Assembly: GCF_963675165.1 (NCBI RefSeq)
Contig: NC_087377.1
Coordinates: 7,519,122 to 7,583,121, forward strand
Length of the DNA stretch: 64,000 nt
Reading direction: 5' to 3'
DNA from: Halichondria panicea
Lineage: Eukaryota; Porifera; Demospongiae; Suberitida; Halichondriidae
Shown: positions 1-64,000 of the stretch, piece by piece
Layout: every line of letters begins with the position of its first letter
Numbering within the stretch: the stretch's first letter is position 1
Translations under genes and position numbers: made by a program
The notes under the pieces: model-generated
Database searches by the model: none
What the model was told of the DNA's origin: nothing
The model's input: the letters and a program-made list of their open reading frames with translations, nothing else

Positions 1-96
1 CCGAGATGCAAAGCCGAGGGAATCTAACCGTAACCAAGGTGGTTACTAAGACGCATATTCTACGAGTGGGTGTGATCTATCTAACTTGAACTTCAT

Positions 97-126
97 TGCG
101 CATGCGCGAGGTGTGGTTATAAAAAG
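97..126 (+). promoter_or_regulatory. NRF1-type palindrome followed by a TATA-like box
   Basis: The perfect palindrome GCGCATGCGC lies at 98-107 and a TATAAAAAG string at 118-126. Both are plausible core-promoter parts for a transcript going right. No confident gene follows. The only support downstream is an open stretch of about 58 codons (160-333) with no start codon. Confidence 0.25.
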
Positions 127-159
127 CCAGGTTTGGTGCGTAGCAACAGAAATTGAATT

Positions 160-336
160 TGTGCGAGCTGGACAAGCTGTGAGAGACACCAGTTTACAGA
201 AAAAGACAAGAAGACGGCTTCAAAACAACGAAAACCTACAGTAAAACTTAGTAGAGCTTGTGAAACGCTTCTTGAAGATACTGGAAAGAACAGACAAGTA
301 AAAAGACTGACTGCAACACTACAAGAAGAAGAATGA
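160..336 (+). other. Lys/Arg-rich open stretch, possible exon
   Basis: Open for about 58 codons and ending in TGA at 334-336. The reading is rich in Lys, Arg, Glu and Gln and includes ACETLLEDTGKNRQVKRLTA, which is helix-prone. It has no ATG and is closed upstream by TGA, so it would have to be an internal or terminal exon. I do not recognise a family, and it may be chance. Confidence 0.15.
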
Positions 337-627
337 AGCTCTGTGGTGGAGTGGAGGGGGTATAGAGCAGACTGGACCGGCATGGAACCTTTAAAAATTC
401 AATAGAAAGTGTCAAGCGATTGCTGAAGTGTTTTTGATGCTTCCTGGCCCCCCTGCCCATGCCCAACTGGAAAAAGCAATACAAAACAACAGTGGACATG
501 GAAAGAATGGATATTGACTGAACAAACTATTGCTTTCTGTGTTTTTTATAATGTTTTTGTCATCTTCTTGTCACTTTCACTAAAAATTTCATTCCAACTT
601 TTGAGAACTTCCTGCAAATTATTTGTC
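337..627. other. No recognisable feature
   Basis: I see no exon, TIR or tandem repeat in this stretch between the weak open frame and the 22-bp array. Confidence 0.3.
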
Positions 628-756
628 ACTTCCTGTAGAATATGCGCCCATTTCCTGTAGAATATGTGTCCACTTTCTGTAGAATAGGCGCCCATTTCCT
701 GTAGAATATGCGTCCACTTCCTGTAGAATAAGTACCTTCTTGTAGATTATGCTTCC
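628..756. repeat. 22-bp tandem repeat
   Basis: Five 22-bp units of the type ACTTCCTGTAGAATATGCGC run from 628 to 737, with a decayed sixth to about 756. Adjacent units alternate between ...GCGCCC and ...G(T/C)GTCC endings, which suggests a 44-bp higher-order period. Confidence 0.85.
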
Positions 757-976
757 ATGTAATCTAATGTTTTTAGCCAATCAGATCAATTACAGATGAT
801 GTAATGTAGTCTAATTAATTTTAGTAAACAATACTTCCTGTCTACTATAATTACACTGACACAACGCCTGTAACGTACGTACATGAATCCAGTCCTGAGG
901 ACATTGGGACACAGACTGAGACTAGTAATATGTACTTTCCCACTAATATTATTACTATTACTATAAAATATGTTAT

Positions 977-1092
977 AGTTATAACACGGGCACAAGGGAT
1001 GTATGGAATATATTGCACTGAAGCACGAGGGCGTAAGCCCCGAAGGCTGAGTGCAATATATGCCATGCATCCCGAGTGCACGTGTTATAACT
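977..1092. repeat. Short inverted repeat (foldback)
   Basis: Arms of about 50 bp begin with AGTTATAACACG on the left and end with CGTGTTATAACT on the right. They share the core ATATTGCACT/AGTGCAATAT and have a loop of only about 10 bp. It looks like a MITE remnant. No target duplication was identified. Confidence 0.75.
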
Positions 1093-1286
1093 AGTTTATA
1101 TCCCGAGGGCATAGCAACATAACACTGTCTTAGTAACACAATATAAACTGCACAAAAAGATGACAAAGACAACTCTAGACACAGCTCCATCTCTTCTCTC
1201 TTCTAGACGCCAGTATATGCAGCGTATTAGATTGGCATGACCGACGAATGGCTTGACACAAAATCCAACGCTGAAAGCACTCCAAA

Positions 1287-1376
1287 ACAGCCCCACCCCC
1301 ACTACTGCTGCAAAGAAACAGCCCCACCCTACTTACTGCTGCGAAGAAACAGCCCCACCCCACTACTCAGTGTATT
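1287..1376 (+). repeat. 31-bp tandem repeat with proline-rich reading
   Basis: Three units starting ACAGCCCCACC at 1287, 1318 and 1349 (period 31 bp), each followed by TACTGCTGC(A/G)AAGAA in the first two. They sit in an 83-codon open frame (1253-1504) that I regard as repeat-derived rather than a gene. Confidence 0.6.
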
Positions 1377-2105
1377 TTAAACTGCTGCTCGAACAGCCCT
1401 CCACTATCCTCGGCATCACAACCAAGCCAAAGAAGCTCGCCTCTACACTGCTGCAAAACAGCTCAAGCCCCCAGCAAAAAGAGCTGCTTCTAGTGCTATG
1501 GTGAAGCAGAATTGACATGCATCACAAAGTCAAGGACTATAGGTCTAGGAACACAGAATCTTCCACAAAATGAACCTTGGACAATTTTAAAACCTGCATG
1601 GTTGCAAAGAAACTCCAGTAGTGCTGAACATTCCTGCATTGCTGGACTTACTTTGATATATACTTGTTATTTCTCATGATACAATAATTGTCTGTCTAAT
1701 GCCGGAGGGGCGTTTTGTGGTTAGTGCATTATGACTTTGCGGTCAGTGCATTAATGACTTTCAGCAGTGCATTATGCTGCATAATGCACTTGGCAACAAC
1801 GTAGCAACGGGATATAAGTCATTGTATTCAAGCACGGAGGCTTCCGACATGTAGAGCTTCCTTCCCTGGAATCACTGTACAACTGCCAGACACTTGCTGA
1901 TACATGTAATCAAAGGCTTACACATTATGCACACAGCTGTACAATTTCTGACGTCCACATATTAAAGACATAAAGTACCCACAAAAAGGGACAAAGGGGA
2001 GACTGCAAAAGCAGCTGTTAATTTTGGGTATAATACCATACATGAAAATATCACAGACAGCATTACTTGGTCTACACACTACATGTATATACATATAGCC
2101 CTCAC

Positions 2106-2450
2106 TTGTGCAGTAATCATTGCCTCAAGTCCATCGTCACCTTCATCCTCTGTACGCTCGTCCTTTGCTTGTGAAATGCTAATGGTCTCCTCTGTAACCA
2201 CCACAGCATTTTCCAAACCTTCATATCCTTGTATCATGGGAGGGTTCTCACTAGTGGTGAATGTAGGTTCGCCTGCCTTAGCTAATGGTACAGTTTCGTA
2301 TTCAGGACTTTGCATGTTTTCTTTACATACGACGTCATAACCTGGTGGAGGTGTATCGTCAATGTCAGCTGTGTTGCATTCCAGAGACATGTGCTCAGGG
2401 CAGGCGACATCGTAGAGTGCTACTGGAGATATTATTGAGGCACCCACGTC
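2106..2450 (-). CDS. Copy A exon 12: duplicated cytoplasmic tail, short form
   Basis: 115 codons, phase 0. Begins DVGASIISPVALYDVACPEH and repeats the order YDVA, GYDVV, PEYETVP seen in exon 11. The polyproline/PPxY segment is mostly lost, and the exon ends EAMITAQ at donor GTGAGG as exon 11 does. It is evidently a tandem exon duplicate, either adding more docking tyrosines or used alternatively. Without splicing, a stop follows about 9 codons on. Confidence 0.7.
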
Positions 2451-5400
2451 CTGTAGACAATACACAGTATAGTAACATCTTTATTATACTCATTTTGATG
2501 CTCGCAAAACATTGCAGTAATAACAAAATAATTATATCATAGACCATAAGTTGGTAACTACAGGGCTAAATGTTTTGCTCACATTGCAGTCTCTTCAGAA
2601 TCAGTCCAAGAAAAATCTGCTCAAGAAAATTGCTGATACATGTAGTTATACATGTACATACGCACTAGAGCACTAGCTATTTGGTAGAGCGAGAAAGAGC
2701 TAATAATTTGATGCACAATATTATTTATACCCTAAGGAACCCTATCGGCCTTGTGAAAGCTCTTGAAGTACATGTACGTATCAAAGCTCTTGAAGTACAT
2801 GTACGTATCACAGGGTGAGTGGAGAGCTTGGGTGAACTAGTACGTGCATACAATCATACAAGTAGCATTGTATGTGCCTGAAACAACGAAGTACAGTGTA
2901 CGGAACCATATTTGGCATAAGTAACAATGAGCGCTTTGTGTCCATCTGAGCTTATTTGGACACACCGTAATAATGTACCACAGGTGCTTTTCCTTACACA
3001 CCAGGTGGTGCTGTGTGTAGACGACACACAACACACATAAAGCACACAATCATGGCCAACAAGGGTATTATTTACTACATGCAGCTGTATCCTGCTCAAT
3101 GGGCTGTACCCATGCATGCACATAATTGTCACGCAGGGATTTATTCAGCAAATGTTTGACTAATTGTAGTGCGTACACGTCTACGAACATGCTACAAAAC
3201 CGCAATCATGTAAAAGGGACAAAGGAGAAAGCGTCACAAAATGCAGAAAACCTCTACTTGTACTATAAAGTCCTCACCTGCGCAGTGATCATTGCCTCTT
3301 GTCCGCCATGGTCAGCACTGTTACCAGCTCCATCCTCTGCACCTCCTTGTACTGGGTCCATCTGACCCATCTCCAGTTGAGCTTCAGTGCTACCAATGGC
3401 CTCTTCTGTAGTACCGTCATGCTCCATGTCACTGACTGATAGATCATTCTTCAATGACTCATCAACCTCCCAATCTATTAACTGATTTTCCACACCCTGG
3501 CAGAGAGAGCTCTCCACTGAGATAACAACAACACCCTCGTTATCCACGGCAGGATTGTAGGGGGGTGGTAGATCAGGTGCATCACTGTCTCCTCGTATCA
3601 TGGGAGGGGGAAGGGGTGGAGGGTTATCACTAGTGGTGGGTGTAGGTTTGCCTGCCTTAGCTGATGGTACAGTTTCATATTCAGGACTAGGCAAGTTATC
3701 TTTACGAACGACATCATAACCTGGTGGAAGGGTATCGTCAGTGTCAGCCGTGTTGCGTCCCAGAGACATGTTCTCAGGGCGGGCGATATCGTAAAATGCT
3801 ACTTGAGATGTTAAGGCATCCATATCCTGTAGACAACACACATTAAACATTATCATTCAAGCAACACGCATACAGATCAGTCTCTGCTGAAACAAGGCTA
3901 GACTTGTCTAGCCTTGTCCCCCCAGGGATCTGATAGTGAAATAACAACTGTGTGATACATTGTATCAAGAGTAGATACTCTTTGATTATATGCATGTACA
4001 TGTAGCAGTACCTAAATATACATGTACCTTCAAATGACTAATAAATATCAGTATCTACATGTCGGCAATTATAGTTGTCACTGATCATGAGGGGGATATT
4101 GAAACATGAACACAGGACGTTGCTAATACGAAACCATAGCATTAGCTCATGAGTGAACACAAACATGTTTCCTAGTTTGGGTAAACAAGGAAGCTACATG
4201 TAGTACTTGTACAAACATAATTATGTACTGGGAAAGTATTCTTACGTGTGGGGGCTATTAAAACACATTGCAGCGCAATATCAGCACAAATACACAATGC
4301 AGAGAGTTTATCATTGCAACATAAAGTGTAATACTCACCACACTGAAACCACCTTCAAAGTTACTGTGAATTAAGAGAATTATTTAATGAGAAATGCAAA
4401 CATAAGATTCTTGTTAAACCAGAGATACAAAAGAAAGGGGATTGGAAACGAAATTTTTACGAAATTTTTGCGCGAAGCATTCCGCGTTATAGGGCGTGGC
4501 TAAAACTACAAAGGATTATATTTATAGTCAGCATGCTCATTACCTGTCTTGACTGCTCTACTATGTGCTGTACATAGAAACAGTGAAATTGATCATTTTT
4601 AATGTTGATTTTTCTAAAAAGTAAAGAGAATTTAGCTCTAAAAAGTCGACTAAGCCATGCAGCCACTATTACTAGACAAATAAATGCTATGCAAGAAGAA
4701 ATAGCCTTTACTATGAAGTCGTAGGAGGGACAGGCCCGTGGTGTGTCTAAAAGTATACTAAAGCAGTTTGAAGGACTATACTGCAAACGTTTATGAACAG
4801 TACAGCTTATTTATAGCATAAAGCCATTCTATGTAGCACTTAGATACATAATAACCAAGTCAAGCAATGTCCTTTGCTGTTTTGACTTCACAGGAGGGAC
4901 AGAGAAAAGTTGACATGTAGAGTAATTCAAGCTAAACTCAAAAAAATTGGAAACAGAGTAAAGACAACGGACTTAGAGCTTGTCAGTGGTATAAGCTTAC
5001 TTCTCTCAAGTATCTCCCAGGCCCTGAGTGATCTCTAGTGGATAGGAGAGCTAGAAACCAGGGATAGCGCAGTCCTCCATGTAATTATTTGCGAGCGCAA
5101 TAATTACACGGAGTGCTTCACCGGATGTCAGTCCTTTTACATAGGGCGTGGGCAGTCGTTTCCAATCCCCTTTCTTTTGTATCTCTGGTTAAACAGATTT
5201 GTTGTAAAACAGCACCAGTTTCAATCACGCTAATGTGACCATGCACCCAGATGTCATTATTATGGCCTAATTGGAATTGCTTGTACAATGTATATCATAA
5301 TCAGCATGAATGCTAGCAAGTGTCCTTTTAAATTATATGATGTAAATTGTACATGTACAATCATGTATGTAGCACATGGCCACCACATTCATTCCCATCA

Positions 5401-8400
5401 CATTGATTCCCACATACTGCTACGACTACAGATAATGATTGTACCTGGAATGCAACACCTTGCCACCTCGTTTAACTTTCTTCACTTGACACAATACAAC
5501 AACAATGATGAGTACTATCACCAAAGTGATGATCACAACCAAGACAACAATAGTGGCTGAATGGGGAGAGAGAGAGACCTTAATTAAGAGCTGAATTAAG
5601 TTATCTAAAAATTAACTGTATATTTATCATACAATGTAGTGCATTACATGGGTAAAGATAGAACACTAACACGTTTAAACCTACCAACGATAACTGATGT
5701 TGGCAGGGACTCCATATCAGGAAGAGGTGGGTCTGTTTGTGGATCAGACGTTGGAGGTGTAGTGGGAGCAGCTGTCATAGAAAAAAACAATGAATGATGT
5801 TAGCTCTGATAATCTACAGAGACACTTACTGGTGGGTGGATCCAGTTGCATAATGAGCGATACATCCCCTTCAAAGATGGACTGTGAACTATTCCAAGAG
5901 TACACCACCACATAGCCATTAGTAAAGGTGTCCTTCCGAAAAACGACAGTTGAGTTCTTAGATGTGTTGATAAAACGAAATAGCGCTCTAACCAAATCAC
6001 TATCAGATTGGAACAAGACTAGACAATTCCGGGCAGAGTCAGAGCAAGTCACATTAACCCCTCCACTTGGTAACTTGGTTGCACTAATGCCCTCAATGCT
6101 GGGTTGTGGGGGACGGATACTTCCTACAATGAAGTGTATATATTGAGACCACCAGATAGTCCATACGATATACATGTAAATGATAAAAGCGAACAGGAAC
6201 TTACCTTCACCACCAGTGGTGGCCATCGTCATATTCTTAATATCCGCTGCCATTGAGATGGGAATTTTCGGTACAAAATTCTTCTCCAGATCGAAAGCTA
6301 TCACACTGTAACTTCCACTAGGAACAGGTATGGTGAAATTCTCGCTCTTGCTACGAGGGATAGTGACTAATCTCATACTAGCAAAATTCAACACTCCATC
6401 AATGAAACGCATCACACAGACAAGAGCTCCGGGAGAGAGGGTACCTTCCACATACTCAATGCTCACACAAATATCACCACCACATTCAGACACTAGGATT
6501 TCTTGAACATCAAATGTACCTGATAGAGATAATTATCACTTTATCAACTCAAAATGAACGTGATGGACTCACTGATTGGAATGTTCTCAAACACGAGATC
6601 TATTCCATTCTCATCAGTCAGTGTGACACTGTATTCTGTCATCTTGTCAGTGGAGAGGGAGAAACTGAGTGAGCCATTAAACAGAAGAGGGTCCGTGATT
6701 GAACGGTATGGAGGGAGTCAATAAGTCAGAGTCCACATGATACCAAGTGAACCTTGTGCAACTTGGAACCTAGAGGGTTTTTAAGTTGGCGATTATGAGT
6801 ACATGAGTATAAATTACTCGAACAACTAAAATTAACTCACAATGGCTTCAAATTTGACTGATTTATTCACCCCATTTTGTCCATTTTCACAAATTAGATG
6901 TGTTTCTCCACTACCTGCAATTGAAATATTATACTGAACATGCTCAGAGTGCACTTAACACACCTTCTACCCTTGTAAAGAACCCAGTATCTGATTCACT
7001 GATTGTTCCCCTCATCTCTCCTTCAGTAGGAGTCACAGTGAAGGAGAATCTGTCACACACACTGTGGTTAGAGTACGTGAAGATGTACTCATTAGTCAGT
7101 TCACACACTGAATCAGAATCAAGGGCTACTGTTTCAGTGGAGTCCAGAGTTGTCATAGAGATGTCCACACAGTACTCAGTGAGAGGTACAGCACTCCACA
7201 TTACGGTGATGGTGTTTGGAGCAGTCAGAACATTAGTGATTACCGTTCCTACAGGGAAATACCTAAAAACCTTATACACATAATTATAGTTACTAACTCA
7301 CCATGAACAGTTAGAGTTGCTGCGGTCGATATTTCAGACCCTACAATATGGTCATTTCTGTATGTAGCCGCCTGACACAGGACAACAGAGTTGTTGTGCT
7401 GTGTAGTGGCCAAGATTATCAGTATTGATGGTCCACCAGGAGATGAAGGTGGACGATGTCGAATGGTTGCTGTATCTGTTAAGACTAAGGAATTATTTAT
7501 AAACCAATAATAAGTAACAGTCGATCCCTCTGCTTGATATTGACACCTGAACACTGCCTCCAGTCCCTCGGCTCTCTCCATTGACACTGTCTGTATTGTG
7601 AACTGAGCTGTGAGGAACAAAGAAATATTGTTTTTAAAATCAAGTACAGTATAGATTAAATATCAACTGTGGAAATGTCACACCACTGATCACACTTTTA
7701 CATACAGTGCCTTTAGTCTATAGAGAAATAAATGCAATTTGGTGCGTATTGGTGTACATATAAATGTAAATATTTTGGGATTGGAACATTTCTAAGAAAA
7801 TATGATGATACCATTGTGTTGATGAACAAATTATCTGAAACATATCCAAAAAGATTTCCATGGCAACCAAAGGTGGGGGGGGGGGGTATGTAGTGATTTA
7901 TATAACATCAACATTTTTCTATAGTGGACAATCGCTTAGCGATTAATTGTTTTCGGCTAAGTTATGGAACTTAGGTATAACGTTCCTGAATAGCTAACCT
8001 AATATAATATGCATGACTACGTATAGCTTACATAAGTACACGTACTGATTAATACTCAGGTATTTTGTGTGCCTTTTCACTTAGCGATGGAACTCAAGCA
8101 ACTAAGGTCTAATTGTTTTTGCATTTATTGTTATATCTTTTGATACAAAAATTTGTCCAGAAATACTTTCCAGAGATATTTAATGTTATACATACTTTTT
8201 GCAATCACCCCCATTTTCACCGAAATGATTTCCCACTACAACAACTTTTAGGGAAATATTTGTTATATTCATTCACCTTCAGAATTTCTTAGAAATGTTC
8301 CAATCTTGAGATACATTTAAGTACAACTACTCACCTTATTGCGATGGTAGTTTACTCTCTAGGCTGAAGGCACTGTAGATATATCGTTCTATATAGTTTA

Positions 8401-8488
8401 GTACTGTCCTATAATTATTATACAAACCTCTTCCAGCAACAATCAGATATGCGAACATAACGGTAGTGATAGTTGCTTTCATAATCAT
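2106..8488 (-). CDS. Receptor copy A: Ig/FN3 single-pass receptor with tyrosine-motif tail (12 exons, one frameshifted)
   Basis: Minus-strand gene. Exons in order: 8428-8488, 7302-7607, 6964-7248, 6841-6914, 6573-6769, 6205-6519, 5830-6123, 5685-5771, 5445-5556, 4339-4363, 3278-3826, 2106-2450. All junctions are GT-AG and phases agree with copy C (phase 1 for most extracellular exons). The layout is signal peptide, Ig, FN3-like, family-specific domains, Pro/Thr stalk, transmembrane helix, then a tail with repeated Tyr motifs, so it should act at the plasma membrane as an adhesion or signalling receptor; this role is inferred. Exon 6573-6769 lacks 2 bp relative to copy B, so as read the product truncates in the ectodomain. 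The last exon may splice onward or read into the stop a few codons past 2106. No orthologue is recognised by name. Confidence 0.75.
3278..3826 (-). CDS. Copy A exon 11: cytoplasmic tail, long form
   Basis: 183 codons in phase 0. Begins DMDALTSQVAFYDIARPEN, then PPGYDVVRKD, SPEYETVP, a polyproline run NPPPLPPPMI, DLPPPYNPA (a PPxY motif) and an acidic, Gln/Glu-rich C-terminal part. YDIA, YDVV and YETV resemble SH2-docking sites, the proline run an SH3 or EVH1 ligand, and PPPY a WW ligand; these roles are inferred from motif shape. No kinase or other catalytic domain is seen. Homologous to exon 12 and to 42305-42664. Confidence 0.75.
4339..4363 (-). CDS. Copy A exon 10: 25-nt juxtamembrane micro-exon
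   Basis: Acceptor TTCACAG and donor GTGAGT bound 25 nt. With the phase 2 donor of the transmembrane exon it reads S-NFEGGFSV and leaves phase 0 for the tail exon. A homologous micro-exon (24 nt, NSEGGFI) lies at 43894-43917 in copy B, which supports it despite its size. Confidence 0.6.
4420..5187. mobile_element. TIR element in copy A intron, 7-bp target duplication
   Basis: Ends CAGAGATACAAAAGAAAGGG... and ...CCCTTTCTTTTGTATCTCTG are perfect inverted repeats of about 31 bp and contain GGGATTGGAAACG. GTTAAAC flanks both sides (4413-4419, 5188-5194). Copy B at about 43.97 kb has the corresponding site once (GCTAAAC) with no insert. The interior holds one 99-codon minus-strand open frame (4487-4786) that I do not regard as a gene. 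Confidence 0.8.
5445..5771 (-). CDS. Copy A exons 8-9: stalk and transmembrane helix
   Basis: Exon 8 (5685-5771) encodes a Pro/Thr/Ser-rich stalk (TAPTTPPTSDPQTDPPLP). Exon 9 (5445-5556, 112 nt, identical in length to the copy C equivalent) encodes a run of about 24 hydrophobic residues beginning ATIVVLVVIITLVIVLIIVV. A basic stop-transfer segment QVKKVKRGGKVLH follows. It ends in phase 2, which fits the 25-nt micro-exon. Confidence 0.8.
5830..6519 (-). CDS. Copy A exons 6-7: family-specific ectodomain
   Basis: Exon 6 (6205-6519, 105 codons) contains CVSIEYVEGTLSPGALVCV, nearly identical to copy C, and NFTIPVPSGSYSVIAFDLE. Exon 7 (5830-6123, 98 codons) starts GSIRPPQPSIEGISATKL, has a Cys pair (VTCSDSARNC) and ends LDPPTS. 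Both are phase 1 at each end, so each is a movable cassette. I do not recognise the fold. Beta-rich Ig-like modules are a guess from strand alternation and the Cys pair. Confidence 0.7.
6573..6914 (-). pseudogene. Copy A exons 4-5, with 2-bp frameshift
   Basis: Exon 4 is 6841-6914 (74 nt, same length as in copy C, starting phase 1 and ending phase 0). Exon 5 is 6573-6769 (197 nt). It begins VPSCTRFTWYHVDSDLLTPS, aligned with VPNCTNFTSYQVTSDILAP in copy C. At about 6707 the plus strand reads GAACGGTATGGAGGG where copy B reads GAACGGTCGATGGAGGG: two bases are missing and the frame soon meets TAA. Beyond the shift the homologous reading continues to FENIPI and donor GTGAGT. Exon length modulo 3 also requires two more bases. 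It could be a real null allele or an assembly error. Confidence 0.7.
6964..7248 (-). CDS. Copy A exon 3: FN3-like domain
   Basis: 95 codons, phase 1 at both ends. The sequence has an early TVMWSAVP strand, a mid-domain CELTNEYIFTYSN, and the C-terminal FSFTVTPTEGEMRG then GFFTRVEG. The last part matches FTFTVTPISESGMEG...GFFTTVTG in copy C. The fibronectin type III fold is inferred from strand pattern and length. The acceptor is the CTGTAG just inside the first possible one, chosen because it restores phase 1. Confidence 0.7.
7302..7607 (-). CDS. Copy A exon 2: Ig domain
   Basis: About 102 codons between acceptor CACAG and donor GTGAGT. It carries the Ig signature: Cys in VFRCQYQ, Trp in YYWFINN about 13 residues on, and a second Cys in VVLCQAA. 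Its start AQFTIQ aligns with AQQFII in copy C. Several N-glycosylation sequons (NNS) are present. Confidence 0.8.
7621..8427. other. Intron 1 of copy A
   Basis: About 820 bp, far longer than the other introns. It holds a poly-G run near 7876-7886. No internal exon or TIR element recognised. Confidence 0.5.
8428..8488 (-). CDS. Copy A exon 1: signal peptide
   Basis: ATG at 8488 opens MIMKATITTVMFAYLIVAGR, a short basic start then a hydrophobic core, followed by donor GTTTGT in phase 1. The joined G plus CT gives Ala-Gln-Phe at the start of the Ig exon. Copy C has a signal-peptide exon with the same phase and junction residues, which supports this start. Confidence 0.7.
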
Positions 8489-9977
8489 CAAACCTGCATG
8501 TAACACGGTCGGATCGTAACAATTATATGTAGGTAGCATACAATAATTTTTAAAGACACACTATACCCCATTAACTACCGTAGTGCTATTATAATGCAAG
8601 CATAAAATTAATTATGCGTTTTGGAGGATCCAAGAACATTAGCAATACTCGATTAAACGCAATGGGAGCAGGCTTTGGTGATACTAGGGTTAGCATACAC
8701 TCCCTTAGATAGCAAATACTAAGAGCATAGATAGTGTAGTAAGAGGGATTGGAAACGGGATCACGTGGGCTTATCAATGCAATGTAATGAACTTGGGGCC
8801 TTGTGGACAATCCAGGCTGCGCGTAACGCAGCTATAAGCGCTAAATCACGCCCGTCCAGAGATACAAAGACAAGGTTTTCTCCTGTTCTAGGACAAAGGT
8901 AAAGCACTAAAACTAGTAGCAGTATTTATTAGAGCCTCTCTTACCATGTAGATACTTATTATTTATTGGGACCTTATTTACCAGTCCTATATCAGAAATT
9001 GGCGGCATTTTCAAACTGGAATGACTTTCTGTACCTATATCTTTTTTGTTATACAAGCATTATTAAAGATTGATGATGTTGTTGATAGAGAATTAGGTAA
9101 GGAATGAAATGGTGTTGAGTTGGCCCTGCTAAGTACTAAGAAAAGTTCACAACATGGTGATAAAATGACAAATTGACCTAAATTTATGTCCACTTTTCCG
9201 TACCTCTCTTTGGCATATAATTTGTCATGAGTATTTCTAAATGCCTTTATATTATAGTGAGTGCTGTATATTGTGCAATAGACACCTTCATTTGACTGAA
9301 CAAAGCCTTATTTTGGCAGTAGCTGTGATGTTTAGTCTACATGTATAATTACAAATTGACGTATGTATATACTGGTCATACGTTATTATGTTACTACCGT
9401 CTTGTTTACTTGCCCATGGGTGATATATACTATAGGGTTGGAGAATGAATACCTGGACGACTGGGACACTGGGAAAAATCGGTTTCTAGCCGTAAGGAGC
9501 TAAGTGCACTGGCTGCAACAAGATGCTGTAGTGATGCCACAAGGACTGAAGTTCACAGTCAGGTACGTATATATACAATGTGTATTGTAAACTTAAAACT
9601 CCCCTCGCCCCTTTGCAGTCAAATCATTCATTGACATGGTAGGAGACCTGTTCATCCTCCCTGATGCAAGTGCCTTTCTGAGTGAGCAAATCGGCTAGAA
9701 CCCTCTCGAAGTGTTTAACTACATTTCTATTTGATGCACATAATTATTTTTTTACGTGTGATCAAACAACCATAATTATAATTATGAATCGAATCAACTA
9801 TATACACTAAGAGTATAAGAGTGTGAATACACAATACGCTAAAGTGATAGCTATTAAATTGTATTTCCCTTGTAAATCATCCATTCATAGCTACAACTTT
9901 GTTGCTCAAAGTCAGTGCAGTTACATGATGCTGGCACTGCTAAATATCTTGAATCCTTCGTCTTCACAAACAGAGGC

Positions 9978-10124
9978 TGTCGTAACTTAGCTAGGTCTGG
10001 ACTCACCGCTAAGTTACCAATTCAGTACTGGTTTACAGTTGACAGTTTAATAGAGACTAAAAACATTGAGAACACACGTACATAAATAGTACACATAGAA
10101 CAGGAAGTAAACTAAACCACAACA
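9978..10124 (-). repeat. 3' LTR of the gypsy element, preceded by polypurine tract
   Basis: 147 bp, identical to the other LTR. The minus strand just before it reads AAAGGAAGGAGGAA (about 10125-10139), a polypurine tract for plus-strand priming. Confidence 0.85.
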
Positions 10125-10226
10125 TTCCTCCTTCCTTTAGTGAGGACTCACAAAATTAACTAATGACAAAAATCATCCAACTAATGACAAAACAATACCA
10201 ATAAAATACCAGTTTCCAATCAATAA

Positions 10227-13200
10227 CTACCATTTAGGTTCATATCGATCCACAGTCTTACGGTTACGCTTAGGGTATACTTTAATCGCAGTTGCAGGTT
10301 TTGAGACAACACCTTGACTAGGGACGTCGACAGGTGGTTCTACACCAACTTCAGGTGAAGGGGAGCTGTTTCCAGGAGTACTATCAGCTTGAGGTGCATA
10401 CGGTGTGGTCAATTCGTCAGGAAGAATTGCATTCGGAATAGGGACCTCTTCTGGCTCGGTAGGTTCGTCTACTGTTCGGTTCCGAACCTGGTCCACATGA
10501 CACCTTCGCACTTGACCATTCTGCATCTTCGCTCGAAACGATACTGGTCCTGTCTTTTCCTGTATCACACCCGGTAACCAACGATTTCCTGACTGGTAAT
10601 TTCTGACATACACCAGATCTCCGGGCTCAAAACTTCTTTCGCGAGCACGGTTGTCGTGTTGTTTCACCTGTTTTGCTTGTTGACGTTCAACTCTCTCTGC
10701 TGTGTTCGGTTTAAGCAGATCTAGACGAGATCGTGGTCGACGACCTAACAAAAGTTCACTTGGGGATTGTCCAGTGGTTGACTGTGCAGTTAACCTGTAA
10801 GCAAATAACACCGTTGCAAGTCTACTGCGCATCGAACCTTTTGTTTCCTTCTTAAGTCCCTTCTTAACTACTTGCACTGCTCGTTCAGCCAGGCCATTTG
10901 TAGAGGGGTGATAAGGGGCAGACAGAATTTGGTTGATACCATTTTTCTTCAGGAATCCTTTGAATTCTGCACTAGTGAAACATGTGCCATTGTCAGACAC
11001 AACACACTCTGGTAGGCCAAATTGAGAAAACAAAACCCGTAGTTCTTCGATCACTACTCGGGATGTCGAGCCAGATGTTGGAATTGCTTCAATCCATTTT
11101 GAATGGGCATCAATGATAATCAAAAACATTTGTCCGTGAATGGGACCAGCATAATCGATATGCAATCTGGCCCACGGGCGTGTAGGCCAAGCCCAAGGAT
11201 GGAGTGGAGCAACAGGTGGTTTTGACTGTTGTTGTTGACAGGGAATGCAATCTTGTACCATCTCTTCGACGTCTTTCGAAATACCAGGCCACCACACATA
11301 CATACGCGATAGTCCTTTCATGCGAGTGGTGCCAGGATGTCCTTCGTGCAGTTGTACGAGCACATCACCTCGGTAGGTCTTGGGTACCACCACACGATTT
11401 CCCCACAGCAAGCAACCATCATGTACTGAAAGTTCTTCTCGTCGCTCATAAAAGGGCATTAGACTGGTTTCCATGGCGGAACGGTGTGGCCATCCTTGTT
11501 GCACATACTGGTGAATAGTAGAGAGTTCTGGGTCTCGTCTGGTAGCCTCTTTGATATGTGCAGCCGTGATCGGTGAGGAATCGAGATGTTCCAGTAAGAG
11601 CACCAGTTCTGGTGGTGTTCGGTCATCAGGAACAGTGTCAGTTAAGGGCAGACGACTCAAAGCATCTGCATTACCGTGAGCTGTAGTGTTTCGGAACTTC
11701 AGCTCGTACTCGTACATCGACAGTGCCAATGACCATCGACGAATCCTTGCGGAGGCTTGTAATGAGGTTGGTTTCTGTCCACTCAGCAGGCTCAATAACG
11801 GTTTGTGATCCGTAATTAGAGTGAATTTTCGACCAAATAGGTATGCATAGAATTTCTTTACTCCGAAAACACAGGACAGTCCTTCCTTTTCAAGCTGCGA
11901 GTAATTTCTTTCAGCCGAATTCAAAGTCCTAGAAGCATAGGCTATCGGTCTCTCGGTACCATCAGGCATTTGGTGAGCAAGTACGGCTCCAATTCCGTAT
12001 GCAGAGGCATCGCAGGCCAGAACAATAGGTAATTGGGGGTTGTAATGAGCTAACAGATTTGTTGATGTCAGCAGCTGTTTCGACCTGTTAAAAGCAAGTT
12101 CTTGCTCAGATGACCATTCCCATGGCACATCTTTGTTTAACAGCTTGTACAATGGTGTTAAGCGAGTGGCTAGATTCGGTAGGAACTTCCCATAATAAGA
12201 AATCAATCCAATGTAGGACCTCAGTTCCGTCACATTGGTAGGGGTAGGTGCTTGCTGGACAGCACGGACTTTCTCAGGTAAGGGTCGGATACCCTTAGCG
12301 TCAACCAGGTGACCCAAAAACTCGACAGATGGAGCCATGAACGTGCACTTGCCTCGTTTGGCTCGCAAACCAGCTTCGGATAGGCGTTTCAACACTTCCT
12401 CGAGTGATTTCAGGTTCTCCGCTTCGGTTGCACTAGAGATCAAAATGTCGTCCAAATACACCACTACCCCAGCAATACCCTGTAGCAGGGTCTCCATGGT
12501 CTTCTGAAAAATGCCAGGGGCTGATGACACTCCAAAAGGTAATCTCGTGTATTGGAACAACCCTTTTAGGGTGTTGATTACCACATAGTTCTGAGATTGG
12601 GTGTCAAGCTTTAACTGTTGATAAGCTTGTGTCAGATCTAATTTAGTAAAGATCTTTCCGTCAGCCAGGGTTGCAAATAAATCTTCCACCTTCGGCAGGG
12701 GGTAACGATGGAGTTTAGAAACGGGGTTAACTGTCATTCGGAAATCGCCACATATTCTCACACTCGTTCGATCACCCTTTAACACTGCCACAATTGGTGC
12801 GGCCCATTCAGCATAGTCCACGGGCTTCAGAGTGCCTTCCTGAACCAGCCTCTCCAGTTCCTCTTCAACTTTCGTTCGCATAGCATATGGAAGACGTCTG
12901 GCTTTGTTAAAACGGGGAACAGCATCAGCGTCCACTACAAGGGAGGCTTCTTGTCCCTGGTACGTACCCAGTCCTTTCTGGAACACATCGGGGTACTTGG
13001 CCAGTAAGTCCTGTAAACCTGGAGCTTGGGTATAGTGAATGTTAGACCAATTCAACTTAATAGCATTTAGCCAGTTCCTGCCAAACAACAAAGGTCCATT
13101 CCCTTGAACAACAACAAGAGGTAAGGTCACCTTTTTGTTATCATACACAACCTCAACATCAAAACTTCCCATTACTACAAGGGGTTCCTTTGAGTAGGTC

Positions 13201-14219
13201 TGTAAGTTGATATCAGATGGGTCTAAGCTCCTCCCTGGCCACAACTGTTTGTACTGTGACTCTGATACTAGAGATACTGAGGCACCTGTGTCTAGTTCCA
13301 TACACACAGTAGTACCCTCTATACTCACGGGTACTTTTATTGGGGGCTGGTAGATCCTGTGGATTCCTCCAACTTCTTCTACCATCAGCAGGAAGTCTTC
13401 GTCATCTGATTCTCCAGACTCTCTTGCTTGGTTTATTCCAGCCCTTTTCTTATACTTGTCATGTCGGGGGAACTTCTTCGGGTTTGGGCGTCCCTTGGCA
13501 GCTCGACACATCTTTTGCAAGTGTCCCACTTTATGACATCCTCTACACACAAAGTCCTTGTACGGGCAGTCATTGCCACTGTGACTCGTCTTGCCACATC
13601 GATAACACTTCGAGTTAGTTTTAATCGGTTTCGGCGTCTGTTTCTGGACGTAATGTACTCCTTCTTTATGGGATTCGCTTCCCATCTCACGAAGGTTCTT
13701 CTCTGCAGTCTCAGAACCTTGAGTAATCTGAATAGCCGTAGCCAATGTCAGCTCTCGTTCTGCTAGCAGCTTCTTCTGTATGTAGGTGTCCTTGACTCCC
13801 CACACTAGCCTGTCACGTAGCACTTTGTCCAATGCAGCACCGTAATTACAAAATTCGGCTAGCTTCCTCAGCGCAGCTACATAGTCAGCAATAGACTCTC
13901 CTTCTTTCTTCGCTCTAGAGTTGAATCGGAAACGTTGCATGACTTCGGTAGGCCTCGGACTGTAGTGTGCAGTAAGCACTTCCACCAGCTCCTCAAATGT
14001 TTTCTCTGCAGGCCTTGCTGGTGCAATTAGACTTCGCAGCAGATTGTAGGCACTACGGCCCACTACTGCGAGAAAGGTAGCTCTCTTCTTCACAGCACTA
14101 CCATCTCCAGTGATATCGTTCGCAACAAAAAACTGTTCGAGTCTCTCCACATACTGCGGCCATTCCTCCAACGCTGGATCGAATTGCTCGAGGTGCCCAA
14201 GCAGTCCTGTAGCCATCAT
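10227..14219 (-). CDS. Gypsy gag-pol polyprotein, 1330 aa
   Basis: One uninterrupted frame. Gag capsid-like region about residues 1-190. Two CCHC zinc knuckles: C205-C218 (CYRCGKTSHSGNDC) and C225-C238. Aspartic protease DTG at 310-312. Reverse transcriptase about 430-620 with catalytic YLDD at 588-591 and the first Asp near 528. RNase H about 730-860 (ACDAS, TDH). Integrase zinc domain with H958, H961, C991, C994. DDE residues D1022, D1076 and E1112 in HIDYAG, SDNGT and NGLAERAV. All key residues are present, so the element may be competent. Gag and Pol share one frame with no visible shift. The C-terminal tail lacks a recognised chromodomain. Confidence 0.95.
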   Translation of the reverse strand: MMATGLLGHLEQFDPALEEWPQYVERLEQFFVANDITGDGSAVKKRATFLAVVGRSAYNLLRSLIAPARPAEKTFEELVEVLTAHYSPRPTEVMQRFRFNSRAKKEGESIADYVAALRKLAEFCNYGAALDKVLRDRLVWGVKDTYIQKKLLAERELTLATAIQITQGSETAEKNLREMGSESHKEGVHYVQKQTPKPIKTNSKCYRCGKTSHSGNDCPYKDFVCRGCHKVGHLQKMCRAAKGRPNPKKFPRHDKYKKRAGINQARESGESDDEDFLLMVEEVGGIHRIYQPPIKVPVSIEGTTVCMELDTGASVSLVSESQYKQLWPGRSLDPSDINLQTYSKEPLVVMGSFDVEVVYDNKKVTLPLVVVQGNGPLLFGRNWLNAIKLNWSNIHYTQAPGLQDLLAKYPDVFQKGLGTYQGQEASLVVDADAVPRFNKARRLPYAMRTKVEEELERLVQEGTLKPVDYAEWAAPIVAVLKGDRTSVRICGDFRMTVNPVSKLHRYPLPKVEDLFATLADGKIFTKLDLTQAYQQLKLDTQSQNYVVINTLKGLFQYTRLPFGVSSAPGIFQKTMETLLQGIAGVVVYLDDILISSATEAENLKSLEEVLKRLSEAGLRAKRGKCTFMAPSVEFLGHLVDAKGIRPLPEKVRAVQQAPTPTNVTELRSYIGLISYYGKFLPNLATRLTPLYKLLNKDVPWEWSSEQELAFNRSKQLLTSTNLLAHYNPQLPIVLACDASAYGIGAVLAHQMPDGTERPIAYASRTLNSAERNYSQLEKEGLSCVFGVKKFYAYLFGRKFTLITDHKPLLSLLSGQKPTSLQASARIRRWSLALSMYEYELKFRNTTAHGNADALSRLPLTDTVPDDRTPPELVLLLEHLDSSPITAAHIKEATRRDPELSTIHQYVQQGWPHRSAMETSLMPFYERREELSVHDGCLLWGNRVVVPKTYRGDVLVQLHEGHPGTTRMKGLSRMYVWWPGISKDVEEMVQDCIPCQQQQSKPPVAPLHPWAWPTRPWARLHIDYAGPIHGQMFLIIIDAHSKWIEAIPTSGSTSRVVIEELRVLFSQFGLPECVVSDNGTCFTSAEFKGFLKKNGINQILSAPYHPSTNGLAERAVQVVKKGLKKETKGSMRSRLATVLFAYRLTAQSTTGQSPSELLLGRRPRSRLDLLKPNTAERVERQQAKQVKQHDNRARERSFEPGDLVYVRNYQSGNRWLPGVIQEKTGPVSFRAKMQNGQVRRCHVDQVRNRTVDEPTEPEEVPIPNAILPDELTTPYAPQADSTPGNSSPSPEVGVEPPVDVPSQGVVSKPATAIKVYPKRNRKTVDRYEPKW

Positions 14220-14247
14220 AGAGTTCTAACTCCTCGTCGCCAATTTA

Positions 14248-14394
14248 TGTCGTAACTTAGCTAGGTCTGGACTCACCGCTAAGTTACCAATTCAGTACTG
14301 GTTTACAGTTGACAGTTTAATAGAGACTAAAAACATTGAGAACACACGTACATAAATAGTACACATAGAACAGGAAGTAAACTAAACCACAACA
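14248..14394 (-). repeat. 5' LTR of the gypsy element
   Basis: 147 bp, the upstream LTR for the minus-strand element. Immediately inside it the minus strand reads TGGCGACGAGGAGTTAG (about 14225-14243), which starts with TGG as a tRNA primer-binding site should. The tRNA was not identified. Confidence 0.85.
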
Positions 14395-14723
14395 GAGGCT
14401 TAGTGGCTTCTCTTGATCTCAGTAGAGTGTTTCTCTGTATTAAAAGGGACAAATATTAAAATGGACAAGCAAGCTAGCTATACAAATGTAGACTGGTATT
14501 TTGGACTTGTACCTTCGATGCTCATCACTGCTCTTTAGCTCTAGCTCTTATCAAGGTCTCATGTGCTGTCTGTCTGCTCTGTAATCTGTGCTGCCATCCC
14601 AAAGTGATGTGAAGAAACTATTATTAGCTTCCGGTGCAGTGAATTAACTTCCTGCGCAGCCTGGACTGGCCGACAATCGCGGTCCGTTTCCAATCCCTCT
14701 TACTACACTATCTATGCTAAGAG

Positions 14724-15887
14724 TTAGTATTTCCAAAGAACTAAAAAGCCAACACTTGTTAATCTATTTTACAGATGGTCTTATGCCCTTACATACAGTA
14801 CTTTATTAATTGGATATTGCCTGTTTGGTTGGACTTAGTTGTGCTGTTTTGGACCTAACTTTGCTGTGGGAACCTGGCTTAAAATCGAGAATCTATGTAT
14901 GAATGCTGAAAAACAGTGACATCACAGAAACAATAATTAAGATTACAAAGCATCAATAGTGAACAAACCACAAACATGATTGTTACATAATCACAACCGT
15001 ATAGCGGGTAATTTTCGTACAAAATTCATTCAACACGGTGATTTTCAGGAGTAAAATTTTCATTGCCTGCACTGCATTGAGGCTAGTTGAGCAACATATC
15101 GGAGCTTTTAAAGTCCAATCACTGTGCTTTTGACGGTTTTTGCTAGCTTTTTTCTTTTTTGCAGACCATATTCATCGACCTTTTTCTTTGCGTAGCTTAT
15201 TCTAAATCAGTTATAGGCCTCGTCAGGAGTACATTAAGAGAAGTATCCAACTATGGCAGTTGTAGTGTAAACCAGGTTACGGTACGAGTATGTCATACTA
15301 ACGTCACTCTCAAACCGCATTAAGTGTGTGCGTAGGTGTAGTGGTTAATTAGTTAAAAATGATATCAACATACACACATGTGGTCTGCCGTGGCTTGTAT
15401 ACCTCCAGCCCACATTTGACTTTATTTATGGCTAACAGTTTACACAACTAAAAGTGAGTGTTAGTGCTGGATTCAGTCTTAGATGTAGAATAGAATGTGC
15501 ATGGGAGTTGCATACTACTCTTCTTAATGTACTCCTGGCCTCGTCCAATGGTTTCTACGCTATTTGAAACCCTCAGGCCTTCCGGTCTGTGAGTTAGCGT
15601 AGAGACTTCGAGTACAAGCGGGTATTATGAGACATCAAAATGTTTTGACCCCCTTCTCTTGTAGTATTCTTGAAAGAGCAACCTATAGTATGCTCACTAA
15701 CAATGTAAGTTAAAAAATCTAGTGACAGTGCTTTGTGCTAGCTAAAATCGAAAGCACCGCGGGTGGAACTTGAACATTTATACTGCATGGGAATCTGGTA
15801 CAAACGAGTGGGAAATGATCGACCATGATAGTTGCTAAAAAGGATGCCAAAAGTTCAAAGTCCATACCGTATAGCAGGTAATTTTCG
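14724..15887. other. Repeat-rich gene-free stretch
   Basis: No exon seen. A short dispersed repeat CCGTATAGCGGGTAATTTTC occurs near 14998 and again near 15867 directly at the copia junction. Relatives are at about 34412 and 63250. A TTTTTCTTTTTTG tract lies near 15150. Confidence 0.4.
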
Positions 15888-18766
15888 TGGGATCAATCTG
15901 CTCAGTGTTTCCAAGGCATCTGAGGCTGGGAAGGTAACTCAGTTTGATGAGGCTGGTTGTCGGATTTTGAATGCTGATAGCAAGGTTATAGCAACGGCGG
16001 TTCGGTGTGGTAGTCTTTATTTTCTCAACTGTCAGTCCCTGGAAAAATCCAATGTTGCTGAAGATGTTTGGCACAAACGTTTTGGTCATTTAAGTATTGG
16101 AAGTTTGAGACAGTTGGCTGCTGATGGTCTTGTTGACGGTTTTAACTTTGACAAATCCAAGGAGATTGTTTTCTGTGAGTCGTGTGTTGTGGGGAAGCAC
16201 CACAAGAGCCCCTTTCCCGTCGGTGGTGGAAATGGAGCTAAAGAACCTCTTGGACTGGTTCACACTGATGTGTGTGGCAAGGTTAACGCTAAGTCGATTG
16301 GTGGTGCGGAGTATTTCTTAACGTTTGTGGATGACAAGACGAGGTATGTGTGGGTGTATTTTTTGAGACGCAAAGATGAAGTGTTCTCTCGTTTTTTGGA
16401 GTGGAAAGCCATGGTGGAGAAAGCAAGTGATCGGAAGTTGAAGGTATTGCGCTCGGAATGGCGGTGAGTACATGTCAATGAGGTTCAAAGAGTATTTGAA
16501 GGCAGAAGGAGTCACTATGAACTCACCGTTCCTAAGACTCCTCAACAAAATGGCACAGCCGAGCGACTAAATCGTACATTGGTGGAGATGACACGGTCTA
16601 TGTTGGTTGGTGGTAATTTATCTCAGAGGCTTTGGGCGGAAGCCTTGTCTACGGCGGTGTATTTGAGGAATCGAAGTCCATCCAAAGCAGTGGAAGGGAT
16701 GACCCCTTTTGAGGCATATCATGGGAGAAAGCCGAGTGTTGAGAATCTCCGTGCGTTTGGATGTGTTTGTTATGCCCACATAGCAAAAGATAAGAGGAAG
16801 AAGTTGGATCCAGTTGCTAGAAGATGTGTCCTTGTTGGCTATGGCACTGAGGTGAAGGGCTATCGCCTGTATGATTCAAATCGAGACAGGGTTTTTCTAC
16901 AGTCGTGATGTAAAGTTTAACGAGTCAGCGTTTGGATTTGAGAAGGGCAGTGAACCTGAGCTTTGTGTCCAGTTTGATTGTGACGTCGATTCCGGTGGTG
17001 ATGTGTCCGATGGTGATGTTGCCGATTGTGATGTGTCCGATGGTGTTGATGTGTCCGATGGTGATGCTGCCGATGGTGTTGATGTGTCCGATGGTGATGC
17101 TGCCGATGGTGATGTGTCCGATGGTGTCGATGTGTCTGAGCCAGTTCTTAGAACGTTGCAGAGAGTCAGACAAAGGCCGAACTACTACTTAGAAGGAGCT
17201 TCTATCGCTACGAGCAGTATTGAGGAACCAAGTTCTGTCCAAGAAGCTGTAAACAGTCCAAACAAGGCAAAGTGGGAGCAGGCCATGGAATCGGAGATGA
17301 GATCACTTAAGGAGAATGATGTTTGGGAGCTGGTGAATTTGCCAGAGAATCGGAAAGTCGTGGGTAGCAAATGGGTGTTTAAAGTGAAAGTTCACGGTTG
17401 TGTGGATCGTTATAAAGCTAGATTGGTGGCACAGGGTTTCTCTCAGACCAAAGGAATGGACTATGATGAAACATTCTGTCCTGTTGTTAGGATGGAGTCG
17501 TTAAGGGCCATTGTTGGATTGGCTGCTCGGAATGGTTTGAAGCTACATCAGCTTGATGTCATCACAGCTTTTCTAAATGGCAAATTGGACGAAGAAGTGT
17601 ATATGAGACAGCCTGAAGGTTTTGTTGAAGAAGGTAACTTGGTGTGTAGACTGAAGCGAAGTTTGTATGGTCTCAAACAGTCTCCACGATGTTGGAATTC
17701 GGCTCTGGATGCTCACCTAAAGAAGTTAGGCTTTCTGCAGAGTAACAGTGACCCCTGCATCTATGTGGCAGCAATTGACGAGTTGATGGTTGTTGGTGTG
17801 TATGTAGATAATCTCGTAATCGGATGTAAGTCGGACGAGCGGTTGACAGACCTCAAGAGAAAGTTATGTTCAGGCTTTGACATGAAAGATCTTGGAAAGC
17901 TGCATCATTTTCTCGGGTTGAAGGTTATACAGGATGAAGAGTCTGGAAATGTATGGATTGGTCAACCTGCGTATGTTGAGAAGGTGCTGGTGAGGTATGA
18001 AATGAAAGATGCTAAGAGTGTTGGAACCCCTGTTGATGTGAGTGCTAAGCTTGTGCGTGCTGGTGACGGTGAGGGTGATTTGTTTGATTCCGAAGTGTAT
18101 CGATCGGCTGTTGGCAGTTTGTTATATGTGTCTACTGGTACTAGGCCTTATATTGCTTTTGCAGTGAGTATGGTTGCAAAATTCTCTTCTAAACCAACGA
18201 AGCAGCACTGGCAGGGTGTAAAGAGAATTCTCAGATACCTCAAGGGTACAGCTGATCTTGGACTACTTTACAGAAGGAGTGATGCTGAGGAGCTAACAGG
18301 CTAATCAGATTCTGACTGGGCTGGGGACCTGGACGACAGGAAGTCAACCTCTGGATATATGTTCATGTTAAGTGGTGCTCCTATCAGCTGGAAGAGCAGA
18401 AAGCAGAGTTCAGTTGCACTTTCAACAGCAGAGGCTGAATATATTGCACTTTCAAGTGCTACACAGGAAGTAATGTGGCTCAGACGTTTACTTTCGGAGT
18501 TAAATTGTGCACCACAAGAAGCTACAGTTATGAACGAGGACAACCAGTCAGCGATTGCAATGGCACAGAATACTGTATTTCATGGAAGATCGAAGCATAT
18601 CGACTTACGTCACCACTTCGTTCGTGAACAAGTTGTCAAGTACTGTAGCAGCGATCAGATGATAGCAGACATGCTGACCAAAGGACTTACCCAAGTCAAG
18701 TTTGAGAACCTGAGAAACATGGCTGGAGTTGTTCCCATTATCAAGCAAATTGAGAAGGAGTGTTAG
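15832..18766 (+). pseudogene. Copia pol remnant (integrase, reverse transcriptase, RNase H)
   Basis: Copia order is clear: NLLSVSKASEAG, then GAG-pre-integrase WHKRFGHLS, integrase HTDVCG, reverse transcriptase (WVFKVKVHG, QLDVITAFLNG, GLKQSPRCW) and RNase H (STAEAEYIAL, SKHIDLRHHF). It is dead in several ways. A 2-nt loss at about 16455 removes the Asp of the DNGGEY motif. A 1-nt loss at about 16508 follows. An extra T sits in the T5 run at about 16891. A TAA at 18302-18304 replaces the Tyr of GYSDSDW. The reverse transcriptase catalytic motif reads YVDN (17801-17812) instead of YVDD. The first residues encoded from 15832 are not copia. Confidence 0.9.
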
Positions 18767-18772
18767 TATATG
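15888..18772 (+). mobile_element. 5'-truncated Ty1/copia element
   Basis: Begins inside the protease/GAG-pre-integrase region, fused to a CCGTATAGC-type repeat. It continues through integrase, reverse transcriptase and RNase H in the copia order. No gag and no 5' LTR. A purine-rich tract (GAGAAGGAG) just before TGTTAG at about 18761 could mark the start of a 3' LTR, but I cannot place its end. Confidence 0.88.
16996..17136 (+). repeat. Tandem repeat in copia pol (DVSDG-type)
   Basis: GATGTGTCCGATGGTGTTGA-type units repeat in multiples of 3, encoding an acidic DVSDGDAADG-like linker between integrase and reverse transcriptase. The frame is preserved because unit lengths are multiples of three. 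Confidence 0.75.
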
Positions 18773-20228
18773 TACACTTAGTTGATAATGATGTCATATC
18801 TATGTTTAGACTAGTCTGGAACATTCTAGAACTTTCTTGTGTTATGTATTTAGGTCATTGTGACCATGTGCTTAGTCAGTCCATGATATCTTTCTTATTT
18901 GTTAAACTGAGAACTTGCTCTATCTAGCTAAATCACATTGTAAGCTTTGATAACAGTAATATCCATCTGGAAGGACTCTCTGGGCATGCTGTTACCTTGT
19001 CTGATCATGCTGAGAGAATGTGAGACATGGATGAGGTCCTTTTATTCTAAGTTCCTGGTCAATATGAATGTTTTTATAATGCGCTAATAATCCAGTTTCT
19101 ACGGTATTCTAGCTAAGCTAACATACTGCAGATGATTGTAGCTCTCTATACTAGTAGTAAATGATGCTAACAATGCTCAGTGACACTAGAAAGTGAGTAG
19201 CATAGTCGTACTAGAAGCAACAAGCCAGAAACCACAAACTTTGAGTTGTTGCCTCAAATCCTTGGTTTCTTTGACTCCTGTCTTGATGTAGCAGGTATAG
19301 CAATCATAGACTACGACTCATAAACTAACAGGAGATGTTATACAAGAGAGATAAACGAGCTAAGGCCACTGCATACTTGTTTCAGATCAACCTCCCTCCT
19401 CGGTTTTGCTCACCTCCTCAATTAAGTCATTATTGCTGATGTCAGCCATTATTTGAGGTCAAAGTCCTTTTTGTTGTTGCTGACATTGCATTATTTTACC
19501 ATGTGCAAGTTGCATTGTGCACCAAAAAGCCAGTGCGTAAACTATTTTTATGTTTAGACTCCGTCCTTTCGTCAGTTAAAAAAACAGGATATGACGTCAT
19601 CAAATAATGGGATAATGGGTAATGAAGACCTCCCTCCCTCATCGGGGTTGAGCTATATGAAGAGAAGAGGGCATGCAACTCGCTGTGTATGCATCATATT
19701 ATTGATGAGTCAGCAGGATATGCTATATTTAGCCGTAGATAAACGAACTTAGCCTCCCACTACAGGAGGTTGATCACGATTCATGTGAGCTTATGTTTTC
19801 TATGTAAAAACTCCAAACCCATCCAAGCTGCTGAGTGGGCACTTTTTATCTACTTTCTTCTATTAGGCCACTGTTAGTTGCATGCTTGTTTCAGATGAGA
19901 ATACTAGAATACTTGTAAAAAAACTATTATTAGAAAGGCTAGGCTTTATGTGTAGGTGCTATACATGCAGATGCCAGTATATATCGCTCTGTAAGCAAAA
20001 AGTGACTGCGTCCGACAATGAGGTAAACGGCCGACGCTTCAGACTATCATCAAATCTATTTTAGTAGCTATATCTGCAATGTAACGAGACACCATTATTT
20101 AATATTCAATTTAACACTCATTGGCTATGTCTGGCATAAATTTAACTTATACATGTAGTACATATTTCTTCTGTCCACAATTAAAATGCCTAAGAGGTGA
20201 TATTTTTAGAGGTGGTAACAGTACTAAC
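18773..20228. other. Gene-free stretch
   Basis: No exon recognised. The first 200-300 bp may be remains of a copia 3' LTR. A TGACGTCA site lies near 19590. Short minus- and plus-strand open frames here have no family resemblance. Confidence 0.35.
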
Positions 20229-20583
20229 TAGTCGGGCGCCGCCGCCCTCTACCGTTTCCCGGAAGAAGGTCGGGAATCAAGCCTATCCACAATTTTGTTC
20301 TGTTGTTGGAATTCCACCAATTCCACCAGCTCCAATCAGATTGCAGTATATCTCAAGTGGATTGATCACACCCACTCAACTTTACCACATGTGAATTTTG
20401 CACACGTTGGATTGACTGTGAGGCGTGGCTAACACCCACTTCAATAAATGATATTCATCGCTATTGGTTAGCACTCACATAGAATGAATGATATTCATGA
20501 TACTATTGCGTAACAGGCCAGAACAAAACTGTGGATAGGCTTGATTCCCGACCTCCTTCAAGGAGGGCGGCGGCGCTCAACTA
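20229..20583. mobile_element. MITE with GC-rich TIRs (TAGT..GGCGCCGCCGCCC)
   Basis: Terminal repeats of about 65 bp: GCGCCGCCGCCCTC... and, after a short loop, GGTCGGGAATCAAGCCTATC are inverted at the right end. The ends are TAGT...ACTA. No convincing target duplication beyond TA. The end sequence resembles those at 36834 and 57550. Confidence 0.8.
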
Positions 20584-20823
20584 CCGTAAAAACTCTTTTA
20601 AAGCGACACTTTTAAATGATTACGTTTTGCAAAAGTTAATGTACACACAAAAATGAATTTATATGGTGCTATATGGACGAAATGCCAAGTAAATAAATAG
20701 AGGGTCGCCTTAAATCGAGAGTACTAACCACCACCGACTAGTGTGGACACATCCCTGGCTGTACATGTATACAGGGTTTTGCAGAATTCTTGCAACAGGG
20801 CTAAACAGACACAGCAATGACTT

Positions 20824-20833
20824 CCATATATGG
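20824..20833. promoter_or_regulatory. CArG-box match (first of three)
   Basis: CCATATATGG, a perfect CC(A/T)6GG SRF-type site, lies here and again at 21466-21475 and 21558-21567, each inside TTCCATATATGGAA in the foldback repeat. Function is not shown; the palindrome may simply be part of the repeat. Confidence 0.35.
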
Positions 20834-21588
20834 AAGTCAAGTCAACTGCTGACTTAAAATATTGTGTGTACATAATAAAATATTGTGTGTACATTATATG
20901 TATGCAGGGTGTCATACTGCTCATACAGGGGAGGGATATGATTATATCCCTCCTCTGGCTCCAATTCCCCCCCCCTAAAATGTGCATTTAGGTACTCAGT
21001 TGTATTTGAGTGTCCATAGCGGTAGGGTATCGAAATAACTGTTGACCTTTTTTTTAATGTTCTGGTGATGTTTCAAAGTCCCCTCTCTAATTCAAAATCC
21101 TGTATGACACCCTGGTATGTGTATAATTATTTGAATGGCTTGAATTGAAAGTTGTCCTGTGAGCCTAAAAGAGAGCATCACAAGATCAGGAGGACATCCT
21201 GACAAGATTTAAGGTGGTGGACGGTGTACCAGGTGGAAATGTCGTAAAGTTGGTGACAAGACAATTTGCTTCAACTGTGTGCAGAACTGTTGCTCTTTTC
21301 AATGACACCCTGATAAGCATTTCCATGGTGCACCACCCACCACCTTAATTAAATCTTGTGAATAACCTGATGCTCTCTTAAGGCTTCAGGACATCTTTCA
21401 ATTCAAAATACAGATACCTGCACATGTACAATAATAAAAGTAATAAAAATTAATAGCAGTTACTTCCATATATGGAATCATTGCTGTGTCTGCTTAGCCC
21501 TGTTACAAGAACTCTGCAAAACCCTGTACCCAAAATATTATAGTCAGCAGTTGACTTCCATATATGGAAGTCTTTGCAGTGTCTGTTT

Positions 21589-22058
21589 TAGTCTCATGAA
21601 TCAGCCGCCGTTCTTTTGGAACCACCGTCTGAGCACTCTTGTCATCGTTTTATGTGCCAAGACGGAATTCCGTCTTGACCAATCAAATTGCAGAAGTCCA
21701 GTCAGGTGATGAACTTGGAGGCAGCAAAGAACTGCACTTTGCTCAACGCATTTGGATAATCATTACGCATGCATTACGCATGGTAAATACTTCATACATA
21801 GAAGCTGCTACGAAGCATAAGCAAGGCAAGCAGGGGTCCTTGGGCACAGATTAGCACCACAGCAAAACACAAGTAGAGAGAGAGATGCCTTCGCTTGGCG
21901 ATTTGTATAACAATTAGGAAATATGTGTGGGCGTAAGATCACGATTTAATTACATTTCATTGGTTTTGTGAGCAATCAACATTCCATTTTGAAATGACTT
22001 CATGACAAGAGTGCTCAGACGGTGGTTCCAAAAGAACGGCGGCTGATTCATGAGACTA
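21589..22058. mobile_element. MITE with 9-bp target duplication
   Basis: TIRs of about 55 bp beginning TAGTCTCATGAATCAGCCGC and ending as its inverse. TGTCTGTTT flanks both sides (21580-21588, 22059-22067). Inserted in one arm of the surrounding foldback repeat, whose uninterrupted version reads ...GTGTCTGCTTAGCCCTG at about 21488. No coding capacity. Confidence 0.88.
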
Positions 22059-22110
22059 TGTCTGTTTAGCCCTGTTGCAAGGATTTTACAGAATACTGAA
22101 TGGACAGTGT

Positions 22111-23038
22111 AGAACCTATTCCCTCTTTAGAACCTTCTCACAATAAACGAGGCCTCAGAAGTGGTTTAATAGTACCAACCACCACGTACCGACCAGTGCA
22201 GTGCATGTGTGACATCTATTTACAGATCTACATGTATCAGTCACACTGCATAAATTAATTAACACTCACGAAACCTAGTCGGTCCACGGTCCAATTCAAA
22301 CACACAAGTTGTGTCACAACTTTTGCTTGACTTCTGTATGTGGTCTAGATCCAGCTAGTGCATGCAGTAGGCTTGAATCAAACTACAAGAAGGTACTATA
22401 CAGCGGTTTTCAGAGTTCTTGCATTTGCAATGTCTAGAGCGGAAGTACTTGTCACATGAACCATTACATAACAAGATTGAATTTCTACATTCCAAACCGA
22501 TTTTTTTCCAATACATGATTTAGGAGAAAATCAAAGGCCTTTGCCTTTGCAAGCCTTTTGCATCACCGCTGAAGCTATCCTTGAGATTGTAAGCAGTTCA
22601 AATAGTTTTGTGAGCTACTATTAGTAACACAAGACTGGATATCTGGAGCTAAGAGAGATTCTACTGTCTGTATGACTCATCAGCTTGCAGCAACACAAAA
22701 TGAGTAGGCAGGCCGGGGCAAGCCACTTCAATCAGTTCCTTATAATACTGGGAAGCTACACTCCTATTTCAGACTTCTCTGAATAACTAGTACATTTAGT
22801 AACGAGGAGTAATTTTGTCTATAGAGTGGTTGCATCGACGTCATCGCATTACGTCATAAAAAGTTTTTTGGAGGACAACCTCCCGAAAATTTACATGGCG
22901 GCTGCACAAAACTCTCAGTTTAGCTTTGCTCTCTTAGCAGAGAAAGCGAGTTAATAGCTATAGACAAAGGACCCCTACCTGAACTGCTGCAGAGGAAATG
23001 AGTTTGATGTAATCTCTCATGCTTATGCACTTGCAATC
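22111..23038. other. Gene-free stretch
   Basis: No exon, TIR or tandem repeat that I can support. The first 100 bp echoes the left flank of the foldback repeat (ACCAACCACCACGTACCGAC against ACTAACCACCACCGAC near 20722). Confidence 0.35.
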
Positions 23039-23517
23039 TAATGCCCCACCCCCCCCCCATACCGGGGATAGGTGGGGATTAGACCAATCACCTGATCTAA
23101 TACCCCTACCTGATCTAATACCCCTACCTTTGGGCATGTTATTTGGTCTAATCCCCTGGTAGCCCCTAGTACAACATGGGGGTGATGTGGGGATTAGACC
23201 TGTATCACACTCTAGCGAGAAGATAAACAGATTATTTGAAGTATCATAATTACTATATAAATATTGACAGCTATACTCTTATAGAGCTAGTGAAGTCAAG
23301 AAGGCAGAGATTGCTCAGGATCAATAAACTGTAAATTTTGCTCTCACTGTACACTCAGCATGTGTTGGAAGGAAGAGTGTGGCAGACATCATGTGATCTT
23401 TAATTAACCTTTGACCCAATACATGCATCAGGTGATCTGTCTAATTCCCCTAGGTAGGGGAGCAACTTCAAGTCTAATCCCCAACTAATCCCCACTTATC
23501 CCCGGTAAGGGGCATTA
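23039..23517. mobile_element. MITE with TAATGCCCC ends
   Basis: Inverted ends TAATGCCCC...GGGGATAGGTGGGGATTAGA on the left and TCTAATCCCC...GGGGCATTA on the right. The left end also has internal short repeats CTGATCTAATACCCCTAC. A TA target duplication is possible. Confidence 0.75.
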
Positions 23518-23650
23518 CTTTGACAAGTGCATTATAAATTATCGTATTTAAATTATGGACCAGGAGTGCATGAATAGATATGTGTCTATATCTAGCAATA
23601 TCTATGGTGGCCGATAGGGGTCACCCGCCTCCGTTTGCCGCCCTCCTATG

Positions 23651-23823
23651 CCGCGCGCGGTAAAGGGTCTCCGCATTCTCTACCAGCGAGCGGTAAATAA
23701 ATATTGACTCCTTTACCCACCTGAAAATACCGCGAGCGGTAAAGAGTGACTTATCCGCAAGCGGTAAATGAGTTACGGCCTTCATGAACCGCCGCGGTCA
23801 AAAACCTTGCCGCCAGCGGTAAC
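23651..23823. repeat. Cluster of six CCGCnnGCGGTAAA palindromes
   Basis: Motifs at about 23651, 23683, 23730, 23755, 23789 and 23809 read CCGCGCGCGGTAAA, CCAGCGAGCGGTAAAT, CCGCGAGCGGTAAAG, CCGCAAGCGGTAAAT, CCGCCGCGGTCAA and CCGCCAGCGGTAAC. All but one keep GCGGTAA in the same orientation. The sequence between them is unrelated, so this is a site array rather than a tandem repeat. Confidence 0.6.
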
Positions 23824-24230
23824 AATCACAAGATATCTCGAAATACAGCACACCTTGTGTTTGCAGCATCTGTGTGGAGAGCATCCCAGAGGACTTTCAC
23901 AAAGCATAGACTATGCACCACGGTAAAAACTGCTAACAAATTAATACGGGAATTACGGGATGATCGTTGAATGTCGCAGGTACAGGTCACGGACTTTCAC
24001 GGGGGCTGGAGTTGTACTGTCGACTCGTTATAATAACTTACACTGCTTATAATAATTTCTTACTGAAGGAGGAGGAGGAGGAGCTCGTAATTGCGCTACG
24101 TAGTATGAAACCCACATTTTTTTATTTTATTTTTTATGCATGCGCAATGATAGAAGGTTCAAAGCAAGGGAAAAAAAGAGTAAGTGAAAATAGTTCATAA
24201 TGTAATGTTACATTCAGAGTTAACCAGGTC
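23824..24230. other. No recognisable gene
   Basis: An open frame at 23967-24200 has a simple GAGGAGGAGG run and no family resemblance. A near-NRF1 site (GCATGCGCAA) is at about 24138. Confidence 0.3.
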
Positions 24231-24234
24231 CACG

Positions 24235-24490
24235 GCTGTAGGGGTTAATGCTGCGTGCCCACATGAGGACCTTGCTCCTCTAATAGACATGATTGATGAT
24301 CGGAGGAGAGAGTCGGCATTTTAGCCAGCATAGTACTACTGTAGGGATTGTTCCATTTGGTTGCCAGAAGTGATGCCAGTCTTTTGTAAAATGTGTTGGC
24401 CTCATTACCTAGCCCCCCTGTGGCAGAAAGTACAAGTGGTGTAAAGGTGGCATGTTTGATATCTCTTATTCTTTGTTCATAGGCCCACAT
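24235..24490 (-). pseudogene. C-terminal fragment of a reverse-transcriptase ORF (non-LTR type)
   Basis: The minus strand encodes YEQRIRDIKHATFTPLVLSA then TGGLGNEANTFYKRLASLLA. This is very like the conserved C-terminal stretch of multicopy reverse-transcriptase proteins in sponges and cnidarians, as I recall it. After KWNNPYSSTM the frame breaks. The expected continuations (WLKCRL and SIRGARSSCGHAA) sit in other frames, so small indels have killed it. No catalytic core upstream. Confidence 0.55.
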
Positions 24491-24499
24491 TTTAAGCGG

Positions 24500-25200
24500 G
24501 ATGATTTTGGAGAAGCTGAAGTTATTAAGTAGCCTTGTTCCTAGGCCTTACTTTTTCTTGCTGTTGTCACTGTTCATCCATATCATGAGAAAGACATAGT
24601 GAGGCAGCAAAAAAAGAAATGGGCGTATACAGTTAAGGGCCTGGTTTGGGAAATCGTGTGATCCGCAAGGATTTTTATGAACGTGGGCGATATGTAGCCC
24701 ACAATCGTAACGTAAGGTATTCTCCCACGCATTCAGAGTTAATATTAAAGAACCACCACCAAGCTGTGCTGCAAGTCAGATCAGAGAACCAGCTTGGCCA
24801 GCTCTGGTGGCAGTAGCTACCTGCTATAATTATGATAATGATGACTCAGATATTCTTAATCTATACTATACTATAGACTATAGCATGTAGAAAGACACAA
24901 GAAAAGGTGATAGTCTGATAGAGCACACAATCTAGATCATCTAGCTAAGCCTAAGGTCTAGTTATAGTGCTTGCAAACTTCCAGTTCCAAGTTCATGTCC
25001 AGCTTGCTGCAGGCAAAGTTTTATTAGTCATAGATCTGATTTTTGCGTGGGAAGTCCAACATCTCTTGCCAACGCTCATTTTCACCCTAGTCTCGCACCA
25101 GCCCCAATTAAAATAGGGTCTGGAGAACTTCCTATCCCTAAGTGGTAATACGTACAAAGTATAAAGAGTTCAAAGTCCTAAGTATCAATTCAAGTTACTA
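24500..25200. other. Gene-free stretch between retroelement remnants
   Basis: No exon recognised. The expected left-hand LTR of the adjacent gypsy remnant is not recognisable here. Confidence 0.35.
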
Positions 25201-25209
25201 CGTTCACCA

Positions 25210-28200
25210 GGTTGGTTCATACCGGGTCAATGTTGTGCAAGCCCTTTTCGGGTAAATCTTAGGTATCGAGGGTGTAAAACTGAGGGTGTAACGTCCATAT
25301 CTCCATCAACTGGTGTCGTGGATAGGTTTGTATCAGTCTCAGGCATGGTGACCGGCTCCGTTGACGTTAGTTCTGGGTCACTCCCAACTATTGGTTCTTG
25401 AGACTCCTCTGGTTCAGTAATGTCCACAGATCTTATTCTTACTTGATCCTGGTGGCAACTCGTCCATTCGTTAGTTTAACCTTGTACGACACTGGTCCGG
25501 CTTTCTCCACGATTATCCCAGGTAACCATTTCGCTCCTGCATCCTGCATGATATTCCTTACAAAGACACAGTCGGACTCCATGAATTCTCTGGATCTAGC
25601 GTGGTAATCGTGTTTGGCCTTCTGCGACCACTGTTTCCGTTCGACTCTGTCGGCTGTGTGTGACGTCTAATCTCAAACGAGGTCTCCTTCCTAACAGCAT
25701 CTCCGATGGGGACAGTCCAGTAGTTGTCTGGGAGGTAATACGGTAAGCAAATAATGACTTCGCCAGTCGAGCTCGCACCGATCCATCAGTTGTCTTTTTG
25801 AGCCCCTTCTTGACTATCTGGACAGCCCATGCAGGATGGTAGGGCGCCGAAGTGAGATGTCAGATACCATTACTTGCCAGGAACTCTTCAAATTCAGCCA
25901 TCACAAAACAGGTGCCATTGTCTGTCACCACGGTTTCAGGTAGACCAAACTGGGCAAACAAGGGACGTAGCTCAGCTATCGGCGGCAGATGTTGAGGAGG
26001 CTGTACAGAAAGCCTCTATATCCACTTTGAGTGGGCATCGATCAGTACAAGATACATATTTCCGTTCACGGGACCGGCGTAATCCAGGTGGAGTCGGGGC
26101 CAACTCTACGGCTGTAGTGGTGCTTGTGGTGGGGTTGCCTGATGTACCTGGCATTCAGGGCATTGGCGAACTGTGACTTCGATGTACATTCTAGCCAATG
26201 CTTACATCCGAGACATTCCTGGGTGGGCCGCGTGTAGCACTAGGCCCACAAGATGCATTCTGTTCTCCGTGTGAACAGTGGGTTGTCGGGCCAACCCTGT
26301 TCTAGATACTGCAATGTTTGGGCCAATATCGGATCTGTCCTGCTGAGACTGGGGAGTTAGCCAGGTGTTCCGTCAAGAGTACTAATTCGGGAGGGGTATT
26401 GGTCACCGCTGCCAGGGGTAGTCGACTAAGGGCATCAGCATTTGCATAGGCGGTAGTACGACGGAATTTGAGGGTGTATTCGAACATTGATAAATAAACA
26501 GACCACCTTCGGATTCGGGCGGACGCTAGGTTGACGTCCTAAGAGGGGTTGGTGATCCGTAATCAACTAGGTAAGCATAAAACTTCTTTATGCCAAAAAT
26601 CAAGGATAGTCACTTCTTCTCCAGCTATGAATAGTTCCGTTCAGCTTGGTTGAGTGTGCGGGAGACATACCCAATTGGTTTCTCTGATCCATCTGGTAGG
26701 CGGTGGGCCAATACTGCTCCAATACCGTAAGCAGAGGCGTCACAGGCGAGTGTCAAAGGGAGTCTGGGATCATACCGGGCTAGTAAGGCCTCAGAAGAGA
26801 GTAGCTCCTGGAACGCTCTGTCTCGAACAGCCGTCCACTTCCATTTGACATCAGCAGTTCGTAGAGTGGTGTCAATCGAGAAGACAAGTTAGGTAAGAAC
26901 TTGCTGTAGTATGTCAGCAGACCGAGGTACGCCGTCACGTTGGAGGGTATAGGGCCGCCTCTATCGCTTTGATCTTGCCATCAGCATCAATCTTGTGGCC
27001 CAAGAACACAACAGAGGATGCCAAAAACAGACATTTCTCCCGTAGGTTGGCCTGACAGACGCTTGAACACTGTTTCCAGTGTTTTGAGGTGGGTTTCCTC
27101 ATCTTCCCCAGTCACTCATCGAGGTACACTACTACTCCTGCAGTTCCATTTCTCTCTGGAAAATAGCCGGGGCTGATGAGATTCCGAACGGGAGCCTAGT
27201 ATATTGGAACAATCCCTTGGTTGTGTTGACCACGACATACTTCTGCGACGCTTCATCCAGGGGCAATTGCTGATACACATGACGGAGGTCCAGCTTAGTG
27301 AAGAGTCGTCCTTGTTTCAGGGTAGCGAACAGGTCTTCCACTTTCGGTACCGGATACCGGATGGTCTTTTTATCGCTCTTTAATCTCGTCACTAATGGGG
27401 TTGCCCACTCGGCATGGGCAACTGGTTCGATAACGCCTAGTTCTTCTTCCACTTTAGGCCTCATAGCATATGGGAGAGTCCTTGCCTTGCAATATCGTGG
27501 CTCGATCCTAGCTTTGCGTCCTCTGAAAGTGCCCAGACCATCGCGAAACACCTCCTCGTATCTTCCTAGGAGGTCCTGCAATCCTGTACTGGGCATATAG
27601 TGAATCTTGCCCCAATCAAGGTGGATTACAGACCTCGACCAAAAAGGGTCGGTCCCTCCCCCTTTACTACTAAGAGGGGTAAGGTAGCAGATTGCTCCCC
27701 ATACTCGACTCGCACATCTACACTACCCACCACAGGCAGAGGCTCTTTAGAGTACGTTTTCAGTTTAATTGTCGAGGGTTCCAAAATGTTATTAGGCCAC
27801 AACTTTTTAAATTGGGGTTCAGACGTAGAGGCTCCTGTATCAATTTCCATAGGTAAACTACAATCATCCAATACCATTCTGACCTTTAACGGTGGCAAGG
27901 GCTGCTAGTATGTAGTTTTCGAAATCTTCCTCGGATTCTCTTCCCACCGGTCTCGCCTCTTGTTTAGTCTTGCTGCGACACACCCTAGCAATACATCCTT
28001 TTTTCCGGCAATTGTTACAGGTAACCTCTTTGAATCTACAGTCGCTTGGTTTGTGTCCGACACCTCCAGAGTGGGGTTCTCTTCGTTTACCCTCAGTGTT
28101 CCTAGCCTGGTAGCTGGTCTGGAGTTGGTGTACCAGTTCTTGTTTAATTGTCATGCTCGAGTGTTTGTCCGTGGGCCTCCCTGAGATGCCTCTTCAGATC

Positions 28201-28733
28201 CTTGAGCTATGGCCAGTGCTACGTCAAATCCCTCTCTCCCAACAGTTTCTTCACTATCGCCAGTGCTCGCTCGTACGTCAAATCCCTCTCTCCCAACAGT
28301 TTCTTTTGGATGCCTTCACTGTTCACCCCACTTACGAGTCGGTCTCGTATCATTTTGTTGAGTGTTGTTCCAAAATTGCAGAATTTAGCCAACTGACGGA
28401 GGTCTGCTACGTAAGCTGCGACAGACTGTCGACATCTTGAGTTGAAACGAAATCGTTGTATCACTTCCGATGGTGGTGGGCTATAATGGCTGGAGAGGGT
28501 TTGGGCCAATTCCTCGAAAGTCTTATCACCGGGTAGCTCGGGCGATAGCAAGCTCCTTATTAGTTTGTAGGGTGCTGGTCCGATCACAGATAAGAACGTT
28601 GACCGTCGTTTGGCCGCGTTCGCGTTGCCGACGATCCCATTGGCTTTGAAAAATGTTCTAGTCGTTCGACATACTGGGGCCAATCTTCTAGTTCTGGATC
28701 GAACGCGTCTACCTTTCCCAAGAGTCCTGCCAT
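25210..28733 (-). pseudogene. Decayed Ty3/gypsy gag-pol
   Basis: Same gene order as the intact element at 10-14 kb and clearly related but diverged. Pieces from right to left: Gag start (MAGLLG, ATG at 28733), Gag body 28219-28683, a knuckle region with a broken pattern (CNNCRKKGCIARVC, about 28030), protease MEIDTGAS about 27840, reverse transcriptase 27132-27596 (LFTKLDLRHVYQQL, RLPFGISSAPAIF), RNase H pieces 26302-26760, integrase pieces 25596-26200, and a tail at 25227-25427. Many small indels and stops. The catalytic YxDD block lies near 27120-27140 in broken frame. Confidence 0.88.
28218..28310. repeat. Tandem duplication in gypsy gag remnant
   Basis: TACGTCAAATCCCTCTCTCC...CAGTTTCTT occurs twice about 54 bp apart, giving the doubled reading KKLLGERDLTYERALAIV then KKLLGERDLT. 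Confidence 0.75.
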
Positions 28734-28754
28734 CTGTATCCCGTCCTCATCGAC

Positions 28755-29338
28755 TGTCGTAGCTTTGGCTAGTTAGTTATCCCTTTCCAGGTCAGCCGCA
28801 CACAATGTGGAACCTGGAACAGTTCATCGATTTTATGCCTTGCTGCTGCCTCGATGGAAGCCTTTAAAAGCTGCACTTTGGTCAACTAAGCTGCTTAGCA
28901 AACATGTAGACTATTGTAGACTTGTGAAGTGCCTGTGTACACAAATGGCTTGCTGCTTTCTCTTCGAAAATATTCTATGGCTACCAAGATAGTTCAGAGG
29001 GTCTACCAATGGATACTACTCACTCCTACATGCTGTATAGCTTGTTTTGAACCATTTTTTTTAAGTGTCCTAATTGAACAGCTCAGCAGAACTTCAAAGG
29101 ATAATCCCATTCATGATACTATCCAATCTGCCACAGAATCCAATATCATGCAACATTCACAAGTTGATAGCATGCTCCCTCCCAGATTGTTGTTGTAAAA
29201 TTTACAACAATTTGACCAGTAAAGGGTTATAGTTAATCCAGTAACAAAGAACTCACAATTCACAAAAACCACATGGCATAAGAACACAAATCACGTGAGG
29301 ATAAAATATAGATAATGATAGGTAATACCAAGAGTTCA
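28755..29338. other. Possible 5' LTR remnant and gene-free stretch
   Basis: TGTCGTAGCTTTGGCTAG at 28755 resembles the inner end of the intact element's LTR (TGTCGTAACTTAGCTAGG), so a decayed LTR probably begins here. An 89-codon open frame (28929-29198, plus) is not recognised. Confidence 0.4.
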
Positions 29339-29642
29339 TTAGGAAGAGTACGCAACTCCAATAGACTGTGCATAAAAGCATTCTTCCACTCCTACGTCAC
29401 AGATACTAGCTGTTGTAACCGCAACAAGTAGGAAAGGCAATGAATAAAATTAGTAACGCTGTTATTCATTGCCTTTCCTACCGCAGTTGTAAATGAATAA
29501 CATTAGTGATAATCATCACTATGTTATTCATTGCAAATTTGTTTTCACAGTTTATACAACAGCATGTGGTTGTGACGTAGGCCTGAAGAAACGCCTATTA
29601 TGGTTTTAAGTGGAGTTGCGTACTCTTCCTAATGAACTCTTG
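29339..29642. mobile_element. 304-bp MITE, CA...TG ends, 7-bp target duplication
   Basis: Perfect TIRs of about 32 bp start CAAGAGTTCATTAGGAAGAG. GTAATAC flanks both sides (29332-29338, 29643-29649). Inside is a near-perfect hairpin (GTAGGAAAGGCAATGAATAA at about 29429 with its inverse ending 29483) and a second one around ATGAATAACATTAGTGAT. Confidence 0.88.
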
Positions 29643-29649
29643 GTAATAC

Positions 29650-30719
29650 GTAGAGTAAGTCTACCTATAATCGGCGGCTATTGCTCAAAGCACAAGACGA
29701 TTTTGCACAAAACTAACTACATGGACCTACAGATGAGTAAGAAAGTAACAGCTCCCAAAAATTGGAAAGAATAACTCGCTTGCAGACGGAGTGGTGGTCA
29801 TGAGAAGTGAGCTGCCGAATTGATCAATTGTCGTCAGTGAGACATTTATCTCCGTCTAGCGATGTCAGACCGATTTTCATTTTTGACTCCTATGTATTAC
29901 TATCTCTTTTGAACACTCTAGGAAAACCAGAAAAACTTTACTGCACTGGATTTGGTCAAGCAAATGCAGAGATACAGCGTTTTGAAGAACACTAGTCAGG
30001 GAAAAATTCGTACAAAAATTTACCGCATTTTAATGTACTTGGGCGGGACTTATGAAATTTGTTGTTAATACCGGAAATGATCTTAAAGTTAGCATATCTG
30101 CTGAACCGCTTGGTCTATTCTCTTTTAAAAAAGTATGAAATGGACACTCAGGACTCAGGAGTTAACATTGTAACCATTTAATATCTATTATAAAGTTTAT
30201 AATGTTTCTGTAATGTATACATTGTATATCTTTATGATGTCCCTATAATAGTGTGATGTCTCCTGCTTCAGAGAGTTATTTTGGATTTAAAGTAACCATG
30301 CTATCTTTTCTTTCGTACAGTATATTGTATCATGTTTCAGAACTCTCATTAATGTCCACCTTACGCTTGTATCTGTTTCTTAATCTTTAAAAGCAACTTT
30401 TCTGTCAATTTTATTTGGTCTAAATAATTCGTTTTTAGTGTGATGTAGATTTAAGGCCATACAACTATAAATCTATGTGATACAACTCTGTTGACAGCTT
30501 CTAATTAATACAGTAGATTACTCTTGTTTTGTTTCGTGTGCAAATTGAATTGCAATTTAATAGTTTTGGTAGATTACATTGTTGTCCCTGGAATTCTCTC
30601 CAATTTTTCTTGTTTCTTTTCAACAGAGGCTTTCAGATTGCTTCAATAATTACTTTCAGTAACTTCTAAGAACTTCTAAGAAATAAATACAGCTATTGGT
30701 ACACTTGGCTTGATTTTAC
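29650..30719. other. AT-rich gene-free stretch
   Basis: No exon recognised. AAAAATTCGTACAAAAATTT near 30003 belongs to the dispersed AAATTTTCGTAC repeat class. Confidence 0.35.
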
Positions 30720-31490
30720 TGCATTTCTATTCTCAGCTTCACCCATCTATCCATGCAATATGTGATTCCGCAAGAAATAAAAGCTTATTGTAGCAACTTT
30801 TTGCATAATCTAGACAGAGTTAGAGATGAAAGACATGGTCACTTGTGTTTTTGTTCATTTTCATGTTTGGTTGACAAAATGATGATCACCTTTGAGAAAA
30901 AATCACACACAGAACAAGCATCAAATGCTAAAATCATAAAAAACTGTTATAATGAAAGCACCGCAGGTGCTGATACCTCGGTGAAGATGCCAAAGCTACA
31001 TAACATAAAGCTATGATAATTTTGCTGCATGCAAAAACTCACAGAGTGGGTAATGATCGACCATTATTATTGTTAAAAACGATCTATGCCTAGAGATGTC
31101 AGACCGGAAGTAGTGCGTGGGCGTATTTTCCTACAGTAATTCAATGGTAAAAAACGGGACCAAAAAGTGAGTGAACAAGAAGGGCTTTCCGCAAGCCCTG
31201 GAAGAGTCTAGCAAACAACAGCTGTTCCCAGGGGTAAAAAATAACGTAGAATTTGATTTTTATAACAATTTTTTATGATTTTAGCATTTGATGCTTGTTT
31301 TGTGTGTGATTTTTTCTCAAAGGTGATCATCATTTTGGCAACCAAACATGAAAATGAACAAAAACACAAGTGAGCATGTCTTTCATCTCTAACTCTCTCC
31401 AGATTATGTAAAAACTTGCTACAATAAGCTTTTATTTCTTGCGGAATCACATATTGCATGGATAGATGGGTGGAGCTGAGAATAGAAATG
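30720..31490. repeat. Long inverted repeat abutting the assembly gap
   Basis: Left arm about 30720-30958, right arm about 31250-31490, roughly 240 bp each and highly similar. Both translate to the same open frame (MQYVIPQEIKAYCS...) in opposite directions. The right arm runs into the N block. The spacer holds a copy of the AAAACGATC/CATTATTATTG dispersed repeat. Confidence 0.88.
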
Positions 31491-31690
31491 NNNNNNNNNN
31501 NNNNNNNNNNNNNNNNNNNNNNNNNNNNNNNNNNNNNNNNNNNNNNNNNNNNNNNNNNNNNNNNNNNNNNNNNNNNNNNNNNNNNNNNNNNNNNNNNNNN
31601 NNNNNNNNNNNNNNNNNNNNNNNNNNNNNNNNNNNNNNNNNNNNNNNNNNNNNNNNNNNNNNNNNNNNNNNNNNNNNNNNNNNNNNNNNN
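31491..31690. other. Assembly gap (200 N)
   Basis: Exactly 200 N, a placeholder between an inverted-repeat arm and a minisatellite. Confidence 0.98.
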
Positions 31691-32335
31691 CCAGTGCTAC
31701 CAGCGCTACTAGATCTACTGCTACCAGTGCTACCAGTGCTACTGCTGCTACCAGTGCTACCAGTGCTACTGCTACTACTGCTGCTACCAGTGCTGCTGCT
31801 ACCAGTGCTACCAGTGCTACTACTGCTACCAATGCTACTGCTGCTACCAGTGCTACTGCTGCTACCAGCGCTACTGCTGCTACCAGTGCTACCAGTGCTA
31901 CTGCTGCTACCAGCGCTACCAGTGCTACTACTGCTACCAATGCTACTACTGCTACCAGTGCTACTGCTGCTACCAGTGCTACTGCTGCTACCAGTGCTAC
32001 TGCTGCTACCAGTGCTACTGCTGCTACCAGTGCTACTGTTGCTACCAGTGCTACTACTGCTACCAATGCTACTACTACCAGTGCTACTGCTGCTACCAGT
32101 GCTACTGCTGCTACCAGTGCTACTAGTGCTACTGCTGCTACCAGTGCTACTGCTGCTACCAATGCTACTACTGCTACCAGTGCTACTGCTGCTACCAGTG
32201 CTACTGCTGCTACCAGTGCTACTACTGCTACCAATGCTACTACTGCTACCAGTGCTACTACTGCTACCAGTGCTACTGCTGCTACCAGTGCTACTAGTGC
32301 TACTGCTGCTACCAGCGCTACCAGTGCTACTGCCA
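31691..32335. repeat. Minisatellite of GCTACTGCTGCTACCAGT units
   Basis: About 645 bp of 9- and 18-bp units built from CTACTGCTG and CTACCAGTG with variants (CTACCAATG). Since units are multiples of three it is open in several frames (poly LLLPV on plus, poly VAAVALVA on minus). These are not genes. Confidence 0.95.
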
Positions 32336-32801
32336 GTTACCTACTACTATAATTACGTACCAGCTACTATGACGTCATTAGAAAGGTATATAGATGATGT
32401 AATCTAGGATTGGTTACATGGAGAAACAACCAAGCGTTCAGTCTCAGTATAATTTATACGTGAATGCAGTCTACCCTCAATAAACATCCGCGTCTCGCCT
32501 AAATATTGTGTCCGCGAAATGCCCGAAAAATACCTCCCTCTTATGTTTTTGAGTTTCTTCAGTATACTATGCATCTCCCTGAAGCTTTCTTAGTATACTG
32601 AAGTAGTGTGTATCAAATAGAGTACAAAAAAACAACTGTAAAGGCTTCCAGCCTACGTACATTGAATTTTAACGGGAACTATACCTCTTAATGTACTCCT
32701 GACAATAATTATTATCATGCTACTTGTTATAATTATCTCCACACTGCGCCCTCGGGGAATACATACAACTGCCCTCGGTAGTACAAATCCAATACACACA
32801 T
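32336..32801. other. Gene-free stretch
   Basis: No exon recognised. A TGACGTCA site lies near 32369, and short inverted TCTTCAGTATACT/AGTATACTGAAG pieces span about 32555-32605. Confidence 0.35.
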
Positions 32802-33132
32802 TAGACTGGCGGCGACAGCCTCTCGCGTGTGTAGCGCGAGAGACTGGCAAACTGCCTATCAGTCACTTGTCTCAGCTGCAACGAGCATTGCAGCCTATCA
32901 GATAGCTCAACGTCATATTAGCCCTGTAATTCTAACCGCACTTACACTTCAGGGGATTCAGTGCATTCCATAGTAGCTGAATCTCATAGCAAAATTTAAC
33001 CACATTATCTATAATGATATTCATGTTTAGTAGTGTCATACGATCTATTACACTTCCGCTGAGACGAGTGACTGATAGGCAGTTTGCCAGTCGCTCGCGC
33101 TACGCGCTCGGGCGGCTGTCACCGCCAGTCTA
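32802..33132. mobile_element. 331-bp MITE with 9-bp target duplication
   Basis: TIRs of about 75 bp beginning TAGACTGGCGG and containing GACTGGCAAACTGCCTATCA. TACACACAT flanks both sides (32793-32801, 33133-33141). No coding capacity. Confidence 0.9.
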
Positions 33133-36100
33133 TACACACATATCCATGGTACAACTATTACAATAATTATGTCATAGACATCATTCTGTGGGAAAAACAA
33201 CGCTCCATTAACCAAGAATTTAAAGTGTATACACTATAGCTTGTTGCATATGCCCTATAATCGTGTCAACACATTTAATTTTCATATCGTAAGTGTATAT
33301 ATATCGTGTTGCCTGCATGTAATTTGGAGGGTCTATATAGTGTATGGTTGCATGGTCCCATTCATGAAGTCGTGTATATAATTGCCAGAGTGTCCTGTAA
33401 TATACAATTTAGTGGTTTCCACATAATTATGACTGCTGCGTAATGTAATAATTAATGCATTTGCATAATTATACTGGGTGTGGTACTATAATTCTTTAAT
33501 CCTACAAAATTATTACTAGTGAATAATTATTAATAATGGCTACACATAAATTTACCTTTTCAGCCAATTCAAAAGATTTGATTATAATTATACTATATCA
33601 ACTCAACCGATGAGCATAACTATCCAGTTTCTATATATATATGGCTACCAACATTCAATACTCAAAATATTATATAACAATCATTAACGTTATCGTTAAC
33701 ATAAATGTTGAGTGATCACAAAAAGAATATTAGTTTTAGCAGAGGATAAAGGTGTAATTTGTTGTTAATAACAATTATGGAATGGCAGGAAAATGGCATA
33801 AATAAAAGAATATTGACATTGACACGTACATTCGTTGCATTGTGTTATCACACGTTTAGTCAAACACTTATTCTACTGATACTACTGCTGAGCTGAAGAC
33901 AACGGATGGAGCACCTCACCACCTGCATGCATGAATACAGCAAACAATGTATTATAATTCTGTACACTCCATACAGTCATGCAATGGCAAATTTAGCGCA
34001 CATGTTGTATAGTTAGAGACATTAGTACTGATTGACTTCAAGTGCTAACCTCGGTTGTTGACATGAATAAATAGATGTATAAAACCAGTTACACCATAAA
34101 TAAAGAAGCTACATTTAATAGAGACCGGTAAAGGATCACTTCTGCTGCAAATGTGTAGCTCTACCTCGAATAAAGGTCGCGTGTAGAGCAAGTTCTACTA
34201 AGCTTCTTAGCTTTTGCTTGCTTTTATACGACAACGAGGCTTTAACATCGAAATCTGCCACCATTTAAACTAAGGACTTGTTGTGTGGAGGCTATCCATG
34301 CTGTAAACGCAGTGTATGGCAGCCAGGTGACAAGCTCAGCTGTTATAAACAAACCAACGAACTACTATACCCGCTGGCCGCGGCACGGCTTCGGGTAATA
34401 TTTATACATGTATACCGTATAGCGCGTTGTTTTCAAGGGTCCTCTACAAACATTGTTAACAGCGGACGCATGCAACGTGCATTGACATAACGTATAGAGC
34501 GAAATTTAGGTAATTCCATAAAGGTTAAGTGCCATGAAAATTTCGCACCATACGATATAGGTAGAATACAGAATACAAGCTAGTACAGTATTAGAGTACA
34601 GAATCCCATAAACATACTTACTAAACGAGCGTTTATACATGCAATGGCTCAATTCAATGGTGGAGCTCTTCTTGACCTACTGCTAGTATTAGTTATTGCT
34701 TGCATGGCACGGGTACAATAATTAGCCTTCGGGATAATTATACTTGCATTGCGTTTTACATTGCTTATTTTACCTGCATTACACCACCAACACGAGACCC
34801 CATGCAGACGATACTTGCAGTGCATTGTATCATCATAATTATAGACATGCGTGTAATATAAGTCATACAGTCCCTCCGTACTATTTTTTTTATTACACGG
34901 GTACGTAGTTGAGGCATAAGGGGTGATATAAAACACATACATGTATAGCATGAGAATCCTTGTGTTATTGAAATATGCAGGCAGCTTGCCCTCGGGGCCG
35001 GCCTGTGCCTGCATGTATATTTCATACAACACTCGTTTAATATCAGGCTTAGCTAGTAATTTCTAGGGGACAAAATATTCGTGGTTTTTGTGGTTGGAGC
35101 TCTGACCACGAATATTTACCCACGAATGAAGCGACCTTGCCTACCTTTACCTGCAGTGCAAGCAGTAACCATGAAAATATTATCCACGAAACGACAAAAA
35201 CTACGAATGTATTGCCCCCCCCCCCAAAAAATTACCGGCTATATGGTATATCAATGCACTTGGTTATTATTTTATTCTTGTGTAAGCTGTACGTTGTTCT
35301 TATGTAAACTGGAATGCTTGCATTGTGGTAGTATAGACACGTGTTTACCACACAACGAAAACAGAACTCTTACATATGTACAACTGAGCTACAATTCGTA
35401 CCACTTGGGAGAATTTTACACTGAAGGTTAAAGGGATTCACCCCTTAAATACATTGGTGCTAGGTGTAAATGGGGTAAGTAATGAGCTTTTTCTTTTCCA
35501 CTCTTTCTAACGAGTACCACACATGCACACCTTGTATTTCTTCTGCTTTTATTCTCTCAACCAAACCAAGCTCCCCTATCTCCGTCAAGCACTCGCACCA
35601 TCTCCTCCCAAGAGTGACTGCAATGGATGTTCATAAAATAATACTCAATCAGTTCGTGTTGTCGGAGATATTCATTTTCATTGTGCAATCATTGTGCAAT
35701 CTGTATATGTGTTTTGCCAATCAAAATTTCTTAAGACTCACAAGTAATGTTTTCAATATTTCACTTGTACACACAATCATAAACAAACTTTTAATTTATA
35801 TATGATGTCCACTATTGCGTGGAAGTATACTAACCACACACCTAGTGTCTTCTCTGTGTGCAGCTCTCCAGTGTTGGTGACAGGGCGTCGTGGTGGAAGG
35901 GCTGGAGAGGGGAGATGGTTGAGACTAGTTTCATGCACTACACATAATTATCGGTCACGTACATGCTATATAATAACAGATTGTCCTTTTAACAAAACAC
36001 AGTCTTAACAATGTGGAGGTCAAATCTCACCCCTTAAGGGAACATTTAAATGCGGTGGATACATGGACACCCAAAACAGTAATTGTCAAGTAATTGTAGC

Positions 36101-36270
36101 ACGAGAGATGACAAACTTGATAGCTTTAAGATTCATTTTCCGTTTAGTCAGCAGGTGGGATTCAGGGAATGAGTAATGTGATAAAGACGGTCTAACACTT
36201 CCAAAGAATAAGTAGGTAGGTATAGGAATTAGGTCAGAAGGTATCTTCAGAGTGGATAACAGTGACGTAC
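33133..36270. other. Gene-poor stretch
   Basis: Over 3 kb with no exon I can name. At 35067-35222 is a short inverted repeat (GGGGACAAAATATTCGTGG against CTACGAATGTATTGCCCCC). Near 34412-34560 are pieces of the CCGTATAGCG/CGAAATTT dispersed repeat. The antisense of 35475-35625 reads open as RRWCECLTEIGELGLVERIK, which may be an isolated exon, but the evidence is weak. Confidence 0.35.
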
Positions 36271-36412
36271 CTGGTGGGTCGTTCAGGTTGACTGGTTTCA
36301 GTTTGTTCTTGTCCACCACGACATAGACGACCTTGGTGGAGTCCATCACCTTCACAGCTACTGCTGGTTGGCTTGGTCTCTACCGGAATGTACTGCCCTT
36401 GTGTTTTGGCAA
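36271..36412 (-). pseudogene. ITIM-like tail exon remnant 2
   Basis: Acceptor CCTATAG and donor GTACGTC bound 142 nt. It reads QYIPVETKPTSSS, then after a 1-nt shift VKVMDSTKVVYVVVDKNKLK. It is homologous to the exon at 37.6-37.8 kb. VVYVVV fits the ITIM pattern VxYxxV. Probably a distal tail exon of receptor copy B, now frameshifted; the linkage is inferred. Confidence 0.5.
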
Positions 36413-36446
36413 CTATAGGACAAGGCATAACACATGTGCAAGTTAT

Positions 36447-37245
36447 TATGCCTCGGTGTGCATGCGCAAGCGAGGCCCGGTATACGGTAGTGTGTTTGTG
36501 TGTGTGTCTGTCTGTACTGTGTACGTGTGTGTGTGTGTAGACTGCTACAGCTGCACAAGGATCAATGAAGTGTAAGTAAGAGTTTCTATAGGCTTCCAGT
36601 CATGGATTTTAATTCGTGGATTTGCAAAAGTTAATAATGCTTCGTTCTTGAGTTATGCCTAGTTTTGCTTACTTGGAATGCCATTGCAGCCTTTTCAGAA
36701 GAGCACGTAGCCAAACTTGTTTACCGATTATTGCTACTCTACTTAGTAGTTTTGCTCTGCACTAGAACTCTAGCTATTGCTAGCTGCAAGATATTAAGAG
36801 TGAGAAGAGAGCTGCAAGGCTCTGCTGACTTGCTAGTTGGGCGTGGCTCGACCGTCCCCTGACGGGAGGTCGGGTTGCAAGCCTATCTGGGATTTGTTCT
36901 ATCAAATTGCAGCATTTTTCACGTGCTTGGTTACAGTTCAACAGAACAAATCCCAGATAAGCTTGCAACCCGACCTCCCGTCAGGCCACGGTCGAGCCAC
37001 GCCCAACTACTGACTTGCAGCCATTAATTTTAGACTTGAACTTTTGGCATCGATCATTTTTAACAACAATCATCGTCGATCATTACCCACTCGTCGAGTT
37101 TCTGGATTTTGCATGCAGTAAAATTAAAAATGTTCATCATGATAATTATAATCAATATTATGTGTATAAAAGCTAGCTTAGTAGCTTTATGTTATGTAGC
37201 TTTGGCACCTCCACCGAGGCATCAGCACCTGCGGTGCGATATCAG
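36447..37245. repeat. Dispersed repeat R, copy 1, with nested MITE
   Basis: Begins TATGCCTCGGTG, has a TG microsatellite (about 50 bp near 36490-36540), continues TTTGCTTACTTGGAATGCCA... and ends CACCTCCACCGAGGCATCAG. Other copies are at 55432-55905 and 58054-58795, with a related piece at 55280-55431. CACCGAGGC at one end is complementary to the GCCTCGGTG at the other, so R has short inverted ends. Confidence 0.8.
36834..37009. mobile_element. 176-bp MITE with 9-bp target duplication
   Basis: TIRs of about 65 bp beginning TAGTTGGGCGTGGCTCGACC. CTGACTTGC flanks both sides (36825-36833, 37010-37018). Inserted in repeat R copy 1; the other R copies lack it. Confidence 0.9.
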
Positions 37246-37615
37246 CAGAGCTCTCATGATGAAATGGAAAGTAGCCCAACTAGTTACGAAAACTACCAGC
37301 AAAGTTTTTGGTGCTACACTACATGTACACACACGAAGCCGTCAACTGTCTCCACTTGGGGAATTAACTGACACGTATATGTACATGCTGACACACTGTA
37401 CACGTGTAGAAACAAACTAAGCACTATCCCCAAAATTTACTCTCCCACATAAATACAATAGTCAGTGTATGTATACACAGTACACGTATATATACTATAC
37501 TTGACACCTTTGCCAAAATATCTACACGAAACACTATATTAACTGGTTATATACGTAGATCATCCAAGGGCTTCTACATGTATACTGTCCCAATTAAGTT
37601 TGCAAACTAGTATAC

Positions 37616-37763
37616 CTGGTGGTGGGACGACTGGTACGAGTTTGTCCTTGTCTACCTCAGAGTAGATGACCTTGGACGAGTCTTTCATGACCACCTTGTC
37701 AGAAGGTTTGTGTTCTACCAGCATGTACTGGTGCTGCGTGGGTGTTAGGGTTGGTGAGACAGG
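37616..37763 (-). pseudogene. ITIM-like tail exon remnant 1
   Basis: Reads QYMLVEHKPSDKVVMKDSSK then VIYSEVDKDKLVPVVPPP, ending at a GTATAC donor. VIYSEV matches the ITIM pattern (VxYxxV). It lies downstream on the same strand as receptor copy B, separated by the 38-42 kb insertion, so it is plausibly a distal tail exon of that gene. The upstream boundary is uncertain. Confidence 0.5.
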
Positions 37764-39140
37764 TAAACTCAAAGAGTTGTGTGTATAAACCTGGCACTGG
37801 TGCTGGTGGGGTGTTAATATCTAAAATCAATTAGCCAAAAATCAAATTCTTGCCGTTTTGATTATTTAATGGCCAGTGTAAAGGCTTCTGTTTATTGTAC
37901 ATGTACATACTTCCTGTCTACTATAATTACGCTGACACACAATGCTTTTAACATACAATTGTACATGAATCAACAGTACAGTACAGTATAGGATATTGTG
38001 ACACAGACTTAGTATTATCATAGATGTAGGAGAGAGGGATTGGAAACGGAAGTGGGCCTTGGAAAACATTCGCGCCTCGCTTTCTTGTCTTCTTTTCTTG
38101 CCTCAAAAGTAAGGAGAATATGCAGAGCTAGTGGTATTGGATACTTGTTTCACAGTAGATATAAAATCATCAGAGGATGCTTAGTTCCCTGAAATTGTGA
38201 ATGTATTTGTGACTGTCAGAGGCTTCTCTTTTGCTGCCAACTTAAATGAAAAAGAAAACCATCAAGAAGTCCACTAGTTTGAGGCAATAACCATGATCAT
38301 TCACATGACAAGATACATAATACACCATGTAAGTTATGTTTTCACTTTTGATGAATCAATTGTACGAAGTTTCTACTAGGCTGGTGAGCATACATTTCAA
38401 TTTCCAATTCGATCATTAAATAATAGTTAGACACTGTTTAGGAGGTGTCTAACTATGGAGTTTAAGGAAGTTAAACGGAGTTAATGGGGCGGAGCGTAGC
38501 CTCCACGCCACACACACCTCCTAGCAAACATTATCTCGTGCTGGGCCTTATCACTCCGGCGCAGGCCTCGTGGTGAGATTGGCTGAGCAATATAAAATTT
38601 GGACTGCTGTCTTCGCTGTTTCCCTCCCACCCATTTTCCCCTTTTTTTTTTCTTTTTTATTGTAGTTACTTCTAATTTTCTCCGGTATGTTCATACCGTG
38701 ATGGGGCACCGTAGGAGGGGGCTCGTAACCTAGCTACTCACCTAATTTATTCCCTCGTCCTGGGATTAATGATATTCATTGACCCAAAATTAACAGCAGG
38801 GAATTTGCAGCTAATCATATTCATAGACAGCCTCCTCCTACGCTGCTCCACCCCTCCAACTCCCCATAAGGCTGATGGGTAGTTGAGGGTATTATACCGC
38901 TGATTGACGCTTCGGAGCGTAGCCAACATTAACATTTAGATTTTTTTTTTTTAGCCTTTATGGCGAAACGAGTAGGTAAGGTAAGTACAAACGGGTAGAC
39001 AGATATAAATCGAAATCTAAGTAAGGTAAAGATATGAAGAACAAACTAGCATATAGTACTAGATACTAGTGCGCATGCGCAAACTCACTATTCATGTCCT
39101 CAAGGCCTTCCAGATGCCATGACTACTTAGTTAGTATAGT

Positions 39141-40762
39141 ATGGAAGAAGCTACGAACGTGTCTACTAACCTTCGAGAGTTCTTTAATACTGAAATTTAC
39201 AACTTCCTTGAAGAAACTCCACCCAAACTTAGGCCTACTTCCTCCACTACCAGCCCCTCCCACTCCATGGAAGCTGAAGTTGACAAGCTTGTTGTGCAAT
39301 GCAAGAGGGAGAATCTGGAACAAGAGCCCACTGCTAAGAGATTGAAGCTGCAAAAAAGAACTTTTGCCCCCAGAAAAACAAATGAAGAGATAGAGAAGGC
39401 TAAACTTGGTGCCATCCCGCAGAAAACTTTGCAGGTAAGGTTGCATGCATTGGTATATAGATATAATTATTATTATGCTTGAGATAATTATTATATGCTA
39501 TTCTTTTATGCTCAAGTTAGCCAATATTAATTATTCTCATAATTGTTATAAAGGTGCCTACATAATTCTCACAAAAAAAAATTGTGCCTAAAACTCTAAA
39601 TTATGCCAGCATAATCTACCAACTCCTATACTTGTAGGACACTGCATATTGCGTACGAGTGTGGAATGAGTGGTGCCAACATCGACTGAATGAGTGCAAC
39701 GAGCAAATACCACCACTTTCTGAGCTACAACCCATGGAGCTAGCTTCCTACATGCGTTGTTTTGTGTTCGAAATAAGGAAAAAAAACGGAAAAGAATTTC
39801 CTCCTAATACGCTATACCACCTTGTTTGTGGAATTCAGAGGCACATGAGATTTTGTGTAAAATCTAGCATTGACATCTTCAACGACGAAGTTTTTTTCCG
39901 ACTTTAGAGCGTGTCTGGATGCTGAAATGAAGAGGCTACAGCAAGAGGGACTCGGATTTGCATCAAGAAAGGCCGAACCACTAACTGAAGAGGAAGAAGA
40001 GTTGCTTTGGACGAAAGGTCTTCTAGGAAAACACTCGCCACAAACGTTACTCGACACCATCATTTTCATGAATGGTGTGTACTTTGCACTCAGAAGTGGA
40101 AAGGAGCATAGGCAACTACGGGCAAACCCATATGCCAGATTGCTATACACGAGAGGCCTGGACAGCGGTCTCTCTTAGAATACAGAGAAGACGTCTCAAA
40201 AAATCATTCTGGTGGTCTTAAGGGACGAAAAACAAAGCCGAAAATTGTTCAGCACCATGCGAACACTGCCTCCCCAGAGAGATGTTTTGTTGCACTTTTT
40301 AAGCTCTACGAAAGTCTCTGTCCACCAGATCGACCTAACAATGCTTTATACTTGAAACCGCTGTTACATCCTACGTCTTCATGCTGGTTCTCCATTCAGC
40401 CTCTTGGCCACAATAAACTGGAGGGTACAGTTTCTTGGCTTTGTACAGAAGCAGGAATCCCAGGTTTTCGGACCAACCATTCACTTCGTGCCACAGCAGC
40501 AACCAGGTTGTACAATGCTGGAGTGGAAGAGCAACAAGTGATGGAAATAACAGGACATCGCAGCACAGAGGGTGTACGCAATTACAAACGCACATCTAGC
40601 GCCCAAAAGCAGCATCTATCTGACATTCTTAACTGCCACGAAACATCCAACGCTCCAACTAACATTACATCTCAGTCTCTCAACATGTCCTATTCTGCAG
40701 TTCAAGTTCCTACATTTAACTTTCAATCTTGCACAGTTAACTTTTACAACACTCCCAAGTAG
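39141..40762 (+). pseudogene. Crypton/KIAA1958-type tyrosine recombinase, two exons, two frameshifts
   Basis: Exon 1 is 39141-39433 (ATG, Lys/Glu-rich N-terminal part, donor GTAAGG). Exon 2 starts at 39639 after CTTGTAG with DTAYCVRVWNEWCQHRLNEC, the core-binding region. The catalytic domain follows: RSGKEHRQLR (first Arg), LEYREDVSKN, GGLKGRK, RCFVALFKLYESLCP, then HSLRATAATRLYNAG (HxxR), ITGHRS and a Tyr in VRNYKR. So the R-HxxR-(G)H-Y set is complete. This is the DUF3504 family shared with KIAA1958, ZMYM2-4, QRICH1 and Cryptons. Two breaks: one extra T in T7 (39891-39897) and one C missing in a C3 run (40127-40129). Both are at homopolymers, so sequencing error is possible. Stop at 40760-40762. 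Confidence 0.82.
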
Positions 40763-42000
40763 ATTATACCAACTTCCAGCAAGTAGAAACTATTATTTTA
40801 GCTAGCTTTATTATAATAATGTATGCTTATTAATAATAATTTATTATCTCATGTGAAATCTTGTAATTTATGTAAAACTTGTAGGTATACTAAGTAAGTT
40901 GGCAGGTATACTAAGTCCCATAGTATACCTGCTCTGAGGCACTTTTCCCATGTACTTCCCATGTAGATCTTATCTACTAGTGTCTAAGTATAATTACATA
41001 CACTTGCATGGAGACAGCAAAACACTCCACAGCACTGCCAGTTGCTTTTTAAGTGTAAAACGAGTGGGATCAAACCGAACAACATTAACAAAAACTTACA
41101 TGATAAAAATGATTATTATAGCTATAAGTTTAGCACTCTAATCAGACAGTCTTAGATGGAGAGAAGCTGGTGAGGTATACAAGGGTGTATATATAGCCGG
41201 AACAGCCGATAACATTTACGAGGGTGGTGACGTGTAGGGGTGTAGAGAGGAGGGGTATTCTTTTGTCTTCTTTTCTTCAGCGTACTCAGTAAGTTTCGGC
41301 TTGCGAGGTATTGCTATAAAATATAGATGAAACAGCATTTGTAGTAGATAAATAATTATCTCGGGCCCCTTCACCACAATCTACTACCGGGCCAATAACA
41401 ATTATGAGGTAAAAATAGGTGACTACACATTCATGCACACAAAAGTTATACATCCACCTAATCCAAAACTAATGCTCTTGGGGTGATCACCAATCATAAG
41501 GGAATGTATGCCTAAAATTTAAATTTCTGTAACGCTTAGCGTATTCCCAAAAAAGGGATCTTTAGTGGTGCTCTTTAATTCAACTTTTTTCTAGCACTAA
41601 ATTCTACCAGCTGATGTATGACTAATTTTCTTTGGCTTGGGGTGATACCACATGATTTACCAACAAGCATACTGAAGTATACGACCTAAACATTAATCAT
41701 TTCAGAGAAAAAGGGATAAATGTGTACAATACAAGATTAAACTTACCTAAATTCAATGAAGAAGATAGTTGCAACGGTAAATAGAGCTTGAACAGTGGTT
41801 ATTCACTATCTATATAAAGCACAGTTGCACTGGATACTGGAGAACTTGACAGAATACTAGTGACAACTCAGAAAATCCTAGATTTGCAATAATCTCAGTT
41901 ACCCGCGAAGTTCCTGGGGAATAGATTAGCCATCATTAGGCGAGGCGCGGATGTTTAATCGAGGTCATACGTGAGGTACATTGAAATCTACTTCCGTTTC
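40763..42000. other. 3' part of the 4-kb TIR element, non-coding
   Basis: No further frame recognised. A short repeat GGTATACTAAGT occurs twice near 40885-40915 and its inverse follows at 40920. Confidence 0.4.
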
Positions 42001-42304
42001 CAATCCCTCTCTCCTACATCTATGGTATTATGTACTTTCCCACTTACACATACATGTGTAAGTGAAAAGTACATAATAATAATAATAAATAAACAATGTC
42101 ATTGTATTCAAGCACAGAGGTTTCTGACATGTATGTATAGCTTCCTTCACTGGAATCACTGGACAACTACCAGACTTGCTGATACGTGTGACCATACCCA
42201 CAAAAAGGAGATTACAAAACAGCTGTTAATTTACGTATCACACATGAAAATATCACAGACAGCATTACTTGGTCTACACACTACGTATGTATTATAGCCC
42301 TCAC

Positions 42305-42664
42305 TTGTGCAGCAATCTTTACCTCTTGTCCACCGTCACCTCCATCCTCTGTAGGCTCGTCTTTTGCTTGTGAAGTGCTAGTGGTCTCCTCTGTAAGCAT
42401 CGCATCGTTGTCCAAACCATTATCTCCTTTTATCATCGGAGGGGGAAGGGGTGGAGGGTTCTCACTAGTGGTGAATGTACGTTTACCTGCCTTAGCTAAT
42501 TGTACAGTTTCATACTCAGGACTTTGCATGTTTTGTTTACATACAACATCATAACCTGCTGGAGGTGTATCGGCCGTGTCAGCTGTGTTGTATTCTAGAG
42601 ACATGTGCTCATGGCGGGCGACATCGTAGAATGCTACTTGAGATGTGATTGAGGCACACACGTC
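42305..42664 (-). pseudogene. Copy B tail exon, open frame
   Basis: 120 codons, phase 0, acceptor CTACAG and donor GTGAGG as in copy A. Reads DVCASITSQVAFYDVARHEH, AGYDVVCK, SPEYETVQ, NPPPLPPPMIKG. The same three Tyr motifs are kept. Only its context marks it as part of a dead gene. Confidence 0.7.
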
Positions 42665-43242
42665 CTGTAGACAATACACAGTAGTAACATCTTTATTATA
42701 CTCATTGACCCCCAACATGGAAAACCATATACAGTGTAGATAGAAAAAAATGGTATTAATCAGTACAATGTTTTGCGAGTGAGTGAAATGAGTGTGCATG
42801 AAGCAACGGAGCTCTCTATACGAAACGTGTACTGGTGCTGCGTGGGAGTGGGTGGGTTGTTTAATAATAATATTATTATTGTTTTTATTTCATTTAATGG
42901 CCAGTGAATTTACGACAGTTGCATGTATGCAACTGTCTTATTTTTAGCTACATGTACTTCCTGTCTACTATACATGTAATTACGCTGACACACAATGCCT
43001 AAATTTAACGTATGTGTCACAATTAACATTGTGACACAGACTAGTATAATATGTATAATTGTCAGTACGGTTTCCGACATGTATGTATAGCTTCCTTCAA
43101 TGGAATCACTGTACAACAGCCAGCTAGACACTTGCTGATCAGGCCACATATTAATTTCTACTAGTATAGAGAGAGCTCTAGCTGTTGCTTCATGCACGTA
43201 CAATGCTACTAGTATGATTGTATTATTACATGTATATGCAGG

Positions 43243-43367
43243 TCATAACCTGGTGGAGGTGTATCGTCCGTGTCAGCTGTGTTGATTTCTGGAGACATGT
43301 TCTCAGGGCGGGCGATATCATAGAGTGCTATAGCTTCTTCTCGAGATGTTATTGAGACAACCACGTT
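43243..43367 (-). pseudogene. Copy B partial tail exon
   Basis: Begins NVVVSITSREEAIALYDIAR and reaches PPPGYD, then matches stop; the second half (YETV, polyproline) is missing. It corresponds to exon 11 of copy A, so the tail exon duplication predates the A/B split. Confidence 0.65.
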
Positions 43368-44067
43368 CTGTAGACAAAACAGATTGGAAACATAATTACA
43401 TTACATACTCATTAATACCTCAAGCAAAGCCCCCAAGGATTCTATTACATGTATAGTTGGAATAACAACCTTTGAGAACATGCAACAGATTTTTAGGTTT
43501 GAAAACACACATAATAAGTTACTATAATTAATATATATGTACCATAAAAAGGCTTGACTTTAAATCCTATTGTACATGCACTGTACCTGTACACACGTAC
43601 ATGTCGAATTATACATGAATAGCTGTCATTAGGGGGATATGGAAACATGATCCAGGATGTGCTGAAACCATAACTATAAAGAGTGTACCTACATGTAGGA
43701 ACACAAATATGCTTCCTAATAGGGTAAACAAGGAAGTACTTGTACGTGTGTACTTGTACAGAATAATACACTGGGAAAGTTATTCTTACGTATGGGGTTA
43801 TCAAAACACGTACACATTGTCGGTGCAATATCAGCAGTGCAATATCAGCACAAAAACAAGAGAGTTTATTGCAACACAAAGTGTAATACACACCAAATGA
43901 ATCCACCTTCAGAGTTACTGTGCACAAATTAAGAGAATTATTATAACGTTATGAAATTGTAAACAGAAGATTTTTGCTAAACGGATATTGTTGTGAAAAC
44001 AGCCCTAATCACTTCAGTTTAATCTGACCGTGGACCCACATCAGTAATGTATACTACATGTACAGGT

Positions 44068-45142
44068 AGTGGAACCTCCGAATAACGTTAAGATGGGCGT
44101 GGCCTGTCCATATAGGCTATTGTCAGCCTTCCCTCCGTTCAGACGATTGTCATCCACACTGTTGCAGGCTGGTGAGTCTTTAGCAGGCTAAGGGAGAATG
44201 CTATCGCACGGCCAGAAACCTTCACAATCGCACTTCTATCTACTTTCTTCAATCCACTTCCGTTCATTGTGACGTCATTGTTTTACTGAGCATTATACGA
44301 TGATGGATTATGTGGCGCATGCGCAAACAGTTGGTACCAGGCCCATTTTTTCAGCCTAGAATCAAGGCTACATTCAGTCATGTCACGACAGTCTATTTAC
44401 ATTTGACACCTTAGTGAAAGTACATGTAGACTCTATCAGAAAGAAATAGCTGCTGTAACCAAATGTACGGCTCTGTCTCTAGCTAGCTAGCTATATAGCT
44501 CTGTGTATGGTGTTCTTTGTCTGTATATGTTATTTAGAATATTTTTCGTTCAGTTTAATGGGTAACATTATGGGCAAATTATCCAATAACTTTGTGCAGT
44601 AGGCCTCCTTTTTGAGGCCTTGTGAAGGAGGCTAGACTGAACGGTGAACTGCAGCAGACTGAATCTAAAGTATACACACATGACAAGAGTAGAATACACT
44701 TAGGTAAGTATCTAATAGTCGCAGCAGTTTTCTTGCTAAGAAATGTGACTTAAATAAGCTGAGGAGCATCATGCATGATCAACAATTTCATCTTGTTTCA
44801 GGTCCACACTGCAACTGCAGACCTGTCTACGGTTCTCTTTCAAGCAGCAACACACAACTGGGCTACAAATTACTTGATATGGCATGATATCCTTAAAGGA
44901 ACTCAGACGGATGTGGAGCAGCAGGTATAGGGGATGCCATTCTTGTAAATCTATATAGAACTAAAACCACACCCTTCGTCCGTTATAGGAGGCACTAAAT
45001 GTATCTTTTGTGCAAGTCGACTTGTCCGTTGTCCAGAGTTTAGAGGTGTCCGTTATTTGGGGTTGTATGTACACTAGTTAGCAGTTGGTACAAGGCATGC
45101 TGTCCGCTATAATTAGAGAGTCCGTTATAAGAGGTTCCACCG
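44068..45142. mobile_element. Candidate element with GTGGAACCTC ends in copy B intron
   Basis: Left AGTGGAACCTCCGAATAACG and right CCGTTATAAGAGGTTCCACC are inverted relatives, typical of short DNA transposon ends. Similar ends occur near 56711 and 56940. The interior at 44089-44370 is shared with 51670-51990. The boundary and the GTAC duplication are uncertain. Confidence 0.45.
44089..44370. repeat. Dispersed repeat with CRE and NRF1 sites, copy 1
   Basis: Shares about 280-320 bp with 51670-51990, from GGCGTGGCCTGTCCATATAG to TACCAGGCCCA. Both copies keep TGACGTCA (44270 and 51864) and GCGCATGCGC (44315 and 51931) about 35-60 bp apart. Confidence 0.75.
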
Positions 45143-45268
45143 TACATAATTATTTGTACGGCCTAATTGGATTGCTTGTTAGCATGAATGAGTTTACATG
45201 ATGTATAGCACACATGACCATCACATTCCCACATATGCTACGAGTATACCTTTCAATAATGATCGTAC

Positions 45269-45374
45269 CTGGACACCTTGTTGCCTTGCTTCCATTTATT
45301 CACCAGACACAAAACAATAAGAATGACGAGTACCATCACAGTGATGGCCACAACCAAAGCACCAACAATAATAC
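45269..45374 (-). pseudogene. Copy B transmembrane exon
   Basis: 106 nt, open: IIVGALVVAITVMVLVILIV then LCLVNKWKQGNKV. Two codons shorter than copies A and C but in compatible phase. Confidence 0.75.
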
Positions 45375-46081
45375 CTAAACAGGGAGAGAAAGAGATGTTA
45401 TGAGCTGAAATAAGCTTATTATCTAAAAAAGTAATGGTGTATTTTCATAAGGTTAATGGCAAAGATCAGGCTTTCATCTACATGTAGTGGGGGGCAGGTG
45501 TGAACCTCTCCCCCCCCTCCCAAATGTTGTAGAATAATGAAACCTTAACTCAACTACATGTAACTAGTAATGCCTTGATGAAACTAACTAGTACTCTGTT
45601 CGAGATGCTGGTGGGTTGAAACAAGACTAGATAATTCTGGGCAGAATCAGAGCAGGTCATGCACTTCAACCTCTCCATTTGTTAACTTGGTTGCACTAAT
45701 GCCTTCACTACTGGGTATGGACTGGTAGTATTTACGGTAACGATAATCCCCATAATTATAGCAGAGCAATAACACACAGAGCACGTACCTTCATCAGTCG
45801 AGTTTACTTATCAGTCGAGTTTACTGTCATCTTGTCAGTGGGGAGGGAGAAACTGAGTGAGCCATCAAACAGAGGAGGGTCCGTGATTGAACGGTCGATG
45901 GAGGGAGTCAATACGTCAGAGTCCACGCGATACTGAGTGAATATTGTGCAACTTGGTATCTGGAGAAGGTTAGTATGCATGTGTATGCATGTGTAAATCT
46001 CACCAACTATAAAAGAACTCACAGTGGCTTTAAACCCTATTGACTTATTCCGCCCACTTTCACGAATATGATGAATGGTCG

Positions 46082-46233
46082 TCTCTTTATAGCAGAGTTT
46101 TTCGAGCAGCTAAGTAAACGCTATCTAATTGAAACACGGATGAGATCAAAAGGATGCTTAACCGCACCTGGAAAACTGCAGTAAATCGTGACATCATCTA
46201 CTTCTGTTTCCAATCCCTCTAATTATTAAATCT
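46082..46233. repeat. Repeat truncating copy B; right end of a CATAG-type element
   Basis: TTATAGCAGAGTTTTTCGAG... to GCACCTGGAAAACTGC is repeated at 49366-49495. It ends GTTTCCAATCCCTC...ATCTATG at 46233, an end of the CATAGAT...GGGATTGGAAAC family, but no left end is present. Confidence 0.65.
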
Positions 46234-46665
46234 ATGGTATCACGATATCTATGACGTCGTCCACGGCATCATGGCAGTTTATAGCAATCACGTTGGATTG
46301 TATCACGTATTTTTCATAGGTTTGGCCTGCCACAGAGGAGGTTGGACACGCATCATCCACCGTCAGGTTCTACCGATTAGACACCATTAGGCACCTCGAT
46401 GTTCCACTGTTCTGCAGGCTGTACAGAGACACTGCAAGTAGCCAGAAGTGGCCTAGAAGCACTCCCACCGCCCTCTCACCTTCCCTACACTGCTAAAAGA
46501 TTCCAAGATATGATCTAGACATAGTATTTAGATTTTTGGACACTTTTCACAATTTTTGTCTATAATAATTATAACAGGATTATGATCTACAGGAGCAGAG
46601 GAGGTCAGAGCACCATTAATCTGTTTCTCTTTAGCGTTCTCTAGCTCTTAATGCACGTATCAATG
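46234..46665. other. Gene-free stretch
   Basis: No exon or TIR recognised. Confidence 0.35.
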
Positions 46666-46950
46666 CAAAGCCCCACTACCCCCTCCCGGACAAGGGGGGG
46701 CTTTGTGGGAGCTTTGTTAGTAAAACCTAGCCCTGGGGGTGGGAACTTTGTAAAGTCAGTATATCATAGCTGCATGTTTGTCTGTATACATGTACTTATT
46801 CGTCTAAAGTATTGCAATTATCAGCTGCCATGCCCGGGGTATTTGCCAGAGGTTTGTCAAATAAATTTGCCCAGGGGAGAGTCCTTTGCAACTCATAATT
46901 GACAAAGCCCCTCCCTCCCCTTGTCCCGTGAGGGGGGTAGTGGGGCTTTG
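46666..46950. mobile_element. MITE with CAAAGCCCCACTACCCCC ends
   Basis: Left CAAAGCCCCACTACCCCCTC and inverted right GAGGGGGGTAGTGGGGCTTTG, with a second inverted layer (AAGGGGGGGCTTTGT against ACAAAGCCCCTCCC). Target duplication not evident. Confidence 0.75.
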
Positions 46951-46981
46951 TATTTATAGGTGCATAATAGGTGACTTGCAC

Positions 46982-47484
46982 CATAGATAGATTGAAGAGT
47001 TAGAGGGATAGGAAACGGAATGGTGCACGTGATGATTTTACATTGAATCTGCAGTGAAGCCTCGCAAACTATTTGCGTTACGCCCTATGAACGAGGCTAT
47101 TAAGCAACATTTTGCCGGGTGACTCCCTCAAAATAAGAAAGTTGTGTTTCTTCGAGGCATTATCTCTTTTAGCAATTTATAACACGCCTAGTCTGTGAGC
47201 CACGCGTAGCACTTGCTAATGACTGACCACACTCAGTAAAAAGAATAAAGTTATAAGTTCCCAAGGCTGTTTTAGAGCTAATGGAACATGTAACGTGTAA
47301 GCGTCCTGGTTATGACTACTACAATAGGTATAGACGTTGATGAGTTGCACGGACTAAGCACGTAGTTTATTATGCACTGAGTGTAGAAATAGGTATTGTT
47401 GTGATGGCCTCGATTATACCGCAGCGTAGCACGGATGTTACTCGAGAATACCAACGTTTCCTATCCTCTAACTCTTCAACTATG
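46982..47484. mobile_element. 503-bp TIR element, 7-bp target duplication
   Basis: Left CATAGATAGATTGAAGAGTT, right inverse CATAGTTGAAGAGTTAGAGG (4-bp difference), both leading into GATAGGAAACG. CTTGCAC flanks both sides (46975-46981, 47485-47491). Same end family as 8726, 38019 and 4420. No coding capacity. Confidence 0.88.
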
Positions 47485-47654
47485 CTTGCACTGATAAGCT
47501 TTTACATTCTCACCTTTGACCTCAAAGGAATTCTATAAAGGTCTATAATTATCACATCACATGACTGAACGCGTCATGATGATGTGTGTCCAACCTCCCT
47601 CTGTGCTTGCCATAGATCCGCCCCTTTCTACATTCCCTCCCCTTTTGTTTTTCC

Positions 47655-47918
47655 TGGCTGGGTGTAGCCGGCACCTGTTCCCAACGGGCGGCTGGGGGAC
47701 ACACTTATATATGTAGGGTTTGAACTGCTGTGTTTAATATGCAATACTGCTCTGTACATGTAAGCATCATGAATAAACGCATGTCCAGTTATGAATATCG
47801 TTATCTTAGAAATACTGCAATCTGATTGGGCTGCACTCCTCAGTGTAGCAGTACAACTCCTATATAAGCATGTCCCCCGGCCACCCGTTGGGAACGGGTG
47901 CCGGACTACGCCCAGCTA
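47655..47918. mobile_element. MITE with TGGGCGTAG..CGGCACC ends
   Basis: TIRs of about 50 bp: left TGGCTGGGTGTAGCCGGCAC, right inverse TAGCTGGGCGTAGTCCGGCA, sharing GTTCCCAACGGG. Target duplication not seen. Confidence 0.75.
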
Positions 47919-49365
47919 GATCAGCCCTGCTAATTAGGCATCAGTTAATAAGACCCCACCAAGTACAATACTATTTACCGTAATTATTTATTACAATACA
48001 TGTTATACAGTAGCTTACGTACTTTAAGGCGCTAGGCCTTCTGAGTCGAGTATCCTCAGCTCATATCAGATTGCAAATTAATTCAGAGACTATTAAAGTC
48101 ACGGGATCAATTCAGTGAATATCATTATAAGGACTCTCTTTTGTTTGTCTATGATTAAACCTGAACGTCCCAAGAAACTATCTGAAGAAACCAAGACAGT
48201 TCAGAGACAGAGAGAGCAAGATCAACCATTTGTCAGAGACAGAGAGAGCAAGATCAACCATTTGTCTAAGCCCAGGATACCGTACCTGGTAAGCTCAATG
48301 TGCTGGGACGTTCAAACATTGAAGTTTGCAACCTATTGCCGACTATACAGCTACATGTATAATTATTATACTAAGCTTTGCTACGAATTTCTAGAAACCT
48401 CATAGGATGCTTAATAACAAAAGTAAAAGCACACAAAAAGGTGCGCGCGTGCATGTGTTCCAGCTGTAACTGCTCAACGGTTGCAATGCGACGAAAACTA
48501 ACAGCTTCTATAGGCTTCTAGCCACGTTCTTCTGGATTTTGATTCGTGGATTTGCAAACTAATGCTTCTTCTCGAGTTATGGCTAGTTTGACTCACAGTG
48601 AAGGCTGTTGCAGTCTCTTCAAAATCTTTTATAGCATCATCTGTTCACACAAACATTCTATTCAACTTATAAGTTAGCTTTTGCACTAAAGCGCTAGCTG
48701 TTTGTTAGCTACAAGAGTCAGAAAAGAGCTGCAAAAGCTGCATGCACGTACACTGCTACCCTTCAACCTGAGACAAATCGGTCAGGGAACAGCCTTGATC
48801 CCACCCCTTTTTTAATTATCCATTGACAGGAAATGCAATAATAAATCTACATGCTTCGAAACGGAAGCACCCTCAAAGTACAATCCGTGTTTCACCACAG
48901 TTTAATCGAGGCTATGTTCTACACAAAGAATAAATAATTACAGTAGCAAGACTAGAACCAGTACAGTAGTGTCCGTGAGGGTGAGTAGCGCTGTTAGAGG
49001 TGCTGTATTGATGGTTTATATAGAGGACCTTTGGATGTAAGTCAGAGTAAAATCCCAAAGACCAAAATTACTGTCTTGTGTCTTTGGATGAGTTCCAGAG
49101 GGGGCCTTTTCTGCCAGCCAATCGTAATCCAGCCAAAGTATATGTTACCAGTCCATGTATAATAAGTAGGAAAGGAGATGTAGTGCTAATAAAATTTCCT
49201 GGTGCTAACACTATGACTGTTAAAAATATGATTTCAAGACAAAAACAGCTCTGAGAGAAAGCAAATCTCGAAATTTTCCCAATAACAGCACGAGGCACTG
49301 CATGGTAAAGACTGTTTATAAAGACTGTTTATAAAGACTGTTTATAAACAATACCTGCCTGAATG
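47919..49365. other. Gene-free stretch with repeats
   Basis: A 32-bp tandem duplication (CAGAGACAGAGAGAGCAAGA...) at 48202-48265. At 48440-48740 is a repeat shared with 56065-56345 (CAGCTGTAACTGCTCAACGG...). A 14-bp triplet TAAAGACTGTTTA lies near 49310-49345. No named exon; a 76-codon hydrophobic minus-strand frame (49068-49298) is not recognised. Confidence 0.5.
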
Positions 49366-49495
49366 GTTGTTTCTTATAGCAGAGTTTTTCGAGCAGCTAA
49401 GTAAACACTGTCGTTAAAAGCGAAACGCGGATGAGATCAAAGGGATGCTTAACCGCACCTGGAAAACTCCAGTAAATTGTGACATCATCCATATC
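49366..49495. repeat. Second copy of the copy-B-truncating repeat
   Basis: About 130 bp matching 46085-46205 (TTTTTCGAGCAGCTAAGTAA, GCTTAACCGCACCTGGAAAA). Confidence 0.75.
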
Positions 49496-49514
49496 CGTGT
49501 CATAAAATGTTAGG

Positions 49515-49925
49515 CCCCCCCCCCGGGCCTAGAATTTAAACATTAGGCCAATGTTAATCAATGTCTTGTTTCTGGTTTGGGAATCACCTTACCTACCAGT
49601 AGTGAGGGAGGGAGGTTATCATTATTCATTATTGTGACATCACTTCCTGTAAAACCCATTTCTTGTTAATCATACCGGATACCACTAACATGAAGGCATA
49701 GTACAAAGTAATTTAACAGAAAATCTTACTTATCCAAGACTTTATAATCAATACTGTGATATATCATGTGACACACCCACAAGTAGGTGTGGCTAATGAA
49801 AATAATGAAGTGATGTCATAATAATGAGTTTTTTGATGAGGCAGTGACATTTGAGGAGGTAGGTAACCAGAAACAAGACTCTCATTATCATTGGCCTTAT
49901 AGACCCCCTCTTAAAACTTTAGCCT
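49515..49925. repeat. Foldback repeat
   Basis: Left TAGGCCAATGTTAATCAATG...CTTGTTTCTGGTT and right AACCAGAAACAAGACT...ATCATTGGCC are inverted. Inner parts (TGACATCACTTCC against GAAGTGATGTCA) are also inverted. Confidence 0.65.
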
Positions 49926-50168
49926 CCCCCCCCCCCCCCAGGGGCGTAGGCAGGAATTTGAGGAAGGGGGGGCTGAGCTGAAAGGGTGTGAAGCGCCAGA
50001 AACCACTTGGCGCAGAGCGCCGAAAATTTTCGGCTACCGGAAACCACACCTCCTAATTAATGACTCATTTCGGGGAATAGTTGTTGTTGTCAGGCGTGTC
50101 TGGTACTTAACTTGTAATGATTTATGATGTTACAATTTTGTTGCACTTATAATATGACAATAAATTAT

Positions 50169-50422
50169 ATGCTAATATTTACAGTGCTAACTACATGTAC
50201 AATGTATATGATAATGTAGCTGATCAGTTACTTTGCTGGCTCTTCATCAGTACTCAGGCTGGAAGTACTAGAGCTTGGCAAACTGGCACTAGAGCATGCT
50301 AATATTTACAGTGCTAACTACATGTACAATGTATATGATAATGTAGCTGATCAGTTACTTTGCTGGCTCTTCATCAGTACTCAGGCTGGAAGTACTAGAG
50401 CTTGGCAAACTGGCACTAGAGC
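50169..50422. repeat. 127-bp tandem duplication
   Basis: ATGCTAATATTTACAGTGCT... repeats at 50296 after 127 bp, apparently identical. A fragment (AGCTTGGCAAGTGGCACTAG) follows. Confidence 0.88.
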
Positions 50423-50727
50423 TTGGCAAGTGGCACTAGATCTTGGCCTTGACTCACGCTTGAGAAATAATGTTTCTGCGACATAGACAGAGCAGCAACT
50501 ATTAGTTGCTGCTCTCAATCAACCTCTGTGGTAGATTATTGATCAGTTGCACAGTGCATTGCGCATGTGCAAGAAATAGTTAGCCACACCTGCTTCAATT
50601 AATTAAATGGTGCATGCTAAAAAAGAAGCTTGCTAGCTAGCTAGCTTAGTTACACTGAAGAATCAAAGTTACTAGTATGGTATAGAGCTAGCTCTTGGAC
50701 ATGCTGTTTGTCTGCCACTAATCTATA

Positions 50728-51155
50728 CAGTAGACTCTCGTTATTCCGGCTCTCTGAAATGCGGCCACCTCGATATACCGGCCATTTGATTTGGCACGGA
50801 ATGCTAGCTATATGTTTTCTACACAAAACTCGACCTGAAGTACGGCCACTCGCTATTCCGTTTACCAGCCAGTGCTGGCTGTCCCAAATAACGTTTTCAA
50901 TGTAATTTTATACGTGTATTACGGCCGGATATGATGTTTTGGGTGTGGTTTAGTAAATAAAATTGGATTACACTTAAATAGAGAGCAGAATGATTCATTA
51001 TCTTTCATTATCCTCGAGACAAGAACTGCAATCAGTGATTAGATTCGAGGTAAGGTCTTTTTTAAGCCGCGGCTAATTATCTGAAGTACGGCCACCTTGC
51101 TATTCCGGCCAAGCTGCATGGTCCCAAGGGTGGCCGGATTAACGAGAGTCTACTG
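50728..51155. mobile_element. pogo/Tigger-like MITE, TA target duplication
   Basis: TIRs CAGTAGACTCTCGTTATTCC and inverse GGATTAACGAGAGTCTACTG, flanked by TA on both sides. The CAGT..GACTCTCGTTA start is characteristic of pogo/Tigger-type Tc1/mariner elements. 428 bp, no transposase. Confidence 0.82.
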
Positions 51156-51669
51156 TATACCAGTAATTCCCAGGCTGAAGACAGTCATCAGAGAAGGTGG
51201 GGCTCTTAGTGTGGTTTTTGCAGAGGAAGGGGGGGCTCCAGCCCCCAAAGCCCTGCCCCTCCCTACGCCCCTGCCCCCCCCCCATTAACAGCGAGACACA
51301 GCGGTAATATTAATTTTTTTTATGATGCATTTTCAAAAGTACAACAACATAAAAACCAGCTATTAATTATAATAGTCTTTACAGTCTATGCAAGTGCCAG
51401 TTGTAACCTCCTTCACTGGCCTCCCCTGAATTTAAGGCCTGCTATTGACTGCTTGCGCATGCGCAACATTATTTGGCTATTCTTTCCCGTAAAATTTCCT
51501 ATAATATTGAATTTATCGGCGAAAACTTATAAAGTCATGCACAGAGCTATAATTATAGCTAGCTAGCCTAGCTAAAGACAGAGCTGTATGTTGGTTGTAC
51601 AACTCTTTTCTTTCTGATAGAGTCAGTAGCAGTAGTATATATAGTAGACTTTCACCAAGTTAGTATTTG

Positions 51670-51990
51670 ATGGGTGTGGCCTGTCCATATAGGCTAGTGT
51701 CAGCTTTCACTCTGTTCAGATGATTGTCATCCACACTGTTGCTGGCTGTGAGTCTTTTGTTAGCATAGCAGGCTACGGGTAGCTATCAGAATGTTATCAG
51801 ATGGACTAGAAACCTTCTATCGAACTTTCTATCTATTTCCTTCAATCCAACTTCTGTTCGTTGTGACGTCATTGTTTTACTGAGCATACATGTTGTTATT
51901 CTGCGTTAGCCGGTATCTGGCTAATGGTTAGCGCATGCGCAAGCAGTCGATACCAGGCCCACTCTTTGAGGAAGTGCGGCCTGGGATCGA
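51670..51990. repeat. Dispersed repeat with CRE and NRF1 sites, copy 2
   Basis: Paralogue of 44089-44370; see that entry. A further NRF1-type palindrome is at 51456-51465 just upstream. Confidence 0.75.
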
Positions 51991-52118
51991 GGCTATGCCA
52001 CTTGCTGAATGAAGCTCCTCACACGCACACATTTCATGCATGTGGTACCACTGGTCATGCACAGCCATCACATTGCACCATGCCATTCCATGAATCAGGT
52101 TTCATGCAGCACAAAGCA

Positions 52119-52330
52119 CATAGGTGCCAACTGTCCCGAATTGGTCGGGACTGTCTCAGATTTAGCAGCCCTGTCCCTTGTCCTGAAAGGAAACTGCTAT
52201 TCACCTCAGATATCCCGGATTTTCAATCATCAAGGTTGCTGCTTCTGAGCTGGGTTACTAAGCTCCAAAAAGCTCTACTGCTAGAATCTTCAAACAAGGA
52301 ACAACAACAGCTTTAACACGAAGAACTTAG
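52119..52330. repeat. Partial copy of the TAGGTGCCAAC repeat
   Basis: CATAGGTGCCAACTGTCCCG... parallels the complete element at 59583-59916 for about 150 bp, then diverges. The open frame across it (51924-52316) is repeat-derived. Confidence 0.65.
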
Positions 52331-52411
52331 TTTACAATCAGTCTAATAAGTGGGCGGGGCTCACTTGCTTATTACCGTACCCTCGCGAAAATAAGCCCAT
52401 CTTGAATAAAC

Positions 52412-53949
52412 CATAGATAGTAGAGGAGAGGGATTGGAAACACAGGGATTTCACGCGGCCCATGCGTGTCGCACCGGAAATAGACAGGAAGTTAATTTAA
52501 TTGGGGCCAAAAGAGAGTGAACAGATAGCTAGCTAGCTGTCTCTGGCCTACTAGCTACTACATACATAGATCTGAACTAGTTTCTTTGGTTGCTGTACAT
52601 CAGAATGAGACTTTTCTCTGTTGCATTGAAGAATTACACATCCTATTAAAGACCTTAACAAACCTTCAAAGAACAAGACATGCACTCACAAAAAAACTGT
52701 AGTACTAGGCACAGCTCATGATCATATAGACTGCATACTTATTTCTTAACATTATGATACACACAATCACAAAGGATGCATGGAGAAATGATGATGTTTA
52801 CAAACATAAAACATAATTTTTGTAAGTCTGACGACGTTTAGGTAGTGGTGTATTTCCGTCATCAGGTCACTACACAGTTTTTGCACGACCAACCGTAATG
52901 AATAACAGTGTCCCTTCCCTCTGTCATTGGCATGCCAAACTTTTCTAAAGGGTCTTGGCAGATCCTCAGATGTTCTGAGTACCCTGAGAAGGCAATTTAC
53001 GGGTAAGTTTGAATTAGCATATTTCCAAAACTATACAGGTTAGCAAGGAAAAACTTTTCTCAAGGCACATAGGCAATATGTAGACCTAAACAATAGTGAT
53101 GTACAATGTATTGTTAACCAGCAACTCCCCCGCAAACAAATGTACTTACGAATTCTTCTTTTCACACTTTTATTTTAATATTCAAAAATAAACAGCATAA
53201 TTCTCAACTTAGCTATGCCTAAGGCATATTTCAATGCTTCCTCTACACTGTGATCACTCTCAAGCAACCATGGCTACTTCCTAGCTCAAGATATCCCCCC
53301 ACAAAGTTTCATACCTTCAAATTCCCAGTGTATTGTGTGTGCAGTAAATAAAAAATGCACTTGTGCACACCAGCTAAATACATGTAAAATAGTAGACTCG
53401 CAAGCCGTCACTGTTGCAGGCGAACAGTAGACTGGTCAAACTCCGTGTTGAGACTCGTGTAACGTTTGCCACGATATTTGTGGCAACTAACCGCATGCGG
53501 TTACCACAAGATCAACGATAGTGACGTTTCACTAGAAAACTCTACGTATCACATGCAGTATACTGACGTCACGAAAACCGCAGCCACTTAAAATATTTTC
53601 TGATATGCTGACTGTGCAACACGAGTCTCAACACGGAGTTTGACCAGTCTACTGTTCGCCTGCACAGTGACGGCTTGCGAGTCTAGTAAAATAGTGCTAC
53701 ATGGACCTCTGATGATGATCAAATAAATTAGGTAAATGATGTAAACCATACATTTACTATGGATAATGTACATACATACTAGCTCTGCCAGTGCTTACTG
53801 CAGTTTTCTTCAGTTTCTTCTCTTTTGTCTTTGCCTCTGGCTCGCAATCAATCGCAATCAATACTTGCGGAATGCAACACGCACGGTGTCAGAATTCTCT
53901 AGGGCAATACATTGGTCACCTGAGATGTTTCCAATCCCCCTTTACTATG
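52412..53949. mobile_element. Candidate TIR element, CATAG...GGGATTGGAAAC family
   Basis: Left CATAGATAGTAGAGGAGAGG, right inverse CATAGTAAAGGGGGATTGGA; the ends are less alike than in other members. Flanks AATAAAC and AATACGC match at 5 of 7 positions. Contains the nested MITE at 53393-53685. No coding capacity recognised. Confidence 0.5.
53393..53685. mobile_element. 293-bp MITE with 9-bp target duplication
   Basis: Near-perfect TIRs of about 65 bp beginning TAGACTCGCAAGCCGTCACT. GTAAAATAG flanks both sides (53384-53392, 53686-53694). No coding capacity. Confidence 0.92.
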
Positions 53950-54707
53950 AATACGCCCATCCCCTCTTTTGCTTCGAAGTTCTTGCACGAGGGTATTTTC
54001 ACTCGATTATAAGCCCACCCAGAGTTTGAGCATGCGCAGTAGCTAAATGCCACATGTTGACTAGTGAAGAAAGGAAGTTTTAGGTAGTAGCTAGTAAGAC
54101 TATACTCCTTGCTGGACCAAGATCAGACATTATAACTTTCTCTGTATGGATCTGTTTGCCCTTGAAGATGTATATTCAGGGAACAAGTAGTCCTATATGC
54201 AGAGAAAAGAAAACACAAAGTCCAAGAAAGTTATCACACAGGCCAATTTTGCAGGTTTACCTTGCCTTGGTTTTCTGAAACAAAGTATCTGATAGCTGCT
54301 CTGTAGGAGTATGACCTACCATCCTTTGAGAAGTTTCTGCTACATCTAACATCGACACAAGTGACAAGCAACGAATTGAGTCAAGCATTACATTGTTGTT
54401 AATGAAATGTTCATAACTATGGTATTAAAATGACAATACAATGAGAGCAAAGTGTAAACCTCGATTTGAGGCTGCGGGTGGGCGTATATTCGAATGAAAA
54501 CTCGCTGTTCGCGATTAAACGCCCAGTCCCCTAATAAGCCTAGACTTCTTGCAGAAAAGGGTGGGCGTATTTTCGCGAGGGTACGGTACATGCATGTATG
54601 AGCATGTGCAGTGAGCTATAGTGAACCAACATTGAGAGCTGAGCAATGATGCTACTGCATGGAACATCTTCGCACAACAATTTACATCTTCTTGCGTGTA
54701 GGAAAAC
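53950..54707. other. Gene-free stretch with short repeats
   Basis: The motif GGGTGGGCGTATTTTCGCGAGG near 54560, a related copy near 54478 and inverted pieces near 52380 and 53950 form a scattered repeat. No exon recognised. Confidence 0.35.
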
Positions 54708-54942
54708 ATGGAGGAAGGTGTGCTTAATTACTGTGAATTCACAACATTTCGCCTCCTTTGGCGGCCAGTCGCTAATGTTTTGTCTGGTGAAGTTGATAAT
54801 AACAAACAAATATATGGTGATAGCTATGCACAACTCGATTGTCTTATAGGCGGATCCAACATTGCAGAGTTCTCCATTCATTGCATCAAAGCATTTAATA
54901 GTTACCTCTTAGATATAGGTATAAGCATGAGTAACTTGAAAG
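54708..54942 (+). CDS. Possible first exon of an unknown gene
   Basis: ATG at 54708 opens MEEGVLNYCEFTTFRLLWRP, about 78 codons to a possible donor GTAAAC at 54943 (alternative GTATAAG at 54919). Composition is unlike the flanking repeats and codon use looks ordinary. No domain recognised and no following exon found, so this rests on the open frame and splice signals only. Confidence 0.25.
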
Positions 54943-55279
54943 GTAAACTTTTGAATTCCATGATAGAATAATAATGCTAACATTTTTGTTACTTTTATAC
55001 AGAGTCTTTGCATGTATGTCTCTTTGATGCTTCGTCAACTAATAGAGCTAACCTTAACATAATTATACTATTATATAATAATATTATTATGATCTAGTAC
55101 TCCTCTCTTTAACTTGGTTCATCTTTGTTCTATCGCAGAAAAGGATAGCAGAAAAAATGGGGGCCTAGAATTTTAACAGATTGGACCCCCTGCAGGGGGC
55201 CTAAACTGTTAATATTGTAGGCCCAAAATTTTATAACATCGGTCGTTTCCAATCCCTGTTACTGTTCTATCTATATATG
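54943..55279. other. Gene-free stretch
   Basis: Contains an inverted GGGGGCCTA.../...TAGGCCC segment (about 55160-55235) and, near 55245, GTTTCCAATCCCTGTTACTG, a decayed end of the CATAG-type element family. Confidence 0.4.
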
Positions 55280-56345
55280 CTCGGTGTGTGCATGCGCATT
55301 GTGTTTGTGTCAGTATATATACTGCTACATGCTGAAGTGCATTAGTAACGATTTTAATTGGTGGATTTGCAAAATAATGCTTATAGAGTTACCATTGCAG
55401 CCATTTTAGAAGAGTGCGTAGCAAAACTTGTTATGCCTCGGTGCGCATGCGCAAGCGAGGTATACGGTATAGTGTGTTTGTGCACGTGTCTGTGTGTGTA
55501 GACTATTTCAGCTGCTCAAGGATCAATGAAGTGCAAGTAAGAGTTTCTATAGGCTTCTAGTTATGCCTAGTTTTGCTTACTTGGAATGCCATTGCAGCCT
55601 TTTCAGAAAGAGTTTGTAGCAAAATTTGTTCACTGAGTGTTGCTACTCTACTTAGTAGTTAGCTCTGCACTAGAACGCTAGCTGCAGAGTGAGAATTAAG
55701 AGAGCTGCAAGGCTCTTCTGAGGCTTGCCATTAATTTTAGACTTGAACTTATGGCATCGATCGTTTTTAACAACAATCATGCATGGTCGATCATTACCCA
55801 TTATTTGAGTTTCCCGCATGCAGCAAAATTATTCATCATGATAAATTATCGTATATGTTATGTAGCTTTGGCACCTCCACCGAGGTATCAGCACCTGCGA
55901 TGCTTTCATTCATGGAGTGTTGCTACTCTACTTAGTAGTTACCTTTGTACTAGAACGCTAGCTAGCTGCAAGAGTGCCCTTTTTTGTATGTTGATTATTA
56001 TGCACCGAGGCAGGCGTAGCCGCACGAGGGATACGGTAAAGCTGACTGTGTGTGTGTGTGTGTGTCTGTTCCAGCTGTAACTGCTCAACGGTTGCAATGC
56101 GATGAAAACTAACAGCTTTTATAGGCTTCTAGCCACGTTCTCTTGGATTTTGATTCGTGGATTAGCAAACCAAAGCTTCTTTCTCGAGTTATGGCTAGTT
56201 TGACTCACATTGAAGGCTGTTGCAGTCTCTTCAGAATCTTTCATAGCATCATTTGTTCGCACAAACTTTCTATTCAACTTATGAGTTAGCCTTGCACTTA
56301 AAGTGCTAGCTTTTTGTTAGCTACAAGAGTCAGAAAAGATCTGTT
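55280..56345. repeat. Cluster of dispersed repeat R copies
   Basis: Partial R at 55280-55431, R copy 2 at 55432-55905, then a related segment at 55999-56345 starting TATGCACCGAGGCAGGC with a short TG run. The latter shares its 3' part with 48440-48740. An NRF1-type GCGCATGCGC is at 55443-55452. Confidence 0.75.
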
Positions 56346-57549
56346 CAAACAGCTAGCTATATAGTAGCCATTATTTTGTGAACTTGACCTCTTTGGACAC
56401 ATCCTTTAATTATTCCTGTGGATGTAATGCGCATGCGTGCTCACCCCCACCAGCCTCCTGGCAGAATCATCTTTTTCTTGAGGCCCTTGTAAGCCACAAA
56501 ACACCACCATATATACATGTACACAAGTCTTTTCTTCTTAGATATTATATGCACTGAACTTCAGATCCTGGAAGAATCATTTCTTGAGGTTCTGGTAAGC
56601 CACGTAATACAATAGAAATAACAACAATAGATGCATGTAAATAAGTCTTTTCTTCTCAGTGAGTTTATATAGATAAGCTAACTTTAATGTAAAATTCATT
56701 ATAGAAACTACAGTGGAACCTCCATAAAACGGACACCATTGGGGAAGAGCCTTTTGGCCGTTATAGAGAGGTAGGTGGTCTTCCTTGGGAGGTTTCGATT
56801 GCCAGCTATGTATGCTCTATGAGTCATTTCTTGCTGCAAATAAATCTTGGAGCTTTGCTAACTGCTGCAAGTTGCGCTGTGCTAATGCCTCTCACCATGT
56901 TATGCTTTCGCTCAAAAAGTATTAGAGTGTTATAGTACAGTGGAACCTCCATTAACAACCTTCAAAGAGCAACCACACGCTATATAACGGCCAAAAGCTC
57001 AGGTCCGGATTAAAACTACAATGACTTCAATGTACAGTAACCTCTTTTCAAAGCTAATTGATGAGCTAAAGCAACACTCGTTAATACATCATTATTATCA
57101 GGAAAGAGAGGGATTTTTAACTAAGAAAGTTGTGTTTTCCTCGAGACATCTTATTCTACCAGAGGAGGAGGTTGGTCACGATTTCACTATCATTGCTATA
57201 CCTGCTACATTAAGGTTACAATATAGTGTTTCCTGCCATGCGCATGCGCAAAATTATTGGACATTTTTCCCTTTATCTGAAAAAATATCCTGAATAAATA
57301 TGTGTATACATGTGCAGACTAGAAGTTATGTGGTCAATTATGGCTTCATTTATGCTTTTTGTGGTGGACAAGTATGCCTGGGACTTCTACATGGAAAATG
57401 CTAACTTTTAGCTGGTTTGAGCTTACCAGCTCTACAGCATATAGATAGAAGCACTTTTTAACAAGGAATCCAATGGTATATGAAACTTTGAATTTCAGTT
57501 AAGTATGACAAAGTTATGACAACTTTATGAACTCAACACAAATATACTT
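56346..57549. other. Gene-free stretch
   Basis: Two TACAGTGGAACCTCC ends near 56708 and 56937 in the same orientation suggest fragments of the GTGGAACCTC element class. GCGCATGCGC at 57240-57249. The open frame at 57021-57293 spans repeat sequence (GAAAGTTGTGTTTTCCTCGA resembles 47140). Confidence 0.4.
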
Positions 57550-57881
57550 TAGTTGGGCGGAAGTCCAACCAACTGCGTGGGTTGGGTACCACTCCAATCT
57601 AATCCGAAGTGGGCGGTAACTTCAAAGCAGTAGGAATGCTACTGCATGCAAGAGTCAATTTTGCATGCCAATAGCTCTAACCGACTTGGCGTGTTCCTGG
57701 ATCAAGCTGGCTTGTTTTTTATTGTTGCATTTAAAGATTTTACTAGTTACTGACTCGTTCATTCTCTAGCCACGCCTTCAGCACTTGAACTCTGCAATCT
57801 GATTGGGGTGCAAAATTTCTGCAGTGGAACAAAACCCAGGTTGGAGTGGTGCCCAACCCTAGGTTGGACTCCGCCCAACTA
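57550..57881. mobile_element. MITE with TAGTTGGGCGGA ends
   Basis: Left TAGTTGGGCGGAAGTCCAAC, right inverse TAGTTGGGCGGAGTCCAACC; inner inverted GGTTGGGTACCACTCCAA against TTGGAGTGGTGCCCAACC. The first 9 bp equal those of the MITE at 36834, but no 9-bp duplication is seen. Confidence 0.78.
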
Positions 57882-58053
57882 TGTGCAGACAAAGAATACA
57901 AATTCACAAATCACACAAAGCAAGGAAAAAATGTTGTTTTCAAATTTTAGCCTATAGGTATAGGCTAGAAATATTAATCTAAAGCTTCTACACCGTAAAA
58001 ATAAAAGTGTGCTACAATGTATATGCGACCATTTTAGTGTACGTGCTCTTCAT

Positions 58054-58795
<742 letters not shown>

Positions 58796-58984
58796 TTTTT
58801 ACAGTTATATGGCAGGGCGACACGAAGAGAAATGTTGAATACTATAGATGTAGACGTCGGTTTGTAGAGAAATCGAGAGTTTGTAGGTACTTAATTACCG
58901 TAAGCTTTAGCTCTTCCGTATTATATGAAGTTTTATAAGCTGTATATCTCTCCTCTGGAAGGTATTATATCTACATCTATACAA

Positions 58985-59264
58985 GGCCACTCCAACAAAG
59001 AACTTAGTTTCCTGTCCTGAGCGCGCATGCTTTTCAGCCCACCTCATTATTTTTCCATTATTGACCTTTGTACACTTTTACTCCAATTAATATGACATCA
59101 TCAAACCACAAGGCCATGTGGCTGCAAGAAAGATGTTCGGCAAAAAGTTTATTGTACATTTCAATGGAATGTAATAATAATTATAAATAATGGTAATGAA
59201 GAGCTCGCCTTGTCAGAATTCTGAGAATTCAGGACGGGAAACTAAGTTCTTTGTTGGAGTGGCC
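58985..59264. mobile_element. MITE with GGCCACTCCAACAAAG ends
   Basis: Perfect TIRs of about 36 bp: GGCCACTCCAACAAAGAACT and its inverse. Flanks share CAAG at slightly different offsets, so the target duplication is uncertain. Confidence 0.8.
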
Positions 59265-59582
59265 CAAGCCTTGAATAAGCTTAGAGCTGCAAGTACACAC
59301 AAATATATTGACGACTAAATAGAGCGGTTTTTGATGTCATTTTGTCTCTTTTATGTATCTTTATAGTCATGTCATTCTTAAACAATAGCAATAGCATTGA
59401 TAATCAATCATACAACTATATATACTTCTTTCATCCTGCAAAAAGAGAAAAAAAGCAAGCCAAAAAAACGGCTCATTGCTTCGAGATGACTGTGCTACTC
59501 ATTTTCTAGTGTAGTCGACTGCATGGGTATTGTCGAAAGTATAATTATAATAGAGGAGAGAGTATCAAACGTAGGCATACTC

Positions 59583-59916
59583 ATAGGTGCCAACTGTCCC
59601 GGAACTCCCGGGACAGTCCCAGATTTGGAGGCTCTGTCCTGTGTCTGGAAATTGCTGAAATGTCCCAAATTTTGAAGGTTGCTGCTCCTGAACTAGGATA
59701 ATATAGTCCAAAGAAGCTCAAAATACTAAAGCTATATATGGCTTAAATCATGAGCAGAATTCAGTTTCTTGCACTATGGCTACGATCAAAACAAAAGAGG
59801 GGTGGGGCTCTCCAGGATGATCATACTGCACTGAGCATGCGCAGAAAGCAACTAAATCTCCTAAGTGTCTCCTAATTTTTTGTCCTGGAAATTTTTCTTT
59901 GGAGGTTGGCACCTAT
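59583..59916. mobile_element. MITE with ATAGGTGCCAAC ends
   Basis: Left ATAGGTGCCAACTGTCCCGG, right ...GGAGGTTGGCACCTAT. GCATACT flanks both sides (7 bp, or 8 with one mismatch). A near-palindromic GTCCCGGAACTCCCGGGAC lies just inside. Confidence 0.7.
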
Positions 59917-59924
59917 GCATACTG

Positions 59925-60365
59925 TACATCAGATACATGTATGCGGAGAGTAACGTGGCTTCCTGTGTCTCATGGGCTTGGAATTTGCACACTGACCATT
60001 CCAAGTGTATATAGGTGATGTAATTGTGTTGGCATCATTTTCTACTAGAATGGAGTATGGAGTTTGATCCGTTTGCAGCCTTTAATTGGCTTATAGCTAT
60101 AGGATAGCTACTTTTCTCCGTGTACGTTCACGTGCATCTTTTTTTTTCTGCACATTTTTGCTAGTGATTTATTCTGCATGCACGATGTGTAGAATATAGG
60201 CATAAACTTAGCTACTTCGCAAGCCATGCCCTTGGCTTGCTAACACAGCCTCGACTGGTCTTCATTCGAGGGTATACTTACGTTTCTTTTTGTTATCTAT
60301 ATATATGATTGTATAAATGCATTCTACAAAATTATTCCCGAGACGATTTTTATATCTTAGATTGT
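59925..60365. other. Upstream region of receptor copy C
   Basis: About 440 bp without a recognised element; a short hairpin GCAAGCCATGCCCTTGGCTTGC near 60219. No clear TATA box or NRF1 site close to the ATG. Confidence 0.35.
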
Positions 60366-62568
60366 ATGGAGTCAGCAGTCAGCAAGACAACAGTCTTGTA
60401 TGTATTAGTTGGGCTGTTTCTTACAACCACATCTATTGAAGGTATATGATACTGTATTGTTGTCACTATAGTTATTTTACATAAATTGTCATTGTATGTC
60501 ATATACAGCCCAGCAGTTTATAATTGAGCCCGAGTCAGTGGTACAAGCCGAGGGATTGTTGGCAGAGTTTGAGTGCCTGTCTCCTGGACTAGCTCATTCT
60601 TGGTTTGTGAATAACACACCATCTACAAGCTTTACACCTGAAATCAGAGTACTTCCAGAAAAGGAAGGTCGTCCCTCGGTGCTAACCATCCCAGCCGGCT
60701 CACAATTCAACAACACTGTCGTTCAGTGTGCAGCAGTTTCATCGATCACTAGCGTAACGTTGTTTTCAAGGAATGCAGCGTTGATAGTTGGTGAGTGGTA
60801 TACTTGTAGAGAGTATACTTTGAGTTGTTATGCTTCTTTTCTCAGAGCGTGTATCTATTGAGGTGGTGAATGATAAAACCAAGATTACCATCACTGTGAA
60901 GAATGACTTCACCACAAATAACGTTACTTACCATGTGAATATCTCTCTTATGACTCTGGGTACCAATAGCAAGATGGTTGCACTCCCTCCTTTAAATGGT
61001 GCACAAAATGAAGTGGAATTTAATTACGAACAGACTAATAACCACACTCTCTGTGATATATTCACCTTCACTGTGACTCCAATTAGTGAGTCAGGAATGG
61101 AAGGAAGTTCCAGTGAACCAGTCACTGGGTTCTTCACAACAGTAACAGGTACTGTGAATGTATTATTTTATTAATACGTGTTTAACAATAACCACAGGTA
61201 ATAACAATGTCGCTCCCCTCATCAGTCAGGGAGGAAATGTATCGAGGAAAATAGTGAATCTCGGTGGTATGGTAAGAGACGACGTATTAACTATAACAAA
61301 CACTTATTGAGCACACCTCTCAGGTACCCAACTGTACCAACTTCACCTCGTACCAAGTGACCTCTGACATATTGGCACCCATCAATAAAACCATCGAAGA
61401 CCTCCAAATGATAAATTTTTCTCTTCCCACTGACCGGATAATCAACGTCTCTGTGACACTTACTTCGATCACAGGTGTGCGCCTCATATTCAAAGACATG
61501 CTAATCAGTAAGTTATGTTATTCAGTAGTACTACATGCGGATTTTGATTTACAACGTTTTCCACAGAAACAACTGATGTTCAAAATTTGATTGTGGGCGT
61601 TTGCCCTAAAGAAAACTGTGCGAGCATTGAGTATGTTGAAGGTACCCTCTCTCCCGGAGCTCTTGTCTGTGTGATACCTAATGGAAACTTGAGTTTTCAA
61701 AATATAAGACTAGTGTCAATTAGACGGGATATGAGTGACAATTTTACCATCCCAGTGGCTGTTAGTGGAAATTACAGCGTGATTGCATTTGACCTTGAAA
61801 ACAACAGTATACCAAGAATGCCTTCTATAGTGGCTGATGATGAAACTATGTTTTTGAGCAATAGTGAGTCAACAACGAGTATGTCAGTGTTCTTTTATGA
61901 GCTTAAACTTTGATTTATTGTTGTTGGTTCCCATTTCCTCAGAATCTTCCACTGAACCAATTTCTCCACTTAGTTCTGAGGACATTACTGTCACTAAACT
62001 ATCAAATGGAAGTGCTGAAGTGACCTGCACTATCTCTGGCCACAGTTGTCTAGCGTTGTTTCAATCTAAAACTTCTCCAACCTCTCCAACCTCTCTTGAT
62101 CAGGTGGTTGTTGGTTTTATTAAACCATCTAATAACCGAACTATTGTCCCTCTTAATGCCACTTCTGATGTTTATGCGGTAGTGTACACTTGGAATAGTG
62201 ATTCTGGTGAGACCATCTTTGATGGAAAGGTGTCCTTCATTAGTGAATTGGAACTACCAACTAGTAAGCCAAGAGTTAGTCTCAAGTTTCAGAATTGTAT
62301 GTGCTCTATTCTTGCAGGAGGTCCTCCTCCTACACAATCAGCTCCATTGTCCATGGTACCAATAGGTAAGCACGTGTATAATTTTATTGTTGCGTTCCAA
62401 TGCCTATTTTCCATATAGCTATCATTTAATAATTATAATCATGACCATTCTCTCAGTCGTAGTTGTTACTCTGGTCATTGTGGGGGCTATAATCCTCATC
62501 ATTCTTGTCATTCTTGTCATTCTGAAGAGAGACAAACGAGGCAAGGTGTTGCACTATAATCATGAAAG
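60366..62568 (+). CDS. Receptor copy C: Ig/FN3 single-pass receptor, ectodomain and transmembrane exons open
   Basis: Nine exons: 60366-60441 (signal peptide MESAVSKTTVLYVLVGLFLT), 60509-60790 (Ig: C in FECLS, W in SWFVNN, C in VVQCAA), 60846-61148 (FN3-like), 61198-61271, 61324-61507, 61567-61863, 61943-62263, 62318-62365 (Pro/Ser stalk), 62457-62568 (transmembrane: VVVVTLVIVGAIILIILVIL then KRDKRGKVLHY). Introns are about 35-110 bp, all GT-AG; phase 1 at most junctions makes exon cassettes. Joined length is 1697 nt, open throughout, about 565 residues, with many N-glycosylation sequons. It stops at a phase 2 donor, so tail exons are required. None is seen in the next 1.4 kb, which ends in a gypsy fragment. 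By homology to copy A the tail should carry Tyr motifs. Confidence 0.85.
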
Positions 62569-62679
62569 GTAAACTGTACTGGAATCATGATTTGATTATG
62601 TTTACCACTATTATGGACAGAACATTAATTACTACTATCAGGAATAATTAATACTATCAGGAATAATTAAGAGGAGTAC

Positions 62680-62885
62680 CGTACGGGTAGAAAATTTCGA
62701 GGTGTTTTTAATTTTGCGTTTTTCGTGGGTGGCTGCAGAACACGAAAATTAAAACCCCTTGGAAGGCGTATGCGAGATAGTGCCACACCCTAACTCCACG
62801 AAATTTACTACCCGCGAAATTTCAAATAAGACAGAATATTGAATTGCATGAAAATTTACACCCTGGAAATTATCCACCCATACGG
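62680..62885. repeat. Inverted repeat with CCGTACGGGTAG/ACCCATACGG ends
   Basis: ACCGTACGGGTAGAAAATTTCG... and ...CACCCATACGGTAT are inverted; inner AAAATTTCG/CGAAATTT pairs recur. Related in sequence to the CCGTATAGCGGGTAATTTTC class. Confidence 0.55.
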
Positions 62886-63573
62886 TATCCAACTCAGGCA
62901 GTTGTAGTGTAAACCAGGTTACAGCTGTTTGCATAGACCTTGCAAAATACTCAGTACTACAAAACCACCATACAATGCTGCTATGTAAACAAATAGTATG
63001 AATGCATGTAGTATAGTTATGAGCAATGATGGCTTCTAGAACTAGACTATATTATTATGGCATGGGGATCTATACCAATGCTTTATGCTGAATGCTGAGA
63101 CTGTTTAGTATACATGCATCCAGTGGACAAATTAGTAGCTATATATAGGTATATCATTCCGTGTCCACTTCAAATCCTCACCATAACAGTTTGTATGTGA
63201 GTTTCCATACCACCAAGAGTAGATAAGAGCATCTACCATTGATACCACCTTATAGCGGGTAATTTTTGAGGGTCTCGCAGATTAGCCATTTTTGTGAAAA
63301 TATTAGCCCTCAATAAGTACCTATTTAAGATACAAGTTCTAGAAGCCATCATTGCTTAGGACTACATGTTGTTTGTATAGCAACATTGTATGGTGATTTT
63401 GTGGTTGTAGACATGTGCCTTAATTGGCTAGTTATATATACATGTAACTCTAATAGTTTGCAGGATAGACTCACTTAATAATTTGCACAACTGAACTTTA
63501 CACAAGAACAACTACTGTTATAGTCTACTGTAAGTCACATCTCCCCTCGCAAGCTATAAAGTGTTCGGGAGGT
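62886..63573. other. Gene-free stretch
   Basis: No tail exon for copy C was found here. A CTTATAGCGGGTAATTTTTG repeat piece is at about 63250. Confidence 0.4.
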
Positions 63574-64000
63574 TTAATTACTGTTCCTGTTTGCGACCTT
63601 GTCATAATTCTTCTCGGTGGTTCGATTTGTGGCGATTCTTCCACACTCGACTCTTCCTATAGTCTCCTCTTTTTGCGAGGGGAGACATAATAAGAGGTTC
63701 CCTTTTAGGAATTGCCTCTTTGGCACATTCTGAACAGTTGAGAACTTTCTCAGTGATGTCTTTTGACATTGACGGCCACCAGACACAAGTATTGGCCCAT
63801 CTTTCTCGACCTTGGTGTCCTTCGTGTATTCGAAACAATGTTTCCTTTTTCAAAGCTGACGGAACCACTATACGTTGATTGTACAGCAGTAATCCATTAT
63901 TAATGATGAGGGAATTTCTGTTGTCCCAGTATGGTCTTATTCCCAGTGGTATTTCTTTCTTTTTGGGCCAATTTCCACGACAATAATTATTTCATCACTT
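63574..64000 (-). pseudogene. Gypsy integrase zinc-domain fragment, running off the window
   Basis: The minus strand reads RPYWDNRNSLIINNGLLLYN, then RIHEGHQGRERWANTCVWWP and CSECAKE, the HHCC zinc domain of a Ty3/gypsy integrase. Open from the window edge to about 63602, after which no DDE core follows, so it is 3'-truncated. It is not the same lineage as the element at 10-14 kb, judging by sequence. Confidence 0.75.

Follow-up and report, generated by a model that had tools for sequence, protein, structure and literature searches.

A Crypton very probably nested within a non-autonomous P-superfamily transposon of the sponge Halichondria panicea, and long hairpins at Crypton left ends

The window, a 64,000-nt stretch of contig NC_087377.1 from Halichondria panicea, carries a 4,006-bp element with perfect 35-bp inverted ends, a GTATTAT duplication and a DUF3504 tyrosine recombinase gene inside. 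The ends and the duplication had been proposed from the sequence letters and are borne out. The element resolves into an outer and an inner unit with the following features.

38012..38018: target duplication GTATTAT of the outer element, left copy (sequence)
42025..42031: target duplication GTATTAT of the outer element, right copy (sequence)
38019..38053, + strand: terminal inverted repeat, left, 35 bp, perfect (sequence self-match)
41990..42024, - strand: terminal inverted repeat, right (sequence self-match)
38019..38419, + strand: outer element (putative non-autonomous P superfamily), left part (alignment to ~1.55-kb copies)
40988..42024, + strand: outer element, right part (alignment to other copies)
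38411..38414: GATC, without counterpart in the other outer copies displayed; an unexplained 4-bp difference adjoining the junction
38417..38419: target TAA, repeated directly at 40985-40987 (comparison with the empty site)
38420..40987, + strand: Crypton, 2,568 bp with the DNA that later entered it (both ends common to sister locus L058 and a 314-bp family, with other flanks there)
38420..38434, + strand: left attachment end ATAATAG-TTAGACAC (sequence comparison)
38426..38453, + strand: collapsed remnant of a long hairpin, GTTAGACAC ... GTGTCTAAC, its middle apparently missing (comparison with the 314-bp consensus)
38455..39059: 605 bp of other repeat DNA inserted in the Crypton (unaligned to L058; 38455-38932 and 38941-39058 recur elsewhere in the genome)
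39141..39432, + strand: probable first coding exon (from sequence)
~39433-39637, + strand: probable GT...AG intron (from sequence)
39638..40762, + strand: tyrosine recombinase coding region, QRICH1-like domain followed by DUF3504 (frames and Pfam; two frameshifts near 39.9 and 40.15 kb)
40902..40932, + strand: hairpin with a 12-bp stem by the right end (sequence; also in the 314-bp family, consensus self-match 229-259)
40980..40987, + strand: right attachment end GTGTCTAA (sequence comparison)

The inner element is a Crypton. Its recombinase frames match Pfam DUF3504 (PF12012, E = 6.7e-17) and Phage_integrase (PF00589, E = 4.6e-10). The catalytic R, HxxR, H and Y are present in ALRSG, HSLR, TGHRS and NYKR, which we take to be their positions, and matching columns occur in the related loci L053 and L054. 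The recombinase with the motifs quoted in the original prediction lies at 40112-40762; its gene is not intact, the reading frame being shifted twice. The longest of the 22 frames of at least 60 aa in the element, 216 aa, belongs to the recombinase, and no DDE transposase was found among the four frames scanned with Pfam.

The 31-bp outer end has 160 matches with at most three mismatches in the 131-Mb genome (39 contigs) and its reversed pattern, used as a control, has none, so the end does not recur by chance. Twenty TIR pairs were fetched (L031-L050), 18 with the window-type end and two of a shorter type (~0.5 kb). Most copies are of a form about 1.55 kb long (1,545 bp in L038), and the window copy aligns to this form on either side of a gap, on the left up to 38410 and on the right from 40985. 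Where the Crypton breaks the window copy, CATTAAGTATAATTAC is uninterrupted in 17 of the 18 other copies; the eighteenth (L039) is diverged at this site but has no Crypton. The alignment also indicates that a short stretch after about position 89 of the other copies is absent from the window copy, whose wider terminal arms span 41 bp and are 95% complementary.

A 7-bp duplication with at most one mismatch flanks 17 of the 20 fetched copies in addition to that of the window; it was not found at L031, L033 and L038. The commonest letters among the fetched copies and the window are G-T-T-A-G-A-C, i.e. GTNNNAC-like. Target duplications in the P superfamily can also be 8 bp. The segment near 905-940 of the window, originally read as the uninterrupted flank, is a diverged paralogue with GTAATAT where the window element has GTATTAT. 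It is a fair empty site for the outer element and supports insertion of that element; entry of the whole 4 kb as one unit, which had been deduced from it, is not shown by this flank. A transposase was sought in the longer copies (L031-L037) and not found in the one frame scanned with Pfam, the 309-aa frame of L031, which encodes an Ulp1-like peptidase and a PHD finger. None of the frames of at least 90 aa in these copies is longer.

The RNase H part of P-type transposases (Pfam PF21787) has 46 matches in the genome, and the end CATAGATAAAAGAGAGAGAGGGATTGGAAACGG has 14 with at most two mismatches. All eight PF21787 matches that score 92.4 bits have a correctly oriented CATAGATAAAAGAGAGAGAGGGATTGGAAACGG upstream, at a distance of about 1.2-1.7 kb, seven with no mismatch and one with two. 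Among four P-type transposase loci that were fetched, such an end occurs in L120 and L121 and was not recognised in L122 and L123. One complete P-type copy (C1:8776756-8781415, L120 and L125) is 4,660 bp long and has 33-bp ends, with three mismatches in the right one, and GTTTTAC on both sides; the second frame of the P element gave nothing above the Pfam cut-off. This family and the outer family of the window have ~34 terminal bases in common (88%) and share nothing else beyond the ends.

Because its ends are shared with copies that encode a P-type transposase, the outer element is, judging by sequence, a non-autonomous transposon of the P superfamily. A P-type transposase supplied in trans would move the ~1.55-kb element and leave the 7-bp GTNNNAC-like duplication. 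The same combination of a P-type transposase and a 7-bp duplication, there with the consensus GTAGTAC, is described for Galileo of the P superfamily (PMC2775673), from which the outer element differs in that it is a non-autonomous copy whose 35-bp ends have a different sequence.

The inner element has relatives elsewhere in the genome, which contains 109 matches to the recombinase. Both ends and two long pieces (99.2% and 92.8% identity) of the window copy recur between different flanks in its best sister, L058. Long recombinase frames, counted from the first M, are open in L053 (492 aa), L054 (506 aa), L067 (492 aa) and L074 (522 aa). A gene-less 314-bp family has both Crypton ends as well. 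This short derivative exists in about a hundred or more copies, 94 of them with exact left ends, and a genome-wide search for the left end including ATAATAG gives 174 matches with at most one mismatch. We fetched 38 loci of the family, chosen by the right end, i.e., all 40 right-end places except the window and L058.

The family extends from ATAATAG to GTGTCTAA within a target of the form yTAh^N6-tTA. The left flank yTAh is followed by ATAATAGTTAGACAC, and the right end GTGTCTAA has CTAA as its final bases in 33 of 36 cases. The target TA stands at -3,-2 in 28 of 30 left flanks and at +8,+9 in 16 of 32 right flanks (p = 2.5e-8 relative to more distant positions, with the offset chosen after looking); these counts leave out L089, L090, L110 and loci without a clear end. 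The terminal direct repeats of the Crypton are TAA/TAA in the window, relative to the empty site and next to the GATC difference, and yTAh/CTAA in the 314-bp family. Animal Cryptons likewise have a DUF3504 tyrosine recombinase with R..HxxR..H..Y, catalytic residues R-H-R-Y and abundant non-autonomous derivatives (Kojima and Jurka 2011, PMC3212892). In that account terminal repeats were not found and boundaries were difficult, whereas the present elements have defined short direct repeats and inverted attachment arms as well as a long hairpin.

We conclude that the locus very probably consists of two mobile elements of unrelated mechanism, a Crypton nested in a P-superfamily element, and the same account includes excision and insertion by the recombinase and transposition of the outer element in trans. 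The puzzle of a recombinase between TIRs is settled as a nest because other outer copies read through the Crypton site and the Crypton has ends of its own. One of the two alternatives first put forward, a Crypton that jumped into a non-autonomous TIR element, is borne out; the other, a recombinase that has become associated with TIR ends, is not supported. It is extremely improbable that the tyrosine recombinase itself recognizes and moves the TIR ends (CATAGATG). The single point in favor is that the two are co-located, whereas outer copies have spread without a recombinase, outer ends go with P-type transposases and the Crypton has different ends and a target of its own; it was rejected as the mover on the basis of TIR pairs free of recombinase, among the matches listed, and of P-type transposase copies that have such ends.

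A nest could also arise if Crypton insertion came before the arrival at this site of the 4-kb composite, carried as cargo by a P-type transposase. The ends are intact, the duplication is perfect and neither insertion is dated by the sequence, all of which would suit such a history. However, among 34 TIR pairs made by eye from the best 100 of the 160 end matches and compared by eye with the 109 recombinase matches, only the window pair contains a recombinase match. A second composite copy was not found among the matches listed, so the idea that the composite subsequently moved gained no support and we consider it improbable. At other loci the recombinase stands between conserved ends of its own, and no outer-type TIR with the CATAG end was found in 29 sister loci (L052-L080; at most five mismatches in 25 bases, with 1.5 kb covered to either side of the match). 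As far as the matches listed go, these observations are those that the original prediction had named as its refutation. MarCry-1_FO, a Crypton fused with Mariner, likewise lies within DDE-type TIR ends. That element has four copies more than 97% identical, for which the Mariner transposase is held responsible, whereas here there is a single copy in which no transposase was found (PMC3212892).

Two separate head-to-tail arrays with different flanks (L089 and L124) have an inner junction that reads exactly GTGTCTAA-ATAATAG-TTAGACAC. This joined-end site, with 8-bp inverted arms around 7 bp, has the look of a tyrosine recombinase site, in which arms of usually 11-13 bp surround 6-8 bp (PMC3212892). 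We infer from these arrangements that the recombinase would excise the Crypton as a circle joined in this way. The circle would then insert into a loosely palindromic target, with yTAh to its left and N6-tTA to its right, and leave direct repeats of 2-4 bp (here TAA). Tandem arrays could also come from insertion beside a resident end. Other junctions, for example CTAGTAACTAA-ATAATAG, resemble a right end of the L053 family joined to a left end of the 314-bp type, so Crypton ends may themselves be insertion targets.

The 7-bp spacer is found almost exclusively on one side. Among the 38 loci selected through their right ends, ATAATAG is present at 33 of 34 left ends (the exception is L118), two more left-arm matches in L088 and L108 being the opposite hairpin arm. 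It follows one of 36 right ends in the same set, at the tandem junction of L089. Across the best 100 of 116 places that match the left arm, ATAATAG is present at 75 and absent at 25. Sorted by eye, the latter comprise five places on the other hairpin arm (L130, L135, L137, L142, L144), four in another repeat (L126-L129), six that are one base off (L138, L140, L143, L160-L162) and ten with other sequence (L131-L134, L136, L139, L141, L145, L159, L163). With the five opposite arms and the four places in another repeat set aside, 81 of 91 left ends among the matches listed carry ATAATAG within one mismatch and 10 do not. The asymmetry is strong, not absolute.

If both strands were exchanged across a 7-bp overlap, both arrangements should occur. 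Reciprocal resolution, which would pair a left end bearing the target spacer with a right end bearing ATAATAG, was not borne out: right ends were fetched for 15 of the 25 places without exact ATAATAG, and none of the six that were recognised has it exactly (L164 has ATAATAT). Single-strand exchange, biased repair or an exchange point off the spacer edge could each cause the asymmetry.

At the left end of the 314-bp family, about 137 nt fold into a stem of -53.1 kcal/mol (DNA parameters; z -15.9, with none of 200 shuffles as good), and hairpins at L077, L075 and L052 have z scores of -15.2, -12.5 and -16.5. With RNA parameters, hairpins (~85-175 nt) are predicted upstream of the gene in the L053 group, L054, L057/L065, L063, L068/L069, L076 and L077. 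The hairpin-bearing families have no nucleotide match to one another at thresholds of 80% and 120 bp. With RNA parameters, a 150-nt stretch of -63 kcal/mol or lower occurs in the upstream 1.5 kb of 16 of 27 Crypton loci, downstream in 3 of 27 and in 3 of 42 window segments (Fisher p = 3e-6 for upstream against window, a value that overstates independence since the loci are related). At -70 kcal/mol the counts are 12, 2 and 2. L072 and L079, which overlap L058 and L070, were left out. A strong upstream hairpin is missing in 11 of the 27 loci, several of which look 5'-truncated, but L067 lacks one despite its 492-aa open frame. Among the 16, the hairpin of L073 lies at the gene match itself (position 1276 of 1500), and in L062 the strongest is an additional hairpin at position 1, the terminal hairpin reaching -73.1. 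Other foldback DNA is present in the window at 36834-37009 and 930-1110.

Paired changes that keep the pairing affect 9 of 53 pairs in an alignment of 14 left ends; most of the double changes split two groups and therefore represent few events. A tip motif, CGAG-N(4-10)-CGAGG, is present in 11 of the 19 hairpin segments and, counting both strands, has two occurrences in the 64-kb window (0.8 expected from shuffles). It lies within 5 nt of the computed centre in seven of the 11 and 17-26 nt off in four, for which we think that too wide a helix was taken in the computation. In families with a known end, the hairpin begins at the attachment repeat, and the ends are joined at a point 5-7 bases beyond the predicted stem. 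The middle of the hairpin is lost in L086 and in the window copy.

The 314-bp family keeps the hairpin without a gene, which argues for a function in movement rather than expression, and the left-end hairpin is probably a cis-acting part of the recombination site. The hairpins could instead be by-products, such as inserted foldback DNA or inverted duplications that gene conversion keeps alike, without a role in recombination. Palindromes can be homogenised, and the further foldback DNA of the window would fit this explanation. We regard it as possible but rather unlikely, since families without a mutual nucleotide match each have a hairpin upstream of the gene, which in families with a known end starts at the attachment repeat, since the gene-less family retains it and since the same tip motif sits on different stems.

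For a hairpin that serves movement, we speculate that the tyrosine recombinase of a eukaryotic DNA transposon works here on single-stranded DNA folded into a hairpin, in the manner of integron integrases, with one strand exchanged and the rest completed by replication. The proposal, which we rate as doubtful, is suggested by a left end that is a long hairpin, often with the shared tip motif, and by a spacer that is nearly always on the left with target sequence on the right. Integron attC sites are similarly imperfect palindromes with little sequence conservation that fold as single strands and are used by a tyrosine recombinase with strand bias, but integrons cleave within the site, whereas the joining point here is outside the hairpin, at its foot (PMC8946536).

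The movement of animal Cryptons has so far been opaque because their ends are hard to define. These elements gave rise to the conserved animal genes ZMYM2-4, QRICH1 and KCTD1 (PMC3212892). This genome offers a nested insertion with a known empty site, short derivative copies, open recombinase frames and joined-end arrays, which make the reaction testable at single-base resolution. Should the hairpin prove to be the substrate, eukaryotes would possess recombination at single-strand sites. The words "hairpin" and "palindrom" have no occurrence in the main text of PMC3212892, and no description of Crypton hairpins was found among the titles and abstract openings listed from an open-access library. 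Salmon Crypton derivatives resemble the human Eulor5/6 repeats (PMC5753468), and an annotated mouse pre-miRNA consists of Eulor5A (PMC3495686), which gives a faint hint that hairpins may not be limited to this host.

The sister Crypton at locus L067 contains a 492-aa open frame, yet the strong hairpin found upstream of the gene in many Crypton families is absent, so this locus can serve to challenge the idea that the hairpin has a role. Two further sister loci, L077 and L074, belong to a distant family with the ends GTGTGGTATAA and TATACCACAC, which match in inverted orientation over 10 bp. L077 has the strongest hairpin seen (-114 kcal/mol), and the hairpin is largely absent from L074.

Foldback DNA also occurs in the window outside the Crypton.

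Foldback DNA in the window
36834-37009: palindrome of 176 bp, arms 83% alike
930-1110: foldback adjoining the paralogous empty flank

The best 150 nt of the palindrome reach -95.9 kcal/mol, and it has no recombinase match among the genome's recombinase matches listed. The tip of the other foldback (CGAGGGCGTAAGCCCCGAAGG) is similar to those of the Crypton hairpins.

The window Crypton itself has been invaded, and about 27 of the 44 genome matches to its inserted repeat DNA are due to the piece 38941-39058 (40 of 248 candidates scored).

Other features in the window and related loci
Window 38455-39059: two distinct repeats inserted in the Crypton
L031:3733-4659, plus strand: frame of 309 aa, inside another copy of the outer element, that encodes a PHD finger and an Ulp1-like peptidase
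L120:3767-4396, minus strand: second frame of a P-type element, convergent to the transposase frame
L121:3796-4593, minus strand: as for L120
Window 10230-14225, minus strand: Gypsy-like polyprotein frame
Window 15832-18301, plus strand: Copia-like polyprotein frame

The 309-aa frame is likely part of a further nested element. The second-frame proteins of the two P-type elements share 35% identity over 215 aa, and a Pfam scan assigned them to no family above the cut-off. The convergent second frame and the transposase frame possibly represent one transposase divided between two strands. Both polyprotein names are an interpretation of the Pfam domains found.
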